IMG/VR virus record: IMGVR_UViG_3300037264_008105
Coordinates: 1 to 25,011 of that record
Reading direction: 5' to 3' (one strand)
From: a virus
DNA: 25,011 bases
This document shows, piece by piece, positions 1 through 25,011 of the stretch (its first letter is position 1; each line of letters begins with the position of its first letter). Below the pieces are notes generated by a model. The model was not told the origin of the DNA, did not search any database, and saw only the letters and a program-made list of their open reading frames with translations. The position numbers and the translations under genes were made by a program.

Positions 1-171
1 CGCGTGCTCGCTGCGCAGCTTGGCGATCTCCGCGATCGCCGCGTCGTTCGCGGGGGGCATGGGCGCGCTCGACGGGACCATGCCCGGAGCCACGCCCTGC
101 CCACCCACGACGACTACCGGCACACCGGTCTTGATGGACGCCTGCATCAACGCCTCGAAGAAGTCCCTCAT
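1..171 (-). CDS. Small hypothetical protein, 3' end outside window
   Basis: The visible part is 57 codons, beginning MRDFFEALMQAS, and it runs off the left edge. Its ATG overlaps the stop of the gene at 168-695 in an ATGA, so the two are probably translationally coupled. The N-terminus is a short amphipathic helix, followed by a Val/Gly-rich stretch and a Pro/Ala/Met linker, then the start of what looks like a helix (AAIAEIAKLRSEHA), possibly a coiled coil. I do not recognise the family. It is the last visible member of the leftward gene block, and the missing C-terminus prevents any functional call. Confidence 0.6.
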   Translation of the reverse strand, partial: MRDFFEALMQASIKTGVPVVVVGGQGVAPGMVPSSAPMPPANDAAIAEIAKLRSEHA

Positions 172-695
172 ACACTACCTTTCTGATTCCCGAGGATCGT
201 CTGCGCGACCTCGTGCACCTTGGCGAGCGCTGCCTGCTTCGTGCTCTCGATGAACTCCGCGCGCTGCTCCTTCGCTTCGGCGCCGCGCGCGGACTCGATC
301 TTGAACGACTGGTCGTAGGATCGGTTGACGGCGGTCTCGATCTTCACACCCGCCTTGACGGCGCCGTCGTAGAGCGCGTTCGTGATGTCGACGTGCTGCG
401 CGAGGATCTCGGGCGCGAAGAGCGTCGAGAGCTTCGCGGGGTCGACGGAGTACTTCACCCGGTTCCCGAAGCCGGCGGTGCCGAGCTGACACGTGAGTGC
501 CTTGTCCTTGTCCTCGGTCATGAGCAGCTCGAGGCGCGCGCGCCGATCCTTGATCGCTGCTTCGAGCGCCGCCGCGCGGGAGGCGAGGACCAGGCACTCC
601 GTGAGGAGCCCGAGCTTCTCCTGAAGACGCGCGCGCGAAGCGGCGTCGATCGGCGCCGCTACATCCGCGCCGTGCTGGGTGTCGGTCGTCGCCAT
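168..695 (-). CDS. Hypothetical phage protein with N-terminal coiled coil
   Basis: A 175-residue protein. I chose the ATG at 695 because GGAGGCG lies just upstream of it; an earlier in-frame ATG at 710 lies upstream of that SD. Residues about 20-65 are helical and charged (a likely coiled coil), followed by a compact region with DPAKLSTLFAPEILAQHV and a GVKIETAVNRS segment. Phage proteins with a coiled coil followed by a 'DPAKL..LF..E.LA.H' block are familiar to me as conserved unknowns, so I give no function. It is the first gene after the promoter-like motif at 709-764 and overlaps the next gene by four bases, so it probably starts its own transcript. Confidence 0.7.
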   Translation of the reverse strand: MATTDTQHGADVAAPIDAASRARLQEKLGLLTECLVLASRAAALEAAIKDRRARLELLMTEDKDKALTCQLGTAGFGNRVKYSVDPAKLSTLFAPEILAQHVDITNALYDGAVKAGVKIETAVNRSYDQSFKIESARGAEAKEQRAEFIESTKQAALAKVHEVAQTILGNQKGSV

Positions 696-708
696 GGAAC
701 GCGCCTCC

Positions 709-764
709 ATAATAGCGCACGTCGATCGGGCACGCCAGGATACCCGCGCTCGAATCGAAGTCAA
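709..764 (-). promoter_or_regulatory. Candidate promoter plus conserved TATTAT motif
   Basis: Reading leftward, TTGACT (764-759), a 16-base spacer and TATCCT (742-737) resemble a sigma70 promoter. From TATCCT to a TATTAT at 714-709 is a 34-base block that matches the block at 13137-13170 at 26 of 34 positions by my alignment. The gene at 168-695 starts 13 bases after TATTAT. Either hexamer could serve as the -10. The repeated block suggests a phage-specific promoter or operator. Confidence 0.55.
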
Positions 765-780
765 GCCGAAAGCGACCCAC

Positions 781-1068
781 CTACACCTTGTCGGGGGCCG
801 GGAACCTCGCCGCTATATCGCCGAGAGTAGACGTTGGTTCTTGGGTCGAGAGCAACTCAAGCGCTTCCTTGAGAACGACCCGGTGCGCCCGGTCTGACTT
901 CATCGCCGCGACGGTGCGCATGATCTGCCTCGGCGTGCTCTTGTTCGCTGTCCGCCTCGCGACGTGCGCGAGCGCTGTCTGGTTGAACGCCGCCTCGAAC
1001 GCAGCAAGGAAGTAGGTCTTCCCACCGACAAGAACGAGCTTGGGGCGTTGGATCGCGCTGTCGCTCAC
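781..1068 (-). CDS. Small hypothetical protein
   Basis: A 95-residue protein starting at a GTG that overlaps the stop of the RuvC-like gene (GTGA). The sequence begins with a short beta-like segment (KLVLVGGKTYFLAAFE) and continues with basic helices (RQIMRTVAAMKSDRAHRVVLKEALELL). I do not recognise the family. The coupled start after the resolvase gene suggests co-expression with it. The gene ends about 85 bases before the next start, and that gap contains the candidate promoter at 709-764. Confidence 0.6.
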   Translation of the reverse strand: MSDSAIQRPKLVLVGGKTYFLAAFEAAFNQTALAHVARRTANKSTPRQIMRTVAAMKSDRAHRVVLKEALELLSTQEPTSTLGDIAARFPAPDKV

Positions 1069-1778
1069 GCCACCGCTCCAGCATGCGTGCGCCGCGCGTG
1101 CTCGGCGAGGAGGAGCGCTTCGCACTTGCCGGCATGCGGGACGCGGCAGCGCACGTTCTCGCGAAGGTCGTAGCCGGGGAAGAGCGAGCTCGCCTTCTCG
1201 ACGGCGAGTCGCTTCGCTTCCTTCGTCCGCTCGTTCTTCTCGAGACCGGTCGCCGGCTGGATGCCCATGCGCTTCTTCCAGCTCACGGGCCGGATCTCCT
1301 CGTAGCGGATGCCGGCCACGTCGAGCGCCATGAGCCAAAGGCCGTAGCCCATGCCCGTCGTGAACGTGGACGCGGCGCCCTGCCCCTTCGGGCGGTGACA
1401 CGCCGGACACGGTGGGCCGCTCCCCGGAAACGCCTGTTGCTCCTCGAGCATGGCGAGGGTGATCCGCGGCTTCCACGCGATGAGAAGCCCGTGCATCCCG
1501 CGGCGGTCGTAGCCGCCGTCGTTCGGAAGAAGCGGGACGTGAGCTGTGTCAAGCGCACGACCGTCGGCGCCGACGAGCGCGAGGAAACCGTCTAAACCTG
1601 GGTCGACCCCGAGGTAGTCGGTACCGCGAGCGGGCGGCAGCTCGGAACCGAAGCCGGGCTCGTTGCAGTAGCACACGGACACGCCCGCGTGGGGATGTGG
1701 GGCGCCGGGCGGACTGAGCGCCGAGTGCAAAGGCGCCGGCGTGCTGTCGAAGTCGCACGCTTCATCAACGCGGTTCAT
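1065..1778 (-). CDS. RuvC-like Holliday junction resolvase / nuclease
   Basis: A 237-residue protein. An N-terminal extension of about 50 residues (Pro/Ala rich, with a CYC pair) precedes the RuvC-type fold. DYLGVDPGLDGF supplies the first catalytic Asp, LAMLEEQQAF supplies the central Glu, then GAASTFTTGMGYGLW and WKKRMGI, and KCEALLLAEHARR fits the C-terminal acidic motif. RuvC-family phage resolvases cleave branched DNA before packaging. Two oddities: CPACHRPKGQ, a CxxC-containing insert, interrupts the usual segment after the central Glu, and the final motif has Glu where Asp is more usual. The gene lies downstream of the ParB-like gene across a 46-base gap without a strong SD, so a later start is possible. 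Confidence 0.75.
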   Translation of the reverse strand: MNRVDEACDFDSTPAPLHSALSPPGAPHPHAGVSVCYCNEPGFGSELPPARGTDYLGVDPGLDGFLALVGADGRALDTAHVPLLPNDGGYDRRGMHGLLIAWKPRITLAMLEEQQAFPGSGPPCPACHRPKGQGAASTFTTGMGYGLWLMALDVAGIRYEEIRPVSWKKRMGIQPATGLEKNERTKEAKRLAVEKASSLFPGYDLRENVRCRVPHAGKCEALLLAEHARRTHAGAVA

Positions 1779-1824
1779 GCCGAGATCTTACACGAAACGC
1801 CCGGCAAAATTTAGCGCCTGCCGA

Positions 1825-2820
1825 TCACACCGATCGGTCTTGGCGTTCCTTGTACTTGCCGACACTGCCCTTGGGATCTCGCTGGCCGCGGTAGCCGCTC
1901 GGGTCCGTCTTCGCGATCGTGTGCTTCGCGTGCGGCGCATGCCGGAAGTCGAAGGGCTTGTTGAGGACGGCGCGCTTGCCCTTGACCTTCGTGTCACGCG
2001 GGACCGCCGCGGCTTCGTCTTCGTCGTCGGACTTCGCCTTCGTCGGTGCCTCGTCGAGACGAACGAGGACAACCTGCGGTCGGATGTTGAGCGCTCGCGA
2101 GGCGCAGAGGCGCGTGTTCCCGGCTACGAGGTGGAGTGTGCCGTCGTTGCGCTCGAGGACGATCGGCGCCGGCATGTCGGTCTCGGCGAGGAAGCCAGCG
2201 ATCACGCTCGAGGCGTCCCTGTCGTAGAGCCCGCCGATCTCCATGACTTGTTCGAGCGTCCGACACTCCCACGACTCCGTGTTCTCGAGCTCGGCCCACT
2301 TCTCGTCGGTGAGCGGCACGAGCGGCGCGCGCTCGATCAGCCCCGCGAGCGCGCCCGCGCGGACGCCTTCACACTTCGCGACGCGCTCGATCTCTCCCTG
2401 TTCCGCCTCGATGCTCGGGCGGACCCACCCACCATTCCAACCGTCGGACACGAGCGCATCGCCGAGGATCGCCATCACGTCGTGGCCGTAAGGCGTCACA
2501 CGGATGTCCGGCACCATGGCCTGAACGCCGGGCACGAGCCGCTCATCCTTCACGAGCACGCGGTCGAGCCACTCGAGCCGGAACCGGACAGGCTTGTGGG
2601 GGTCCTTCGATCGGAAGGTGTCGCCGCGCTGGAAGAGCTGCGGCATGAGATCGCGCGCGGCGAAGCAGAGGATCACCTCGTTCGCGCCAACCTCGGGGTC
2701 GGGCATCGTGTCGAACCACACGAAGGGGCGCTGCGCATCCTGTGGCGCGAGTCGAAGTGTCTGCGTCACGCGACGGAACGCCGGGAACGAGACGACATGA
2801 TAAAGCCACTTGACGCTCAC
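1825..2820 (-). CDS. ParB-like domain protein
   Basis: A 331-residue protein. I place the start at the GTG at 2820 (VSVKWLYHVVSF) because it overlaps the stop of the HNH gene (GTGA) and has GGAG upstream; longer in-frame starts lie inside that gene. The most informative part is near residues 215-260: MPAPIVLERNDG followed by LHLVAGNTRLCASRALNI, which resembles the 'GNTR' core of ParB/Srx-like domains that bind CTP or DNA. The C-terminus is Lys/Arg rich and low complexity. ParB-like proteins are common near terminase and head genes in phages, where their role is often unproven. Upstream order suggests it was originally the next gene after the MuF-like gene, before the HNH gene was inserted. 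Confidence 0.65.
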   Translation of the reverse strand: MSVKWLYHVVSFPAFRRVTQTLRLAPQDAQRPFVWFDTMPDPEVGANEVILCFAARDLMPQLFQRGDTFRSKDPHKPVRFRLEWLDRVLVKDERLVPGVQAMVPDIRVTPYGHDVMAILGDALVSDGWNGGWVRPSIEAEQGEIERVAKCEGVRAGALAGLIERAPLVPLTDEKWAELENTESWECRTLEQVMEIGGLYDRDASSVIAGFLAETDMPAPIVLERNDGTLHLVAGNTRLCASRALNIRPQVVLVRLDEAPTKAKSDDEDEAAAVPRDTKVKGKRAVLNKPFDFRHAPHAKHTIAKTDPSGYRGQRDPKGSVGKYKERQDRSV

Positions 2821-2841
2821 GGCGGAAGCTCCTGCCCCATT
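2816..2841. repeat. Duplicated stop/SD/start junction, copy 1
   Basis: A 26-base segment spanning the end of the HNH gene, an SD-like GGAG and the GTG start of the ParB-like gene. It matches 3391-3416 at 23 of 26 positions. Both copies encode MGQELPP followed by a stop. Confidence 0.8.
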
Positions 2842-3395
2842 CGCCCGAGGGGCTTCGGACCAACAACACACGCACGCGAGCAGAAGACATGCTTCGCTCC
2901 ACGCGCCTTTGCTTTGGTGATCTCGGACGGACTCCGTCGGAAAGATGCGCCGCAACGTTCGCACGTCAACGGCGGCGACTTACGCTGACCCTCGTTCCGG
3001 CACGCGAGTGAGCAGTACTTGTAGACATCGCGCGCGCTGTTCTGCCGCCTGTAATCGCGGCCACACACCGAACAAACCCACGCAGGTGTGTTGACCCCGT
3101 GCAAGCTGTGATGATGGCGCTGATGATCGCCGCGCGTCATGAGTTCGAGGTTGTCCAGCCGATCGTCAGACGGTATTTCGTTCTTGTGATGCAGCATAAG
3201 CCCACGCGGCACCGAACCATTGGCCGCTTCCCACCGCCACTTGGCGCGCGTGATCGTGCACCATTTCCCTGCGACGTCGTCCCAGTAACGCGCAAAGCGA
3301 CGACCGCTCTTACCTTTCGTGAAAACGAAAGACGCCTCGTCGAGTTCCTCGAAACGAAGGCGCGCCTTGATCGGCGTGCTCTGGTAGCACCTCAT
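2817..3395 (-). CDS. HNH endonuclease with zinc-finger tail (mobile)
   Basis: A 192-residue protein whose ATG overlaps the stop of the MuF-like gene (ATGA). The HNH core covers about residues 50-98: RWEAANGSVPRGLMLHHKNE, then DDRLDNLELMTRGDH and QRHHH, with the paired His and the Asn expected of the beta-beta-alpha metal fold. Two Cys clusters follow (CSVCG...YCSLAC and CERCG...FCSRAC), likely zinc ribbons for DNA binding. Such genes usually behave as homing endonucleases. The gene sits exactly between two coupled genes and ends with a near copy of the junction it interrupts (LG.MGQELPP), so both neighbours keep an SD and a start. This is good evidence for insertion as a cassette. Confidence 0.85.
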   Translation of the reverse strand: MRCYQSTPIKARLRFEELDEASFVFTKGKSGRRFARYWDDVAGKWCTITRAKWRWEAANGSVPRGLMLHHKNEIPSDDRLDNLELMTRGDHQRHHHSLHGVNTPAWVCSVCGRDYRRQNSARDVYKYCSLACRNEGQRKSPPLTCERCGASFRRSPSEITKAKARGAKHVFCSRACVVGPKPLGRMGQELPP

Positions 3396-3416
3396 GGCGG
3401 TAGCTCCTGGCCCATT
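3391..3416. repeat. Duplicated stop/SD/start junction, copy 2
   Basis: The upstream partner of 2816-2841, 575 bases away. It spans the end of the MuF-like gene and the ATG of the HNH gene. The three mismatches fall at positions 5, 11 and 20 of the 26-base alignment. Confidence 0.8.
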
Positions 3417-4552
3417 AGACCAAGAGGAGTTCGATGAAAAGGGTTGTGGACGTGGGACCTGCCGGCACCGCGTGTCCTCTTGGCGTGGGCTCGAGCGCGT
3501 TGCTGCCGGTCGGTCCCGTGGTGGGCGGTCTTGATCCGCCGGAGGTCGCCGAGCATCGTCTGGCGACCCGGGAGCGCAGTCATTCGGCGTGCGATGTCGG
3601 CGGAGGTGGCTGCTCTCAGCACCAGCTTATGCCGGCAGTTGTGAAGACATGGGGTCATACCAGACCGCGGAGTGGCCGGCAACAACGCCTTGGGGAACGG
3701 GCTCCTTTCGACCATGTAAGCGCATCCATCGCAAACAGCGTCGTCATCGGATGGATCTGGGCCGAGCCAGTAGGCGAGCACACCCGGCGGGAGCGCAAGC
3801 GCGCGAGCGCCGTCGTACATGCTGTCGAGCGACTTGAGGTACGACTCGAAACGGCGGAAGCCCGCGGCGTCGACCTTCGCGACGGCGTTCGCCCCCGAGC
3901 GCGCAGCCTCGTTGCGACGACGGCGCCACTCGTCGAGCGCGAGATGCCAGTAGCGCAGCTCCTCACGAAGCGCCGAGCGGAACCACTTCTCCTCCTCGGA
4001 GACCACCTTCGGGTCCGGGTGCATACGGTGGACGCCACTCGCGCGACGCCCAACCTCGTGCACCTGCTCGTACGCCTTCCGCCACATGAACGAGGTCTGG
4101 TCCTGGACCTCACGGAAGGAGACGTTGCCCTCGATCCACCCGGAGATCGTCGACTCGATGTCGCGCTTCGCCTTCCCCTCGATCGCCGAAAGGTCACGCC
4201 GCACGTTCCGCGCTGCCTGCGTGACGTGGTAGCGGACGTTGCCGGTCGACTGGCGCTTGAGCTGGCGATCACGCCGCGCGAGGTTCCCACCGAGGTTGGC
4301 GGTCCCGACCGCCTTCCCTTCGGCGAGCTCGGGGTGATGCTCCGCGAGCCACGCGTCGAAGTGCTCGAGGTCGTTGTCGTCCCGGACGAGCCACTCGACC
4401 CAGACCTCGTACGGGATGTCGTCGGCGCAGTTCTCGAGGACGGCGCGGGTGAGATCGACGGCGTCCTGCTCAACGAGACCGGCGAAGGGGTCGTCTACCG
4501 CGCCTGGCGGCAGCCCCGGATCGCCGACCACGTAGAGGATCGCACCGTCCAT
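3392..4552 (-). CDS. MuF-like minor head / head morphogenesis protein
   Basis: A 386-residue protein directly downstream of the portal block, the usual place for a MuF/SPP1 gp7-type protein that binds the portal and enters the head. Residues about 130-250 are helical (RDIESTISGWIEGNVSFREV, then AYEQVHEVGRRASG). Near residues 285-325 is the Cys/His region typical of the family: CDGCAYMVE, a P.P...LP stretch, then TPCLHNCRHKLV. The C-terminal tail is Arg/His rich and ends LGLMGQELPP, the segment duplicated in the HNH gene. The start at 4552 follows the previous stop by one base with an AAGGG sequence upstream. The minor head assignment rests on the C-terminal motif and position. Confidence 0.7.
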   Translation of the reverse strand: MDGAILYVVGDPGLPPGAVDDPFAGLVEQDAVDLTRAVLENCADDIPYEVWVEWLVRDDNDLEHFDAWLAEHHPELAEGKAVGTANLGGNLARRDRQLKRQSTGNVRYHVTQAARNVRRDLSAIEGKAKRDIESTISGWIEGNVSFREVQDQTSFMWRKAYEQVHEVGRRASGVHRMHPDPKVVSEEEKWFRSALREELRYWHLALDEWRRRRNEAARSGANAVAKVDAAGFRRFESYLKSLDSMYDGARALALPPGVLAYWLGPDPSDDDAVCDGCAYMVERSPFPKALLPATPRSGMTPCLHNCRHKLVLRAATSADIARRMTALPGRQTMLGDLRRIKTAHHGTDRQQRARAHAKRTRGAGRSHVHNPFHRTPLGLMGQELPP

Positions 4553-4553
4553 C

Positions 4554-4742
4554 TCACCCTTCGAGAAGGCGTCGCCCGCACTCGGGGCAGGCTTCGTTCT
4601 TCGGGAAGCTCACGACCTCACCACTGTGCACGTGCTCGACCATGACGACCGGCACAACCAGCACGACCGGCTGGACGCGCGCGGAGCGGGCCGCACCATC
4701 GGTCGCGCGCCGCTTCATGGTCTCCTTGTTCGGCTTGTGCAT
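4554..4742 (-). CDS. Small CxxC protein between portal and MuF-like genes
   Basis: A 62-residue protein. The start at 4742 has AAGGGG five bases upstream and lies nine bases after the portal stop. It has a basic N-terminus, a Val-rich beta-like core (VQPVVLVVPVVMVEHVHSG) and a C-terminal CPECGRR, possibly half of a zinc site. I do not recognise it. Its place inside the head module suggests a structural or assembly role, but nothing in the sequence proves one. Confidence 0.55.
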   Translation of the reverse strand: MHKPNKETMKRRATDGAARSARVQPVVLVVPVVMVEHVHSGEVVSFPKNEACPECGRRLLEG

Positions 4743-4751
4743 CGCAGCCCC

Positions 4752-6644
4752 TTACTCGCCCATGCCGATGAGCGCGTCGATCACCCGCACCCGATTCCGC
4801 GCCCGCGCGCGGTAGTTCTCGCGCATGGATTCGGTCGCGAGCTTGGCCTCCTGCTCCGAGAGGCGCCCACCTTCGAGGAGCTTGTCCTCGATCGCCTTGT
4901 CGAGCTTGGTCGGATCGCCGTGCCCTTCGACGAGCCCCTTGGGGCGCCACGGGTGCTTCTCCTCGTCGACCACCTGCACAGAAGCGCTCGACTTCCGCAC
5001 CGTGTCGTCGACCGGCGGGCGCCACTTGGAGATCTCCTCGCCGAGCTGCTCGAAGAAGAGCTTCTCATCGAGGACCGGCAGCTCACCGTGACCGTTCCCG
5101 TTCTCGTTCATGCCGCCGCCACCGGCGCCGAGCATACCGGCGAGCGGCATGGGCGGCGGAATCGGCGTCGGCATGCGGAACGGATCGCCCGCCCGCGGCT
5201 CCGGCTTCCCGACGTACATGCGCTTGATGAGGTCGTACGAGAGGCCACCGTACTTCTCGAGGACGAACGGAACCCAGATGTCGGGGTTCAGGTAGGCGTG
5301 CTCGCCGAGAGCGATCGAGCGCTCGACACGGTCCGTCTTGAGCTGGATCACCTCGTTGCGCTCGATCTCCTGGATCGGGAAGACCGTCGCCATGTTGAGA
5401 GTGAACGCGTTCTGCGGGAGCATCGGGTCCATGTTCTTGAACGCGAGGTCGATCATGCAAAGCCGGACTATCTCGGGGAGGAACGCGTTCTGGAGACGGT
5501 TCGCGCGCTTCGCGAACGGTTGGTACTGACGCGAGAGCGACTGCCCAGCCTGGTAGCCGCCGCGGTCGCCGCGCCCCACGAAGCCGAGCGGGAAGCCGAT
5601 GCCGGCAGCCAGGTGCGCGAGCTTCATGTCGAGGTCGCGGAGGAGGTCGTTCGTGTTCGTCGCGGGGAGCGGCTGCACTGCGGTCTGGTTGTTCATGCCG
5701 CGAGGAAGGACGATGTCCTTCGCGATGTCCATGGGTGTGCCCATGGACGCGAAGACGCCAGCGTCGGGGTTCGTGTAGGTCTCGCGGTAGAGGTAGCGCT
5801 CGTAGTCCTTGACCGCCGTCCACACCTCGTCGTGGGTCATGCCGGTCGCGTCCATGAGGACCATGAGGCGATCGGGGCGGCGGAGAAGCCGCTGCATCAC
5901 GACCTGGTCCTCCATGAGCTGAAGCTCCCGCCACACGATGCGGGAGCCCCAGAGGAAAGACGACGGCGCTCCGTAGTGATCGGTGAGGTCGCGCGGCGGT
6001 AGACGGAAGTGAAGGCAGCGGTAGTGCGGCACGCTGCTCTTGTCCGTCTGGCTCGGGAGCCCCTGCTCGGTCGCCGGAGCGAAACCGACGAGGCGCCCGA
6101 TGTCGTCCTCAATGCGCGCAACAACCCACGGCTCGTAGGGCCGGATCGCAACGACGCCCTGCCCGCGGGCCGGGGCGATGTGGAAGAAGACGTCGCCGTC
6201 ACGCGCGAGCGCGCGCATGATCGGGAACGCCCACTGGTCGATCTTGAGCCGGTCGAGCGTGGCCGTGACGATCCTGCGCACGTCCTCGTTCGGCGACTCA
6301 ACCCAGACGATGCGCTTGTGCTCGGGGTCCTTCTGCGCCGCGTCCTCGCCGAACGCGTCGAGGACCGCGGAGATCATCGCGTCGGAGTCCATCTCGCGGA
6401 AGTTCTGGTAGAGCTCGGGCCGCGACTCCTCGAGCGCGTAGATGCCAAGCGCCTTGTAGATACCTTGGACGCGCGATCCGCGACGAAGCGGATCGAGCGG
6501 GTCAGCCAGCCCCTTGTCGGGTGAGGTGCGGCGCTTCGAGACGCGACGGTCCGGCAACCGGTCCAGGCCAGCGATCTTGTTGAGCGTGGAAAATGGGTGC
6601 AACACCATTTCTGTAAATGACTTACGCCTACGCGATTCAGCCAT
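4752..6644 (-). CDS. Portal protein
   Basis: A 630-residue protein. The ATG at 6644 is chosen because GGAGGTGG precedes it; in-frame sequence further upstream is Arg/Cys rich and overlaps the helix-turn-helix gene. The N-terminal half has the pattern of T4 gp20-type portals: an early helical region with DSDAMISAVLDAFGEDA, a 'RIVWVES.NEDVRRI' segment, then ALARDGDVFFHIAP and a long helical stem/clip region (MEDQVVMQRLLRRPDRLMVL). The 'GGYQAGQSLSRQYQPFAKRA' stretch and following helices fit the crown. The C-terminus has a Pro/Gly/Met linker and a charged helical tail. A dodecamer at the head vertex through which DNA is packaged would be expected. Terminase upstream and MuF downstream support this. 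Confidence 0.85.
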   Translation of the reverse strand: MAESRRRKSFTEMVLHPFSTLNKIAGLDRLPDRRVSKRRTSPDKGLADPLDPLRRGSRVQGIYKALGIYALEESRPELYQNFREMDSDAMISAVLDAFGEDAAQKDPEHKRIVWVESPNEDVRRIVTATLDRLKIDQWAFPIMRALARDGDVFFHIAPARGQGVVAIRPYEPWVVARIEDDIGRLVGFAPATEQGLPSQTDKSSVPHYRCLHFRLPPRDLTDHYGAPSSFLWGSRIVWRELQLMEDQVVMQRLLRRPDRLMVLMDATGMTHDEVWTAVKDYERYLYRETYTNPDAGVFASMGTPMDIAKDIVLPRGMNNQTAVQPLPATNTNDLLRDLDMKLAHLAAGIGFPLGFVGRGDRGGYQAGQSLSRQYQPFAKRANRLQNAFLPEIVRLCMIDLAFKNMDPMLPQNAFTLNMATVFPIQEIERNEVIQLKTDRVERSIALGEHAYLNPDIWVPFVLEKYGGLSYDLIKRMYVGKPEPRAGDPFRMPTPIPPPMPLAGMLGAGGGGMNENGNGHGELPVLDEKLFFEQLGEEISKWRPPVDDTVRKSSASVQVVDEEKHPWRPKGLVEGHGDPTKLDKAIEDKLLEGGRLSEQEAKLATESMRENYRARARNRVRVIDALIGMGE

Positions 6645-6837
6645 GCACCACCTCCTCGCGCCACGACCTACCGACGCAGACCGACCACGCATGCGATGCG
6701 CTGAGCCCGAATTGGGTACCGATGTCCGACGCTGCCATGCCCGTAGCGTGAAGCCGCCGCATCTCGCGCACCTTCTCCCACAAGTACGCACGGTCGACTT
6801 CGGGCATCTCTGTGAGCGACTGCCTACGCCGGGCCAT
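6637..6837 (-). CDS. Small helix-turn-helix protein
   Basis: A 66-residue protein. Its stop overlaps the portal start by eight bases. After a helical N-terminus comes a clear HTH pattern, ASDIGTQFGLSASHAWSVC, followed by GRSWREEV. The 'IA..FG.S.....I..G..W' layout is what I know from DNA-binding tails of HNH and related phage endonucleases, so this may be a remnant of such a gene or a small regulator. An HTH gene is unusual between a structural gene and the portal. Strong coupling to the portal start suggests it at least affects portal translation. Confidence 0.6.
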   Translation of the reverse strand: MARRRQSLTEMPEVDRAYLWEKVREMRRLHATGMAASDIGTQFGLSASHAWSVCVGRSWREEVVHG

Positions 6838-6840
6838 GGG

Positions 6841-7227
6841 TCAGTTCCCCGCGACGAGCACGTAGATGGTCGCGAGCACGCTGCCTGGGTTCGAGAAGAG
6901 AAGCTGCGTGAGCGTTGTACTTCCTGCGGGCGCCCCCGCCTCAAGCCGAATACCGCCTGCGCCGAGCGGGTTCACAGTGGTTTCCAAGTTTCTTTTGTAC
7001 GTCACACCCGGCACGTCGCAGCGGATGAACACGATCTGCGTGTTCGAGCCAACGGTCGGGATCAGGAGCGGCACATCGACGCCGCCCGCCAAGACCTTGA
7101 CCTCGAGCTCCTGATCGATGAGGCCCGGAAGCTCGACCGAGTAGCCGCGCGGCCCCCAGTTGCCCTTGGGATCGCCCGCGTCGCCTTCGCGTGCGAGTGT
7201 GATCGACGCCGTGAATCTCGCTGCCAT
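6841..7227 (-). CDS. Possible small virion structural protein
   Basis: A 128-residue protein starting at an ATG with AAGGAG six bases upstream. It is almost all predicted beta strand with Gly/Pro turns (FTASITLAREGDAGDPKGNW, LEVKVLAGGVDVPLLIPT, TLTQLLFSNPGSVLATIYV), with a single Cys. A small beta-sandwich protein between terminase and portal genes would fit a head-decoration, fibre or head-completion role, but I cannot match it to a family. The short gap to the HTH gene and a common direction suggest one transcript with the packaging genes. Confidence 0.55.
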   Translation of the reverse strand: MAARFTASITLAREGDAGDPKGNWGPRGYSVELPGLIDQELEVKVLAGGVDVPLLIPTVGSNTQIVFIRCDVPGVTYKRNLETTVNPLGAGGIRLEAGAPAGSTTLTQLLFSNPGSVLATIYVLVAGN

Positions 7228-7237
7228 GAGCTGCTCC

Positions 7238-7786
7238 TTACCTCAACGCCGCCGAGATGGCGTAGACGAAGATCTTGGCCGACACCCCGTAGTTGCCAGT
7301 GAACGGGCACTCGAGATCGAACATGTCCTCGAAGTCCGACATCACGTTGGATATGACCCTGATCTCCGGGAACTTGTAGCTGGACGTGCTGATTCTACCC
7401 GCGATGTCGGGGATCGGAAGGATGTCTCCGTTCGTGCCCGGAGCGATGTCCGTGACGAGCGGACGGAGACTGGCTCCGGGGCGGAGCTTCTCTGCCACCT
7501 TGAAGGTCCCGTCGCGGGTCATGATGAGCTGCGTAGGACCGCAACGGAAGACCTCGTCGTTGCTTAGCTGAAGCGTCACGACCGGCTCGTGCCGGCGCGT
7601 GACCCTCGCGCGGCGAGCTCGCGACGCCACGATGAGCCCAGCCATGGTGGCGCCAGCGACGGCTACAGGTCGGTGCGGTTCCTGGACCCCGAAGACGCGC
7701 GAGTCGACAGGCAGCTCCACAAGATCCCGAACAGCGACGTCCGAGCCGTCAATCAGCCGAATCTTCGTATCGCCGGCGATAGGCAC
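7238..7786 (-). CDS. Stand-alone Hint-fold protein lacking splicing residues
   Basis: A 182-residue protein starting at GTG; an in-frame TAA lies four codons upstream, so no longer version exists. The sequence follows intein/Hedgehog (Hint) blocks from end to end: PIAGDTKIRLIDGSDVAVRD (block A), a middle beta region, FRCGPTQLIMTRDGTFKVAE then KLRPGASLRPL (block B region), and MFDLECPFTGNYGVSAKIFV (block F) near the end. The splicing residues are replaced: the first Cys is Pro, the TxxH motif reads GPTQ, and the closing His-Asn reads Tyr-Ala. The protein is therefore probably a Hint fold reused for another purpose, perhaps structural or protein-binding. It lies between the intein-containing terminase and the head genes. 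The SD is weak, so the start is the least certain part. Confidence 0.7.
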   Translation of the reverse strand: MPIAGDTKIRLIDGSDVAVRDLVELPVDSRVFGVQEPHRPVAVAGATMAGLIVASRARRARVTRRHEPVVTLQLSNDEVFRCGPTQLIMTRDGTFKVAEKLRPGASLRPLVTDIAPGTNGDILPIPDIAGRISTSSYKFPEIRVISNVMSDFEDMFDLECPFTGNYGVSAKIFVYAISAALR

Positions 7787-7819
7787 GCGAGCAGCTTACC
7801 AACTCGCGAGTCCGCACTC

Positions 7820-10800
7820 CTAGAACGGAAGTCTCCCCAAGTAGCGGTTGAGCTTCTCCACTGACGCCGGGCGAGACCTAGGTTCGATCGTCGTGTTCGG
7901 CCCGAGTTCATCCGTGAGGCAGCAATGGGCTGCTGATGCCAGAGCGTCGGCCACATCGTTGCTTCCCGCAGATCCGTCCGGGTTCAGCTCACGGTGGTCG
8001 ATCTTGTCGGCCTTCATGTCGTGCTCGAGGCCGGCGAGTTCCTGGAAGAGCAGGACACGCCCCGCGGCCTGCTCGCGCGCGTGGCGATCCTCCCGGTTGA
8101 GATCGCGCAGGAGCGCCGGAGGCCACGGGAGCCGAATGCGACCCTCGTTGAACACCTGACGAAGATCGCGGTAGGGTTTGCTCGAACGCCTCGTGGACGT
8201 CTTCGTTGTGTTGAACCCGAGGTCGCGAAGCCGTTGAAGGTTGTCTTCCGACTGGAACGAGTCGCAGGAGATGAGCTTGATCTGGAAGCCGATCTTGCGA
8301 AGCCAGTCGATGAAGATGCGGATCTTCTTGAAGTCGACCGGCTCACCGTACTGCCCACCACGAAGCGCGACGTAGAAGTCGACCTCGATCGTCTTGACCG
8401 CCTCGGTCTCACCCACGTCCGCGCGGTCGTCATCGGACCGCCGCGACTCGAGCCTGTGCTCCGCGGCGTGCACCATGGCAAAGCCAACGCTGTCGCCGCC
8501 CTTCTTGCCGAACGCAAGGTCGATCGCGATGAATCGCGACGCCGCCGGGTGCCGGATCGGACAGAGCTTCCCCATGTCGACGCGCGTGACAAGCTCGTGA
8601 GAGTACGCTTCCTGGAGCCGCAGCTCAGACTTCTCGTAGCAGGGGAGTTCCTGCATCGAGAACGGGAACGGCAACTCGTCGTCGAGCGCCGCGTGGATCG
8701 CTTCGCGCCGCGGGAAGAATGGCATGAACGCGCCGGTCGGCACGTCGGCGATCGCCTGCAACGCGCTGTGGATGTCGTCCATGAAAGCGCGGTAGTGGAG
8801 CACCGGGACCTTGAGGGTCATGTTCTCGTCGAGGTCACCGTCAGCGTCCGCATCGATCGGCTCGACCAGCCACGTACCGTCGGACTGCTTGGTGACGCGA
8901 TCGACGATACGCGGGTCCGCCACCTCCGAACCGGAGAAGACCCGGAAGTAAGGGTCGCCGAGGTCAGCCCGGAAGCCGCGGTTGCGGTCGCGGTGGTACC
9001 CCTTGGGGTTGAACGCCCATCGAGGACCGCGGACCGTGAGGACGCCCTGCACGCCGCGTTTCTCTCGGACGCGGTTCTCGAGATAGTCGCTCGTCGTGCG
9101 TGTCTGCGAGACGTAGATCGCAACGCCGGGAATGTCGCCGCCTTCCTCCACGAAGCGCGCCTCGAGACGTCGGCTGACCTCCGCGACCAGCTCGCGCGCC
9201 TTGTTCGACGTGCCTTCACCTTGCTCGAAGTAGTTGAGCTCGTCACCTAGACAAGCGTACAGCGACCTCCCGATCGCGTGCAGTTTGGCCGAATTTGAGC
9301 AGCCGATCCCATTCGCGAAGACTAGGTGCGTACCTGGGACGTTGTACACGTCGTAAACGCGGCAGGAGCCTCGACGCTGAATTCGTGTGATGCGCGCCCA
9401 ACGAACTCGACGATCGCCGATTCGCGCGTCGGGAAGCTCTTGCGCACGAACCGAAGCCAGTGCTTTGCCTTCTTGTGATTGTTGCAGTCCGCACACGCCG
9501 TCACCACGTTCGTGACGATATTCGGCCCCATCATTGCGAACGGAATCAAGTGGTCGATCTGCCACCGCGTCCCAACCAGCGGCGCGCAGCAATAGATGCA
9601 CGTCATCGCGAGTTCGGAGATGATCCACTCGAGCTGCGCCATCGTAAGCGTGTTCGGGAGATGTAGCCGCGTTGCTTTGGTCCTGGCCTTCCAGTACTTG
9701 ACGCGCAGCGGATTCTTCCGGTTGGCCTCGCGCGATAGCGCGTTTAGACGCGCGCGGTTCGCCCGCCTGTACCGCCGTTGCGTGTTGCGATGCTTCTCCG
9801 CATAGCCCGAGTCGACGCGCAGCCGAGGCTTCGTGATCTTGTGCCAGCGAATAGACGCGCGCTGAATCAACGACGCCTGATTCTTCGCATAGTAGCGATG
9901 CCACCGCTCGGCGACCTTCGCACGCAGGACCGGATCGGTCGAGCGGCGCCGATCCCTCTCTTGGAATTTCTCCGGGTCCGCCTTCCTTGCTTCCACTATG
10001 TAGGCCACTTCGCAGCGCCGGCACCATGACCGCAAGCGACCGCCAGCGCGCAGGCCAAAATCGCCGCGCGGCTTCAACGTCTTGCAGCGTGTACAGCGGC
10101 CCATCCCCCGAGGCGGCGGGACCCGTTTCAGCACTTTGGTCCGATGGTAGCGCGCGCTGTTGTTCAACTTGACGCAGCTCTTGCATCGCGCCTTGTTGCG
10201 CAGGTAGAACTCCGACGCGCGCGTCTCTCTGCACGTCTTGCAACACGGCGACATAGTCGCCTTCGCGGAGTTCTCCGAGCGGGAGCATCTCGGCTTGGAC
10301 TCGTCCTTCGATGACGGGGGTCGTTTTCCTAACCGCGGCGAACTCATGTGTCTCCGTTGCAGAGACACAATAACCATTCACAAGCTCTAGGTCAAAAACT
10401 GTTTTGACGCCAGAGAACGCGACGCCCTCGTACGCAGACTCACGCACGCCAGCCGCATCGAAGGTAAGCACCTTTGTAGAAGCATCAGCGAGCACCTCGA
10501 TTGGGACATCGCCCACCGGGGTCGTGATGAGCGTACCCTCTGCGACACAGCCGACCATGATCTCGACCGGCTTCGACTCCCACCGAATGTACTCGACGCC
10601 GTGCGGGAGCGGCGGGAACCGATCCTTGAAGAAGGGCGACGGCTCGATGAAGACATGCTTCAACTCCTCGAAGCCGACCTGCTTCACCATCTTCTTCGAG
10701 ACCGCGTAGAGGCCGAAGTAGATGCGCGATTTCGCCTGGAGCCCGTAGAAGGACGACGGCTCGCGCAGGCAGAACAAACGCGTGAGCTTGTAGGCAAGTA

Positions 10801-11254
10801 TCGCGCACGCCGCGAAGGACTTCCCGATCGAGCTCGCGCCCGTGAGGATCACCTCGTAGATCCCACCTGTCGGATCGCATGCCGCGAGTATGTGAGGCCG
10901 AAGTGCCGGGTAAAGCTCTCGACCGACATGTCGAATGTACTCCTCGCTGTCGAGGAACTCAGCGGGCGACGGTGGAACGATCTCGTAGTCCGCCGCGTAG
11001 ATCGCTTCCTGGAGGTTGCGGTCGCACTTGCCCTGCTGCATCTGCGGCTCGAAGACGTTGCGGATCAGCCAGTCGCGCGCGATCGATGGCAGCCCATTCC
11101 AGACGCCGAGCGACCCAGCTTGGATCGTCTCGAGCGCGCGCCCCATGCGGTCCTGTGCAAGCTGCGTGTCGAGAGCCCCGAACGGCGACACGACCGGGGC
11201 CGGAACGATCAGCTTGTCGTCCTCATCGACTTCGTCGTCCTCGTCGTCTAGCAC
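7820..11254 (-). CDS. Terminase large subunit, split by an intein
   Basis: The precursor is 1,144 residues from the GTG at 11254, chosen because AGAGGA lies 4-5 bases upstream; a GTG at 11314 would add 20 residues but has a poor SD. The N-extein (1-235) contains the Walker A loop GASSIGKS (139-146). The intein is residues 236-654. The C-extein begins SAKLHAIG and has a Walker B-like ACLGDEL (D671, E672), then the RuvC-like nuclease: FIAIDLAFGKKGGDS (D912), ISCDSF (D998) and KIDH...SNDVADAL (D1100, D1103). After splicing the protein would be about 725 residues. It would cut concatemers and power DNA into the head through the portal. The intein separates the ATPase Walker A and B motifs, so packaging should depend on splicing. 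Confidence 0.88.
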   Translation of the reverse strand: MLDDEDDEVDEDDKLIVPAPVVSPFGALDTQLAQDRMGRALETIQAGSLGVWNGLPSIARDWLIRNVFEPQMQQGKCDRNLQEAIYAADYEIVPPSPAEFLDSEEYIRHVGRELYPALRPHILAACDPTGGIYEVILTGASSIGKSFAACAILAYKLTRLFCLREPSSFYGLQAKSRIYFGLYAVSKKMVKQVGFEELKHVFIEPSPFFKDRFPPLPHGVEYIRWESKPVEIMVGCVAEGTLITTPVGDVPIEVLADASTKVLTFDAAGVRESAYEGVAFSGVKTVFDLELVNGYCVSATETHEFAAVRKTTPVIEGRVQAEMLPLGELREGDYVAVLQDVQRDARVGVLPAQQGAMQELRQVEQQRALPSDQSAETGPAASGDGPLYTLQDVEAARRFWPARWRSLAVMVPALRSGLHSGSKEGGPGEIPREGSAPLDRSGPACEGRRAVASLLCEESGVVDSARVYSLAQDHEASAARRLGLCGEASQHATAVQAGEPRASKRAIARGQPEESAARQVLEGQDQSNAATSPEHAYDGAARVDHLRTRDDVHLLLRAAGWDAVADRPLDSVRNDGAEYRHERGDGVCGLQQSQEGKALASVRAQELPDARIGDRRVRWARITRIQRRGSCRVYDVYNVPGTHLVFANGIGCSNSAKLHAIGRSLYACLGDELNYFEQGEGTSNKARELVAEVSRRLEARFVEEGGDIPGVAIYVSQTRTTSDYLENRVREKRGVQGVLTVRGPRWAFNPKGYHRDRNRGFRADLGDPYFRVFSGSEVADPRIVDRVTKQSDGTWLVEPIDADADGDLDENMTLKVPVLHYRAFMDDIHSALQAIADVPTGAFMPFFPRREAIHAALDDELPFPFSMQELPCYEKSELRLQEAYSHELVTRVDMGKLCPIRHPAASRFIAIDLAFGKKGGDSVGFAMVHAAEHRLESRRSDDDRADVGETEAVKTIEVDFYVALRGGQYGEPVDFKKIRIFIDWLRKIGFQIKLISCDSFQSEDNLQRLRDLGFNTTKTSTRRSSKPYRDLRQVFNEGRIRLPWPPALLRDLNREDRHAREQAAGRVLLFQELAGLEHDMKADKIDHRELNPDGSAGSNDVADALASAAHCCLTDELGPNTTIEPRSRPASVEKLNRYLGRLPF
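9293..10549 (-). mobile_element. Intein in the terminase (Hint-N and Hint-C)
   Basis: 419 codons. The first residue is Cys in CVAEGTLITTPVGDVPIEVL. Block B is YCVSATETHEF (TxxH present), and the N-terminal splicing domain closes with GELREGDYVAV. The C-terminal block is RVYDVYNVPGTHLVFANGIG followed by CSN, then Ser as the first C-extein residue. The penultimate residue is Ser, not the usual His, which occurs in some active inteins. Between the two halves the frame stays open for about 285 codons with no recognisable domain; the same DNA encodes an HNH protein in another frame. Splicing activity is inferred from intact Cys1, TxxH and terminal Asn. Confidence 0.88.
9322..10254 (-). CDS. HNH endonuclease nested in alternate frame of intein
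   Basis: 310 residues in the +1 frame relative to the intein. The ATG at 10254 (MSPCCKTCRET) has GAAGG five bases upstream, formed by the codons for the intein's REGD; an ATG at 10377 in the same frame would add 41 residues without Cys motifs. Two zinc ribbons come first (CKTC...CKSC, and CTRC...CRRC), then a long basic helical region, then the HNH core: CIYCCAPLVGTRWQIDHLIP, ending CADCNNHKKAKHW, at about residues 219-265. The HNH pattern and zinc pairs lie in this frame, while the intein frame has no motif here. It fits a homing endonuclease for the intein site. The gene ends 29 bases before the intein end. Confidence 0.75.
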   Translation of the reverse strand: MSPCCKTCRETRASEFYLRNKARCKSCVKLNNSARYHRTKVLKRVPPPRGMGRCTRCKTLKPRGDFGLRAGGRLRSWCRRCEVAYIVEARKADPEKFQERDRRRSTDPVLRAKVAERWHRYYAKNQASLIQRASIRWHKITKPRLRVDSGYAEKHRNTQRRYRRANRARLNALSREANRKNPLRVKYWKARTKATRLHLPNTLTMAQLEWIISELAMTCIYCCAPLVGTRWQIDHLIPFAMMGPNIVTNVVTACADCNNHKKAKHWLRFVRKSFPTRESAIVEFVGRASHEFSVEAPAAFTTCTTSQVRT

Positions 11255-11658
11255 TGCGTCCTCTGGAACTGCGCCTGCGAGAAGGGGTCCTCGACCTTCC
11301 AGTCGAGCAGCCACTCCGTCGTGCCCTGGAAGACGGTGTGCGGCGGCGCCGGCAGGATCTTACCGTAGCGCTCGAGGTCTTCCCACGTCGCGCGTCCGGT
11401 CAGGACCAAGCGACGTGCAGTTGTGTAGCAGGTCCGGCAGAGCCCGCGGATCTCCGTCGCGCGGACGCAAGCAGGAACGAGGCAGTCGGATGCTGGCGGC
11501 TTGCGCGCTACCTGCACAGCGACCTTCTGGATCGCACAGTCAGCCTGCCGTGCCATCACCCCCACCTCGTAGAGCTGTCGCTTCTCACGGTCTTCCTTCG
11601 GCTCACCACGACGCAGCTCTACCGCCTGTCGGCGTGCTCGTTTTTCATCCGCATCCAT
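11248..11658 (-). CDS. Small zinc-finger-like protein before terminase
   Basis: A 136-residue protein. The ATG at 11658 has AGGG about eight bases upstream. A basic helical N-terminus leads to DCLVPACVRATEIRGLCRTC, then YTTARRLVLTGRATW and a short ERYGKILP segment. The 'C....C.......GLC..C' arrangement is a four-Cys zinc site of the type found in small phage and bacterial DNA-binding proteins. The gene ends seven bases into the chosen terminase start, so the two are coupled. A small subunit of terminase would be expected at this place, but no HTH domain typical of TerS is visible, so I leave the role open. Confidence 0.6.
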   Translation of the reverse strand: MDADEKRARRQAVELRRGEPKEDREKRQLYEVGVMARQADCAIQKVAVQVARKPPASDCLVPACVRATEIRGLCRTCYTTARRLVLTGRATWEDLERYGKILPAPPHTVFQGTTEWLLDWKVEDPFSQAQFQRTQC

Positions 11659-11905
11659 GTATCTGCCCTACCCACTTTTCTACCTCAATCCGTGCTTCTC
11701 ACCCCCAAAGGGGGTAGATGATGCTTGTTGTAGATGTAGAACACATTTAGGCTACAGCGCATGCTAACCGCTTTGGCTGCATTGAACCTACCACCAACGG
11801 CATCAGATTCTACACCACAGCGCAACGAGTTACAACCGCGGAGCCACCAATCGCAAAACGCACTAACTAAGACCCAACATGACGCGACGCGGTAGCAACC
11901 TTACC
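11659..11905. other. Non-coding gap with short GC hairpin
   Basis: 247 bases between two leftward genes with no supported gene. It contains a perfect hairpin at 11701-11715 (ACCCCC, AAA loop, GGGGGT on the plus strand) in the leader of the 11248-11658 gene, and several GTAGAT/GTAGAA words at 11715-11740. No T-run follows the hairpin, so it is not a clear terminator. A promoter for the terminase block should lie here; TTGAGG-17-CAGATA just upstream of the ATG is only a weak candidate. Confidence 0.45.
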
Positions 11906-12226
11906 TTAACCCAACGACTTGATCGTGAGGAAAACTCGACTCGGATGCGGGACGCGACCGTTGTTCATCTGCTGGAGAAGCTCTTTATGCGCGTTGAGCA
12001 GACGCTCACGACGGCTGCCATCCATATCGGCCTCGAGCTTGTGCACCGTGCAGAGGAAACCGATGCGCTTTTGGGTCCCGGCGTTAGGGGCTAGGAAGAC
12101 GAACTCTGCCCAGAGTGGCGCGCGCCCGCACGATCGTCGCTCGCATTGAGCGGTTTCGGAAGTGTCGGGTGCGGGCTCACCGTCGGGCACGAACTTCTTC
12201 CTCTTGCGGTACCTACCGCGGCTCAT
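11906..12226 (-). CDS. Small hypothetical protein
   Basis: A 106-residue protein. The N-terminus is very basic (MSRGRYRKRKKF), followed by an acidic linker, then CERRSCGRAPLWAEFVFLAP and FLCTVHKLEADMDG, giving a Cys-Cys...Cys-His set that could bind zinc. The C-terminal part is helical. I do not recognise it. Its SD (AGGTAG) lies within the 3' arm of the hairpin at 12229-12251, so translation may be regulated by RNA folding. Order suggests it follows the 12273-12935 gene on the same transcript. Confidence 0.6.
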   Translation of the reverse strand: MSRGRYRKRKKFVPDGEPAPDTSETAQCERRSCGRAPLWAEFVFLAPNAGTQKRIGFLCTVHKLEADMDGSRRERLLNAHKELLQQMNNGRVPHPSRVFLTIKSLG

Positions 12227-12228
12227 GG

Positions 12229-12251
12229 TGCTACCTGGGTAGATAGTAGCA
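12229..12251 (-). promoter_or_regulatory. Hairpin covering the SD of the 11906-12226 gene
   Basis: In the leftward RNA, GTAGCA (12234-12229) can pair with TGCTAC (12251-12246) across an 11-base loop. The SD AGGTAG (12236-12231) is half inside the arm and the ATG is three bases beyond. Pairing would hinder ribosome access. The stem is only six pairs, so the effect is uncertain. Confidence 0.4.
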
Positions 12252-12272
12252 TAACCTTTTTGGGGCCACGAC

Positions 12273-12935
12273 TTAGAGCAGATCCATGCCCTGGTCGCGC
12301 GCTTCGCGCGCCGCCTTCTTCGCTGCGCGCTTGGCCTCCTGGTCCTTCCACTCCGCGAGCCGCTCCCGAACGCGCCACGCCTCGAGCGTCACGTGCGGCG
12401 CCCCGGTGTCGGACTCGACCTGGCCGGCGCAGTCCGAGCACGAGAAGACACGGATCTCGCCGGTGACGACGCCGTCCGGGCTCGTGAGCTCGCGCTCGAA
12501 GACGACCGTTGGCTCCGCCTCGCAGTGCTCGCACTCGGTCGGGTAGTCGGGCTCGGCGTGGTTGGAGGTCCCGCGGATCGTGAAGAAGCTCGGCGTGAGA
12601 CCGTGCTTCTCGATCCACGCGCGGAGCACCTTCGCCATGTCCTGCTCGAGCTCGGCCTTCGCTTCCTTGCTGGGGCCGCTCGGCCAGCCGTCCGCGAGAT
12701 CGTCGCCCACCTGCTCGAACGCGATGTCGGCAAGCCGCTCGAGAAAGGAGTCGGCGCTGCACAGCGTGGAGTCCTGCACATCGAGGATCTCCGCTTTCTT
12801 CCCGACGAAGTAGCGGGTGCCGGGCTGAATCCCTTCCTCGTCGGGGCCGTGCGCGATCGCCTCCTCACGGGTCGCGAACTCAGCGGAGCTGGTCCACATC
12901 TCCTCGTCCGTCGAGACGAGCCAGGCTTCTTTCAC
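12273..12935 (-). CDS. Conserved phage protein with zinc-ribbon C-terminus
   Basis: A 220-residue protein starting at GTG, preceded by a near-perfect SD (AAGGAGG) at seven bases; the start overlaps the previous stop (GTGA). The first part (AWLVSTDEEMWTSSAEFATR, EEAIAHG, then GTRYFVGK) and the helical middle (FLERLADIAFEQVGDDLADG ... LRAWIEKHGLTPSFFTI) match a phage family of unknown function I know from its 'W..S..E.W......TREEAI' opening and 'W..KH.L.P.FF.I' end. Here it continues into a Cys ribbon (CEHCE...FSCSDC) and a Lys/Arg/Ala-rich helical tail, which look like an added domain. The function is not known. Confidence 0.7.
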   Translation of the reverse strand: MKEAWLVSTDEEMWTSSAEFATREEAIAHGPDEEGIQPGTRYFVGKKAEILDVQDSTLCSADSFLERLADIAFEQVGDDLADGWPSGPSKEAKAELEQDMAKVLRAWIEKHGLTPSFFTIRGTSNHAEPDYPTECEHCEAEPTVVFERELTSPDGVVTGEIRVFSCSDCAGQVESDTGAPHVTLEAWRVRERLAEWKDQEAKRAAKKAAREARDQGMDLL

Positions 12936-13114
12936 AGGGTGGCCTCCTTGGGTAACGCGACCACGGTGATCGCGCAGAGCTGCGCGCGGTAGTGGTCCAC
13001 GGTGTCGTCTACGTGCACCGAGCATACCTTGCGACGGAGCATCGGTTCGGGCAAGCGCTCGACCACGACACAGGACGTCGCGTCGAGCGGGCACTCGGTT
13101 ACTTCGCACTTCAC
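12932..13114 (-). CDS. Small Cys/His protein
   Basis: A 60-residue protein. GTG start with AAGGGG about six bases upstream; the stop overlaps the next gene (GTGA). KCEVTECPLDATSC and RRKVCSVHVDDTVDHYR give a plausible C..C...C..H zinc site. It is the first gene after the promoter at 13137-13166, with an expected leader of about 16 bases. No family is recognised. Confidence 0.65.
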   Translation of the reverse strand: MKCEVTECPLDATSCVVVERLPEPMLRRKVCSVHVDDTVDHYRAQLCAITVVALPKEATL

Positions 13115-13136
13115 GGAGCGCCCCTTCCAGTCTTAG

Positions 13137-13170
13137 ATAATACCGCCTGTCGATGCGGCACGTCAAGTTA
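13137..13170 (-). promoter_or_regulatory. Strong leftward promoter, conserved motif copy
   Basis: Read leftward: TTGACG (13166-13161), an 18-base spacer and TATTAT (13142-13137). The block from TAACTT (13170) to TATTAT matches the one at 709-742 at 26 of 34 positions, and its last 16 bases, CGACAGGCGGTATTAT, recur exactly at 14883-14898 on the other strand. It would drive the leftward genes from 13114. Confidence 0.7.
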
Positions 13171-13210
13171 CCTCTTCCCGTGCGCCGCGATCCACTGCTA
13201 TGCTTCGAGC

Positions 13211-13858
13211 ATGTCACAGGCGCCTATCTACTTGGAAGCCGAAATCGCGAGCCTCCCGGTTCTCTCGGCGCGGCTCAAGTGCGACGTCACCAAGCACGAG
13301 CTCAAGGCGTTCGTGCGAGTGGCGCCGGGCGAGAGCATGCTCCGCGTCGCCTACCGTCGGTGGCGTCGTCTTCTCGACGAGCTGTGGTTCGAGGTCTGCG
13401 CGCGGTGGCGCGACTTCCGCGCGTTCATCATGGACGTGGGGCTGCCGGAGAAGGCGGACGCGGTGCTCGGGCGCGTCGATGTTCTGGAGTCGCTCCGCCC
13501 CGGCAACGCTCGCTGGATCGCCGCCGAACACCGGATGGCGCAGGCATGGGCCGGTGCCCTGGCAAGGCGCCGCACCCGTCGCTTCGCCCCTGACGATCCG
13601 CTCATGACGCTCAACGAGCTCGGCGACCGCTACGGTGTCTCCCATGGGAAGGTGAACCGCCGGCGCTTCTCGACGGCGGCGGGCGGCTACACGAACCGAC
13701 AGGTCTTCGGGCTCGACCCGCTACCGATGAAGGACCCTAGGAACCCGCCCCGCGCCCCGCGCAAGCCGTACGTGAAGAAGGAACCGGAGCCGCCGCGGCC
13801 CGTACAGCCTGTGCGCCGCCGCGACGACTGGATCGGGCAGCTCGCCGTCGAGTTCTAG
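13211..13858 (+). CDS. 'VC.RW...RW' family protein with HTH tail
   Basis: A 215-residue protein. The ATG at 13211 is the first that gives sensible protein sequence; upstream in-frame residues overlap the opposite-strand promoter. Residues about 55-125 follow a pattern I know from phage proteins linked to HNH/AP2-type genes: FEVCARWRDFRAFIMDVGLP, then LGRVDVLESLRPGNARWIAA and EHRMAQAW. Next is an HTH-like LMTLNELGDRYGVSHGKVNR, then a Pro/Lys/Arg-rich tail. The protein at 13855-14184 shares the VCARW...F...D.G..P...P...RW layout. Function in the family is not known to me; DNA binding is likely. SD is weak. Confidence 0.65.
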   Translation: MSQAPIYLEAEIASLPVLSARLKCDVTKHELKAFVRVAPGESMLRVAYRRWRRLLDELWFEVCARWRDFRAFIMDVGLPEKADAVLGRVDVLESLRPGNARWIAAEHRMAQAWAGALARRRTRRFAPDDPLMTLNELGDRYGVSHGKVNRRRFSTAAGGYTNRQVFGLDPLPMKDPRNPPRAPRKPYVKKEPEPPRPVQPVRRRDDWIGQLAVEF

Positions 13859-14184
13859 ACTGCCGCGCGCTCGACGCGCTGCGCGGCGACTTCGGCGGGG
13901 AGCCCCCATCGCACACGGCCCGGACGGAAGTCGCCTTCGTTGTTCCTGCGGACGAGGACGTAGCCCTTCCTCGGGCGTGCGCCGAGGTCGGAGAGGAACG
14001 TCTCGAAGGACGTCCGCCAGCGCGCGCACACCTTCGCGCCACGTTCGCCTGCGCTCGAGTAGCCCGGCGCCTTCGGCTGCTCGCAGCGCGCGATCATGCT
14101 CTGCCACACGCGGTACTCGGGGTGATCCGCCTTGCGGTGCGCCGCGCGGCTCCCCGGCTTCCTGCCGCTTCCGATTCCACCCAT
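13855..14184 (-). CDS. 'VC.RW...RW' family protein, compact form
   Basis: A 109-residue protein, opposite in direction to the gene at 13211-13858, with the two stop codons sharing CTAG. It is closer to the family pattern: PEYRVWQSMIARCEQPK, then GERGAKVCARWRTSFETFLS, DLGARPRKGYVLVRRNNEGD and FRPGRVRWGLPAEV. In many relatives the middle reads 'LDRID..G.Y.P.N.RW'; here LVRRNNEGDFRPGRVRW replaces it. I infer a nucleic-acid-binding, perhaps mobile, protein. ATG is fused to the previous stop (TGATG). Confidence 0.65.
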   Translation of the reverse strand: MGGIGSGRKPGSRAAHRKADHPEYRVWQSMIARCEQPKAPGYSSAGERGAKVCARWRTSFETFLSDLGARPRKGYVLVRRNNEGDFRPGRVRWGLPAEVAAQRVERAAV

Positions 14185-14813
14185 CAGAACTCCGCAGCCT
14201 CGTCGACTTCTTGGACCGCCGCGAGAGTCTCATCGAACTCGCTAGCCCAGACAACCACCACGGCGTCCCACTCGTGCTTCCACATGTGCTCGCGGATCGT
14301 GTGCTCGATGACCGCTCGCTGCTTGGACGTGAGCGCGCGGTTCATCTTGCGGACCCAGTCCCGCACGCTCGCGGAGAACCGGATCAGCCACTCCGTGGTC
14401 TTGGGGCGCTCGACGATCTTCCCGAGCGCGAGGACGAGGAGCACGTCGTGCTTCCACCGCTCCCACAGCGCCGGGTCCTGCGGGCCGCTCGAGCGCGCTT
14501 GGCGCTTGCGCTTCACCGGCACCGGCGCTGGCGTGCCGTTCATGACGGAGTCGATCGCCGCGTCGATCATGGGCACGTCGGGGCGCCGGTAGGCGAAGAC
14601 CGACATCGGGATCGTGAGCTCGGGCTTGGAGAGCGGCGCCGGCGTCACGATTTCGGGGGTCGCCTGCGGCTCGGCGTCGTAGACCTTCCGGTAGATCGCG
14701 GCGGTCCGTCGCCCGGCTTCGGAGAGCTGGCCTTGGGAGAGACGGAGCTTCCGCTCCCGCGCTCGCGCGAGGACGGTTACGGCCTCATGATCTGCCTTGG
14801 GTTGGTCTTCCAC
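14184..14813 (-). CDS. Hypothetical protein
   Basis: A 209-residue protein starting at GTG, eleven bases after the -10 of the leftward promoter at 14825-14853; the SD is weak, so a very short leader is possible. The N-terminus is charged and helical (ERKLRLSQGQLSEAGRRTAA), the middle is Pro/Val rich, a basic segment (VKRKRQAR) follows, and the second half is helical with many Trp (LWERWKHDVLLVLALGK, WLIRFSASVRDWVRKMNRAL, EHMWKHEWDAVVVVWASEF). I do not recognise it. Translation is coupled to the next gene. Confidence 0.6.
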   Translation of the reverse strand: MEDQPKADHEAVTVLARARERKLRLSQGQLSEAGRRTAAIYRKVYDAEPQATPEIVTPAPLSKPELTIPMSVFAYRRPDVPMIDAAIDSVMNGTPAPVPVKRKRQARSSGPQDPALWERWKHDVLLVLALGKIVERPKTTEWLIRFSASVRDWVRKMNRALTSKQRAVIEHTIREHMWKHEWDAVVVVWASEFDETLAAVQEVDEAAEF

Positions 14814-14824
14814 TGCTCTTGCTA

Positions 14825-14853
14825 AATGTAAAATATGGCGTGGGCATTGTCAA
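14825..14853 (-). promoter_or_regulatory. Leftward promoter, TTGACA-17-TACATT
   Basis: A consensus -35 TTGACA (14853-14848), 17-base spacer and TACATT (14830-14825). It overlaps the -35 of the rightward promoter by five bases, so one RNA polymerase could exclude the other. It drives 14184-14813 and then 13855-14184. Confidence 0.65.
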
Positions 14854-14875
14854 ACGCCGCGTGGTGCGCTACGAT
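14847..14875 (+). promoter_or_regulatory. Rightward promoter, TTGTCA-17-TACGAT
   Basis: TTGTCA (14847-14852), 17-base spacer and TACGAT (14870-14875). Just downstream, 14883-14898 carries the CGACAGGCGGTATTAT motif found at the leftward promoter near 13,140, here next to the first GTG. It would drive the operon 14900-18542. Confidence 0.6.
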
Positions 14876-14899
14876 GTGCGACCGACAGGCGGTATTATT

Positions 14900-15013
14900 G
14901 TGAAGCCCGAGTACGCCACGTGGGTCGCCCAGAACATCAAACGCTACGGGGATGCGTACGGACAGTGCAAGCAGGTGTCGACGAAGATGGTCGCCGCCTT
15001 CCCCGAGCTGTGA
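14900..15013 (+). CDS. Short protein with 'YG.C..V...M..AFPEL' motif
   Basis: Only 37 residues, starting at GTG with AGGCGG seven bases upstream. Sequence RYGDAYGQCKQVSTKMVAAF then PEL and stop. In phage and bacterial proteins I know this motif as the opening of a longer domain that continues with 'G.Y' and 'HWW' parts; here it stops right after the motif, so it looks like a truncated copy or a minimal stand-alone version. It is the first gene of the rightward operon and overlaps the next start (GTGA). Confidence 0.55.
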   Translation: MKPEYATWVAQNIKRYGDAYGQCKQVSTKMVAAFPEL

Positions 15014-15573
15014 CGGACGATCTCGAGAAGCCCAAGAGGCGCTACGGTCTGGGCGACCCTAACGCCGAGGTGAAGCCGGCTCCCAAGGCTGCGCCGAAGC
15101 CCGTGTACCCCAAGACCTCCACCAACGTGTTCGAGGAGAAGCTGCGGCAAGCGCGCGCTGTCCGTGAAGTGCTCGAGTACGACGTCCTCTACGGGCAGGA
15201 GCCACGTCGCCCCAGGTCCAGAACCATCCGTGCGCCGGGCGGGTCGGAGTGCTTCAGCTTCACGTTCCGCGAGCTCGGCGACAGCGACGACTACATCGTG
15301 GACAGCGTCGAGGGTGAAGACAAGCTGCGCCGCGCTCTCTGCGTCATCTGGAACAAGAAGCTCGTGAGCCCTGATCTCTATTCGATCGAACGTATCCGCG
15401 ACCCGAAGAACGAGTGGAACATCGTCGGGTTCCAGGTCGTCTTCGATGGCAACAAACTGCCGCTCGAATCCGGCGCGCTCATCGAGGTCGTGATCCCCTA
15501 CGGTCCGCCGCAGGTTCGCCGACGTCCACCCGACCCACCGTTCAAGCACCACTGGCCCTACTCGATCCCGTGA
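15010..15573 (+). CDS. Hypothetical protein, shared N-terminal motif
   Basis: A 187-residue protein starting at a GTG that overlaps the previous stop. It opens with VTDDLEKPKRRYGLGDPNAE, nearly the same as the opening of the next gene (MTDDKPVRRYGVDDPGAE). A Lys/Pro/Ala linker follows, then a folded part with FEEKLRQARAVREVLEYD, YIVDSVEGEDKLRRALCVIW, NIVGFQVVFDGNKL and a Pro/Arg-rich end. The family is not recognised. The common N-terminal tag suggests both proteins go to the same partner or place. Confidence 0.6.
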   Translation: MTDDLEKPKRRYGLGDPNAEVKPAPKAAPKPVYPKTSTNVFEEKLRQARAVREVLEYDVLYGQEPRRPRSRTIRAPGGSECFSFTFRELGDSDDYIVDSVEGEDKLRRALCVIWNKKLVSPDLYSIERIRDPKNEWNIVGFQVVFDGNKLPLESGALIEVVIPYGPPQVRRRPPDPPFKHHWPYSIP

Positions 15574-15580
15574 GGCGCGC

Positions 15581-15901
15581 ATGACCGACGACAAGCCTGT
15601 CAGGCGCTACGGCGTCGATGACCCTGGCGCCGAGAAGCGCGAGCCTCCGCTCGTCGAGGAGGTTCACACCCTCGACCTCAAGCCACCCGCGGGCGTCACC
15701 TACCCAGACCATCTCCGTGACTGCTACTTCCGTCTTGAGATGATCCGGCGCCGCGCGGTGTCGATCCGTGTCTTCGGAGTCGAGTGGGGGTGCGACAACG
15801 TTCCGTCGCGACGCCGCGAATTCGTACCGAAGGATGCGACGGACCTCGGCTACGACATGCTCGAGATCATCGCCAAGGTGAAACCGGAGAACACCACATG
15901 A
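15581..15901 (+). CDS. Hypothetical protein, shared N-terminal motif
   Basis: A 106-residue protein. Begins MTDDKPVRRYGVDDPGAE, parallel to the previous protein, then an alpha/beta part with LRDCYFRLEMIRRRAVSIRV and FVPKDATDLGYDMLEIIAKV. Its length after the tag differs from the neighbour, so only the tag is shared. The stop overlaps the next ATG (ATGA). Confidence 0.6.
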   Translation: MTDDKPVRRYGVDDPGAEKREPPLVEEVHTLDLKPPAGVTYPDHLRDCYFRLEMIRRRAVSIRVFGVEWGCDNVPSRRREFVPKDATDLGYDMLEIIAKVKPENTT

Positions 15902-16194
15902 AGAACTACTCCAAACACGAGATCTTCGAGCGGCGCGCAGTCGAGATCCTCTACCGCGCGACCGAGCTCGTGAAGCGCATCCCGGCGGTGGACCGCGGCG
16001 GGAAGTACTGGCGATGCCACGAGGTCGCCCGCCTGGCTCGCGGCTGGACGAAGCCGGTGCCGTGCGGTGAGCACGAGCCGCGCGGCGAGTTCAACCACGG
16101 GCGGACGTGCGTGCTCCCGATGAAGCACTACGGCAAGCACGGATGGTGCTACGCCTGCGAGCGCGAAGGCGCGGCGTGCGTGGAGTGCCGATGA
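15898..16194 (+). CDS. Small Cys/His-rich protein
   Basis: A 98-residue protein coupled on both sides by ATGA overlaps. An N-terminal helical half (SKHEIFERRAVEILYRATEL) is followed by CGEHEPRGEFNHGRTC, then MKHYGKHGWCYACEREGAAC and VEC. The six Cys and several His could form one or two zinc sites. It sits directly before the SUMF1-like gene. No family is recognised. Confidence 0.6.
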   Translation: MKNYSKHEIFERRAVEILYRATELVKRIPAVDRGGKYWRCHEVARLARGWTKPVPCGEHEPRGEFNHGRTCVLPMKHYGKHGWCYACEREGAACVECR

Positions 16195-17222
16195 GCGACG
16201 ACCGCCTCCGCGAGCTCGAGCGCACCCACGCGAACAGCCCGAGCGATGCCGCCGCGCTCATCCGCCTCCAAGACGAGCGCGTCCGCATCGGCCTTGGCTG
16301 GCGCGGTGAGGAGATGCCGTCGTGCCGCGAGCACGGCTTCTTCCCCAAGAACGAGGTGAAGAACCTCCGGCGCCTCGACCGGAACGTCTACGTCGCGCGG
16401 CTCACGAACGCGCCCGACCTCTACCTCGAGCTCGTCTACGTGCCGGGCGGTTCGCGGGAGTGCGACCGCTGCCACAAGGGCACCTACCCCATCACGACCG
16501 CGCTCTACGTGAACGGCGACCCGAACACCTGCGCCAACTGCGACTCGACAGGTCGCGTGACGACGGCGCCGTTCTACATCGGGCGCTACCCTGTCTTGCT
16601 CGGCGAGTACCGCGTCTTCGCCAAGGAGACCGGGAACGCTAGGGCAACCTCCCACATGGCGTCGGTCGACATGCGGCAGTACGAACGGCATCCCGCCGTG
16701 GACATGTGGGGTATAGACGCGCAGACCTTTTGCACGTGGGCTGGTCTCCGTCTCCCGACGGATCGCGAGTGGTTGTGGGCGGCGACCGGCGTCGACGAGT
16801 ACGGGAGTCGGCTGGCTTTCCCATGGAGTGTGCGCTCTCAGCACAACGCGCCGTGGGGTGATGATCTGTGCGTCGCGGGCGATGTCGTCACGCGCGCCGC
16901 CACGCGGCAGTTGTGCGAGCGCTGCCGCGGACCGGTTGAGCTGCGCAGCACCGGACCTTCGTCCGAAGTCTTCTACTGTCCCGCGTGCGAGCGGTGCCCG
17001 GACTGGCCGTACCTCTACGGCCCCGCGCGCCCGCTCGGTGTCTCGTGGTGCGGCGCCGCCGACATGTGCGGGAACGTCTGGGAGATGACCGCGGACGGCA
17101 GTCAGTACGGCGGCTCCTTCCGCACGACGTGGTGGCCCAAGGAAGGGGTTGGGCGCCGCTCGAACGAGCACGTCACGTCGGGAGACGAAGTGGGGTTCCG
17201 CGTCGCGCTGAGTGCTCTGTGA
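16191..17222 (+). CDS. SUMF1/FGE-fold protein with inserted Cys ribbons
   Basis: A 343-residue protein; ATG overlaps the previous stop (ATGA). It opens MSDDRLRELERTHANSPSDA, resembling the start of the protein at 17616. The SUMF1-type (formylglycine-generating-like) domain runs from about residue 70: LYLELVYVPGG, FYIGRYPVLLGEYRVFAKET, AQTFCTWAGLRLPTDREWLW, AADMCGNVWEMTADGS, YGGSFRTTWWP and EVGFRVAL. Two Cys ribbons are inserted (CDRCHKG...CANC and CERCRG...CPAC). The paired active-site Cys of sulfatase-activating enzymes, expected after GGSF, are absent, so enzyme activity of that type is unlikely. This fold also serves as a binding scaffold, for example in retroelement-varied receptors; I see no template repeat or reverse transcriptase here. 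Confidence 0.85.
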   Translation: MSDDRLRELERTHANSPSDAAALIRLQDERVRIGLGWRGEEMPSCREHGFFPKNEVKNLRRLDRNVYVARLTNAPDLYLELVYVPGGSRECDRCHKGTYPITTALYVNGDPNTCANCDSTGRVTTAPFYIGRYPVLLGEYRVFAKETGNARATSHMASVDMRQYERHPAVDMWGIDAQTFCTWAGLRLPTDREWLWAATGVDEYGSRLAFPWSVRSQHNAPWGDDLCVAGDVVTRAATRQLCERCRGPVELRSTGPSSEVFYCPACERCPDWPYLYGPARPLGVSWCGAADMCGNVWEMTADGSQYGGSFRTTWWPKEGVGRRSNEHVTSGDEVGFRVALSAL

Positions 17223-17551
17223 CCGCGCCCCGCCTCCAATGTAAACTTTGCCCGTGGAAGGTCTCCACCAACCCACGCGAGATCCCCGGCGGCTACTGCG
17301 TCAAGAAGCACAAGAACCTCAAGAGCACGATCGCCGAGCCGGGCGCGATCCGCATCGGCGGCGAGCTTCGCATGATGGCCTGCCACGAGACGACGAAGCG
17401 CCGCGAGCTGCCGTGCGTCGGGTGGCTCATCCACCAGCTCGGCGAGGGGAACAACATCGGGCTCCGCCTCGCCGTCTTCCAGAAGCGCGTCGACGCGAAC
17501 GTCGAGACCGTCGGCGAGCAGCACGCACGCTTCGAGGACACCTTGCCATGA
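17219..17551 (+). CDS. Conserved Cys-rich protein, DUF6283-like
   Basis: A 110-residue protein; GTG overlaps the previous stop. The sequence CKLCPWKVSTNPREIPGGYC is followed by MMACHETTKRRELPCVGWLI and GEGNNIGLRLAVFQKRV. I recall this 'C..CPW......IP....MACH......CVG.L......NN..LR' layout from a small family of unknown function in phages and actinobacteria (I believe DUF6283). The Cys/His residues suggest a metal site. Confidence 0.65.
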   Translation: MTAPRLQCKLCPWKVSTNPREIPGGYCVKKHKNLKSTIAEPGAIRIGGELRMMACHETTKRRELPCVGWLIHQLGEGNNIGLRLAVFQKRVDANVETVGEQHARFEDTLP

Positions 17552-17619
17552 CGAGCAGGATGACGGACCGCGCTCTCCGAGCGGTGCCGCGATCTCGTGT
17601 GGAGAGACTAGGAGCATGA
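17548..17619 (+). CDS. Possible 23-residue coupling ORF
   Basis: ATG overlaps the stop of the gene at 17219-17551, and its TGA overlaps the ATG at 17616, both as ATGA. The peptide MTSRMTDRALRAVPRSRVER is basic. It fills an otherwise 64-base gap and contains the SD (AGGAG) for the next gene. It may serve only to pass ribosomes along, or be chance. Confidence 0.3.
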   Translation: MTSRMTDRALRAVPRSRVERLGA

Positions 17620-18137
17620 GCGATGAGGCGGCGCGTATCCTCGAGCGTTCCTTCCGTGAGGCTCCTGACGACCCGGTGCTCGCGCGGACGGTGCTGGTCC
17701 GCTCCGTGCGCTTCGCTCTGCCCGAGGAGCTTCTCCTCGACGCCCGCGCCACGATCTTCGGAGCCAAGGTCGGGGAGAACCTCACCCTCGCGAACGAGAG
17801 GCGGCGCACCCGCACGCTCGACGCTCCCATACTCGCTCGACGCCTTCGCCCGTGGTTCGCCCTCCCCGAGAACGAGCGCGCTCTACGCTTCGTCGTCTCC
17901 GGTGGCGCTCCCACGACCCAGGCTCGCCGCGATCACGAGTGCTTCACGACGCGCGTAGTCGCCCTCAGCCCCCAGGTCGACCCTGATGGTCTCGCAACGA
18001 TCATCGTGGGCGTGGAGACGTGGGCTAGGTCCTCGACGGCTCTGCCCCAAGGGGTCTCGGAGGAACGTCCTATCGGTAGCATCAAGGTCGATCTGATGAC
18101 GCTTGTACGGTGGGCCGCGAGGACGTGTGCCCTTTGA
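17616..18137 (+). CDS. Hypothetical protein, 'MSD...R.LER' N-terminus
   Basis: A 173-residue protein with AGGAG close upstream of ATG. The opening MSDEAARILERSFREAPDDP is similar to that of the SUMF1-like protein. The body has helical charged segments (RSVRFALPEELLLDARATIF, ANERRRTRTLDAPILARRL) and a beta-rich end (ATIIVGVETWARSS, IGSIKVDLMTLVRWA). Similar 'LER......P.D' starts occur in many proteins of large-genome bacteria, where they may be a small helical tag. Function unknown. Confidence 0.6.
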   Translation: MSDEAARILERSFREAPDDPVLARTVLVRSVRFALPEELLLDARATIFGAKVGENLTLANERRRTRTLDAPILARRLRPWFALPENERALRFVVSGGAPTTQARRDHECFTTRVVALSPQVDPDGLATIIVGVETWARSSTALPQGVSEERPIGSIKVDLMTLVRWAARTCAL

Positions 18138-18228
18138 TGCGAGTCACCTCTACTGCGGCGAGCTCGGCGACATGACGACCACAGGCGATTCATGTGTGCG
18201 GTGTTGCGCCCTGGTGTTTGGCCGATGA
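18127..18228 (+). CDS. Tiny zinc-ribbon-like protein
   Basis: 33 residues from a GTG that overlaps the previous gene by 11 bases with GAGGA upstream. PFDASHLYCGELGDMTTTGD continues to SCVRCCALVFGR, a C...C..C-type site. The TGA overlaps the ATG of the next gene (ATGA). A shorter 18-residue version from the ATG at 18172 is possible. Confidence 0.45.
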   Translation: MPFDASHLYCGELGDMTTTGDSCVRCCALVFGR

Positions 18229-18542
18229 GCGATAACGACACCCGAAGCGCCTTCCGCAACTACCTCGCCACCCGCGCCGCGCGTACGGGCTTCAACGTGA
18301 AGATGCTCCACAAGCTCGTCGCGCGCATCTACGCCGAGATCGACGACCTCGAGTACGAGGAGTGCGTCCGCAACTTCGGGCTCGTGCTCGAGTGCTGCCG
18401 GCGGTGCGGGCACAACGACCTCCAGCGCTTCGACCATGTCACCTTCGTGAGTGTCTACTGCAAGCTCTGCCAGGAGAGCTGGAACGAGGAGCGCCCCCGC
18501 ACGCCCGACGACCCGGACAACAATGAAGAATTGCCGCGTTGA
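18225..18542 (+). CDS. Small zinc-ribbon protein, last gene of operon
   Basis: A 105-residue protein from the ATG at 18225. MSDNDTRSAFRNYLATRAAR is followed by helical sequence, then CCRRCGHND...VYCKLCQESW, a clear four-Cys ribbon about 22 residues apart, and an acidic, Pro-rich tail. It is the last gene before the terminator at 18578. No specific family is recognised. Confidence 0.65.
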   Translation: MSDNDTRSAFRNYLATRAARTGFNVKMLHKLVARIYAEIDDLEYEECVRNFGLVLECCRRCGHNDLQRFDHVTFVSVYCKLCQESWNEERPRTPDDPDNNEELPR

Positions 18543-18577
18543 CAGTCAGGTAACAGCGCATCGCGATCTCATTTCGC

Positions 18578-18597
18578 CCCGGGCATCCTGGGTTTTT
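18578..18597 (+). terminator. Intrinsic terminator after the rightward operon
   Basis: CCCGGG, CAT loop, CCTGGG (six pairs, one G-U) followed directly by TTTTT. It lies 36 bases after the stop at 18542 and fits the end of the operon starting at 14900. Confidence 0.7.
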
Positions 18598-18639
18598 CGG
18601 GAGACCCGCCCCGCGTTGCTCTCAAGCTCGGTTTAGCCC

Positions 18640-18730
18640 TTCGACTTGAAACCGAATAGCATACCGTGGTCGGTAGTGATATACGCTATGTAAATTTAAT
18701 ATAAGGCTTTGACCCACATAGCATTGAGCT
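18640..18730. other. AT-rich island with inverted repeat
   Basis: About 90 bases that are far richer in A/T than the rest. GCTATGT (from about 18686) and ACATAGC (from about 18716) form an inverted repeat flanking AAATTTAATATAAGG. It may be a promoter region, regulator site or duplex-opening element. No gene is visible. Confidence 0.45.
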
Positions 18731-18731
18731 T

Positions 18732-18902
18732 CGGGCCACCCCAGGCGCGGCACGGCGCGTGCTCGGCGCCAGTCGTTGACGGCCCGATGCCCTCCCCCCG
18801 TCCAGTCAAGCGGCGTGCCGCTCACGTCCCATGCCACGGTTGCTACTGCCACCGGGACGCGGCGCCGATGTTACCGCTCCCTACCGCGCCTGGGGTGGCC
18901 CG
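18732..18902. ncRNA. Candidate structured RNA domain closed by 19-bp stem
   Basis: 18732-18750 and 18884-18902 are perfect inverted repeats of 19 bases (CGGGCCACCCCAGGCGCGG and its complement) around 133 bases. Inside are TCGGCGCC (18763-18770) with GGCGCCGA (18861-18868), a hairpin AGCGG-CGTG-CCGCT (18809-18822), and CGTCCC (18825-18830) with GGGACG (18854-18859). These pairs nest without conflict, giving one multi-branched fold. No protein-coding pattern is evident. Either strand could be the RNA; a DNA cruciform is the alternative. Confidence 0.5.
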
Positions 18903-18924
18903 GACCGTGGCACCGCAACAGACA

Positions 18925-19067
18925 CGCGACGTCGTCTCGCCAGAGCTCGCCTGGCGCGTCGCAACGGGCCGATGGGTCCAACGGCCGGAACGGCGCGGCG
19001 GACCCGTGGCGGCCCTTGCGCGGCCCTTCCGGCGAGTCTCGCGCATCTCGAGGCGCCGCAAGGGCCG
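18925..19067. ncRNA. Candidate second structured domain
   Basis: Three nested or adjacent helices: GCGACG (18926-18931) with CGTCGC (18957-18962) enclosing CGCCAG (18938-18943) with CTGGCG (18951-18956); GGGTCC (18974-18979) with GGACCC (19000-19005); and an 11-base perfect pair CGGCCCTTGCG (19010-19020) with its complement at 19057-19067. It follows directly on the 19-bp domain. Confidence 0.4.
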
Positions 19068-19121
19068 ACGAGGCGGCGCCCCAAACGATATAAAAGTCGC
19101 ATAGCCTTGCTCGAGGCTAGG

Positions 19122-19149
19122 TTAGCTCGGATATCGCGGGTGGTATAAT
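19122..19149 (+). promoter_or_regulatory. Candidate extended -10 promoter
   Basis: TGG-TATAAT at 19141-19149 gives an extended -10 with TTAGCT about 16 bases upstream as a weak -35. GTGGTAT (19140-19146) and ATACCAC (19165-19171) form an inverted repeat across the -10 and expected start site, a place where a repressor could bind. Transcription would run into the gene-free segment. Confidence 0.5.
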
Positions 19150-19154
19150 CCGCG

Positions 19155-19338
19155 CAAGTCATTGATACCACGGAAGCTATATAGCGATTCGGAATTAGTC
19201 GCAAAGCGTGGCGCCGCAAGGGGCGCTCTATTGAGAATCGGACGAGGCAAGAGCGCGCCAGTCAAGTCATTGGGAGCGCGCGCTATACGGGAAAGCAGCT
19301 CGGGCGTCATGCGATGGTGCTTGCCTGGCAATGACTTG
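19155..19338. repeat. Three copies of CAAGTCATTG
   Basis: The exact decamer occurs at 19155-19164 and 19263-19272, and inverted at 19329-19338. TGATATCG also occurs twice at about 19367-19386, with GATATCG near 19130. A cluster of repeats in an AT-richer gap may be iteron-like (origin) or operator sites. Confidence 0.5.
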
Positions 19339-19441
19339 CGGACATAATTTAAGTCTTGTCGCGTCATGATATCGCCCGTGATATCGAAGCCAAACCCTGT
19401 TGCCGCCAAAGGTTTTGCGCGGTTTCGCTCCGGGGGGGCCA

Positions 19442-20270
19442 GGAAGCCAAAACCCCAAGCTTCCGAGCGGTGCGCCTCGAAAGCACCGCGAGACACGAAA
19501 CGGTCGCGACGGTCGCGACCAACGAGCGCAAGCGACTCCCCCACGCCAGGGAGTCGCCGCGAGAGGCGGTCAAAGGCGAGCCGAAGTAGCAGCGCGAATC
19601 CCGCTCCCGGCAGGGAGTCCCGAGAAGATCGCAGCATAGCGGCGCCCCACGGTAGCAGCGTGAGACCGGTAGCACCGGTGCGACCAACGTGGAAGGGCGG
19701 CGGGATCATGTCGCGGGGGAGTGAAACCCCCGGACGCGAGGCGAAAGGCGAGACGAGCAAGCGAGCGTAGCACCGTTCGTTCGTGCTCGCGCGCCGAGGA
19801 GGAGCGAGGCATCGCGAATCCCCGGAGAGACGCCAGGGTAAAACCGGCGTCGAGCGCGACACTGACACGCGGCGCCGCAACGTGACCCCGGAAGGGTAGC
19901 ACGTGCGGTAGCAGGCAACGGGCGAGGGTAGCTTGCGGCGGAAGTACCTCCCCGGGCGGATTCGACCCGGGGGGCATGGTGGCGCGGTACAGTGCGGGAG
20001 TACTGGACGGCGCGGGCCAGAACCGAGAGGCAACGGAGTACTGGGACGGGCCAGTAGCAGAACGCGAAGAGCGGTCTGTCACGTTGCACGCCACGACACG
20101 AGACCGCTCCGGGGTACAAGCTAGGAACCTGGGACGGGCACGGTGCGGTACACCAGGCATGGTGTACGGTGCGGTGCGGGCGCAACGTGTCGCACGCGAG
20201 ACCACGGGTGGCACCGTGGGAGCGCTACACCGAATTGCGGTGCCCGGTTGGCACCGTGCGTAACACTCTG
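19442..20270. ncRNA. Hairpin-dense gene-free segment
   Basis: No convincing gene. Strong hairpins include GGAAGC (19442-19447) with GCTTCC (19459-19464); GCGGTGC (19467-19473) with GCACCGC (19483-19489); GCGACTCCC (19532-19540) with GGGAGTCGC (19549-19557); CGGGGG-AGTGAAA-CCCCCG (19714-19732); GAGCGGTCT (20069-20077) with its complement at 20101-20109; and GTACACC (20148-20154) with GGTGTAC (20161-20167). The hexamer GTAGCA occurs seven times on the plus strand between 19586 and 20059, with no reverse copy seen. GGAGTACTGG is repeated at 19998 and 20035. The plus strand may be one long structured transcript. Confidence 0.45.
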
Positions 20271-20469
20271 CGACTTCCCCGACTAGAGCGGGGTTAGCGT
20301 GGCTCCCCTTCAGTGGGGCCGCATGGGTCCGAGCACGCGCACGGTCCAGTTGGGCGCACGGTGTAGAGCGGTGCGTGGCGAGGAGACGGTATATCAGGAG
20401 CACGGCGAGCGCACGGAGCGCACGCTGCCCGGTATGACGTTGAGTCGCAACAGGCTACATAACAGGCAC

Positions 20470-20500
20470 GCGGAGCAGGGGTTCGACTCCCCTGCTCCGC
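20470..20500. other. 12-bp hairpin with tRNA T-loop sequence
   Basis: GCGGAGCAGGGG, loop TTCGACT, then the perfect complement CCCCTGCTCCGC. The seven-base loop and the 5+7 pair layout equal a tRNA T-arm stacked on an acceptor stem. No D-arm or anticodon arm can be drawn upstream, so it is not a normal tRNA. It could be a tRNA-like minihelix, the 3' tRNA part of a phage attachment site, or an RNA stabiliser. Next to it, ACACTAC/GTAGTGT forms a short dyad. Confidence 0.5.
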
Positions 20501-20678
20501 TTAACACTACCCGTAGTGTGCCGCGCACGTCGCACGGCACGGGTAGTAGCGCACGGAGCCGAACGGGAGACCCACGAAGGCGCGGACGCACGGCAGCCAG
20601 GGTGGCACCCCCAACTAGAGCACGGAGCGCACGGTACGGTTGCGGGCGCACGGTTGCGCACCGCACGGGAGGAACGAC

Positions 20679-20963
20679 ATGAAGTACACCGACGAGCACG
20701 GACGTGTCTGGCTCAACGTGGTGAACACGCCGTGCGTCAAGTGCGGGCTGTTCATGCACAATGCGTGGGCCATCGACGGCGAGTGCGCCAACTGCGTGCT
20801 CGGGCCGGTGGTGGTGGTGGAGCGCACGGTGCCGTGGAACGTGGTGGAGCGCACGGTGCGCTACTGCCCGAAGTGCCCGCGCGACATGTGCGGCGCGCCG
20901 CGCCAGTTGATGCTCGACAACGGTACCAAGTGCCACGGGTGCGGGACGGTGGTGCTCTCGTGA
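20679..20963 (+). CDS. Small protein with two zinc ribbons
   Basis: A 94-residue protein; GGAGG is six bases before the ATG. It carries CVKCG...CANC in the first half and CPKCPRDMC...CHGCG in the second, joined by a beta-like segment with ERTVPWNVVERTV. It is the first gene after the 2.1 kb gap. The stop overlaps the next GTG. Zinc-stabilised, probably a nucleic-acid or protein-binding adaptor; no family recognised. Confidence 0.7.
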   Translation: MKYTDEHGRVWLNVVNTPCVKCGLFMHNAWAIDGECANCVLGPVVVVERTVPWNVVERTVRYCPKCPRDMCGAPRQLMLDNGTKCHGCGTVVLS

Positions 20964-21424
20964 GCTACACGGTGAAGGGCGCGCACGACACGCGGCGCGG
21001 CGCCACGCACGGTCGGACGGGCACGGGCTCGTGCTCGTTCTGTCGTGCGACGACGTCCGGGCTCGTCCCGGCTCCCGCTCGTGCGCCGCGCCGCACGGGC
21101 ATGGCTCCGGTGCGGGAGCCGGAACGCTTGACATGGGCGTGCGCCGCATGCGCCGCCTCACGGGGCAGGACGTGGGAAGCCGCACGGGAGCCGCGTGCGC
21201 CGAAGAGGGCACCGGTGGGGTTCGCTCGCACGGCCCGGCAGCTTGCCGCGGCGCCGGACCCGTGCGCCCCGGTGTTCGCGCCCTGCACGGTGGCGAGGTT
21301 CTGCGAGGCGTTCCGGGACTGGCCGGACGAGCGGGGGGAGTACTCCGACTGGCTCACGGTGTTCCTGCCGTGGTGGAACAACCCGTTGTGCGCGGAGTAC
21401 GTGGCGGGGTGGCGCGCCTGGTAG
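20960..21424 (+). CDS. Hypothetical Cys/Trp-rich protein
   Basis: A 154-residue protein from a GTG coupled to the previous stop. It has CSFCRA and WACAACAA, which may pair as one zinc site, an Arg/Pro/Ala-rich middle, and a C-terminal half with CTVARFCEAFRDWPDERGEY and SDWLTVFLPWWNNP. I do not recognise it. The Arg/Thr-rich composition follows the many GCACGG words in the DNA here. Confidence 0.55.
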   Translation: MSYTVKGAHDTRRGATHGRTGTGSCSFCRATTSGLVPAPARAPRRTGMAPVREPERLTWACAACAASRGRTWEAAREPRAPKRAPVGFARTARQLAAAPDPCAPVFAPCTVARFCEAFRDWPDERGEYSDWLTVFLPWWNNPLCAEYVAGWRAW

Positions 21425-21449
21425 GGGCGCCGCACGGTAACGCGAGGGA

Positions 21450-21501
21450 CGTGCGCCGCGGGGCGCACGGTAAGCAACGGCGCCCGGTTCCCAAGTCCGG
21501 G
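21450..21501 (+). ncRNA. Hairpin-TAAGCAAC-hairpin element, copy 1
   Basis: CGTGCGCC-GCGG-GGCGCACG (21450-21469), then TAAGCAAC (21471-21478), then CCCGG-TTCCCAAGT-CCGGG (21483-21501). It lies in the 161-base gap before the gene at 21586, which holds two more hairpins (CCGCACGG-GTGT-CCGTGCGG at 21510-21529, and CGGGGC with GCCCCG at 21550-21571). Confidence 0.6.
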
Positions 21502-21585
21502 GCACGCTACCGCACGGGTGTCCGTGCGGAGCACGTTGAGGCAACGGAACGGGGCGCCGCACGGTGCCCCGACAGGAGACTCCCC

Positions 21586-21870
21586 ATGGTGAACGCGACC
21601 AAGTCGCCCAAGACCATCACGGCGCCGCTCACGGCGGAGGGTTCCAAGGCGCTCGCCGCGGCGTTCCTCTCGAGCGCCAAGTCGGTGGTGGTGACGCTGG
21701 ACGGGTTCCCGATGCAGGCGACGGCGCGGGAGTTCAGCACGGGCTCGCACGGGTGGTTCGTGTCGGGCAAGGCGAGCGTGGGCGGCAAGCAGGTGCAGGT
21801 GTCCATCAACCTGACGGTCGTCAACAGCAAGCCGGGCAGCGAGACGGCGCCGAAGGCGCGCACGTTCTAG
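21586..21870 (+). CDS. Small beta-rich hypothetical protein
   Basis: A 94-residue protein; GGAG lies about eight bases upstream of ATG. A short helix (LTAEGSKALAAAFLSSAKS) is followed by regular beta strands (VVVTLDGFPMQATAREFS, GWFVSGKASVGGKQVQVSIN, LTVVNSKPG) and a basic tail. It has no Cys, unlike most neighbours, and could be a small nucleic-acid-binding protein, but that is a guess. It stands alone between two structured intergenic regions, so its expression may be controlled separately. Confidence 0.6.
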   Translation: MVNATKSPKTITAPLTAEGSKALAAAFLSSAKSVVVTLDGFPMQATAREFSTGSHGWFVSGKASVGGKQVQVSINLTVVNSKPGSETAPKARTF

Positions 21871-21899
21871 CACGGGTGGTAGTCGTGCGACGCGAGGGG

Positions 21900-21979
21900 C
21901 CGTGCGGGCGCCGGGGTGGCGCCGCACGGTTAAGCAACGCCGCGCCATGGTGGCGCGGTGCCGGGTACCCAAGTCCCGG
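21900..21979 (+). ncRNA. Hairpin-TAAGCAAC-hairpin element, copy 2
   Basis: A 12-pair stem with one bulge (CCGTGCGG at 21900-21907 with CCGCACGG at 21922-21929, plus CGCC/GGCG), then TAAGCAAC (21931-21938), an extra hairpin CCGCGCC-ATGGT-GGCGCGG (21940-21958), then CCGGG-TACCCAAGT-CCCGG (21961-21979). The SD of the next gene starts just after it, so it may act as a leader element. Confidence 0.6.
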
Positions 21980-21993
21980 AGAGAGGAGAACAT

Positions 21994-22245
21994 ATGCGAC
22001 TGAGCAGGTACGTGGACGTGGCGTCGCTGCTCGACGACGAGGAGCGCACGCGGCCCGCCGCGGAGTACGTGGCGGAGTACGACGCGGGCGGCAGCCCGTG
22101 GAGCACGAACTACTTCGACGCGCACGACGGCGCGGGGTCGCGCAACCACGACGAGGCGCGGCTCCTCGCCCCGTGGGGGTGGCGGATGCGCACGACGGTG
22201 GCGCGGCTCCTCGTCGTGGTGGCGCGCGAGTCGGTGCCGGCGTGA
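21994..22245 (+). CDS. Small hypothetical protein
   Basis: An 83-residue protein with AGAGGAG close before the ATG. MRLSRYVDVASLLDDEERTR is followed by an acidic, Tyr-rich middle and a C-terminal hydrophobic-basic segment (WRMRTTVARLLVVVARES) that could be an amphipathic or membrane-associated helix. Not recognised. Its stop overlaps the next GTG, opening the long coupled series that follows. Confidence 0.6.
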   Translation: MRLSRYVDVASLLDDEERTRPAAEYVAEYDAGGSPWSTNYFDAHDGAGSRNHDEARLLAPWGWRMRTTVARLLVVVARESVPA

Positions 22246-22586
22246 GACGGTGGGAGACGTCGTGCGCCGCGGCGTGCGGTGTGGGGCCGTGCGTGGGGCG
22301 GTGCGTGCCGCCCCGCGGGCACGAGGACATGCGCCGCAACCGGGCGCTGCTCCGTGGGTTGTCGCGGTGGCTCGACGAGAACGTGTCCAGGTCCGGCCCG
22401 CGGATCGGCCCGCGCACGGTGCGGCGCCTCTTGCTCCTGGCCGAGCGCACGCTCGCCGGTGACAGCGAGGCGCGCCGGGAGTTCTGCGAGGCGCGGTGCT
22501 CGGCGGGTCCGTTCAACCGGGCCGACCGGCGCGCGTGGCGCCGCGTGCTCCGGTGGTACTTCCTCGCCGCGGATTGGAGGGTGTGA
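22242..22586 (+). CDS. Small basic hypothetical protein
   Basis: A 114-residue protein from a GTG coupled to the previous stop. It has a Cys-rich start (CAAACGVGPCVGRC) and a very basic helical body (MRRNRALLRGLSRWLDENVS, RTVRRLLLLAERTLAGDSEA) with two more Cys and a Trp/Tyr-rich end. High Arg suggests nucleic-acid binding. Not recognised. Confidence 0.55.
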   Translation: MRRWETSCAAACGVGPCVGRCVPPRGHEDMRRNRALLRGLSRWLDENVSRSGPRIGPRTVRRLLLLAERTLAGDSEARREFCEARCSAGPFNRADRRAWRRVLRWYFLAADWRV

Positions 22587-22589
22587 CCG

Positions 22590-22748
22590 GTGCGCGTCAT
22601 GTTCAGCTACTCCCGGATGCCGGGGCTCCACGGGTCGCACCGCATGACCGCGGTGGGGCTCGGGCCGGGCGGTGTCGAGTGGTTGCTCGGGTTCGTGCGC
22701 CGGGTCAACCGGGGCACGCGCATCCGCATCCTGCGGGTGACCGCGTGA
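22590..22748 (+). CDS. Short hypothetical protein (52 residues)
   Basis: GTG at 22590 with GGAGG about nine bases upstream. The peptide starts VRVMFSYSRMPGLHGSHRMT and ends with VRRVNRGTRIRILRVTA. The strand-like, Arg-rich end is typical of small nucleic-acid-binding proteins, but no family is recognised. Its TGA overlaps the next GTG. Confidence 0.5.
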   Translation: MRVMFSYSRMPGLHGSHRMTAVGLGPGGVEWLLGFVRRVNRGTRIRILRVTA

Positions 22749-23062
22749 GAGCGACCGCGACGGTTGTGCGCCCGCCCCGCACGATGCCGGTGGCGGTGCC
22801 GTTCACGGTGTGGCCGGAGCACGCGGAGCCGGTGACGGCGCCCGCTGCTCCCGCGGTGCTCGTGCCCGGTGTCGTGTTCACGTGGCCGGGCGCCACGGTG
22901 AGCGAGGGGATGCACACGGCCATGACCGGTGACGCGGCGCCGGGGATGGTGGCCGAGCTCAATGGGTGTCGTCGCACGGGCACGGTGCTCGTGGTCGAGC
23001 GGCGCCGGTGGTACCGGTTCGGGTTGTGGCTCGCGCTCGCGTGGGCCACGGTGTGGAGGTGA
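22745..23062 (+). CDS. Hypothetical protein with hydrophobic C-terminus
   Basis: A 105-residue protein from a coupled GTG. It is Pro/Val/Ala rich (VAVPFTVWPEHAEPV, APAVLVPGVVFTWPGA), likely beta, then CRRTGTVLVVERRRWY and a final WYRFGLWLALAWATVW. The last part is long enough for a single membrane or interfacial helix. Not recognised. Confidence 0.5.
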   Translation: MRATATVVRPPRTMPVAVPFTVWPEHAEPVTAPAAPAVLVPGVVFTWPGATVSEGMHTAMTGDAAPGMVAELNGCRRTGTVLVVERRRWYRFGLWLALAWATVWR

Positions 23063-23067
23063 GATCG

Positions 23068-23208
23068 ATGCACGAGCACGAGACGACGGCGAGCCAGGAG
23101 ACCATGTCGGCGGTGACGCCGCTCCTGACGCTCGACCGCACGAGCCCGTGTCACCCCGCGCACGGCGAGACGTTCGCGGCGTGGCAGGACACGGGCGGGG
23201 AGGGCTAG
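23068..23208 (+). CDS. Short hypothetical protein (46 residues)
   Basis: ATG at 23068 with GGAGGTGA five bases upstream. The sequence MHEHETTASQETMSAVTPLL is followed by CHPAHGETFAAWQDTGGEG. The end resembles the 'F..W' motif of small adaptor peptides, but this is a weak impression. The strong SD is the main evidence. Confidence 0.5.
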   Translation: MHEHETTASQETMSAVTPLLTLDRTSPCHPAHGETFAAWQDTGGEG

Positions 23209-23212
23209 CCCG

Positions 23213-23434
23213 GTGAGCTACGGTAACTGGGGGCTCACGCGGTGCACGTCCCGGCGCGAGCTGCGCTCGTGTCCGGGCGGGCTCCGCGAGTTCAAGCGGG
23301 CGCACGCTCGGCTTGCGCGGGCCGGTGAGCGCGGCGAGGTCGAGCGCGGTGCCGTTGAGACGCTCGCCGAGCGCACGGGCGCGGTGCGGGGGCTCGACGG
23401 TAAGTTCGTGCGCCGGGTCACGGTGATCCGGTGA
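23213..23434 (+). CDS. Small basic hypothetical protein
   Basis: A 73-residue protein from GTG with GGAGGG about eight bases upstream. SYGNWGLTRCTSRRELRSC is followed by a charged helix (REFKRAHARLARAGERGEVE) and a beta-like end. Very Arg rich. Coupled to the next gene by GTGA. Confidence 0.5.
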   Translation: MSYGNWGLTRCTSRRELRSCPGGLREFKRAHARLARAGERGEVERGAVETLAERTGAVRGLDGKFVRRVTVIR

Positions 23435-23637
23435 CCGTGACGTGCGAGGTGTGCGGGCGGCGGGCCACGTGGTGGCTCCGCGCGCTGCCCTTGGAGCAGC
23501 CGGACAACGAGGGCGTGGGCGCGTGCCCGTGGCACCTCGCCGAGCTGCTCAGGGAGACGAGCGGCACGGTGGCGCTCACGCGGTGCGCGTGCGGTGTCCC
23601 GCAGGACGACACGAGCGATGCGCCGGTGACCCGGTGA
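23431..23637 (+). CDS. Small zinc-binding protein
   Basis: A 68-residue protein. CEVCGRRATWWLRALPLEQP, then GACPWHLAELLRETSGTVAL and RCACG. CxxC...CxxH with a helix after the second pair looks like a compact zinc knuckle, a layout known from small phage 'C..C......C..H' proteins. The GTG start overlaps the previous stop, and its end couples to the next gene. Confidence 0.6.
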   Translation: MTVTCEVCGRRATWWLRALPLEQPDNEGVGACPWHLAELLRETSGTVALTRCACGVPQDDTSDAPVTR

Positions 23638-23783
23638 GGCGGTTCATCGCTAGGCTCGTGGCGTGGCTCGCCGGTGACGGTGAGATAAACTGCCGGGAGT
23701 GCGGGAAGTTGTGCCACCGGCACGAGCCGGGTTGCACGGTGCCGCCCGGTGAGATCAGCGAGAGACACGGAGGTGACCGGTGA
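23634..23783 (+). CDS. Short zinc-ribbon protein (49 residues)
   Basis: GTG overlaps the previous stop. A hydrophobic N-terminal helix (RRFIARLVAWLAG) is followed by CRECGKLCHRHEPGC, a C..C...C......C set. The C-terminal end overlaps a 23-base repeat that carries the SD for the next gene. Confidence 0.55.
   Translation: MRRFIARLVAWLAGDGEINCRECGKLCHRHEPGCTVPPGEISERHGGDR
23761..23783 (+). repeat. 23-base repeated translation-start module, copy 1
   Basis: An exact copy of 24061-24083, 300 bases apart. It begins AGAGACACGG and contains GGAGGTGA, then CCGGTGA, so it provides both an SD and a GTG start. The two copies are read in different frames by the upstream genes, so protein similarity does not explain the match. 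Confidence 0.75.
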
Positions 23784-24076
23784 GGCGCACGGTCGGGCCG
23801 CGCACGTCGCGGTACATGTTCTCCAACGATCCGCCGTCGCTCATGGAGCAGGGCACGTGGCTCGAGGCGGAGAGCATGTGCTACCCATCAGGCGCGTTGA
23901 GCGCCGGGCGGCGAGCACGCGCGCTGTGCGAGGACGGCGTGGCGCGCGTGTTCCGCGTGGGTATCCCGGACACGTACTTCACGATCCCCGCGGCGGGCAA
24001 GGTCAAGGGCCGCTCCGTGACGGGCTACGTGTCCGTCGATGAGGGTGTGCTACGGTTCAAAGAGACACGGAGGTGA
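23780..24076 (+). CDS. Hypothetical protein
   Basis: A 98-residue protein from GTG overlapping the previous stop, with GGAGGTGA upstream. The N-terminal part has SRYMFSNDPPSLMEQGTWLE and two Cys; the second half is beta rich (ARVFRVGIPDTYFTIPAAGK, VTGYVSVDEGVLRFKE), like a small beta-barrel. I do not recognise it. Confidence 0.55.
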   Translation: MRRTVGPRTSRYMFSNDPPSLMEQGTWLEAESMCYPSGALSAGRRARALCEDGVARVFRVGIPDTYFTIPAAGKVKGRSVTGYVSVDEGVLRFKETRR

Positions 24077-24083
24077 CCGGTGA
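24061..24083 (+). repeat. 23-base repeated translation-start module, copy 2
   Basis: See 23761-23783. Here it spans the end of the previous gene and the GTG/ATG start of the membrane protein gene. Confidence 0.75.
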
Positions 24084-24265
24084 TGCTCATGGTCAGTCTC
24101 GTGCTCGGCGGGATGGTGGGCGCGGTGCTCGCCGGTACCAAGGCCGGGCGAGCGTTCACCGTGGTGGCGGCGTACGGGCTCGTGCTCGTGTGCGCCGCCG
24201 CGGTCGTTCTCGTGGCGCTCGGGTGGGCGCTCGGGTTCTGGGAGGTGACTCATGCGACGTGGTAG
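24080..24265 (+). CDS. Small membrane protein, two hydrophobic segments
   Basis: A 61-residue protein from GTG at 24080 (ATG at 24083 also possible) with GGAGGTGA upstream. Residues about 3-20 (MLMVSLVLGGMVGAVLAG) and 28-52 (AYGLVLVCAAAVVLVALGWA) are likely membrane helices with a short basic loop (TKAGR). Size and layout would suit a class II holin or a small inner-membrane protein. No endolysin gene is nearby, so a holin call is only a possibility. Confidence 0.6.
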   Translation: MMLMVSLVLGGMVGAVLAGTKAGRAFTVVAAYGLVLVCAAAVVLVALGWALGFWEVTHATW

Positions 24266-24512
24266 CAAGATCCCGCTCGCCGGTTCGGCGGGCGCGACCG
24301 GACCGGGGCCGGTGCTCCCGGTCACGGTGAAGGCCAAGAAGGTGCAGGACTCGTGGCGCGACACCGCGTTCGGGCTGCTCCTCCTCGTGCTCGCGGGGCT
24401 CGGCGGGTACTACGCGGGGCTCCGCACGGGGCGCGCGGAGGGGAGGATACAGGAGCACACGAAGAACGGTGAGACGCTCGCACCGGCCAACGAGAAGGTG
24501 CGGGCGTGGTGA
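24252..24512 (+). CDS. Single-pass membrane protein
   Basis: An 86-residue protein; ATG at 24252 with GGAGGTG upstream, overlapping the end of the previous gene. A Gly/Pro-rich N-terminus precedes one hydrophobic helix at about residues 38-56 (TAFGLLLLVLAGLGGYYAG) and then a polar, charged tail. The overlap with another membrane protein gene suggests the two act together. Confidence 0.6.
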   Translation: MRRGSKIPLAGSAGATGPGPVLPVTVKAKKVQDSWRDTAFGLLLLVLAGLGGYYAGLRTGRAEGRIQEHTKNGETLAPANEKVRAW

Positions 24513-24742
24513 GACGAGCGGTGCCGCGCAAGCTCCGCGAGGGTGACCGCGCCAACTTCGAGACGCTGCTCCAAGCGGCGAAGAACGGCGACCTCGCGCT
24601 CGTGAGCGCCGTCCGCAAGAGCGACGGCGCGAAGGTGGCGCTCGTGTGCGCCATGGGGCGCGACGGCGAGGCGTTCTACCCGACACCGTTCGCCGTCATG
24701 GTCGAGGGCAACCCCTTCGAGCTGTTCCATGCGGTGAGCTGA
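24509..24742 (+). CDS. Conserved protein, DUF6117-like
   Basis: A 77-residue protein from GTG overlapping the previous stop. ANFETLLQAAKNGDLALVSA, then KVALVCAMGRDGEAFYPTPF and NPFELFHAV match a small family I know from phages and proteobacteria ('NFETLL.A..NGD.AL', '.V..ICA....DG', 'P...M..GNP.E'), which I believe is DUF6117. Function is unknown. The family is often found with other small conserved phage genes. Confidence 0.7.
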   Translation: MRRAVPRKLREGDRANFETLLQAAKNGDLALVSAVRKSDGAKVALVCAMGRDGEAFYPTPFAVMVEGNPFELFHAVS

Positions 24743-24945
24743 TGCCGTTCACCGGGTGCTGTCGTTGCGTGGACAGCGGCAAGAACGTGGACACGGAAGG
24801 CTCCCCGCGCTACTCGTTCGGGGTGTACGCGGGGCGCTACTGCGACAAGCACTGGCAGGAGTCGGGCTACCGTGACGTTGACGACCCCGACGCGGTGTTC
24901 GATCCCGCGGACGCGGGCGAGCGACTCGAGCCCGACTACCCGTAA
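24742..24945 (+). CDS. Small conserved phage-type protein
   Basis: A 67-residue protein; ATG is fused to the previous stop (TGATG). CCRCVDSGKN, then YSFGVYAGRYCDKHWQESGY and an acidic end with FDPADAGERLEPDYP. The 'YG.YAG..C..HW..SGYRD.....FDP..AGE' pattern is one I recall from many phage genomes. The Cys/His residues suggest a metal site. Confidence 0.65.
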   Translation: MPFTGCCRCVDSGKNVDTEGSPRYSFGVYAGRYCDKHWQESGYRDVDDPDAVFDPADAGERLEPDYP

Positions 24946-24955
24946 GAGCGAGGGA

Positions 24956-25007
24956 CACGGTGAGACGTTCACCGTGGTAAGCAACGGCGCCAGGTCCCAA
25001 GTCCTGG
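24956..25007 (+). ncRNA. Hairpin-TAAGCAAC-hairpin element, copy 3
   Basis: CACGGTGA-GACGT-TCACCGTG (24956-24976), then TAAGCAAC (24978-24985), then CCAGG-TCCCAAGT-CCTGG (24990-25007). It lies in the gap after the last gene; the downstream gene is outside the window. Confidence 0.6.
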
Positions 25008-25011
25008 GCAA

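Follow-up and report, generated by a model that had tools for sequence, protein, structure and literature searches.

The gene for the terminase large subunit (TerL) in the virus record analyzed here (25,011 bases; referred to as the window) contains an in-frame intein, and inside the continuously open frame of this intein lies a complete HNH endonuclease gene that is read one base off. From the comparison of these sequences we infer, with high confidence, a cis-splicing mini-intein that carries an independently translated HNH homing gene, and that would combine protein splicing, internal initiation, DNA cleavage, and homing in one element. This double-coded layout is widespread, has largely escaped annotation, and is no quirk of a single phage: the original prediction had taken it as a one-off, and it recurs at 54 loci in IMG/VR and in three annotated phages.

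The TerL gene (positions 7820 to 11314; all features are on the minus strand unless marked otherwise) was recognized by its open frame, the identity of its exteins, and its matches to terminases of Maribacter and Vibrio phages. Its frame comprises 1,164 codons counted from a GTG, with no stop anywhere in 7820 to 11314, and the true start may lie downstream of that GTG. The exteins share 45% identity with L002, an intein-free TerL-like viral protein. The intein (419 amino acids; 9293 to 10549) extends from Cys1 (10549) to a terminal Asn (9293), which are C256 and N674 in precursor numbering with S675 as the +1 residue, and was delimited by matches to the Intein_Nterm and Intein_splicing profiles and by a clean gap relative to L002 and L006. 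In both of the latter the site is empty and the alignment closes cleanly at the junction within the conserved G|SxxxHAxG motif, directly 5' of Walker B (DELNYFE). Block B of the intein reads TETH and block F/G reads VYDVYNVPGTHLVFANGI, with the penultimate residue of block G being Ser (GCSN) and not His, which is common at this place and not universal. The N-terminal splicing half (C1 ... TETH ... LREGDYVAV; 10244 to 10549) was assigned by profile match and direct reading, and the C-terminal splicing half (WARITRIQRRGSCRVYDVYNVPGTHLVFANGIGCSN, with the penultimate Ser; 9293 to 9400) was assigned by mini-intein alignment and direct reading. Between them lies a filler (9401 to 10243), the intein-frame reading of the nested gene, which according to the profile search and stop count is stop-free and has no recognized domain. 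The original prediction that the intein frame is open from Cys1 to the final Asn and holds no endonuclease domain was confirmed on both points, a profile search of that frame finding no such domain. When the two splicing halves were joined with the middle omitted, a weak match to the DnaB mini-intein 4o1r was obtained over most of the length (E 0.008). The intein profile scores themselves lie under the curated cutoffs (TIGR01445, 20.6 versus 24.5 bits; PF14890, 19.9 versus 35.8), probably because the long filler splits the domain.

The nested gene (9322 to 10254), at offset +1 from the intein frame, encodes an HNH endonuclease of 310 amino acids, assigned on the basis of Pfam, PHROG, and GC3. 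Its predicted coordinates were right, and its product scores above the Pfam gathering thresholds of both PF01844 (HNH; 7.4e-9, 36.1 versus 21.4) and PF14279 (HNH_5; 4.7e-9, 36.5 versus 27.5), with a PHROG match to endonuclease VII at 1.5e-16. Direct reading located two zinc ribbons, C5-C8/C24-C27 (10174 to 10242) and C54-C57/C78-C81 (10012 to 10095), and the HNH core at residues 219 to 263 (CIYC...DHLIP...N...CADCNNHKK; 9466 to 9600) was delimited by the Pfam boundaries and by a match to PDB 4h9d (5.9e-5). Cyanophage HNH homologues, in an alignment read by eye, stop approximately at the start of the intein C half, and the HNH gene thus fits cleanly between the splicing halves. When the HNH and the intein of the window were used as queries in direct homologue searches, no close relative of either was found, and a scan of genome contigs returned one distant TerL. 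Among 80 HNH relatives from IMG/VR, none was flagged with another open frame over its HNH ORF, some of them (at least L036, L040, and L062) having no usable ORF. Single-sequence AlphaFold models, with pLDDT of 44 and 35, were too poor for use.

Composition and stop content revealed how the two frames share this DNA. GC3 is 0.80 in the HNH frame versus 0.52 in the intein frame, and the position-wise GC of the intein frame over the overlap (0.79/0.54/0.52) differs from that of the exteins (0.67/0.41/0.81 and 0.66/0.43/0.83); therefore, the primary code of this stretch is that of the HNH frame. Moreover, none of the 68 HNH codons that start with AA, AG, or GA is preceded by T, while T stands in that place at 36 of 241 other positions. 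Intein-frame stops over the HNH gene number zero, versus a mean of 7.8 in synonymous shuffles, and zero was reached in none of 5,000 shuffles. In neighboring genes, the same frame contains about 0.7 of the stops expected from shuffling (TerL exteins, 14 versus 20.1; portal, 10 versus 13.1), and calibration on these genes of the window cut the expected number of stops to about 5.5. The calibrated P value of about 0.004 argues that the intein frame is kept open over the HNH gene beyond chance. Both chance and a double frameshift error are disfavored, because an unread frame would not avoid stops.

To place the window among other viruses, IMG/VR was scanned for intein C-termini with a GC-rich pattern (62 loci) and an AT-biased pattern (80 listed of 88 stretches), giving 142 loci, and HNH profiles were searched in all six frames upstream of each C-terminus. 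At 54 of the 142 loci, a sense HNH was located out of frame within an intein frame that is open throughout; these 54 loci span a GC of 0.32 to 0.72 and have the HNH at +2 in 53 cases and at +1 in one (L144). Besides L144, the GC-rich set included 37 strict sense nested loci (all at +2), two loci with the HNH antisense to the intein (L100 and L102), and three with an in-frame HNH (L122, L141, and L143); the 80 loci analyzed in the AT-biased set comprised 16 nested (all at +2; GC 0.32 to 0.57), 8 with an in-frame HNH, and 56 without an HNH match. The 37 nested loci fall into 24 clusters at 90% identity and 16 at 50%. L100 (open frame 990 to 3878 of the reverse complement) holds two antisense HNH genes, apparently one per intein, and L102 holds one. 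RNR intein matches (L012 to L014) looked canonical on reading and were set aside.

The original prediction had regarded intein-frame stops or a loss of HNH residues among relatives as evidence against it. The HNH residues proved to be conserved, and no intein-frame stop was present inside the nested ORF at any of the 54 sense loci, versus 55.7 expected for the 37 GC-rich loci, 44.2 for the 16 loci of the AT-biased set, and 10.5 for L144 (about 110 pooled, the loci being related and the trials not independent). In the third frame of the 37 loci, 265 stops were counted versus 313 expected, and extein controls at the same offset held 359 versus 363; since these controls are close to expectation, there is no general stop bias. 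The stop-avoidance signal is not limited to GC-rich DNA, as several loci have a GC of 0.32 to 0.43. In addition, the stop load suggests an explanation for the prevalence of +2, the same 37 genes facing 313 expected stops at the other offset versus 56. These counts also bear on an assembly or sequencing error, a concern raised in the original prediction, in which an HNH really fused in frame would have been displaced by two compensating indels at its ends. Such fusions do exist, namely, the three in-frame HNH inteins named above and the eight loci of the AT-biased set, but two opposite indels would have to coincide exactly with the boundaries of the domain, the HNH starts and ends with an ATG and a stop of its own, the supposedly unread frame should hold about 5.5 to 7.8 stops and holds none, and the same layout occurs in 54 other metagenome contigs and three annotated phage records. 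An error of this kind is thus very unlikely.

The rates per frame were compared among relatives that carry HNH_3 at offset +2, the window having another HNH type at +1. Pairwise counts were pooled, with no tree, in family A (12 sequences, 64 to 98% nucleotide identity) and in families B and C (four sequences each). Over the overlap, dN/dS was 0.26, 0.19, and 0.35 in the HNH frame of families A, B, and C, and 1.22, 1.29, and 1.43, respectively, in the intein frame; 3' of the HNH stop in family A, the value for the HNH frame rose to 3.06 and that for the intein frame fell to 0.08. In these nested inteins, which are other than that of the window, constraint switches frame at the border of the nested gene, as the original prediction had anticipated for such a comparison. 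The same values speak to a reading in which the HNH is real and the intein is dead, or is continuous only through stop-poor GC-rich DNA. Long alternative frames occur in such DNA, and chance would suffice for some loci taken singly (L109, with 0.2 stops expected), but the pooled absence of stops, including the loci at low GC, the dN/dS of 0.08 in the intein C half of family A, and the intact TerL exteins make this reading highly improbable.

The nested ATG is preceded, at a distance of 5 nt, by GAAGG (10260 to 10264), which direct reading and anti-SD pairing mark as a possible weak Shine-Dalgarno (SD). The position of this element and its origin from the R-E-G-D codons of the intein were as predicted; as an SD, it turned out to be ordinary, its pairing of -3.3 kcal/mol being equalled or bettered at 39% of same-strand ATGs within TerL. 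Nested starts were then picked at 48 loci without SD information, as the first ATG within the 70 codons that precede the core, and the median SD pairing was -6.5 kcal/mol at nested ATGs versus -2.4 kcal/mol at other ATGs (Mann-Whitney 1.4e-9, the loci not being independent). Because nested ATGs are enriched for SD pairing, internal initiation is the likely route by which the HNH would be made, and the putative start site in the window is placed mainly by where homology begins. Programmed frameshifting from the intein frame would instead produce an IntN-HNH fusion. Upstream, the HNH frame stays open as far as 10377 (351 codons), and a shift anywhere in this stretch would therefore give such a fusion, and the window SD is weak; against this, no obvious slippery heptamer was seen at the junction when read by eye, HNH homology begins at the ATG, and the SD enrichment extends over the 48 loci. 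We consider frameshifting unlikely.

Group I introns may carry homing endonuclease ORFs, and both an intron of this type and a split intein whose halves are separated by a free-standing gene are known in phage terminases. For instance, the terminase of Listeria phage LIS04 (L005; 1381 to 5055) is broken by an endonuclease ORF in an apparently intron-like stretch and by a split intein (annotation and our own reading), and Vibrio phage 1.245.O (L164) has a TerL intein that is split, an HNH lying between its two parts in another frame and overlapping the end of the N half. For the window, an insert of either kind is exceedingly unlikely: an Rfam search across 7500 to 11700 gave no match up to E 1, and the intein motifs share one unbroken frame with both exteins. 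As with a group I intron carrying an ORF, a nuclease gene of its own lies inside an element that would remove itself, but here it is protein that would be removed, and the ORF must leave the host frame open over its whole length. Fractured genes, reportedly the subject of work by Dassa et al. in 2009 and said to combine a split intein with a free-standing endonuclease, likewise place a stand-alone endonuclease gene between the two splicing halves, at the position seen here, and the TerL of Vibrio phage 1.245.O resembles this arrangement; unlike in these, the intein frame of the window is continuous, and splicing would thus be expected in cis.

The original interpretation, an HNH gene in a second frame of the intein that would be made without splicing and would leave the terminase unbroken, is supported. 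Under the preferred reading of a cis-splicing mini-intein with its own HNH gene, the mini-intein would splice from an essential TerL motif, and the loop that usually holds the endonuclease domain of an intein would be a whole gene of the free-standing HNH type, with its own start and stop, one base off. Ribosomes from the TerL start would read through and yield TerL-intein, whose long linker would be tolerated and lost on splicing, while ribosomes starting internally at 10254 would yield the HNH protein. The latter would cut intein-free TerL alleles, and repair would copy the whole element. Selection would maintain the sequence of the HNH frame, and in the intein frame it would chiefly keep stops out.

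Comparison among loci provided indications of mobility. L145 has the TerL and intein site of L107 without the nested ORF (a mini-intein), and an alignment of L146 with L105, read by eye, shows that L146 retains both ends of the nested region and has lost its middle, with no break in the intein frame; L146, likewise a mini-intein lacking the ORF, is apparently a deletion derivative of the L105 type. Terminases of the L109 and L104 types have inteins at different sites and with different HNHs. Intein distances track HNH distances (Mantel r 0.63; 0 of 2,000 permutations as high), the intein N-side sequence having been listed for 41 nonredundant loci. Such patterns suggest an old composite that would since have reached several sites, portal genes (L125 and L158) among them. 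Free-standing relatives of the nested HNH adjoin the terminase genes of Yuavirus-type phages and are a plausible source of the nested gene. The TerL of L108, L115, and L116 has a second intein end (IPTHN) in its Walker A region, directly 5' of TRTAAEQ.

In the annotated collection, HNH_3 is nested at +2 in the unbroken terminase of Tetrasphaera phage TJE1, Acinetobacter phage Highwayman, and Rhodobacteraceae phage LS06-2018-MD07, and in all three records the terminase gene alone is annotated over the nested ORF. Highwayman has a GC of 0.40 and zero intein-frame stops versus 4.6 expected. Only the TJE1 record gives a host strain or species, and the other two phages are therefore not called cultured here. 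On balance, we lean toward a deep and cosmopolitan lineage of TerL and portal inteins (GC 0.32 to 0.72), in which a cis-splicing mini-intein and an independently translated nuclease gene in a fixed +2 frame would have co-diversified, with the +1 and antisense cases, the window included, as independent origins, and which would form a class not described as such.

To our knowledge, inteins are assumed either to include the homing enzyme as an in-frame domain or to lack one. If a nuclease lies hidden out of frame in many "large inteins without a nuclease," surveys undercount active homing elements and misclassify them as degenerate. A nuclease uncoupled from the spliced precursor would allow different expression levels for the two, and could be swapped or lost with the host gene unharmed. 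Moreover, the layout would offer a clean natural overlapping-gene system, in which one frame keeps its sequence and the other little beyond openness.

Canonical phage TerL inteins with an in-frame LAGLIDADG endonuclease, five of which spliced in a reporter assay and two of which cut DNA (Kelley et al. 2016, PMC5050341), are similar in being mobile inteins in a TerL ATPase motif, mobility here being read from sequence, but in them the endonuclease belongs to the intein as one of its domains. The published case closest to the present one is the ShiLan domain, which together with Pacc40 represents hidden HNH insertions in actinophage methylases that are thought to home (Arsenault et al. 2025, PMC11855218). 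Both there and here, a zinc-finger HNH lies out of frame inside a host gene with an open frame; the authors of that study found neither a splicing domain nor a detectable RBS for the ShiLan HNH (PMC11855218), whereas in the present loci an intein would remove the filler, the host is a terminase or portal gene, and the nested starts are SD-enriched. For overlapping frames, the same paper cites Gosselin et al. 2025 (10.1101/2025.01.02.630785), on actinophage inteins with a "non-canonical architecture," and Gorbalenya 1998, "Non-canonical inteins"; the layout may already be described there.

Elsewhere in the window, a separate Hint-like ORF (7238 to 7786, minus strand) lies between TerL and the portal gene and matches NCBIfam RtcB_rel_intein2 at 4e-13; neither Cys1 nor a terminal HN is seen in it, and it is possibly a decayed or non-splicing Hint domain. 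On the strand opposite to TerL, 12992 to 13858 (+) has a weak PHROG match to an HNH endonuclease (3.7e-6), and 16107 to 17222 (+) encodes an FGE-sulfatase/sulfatase-modifying-factor-like domain (PF03781, 1.2e-17).
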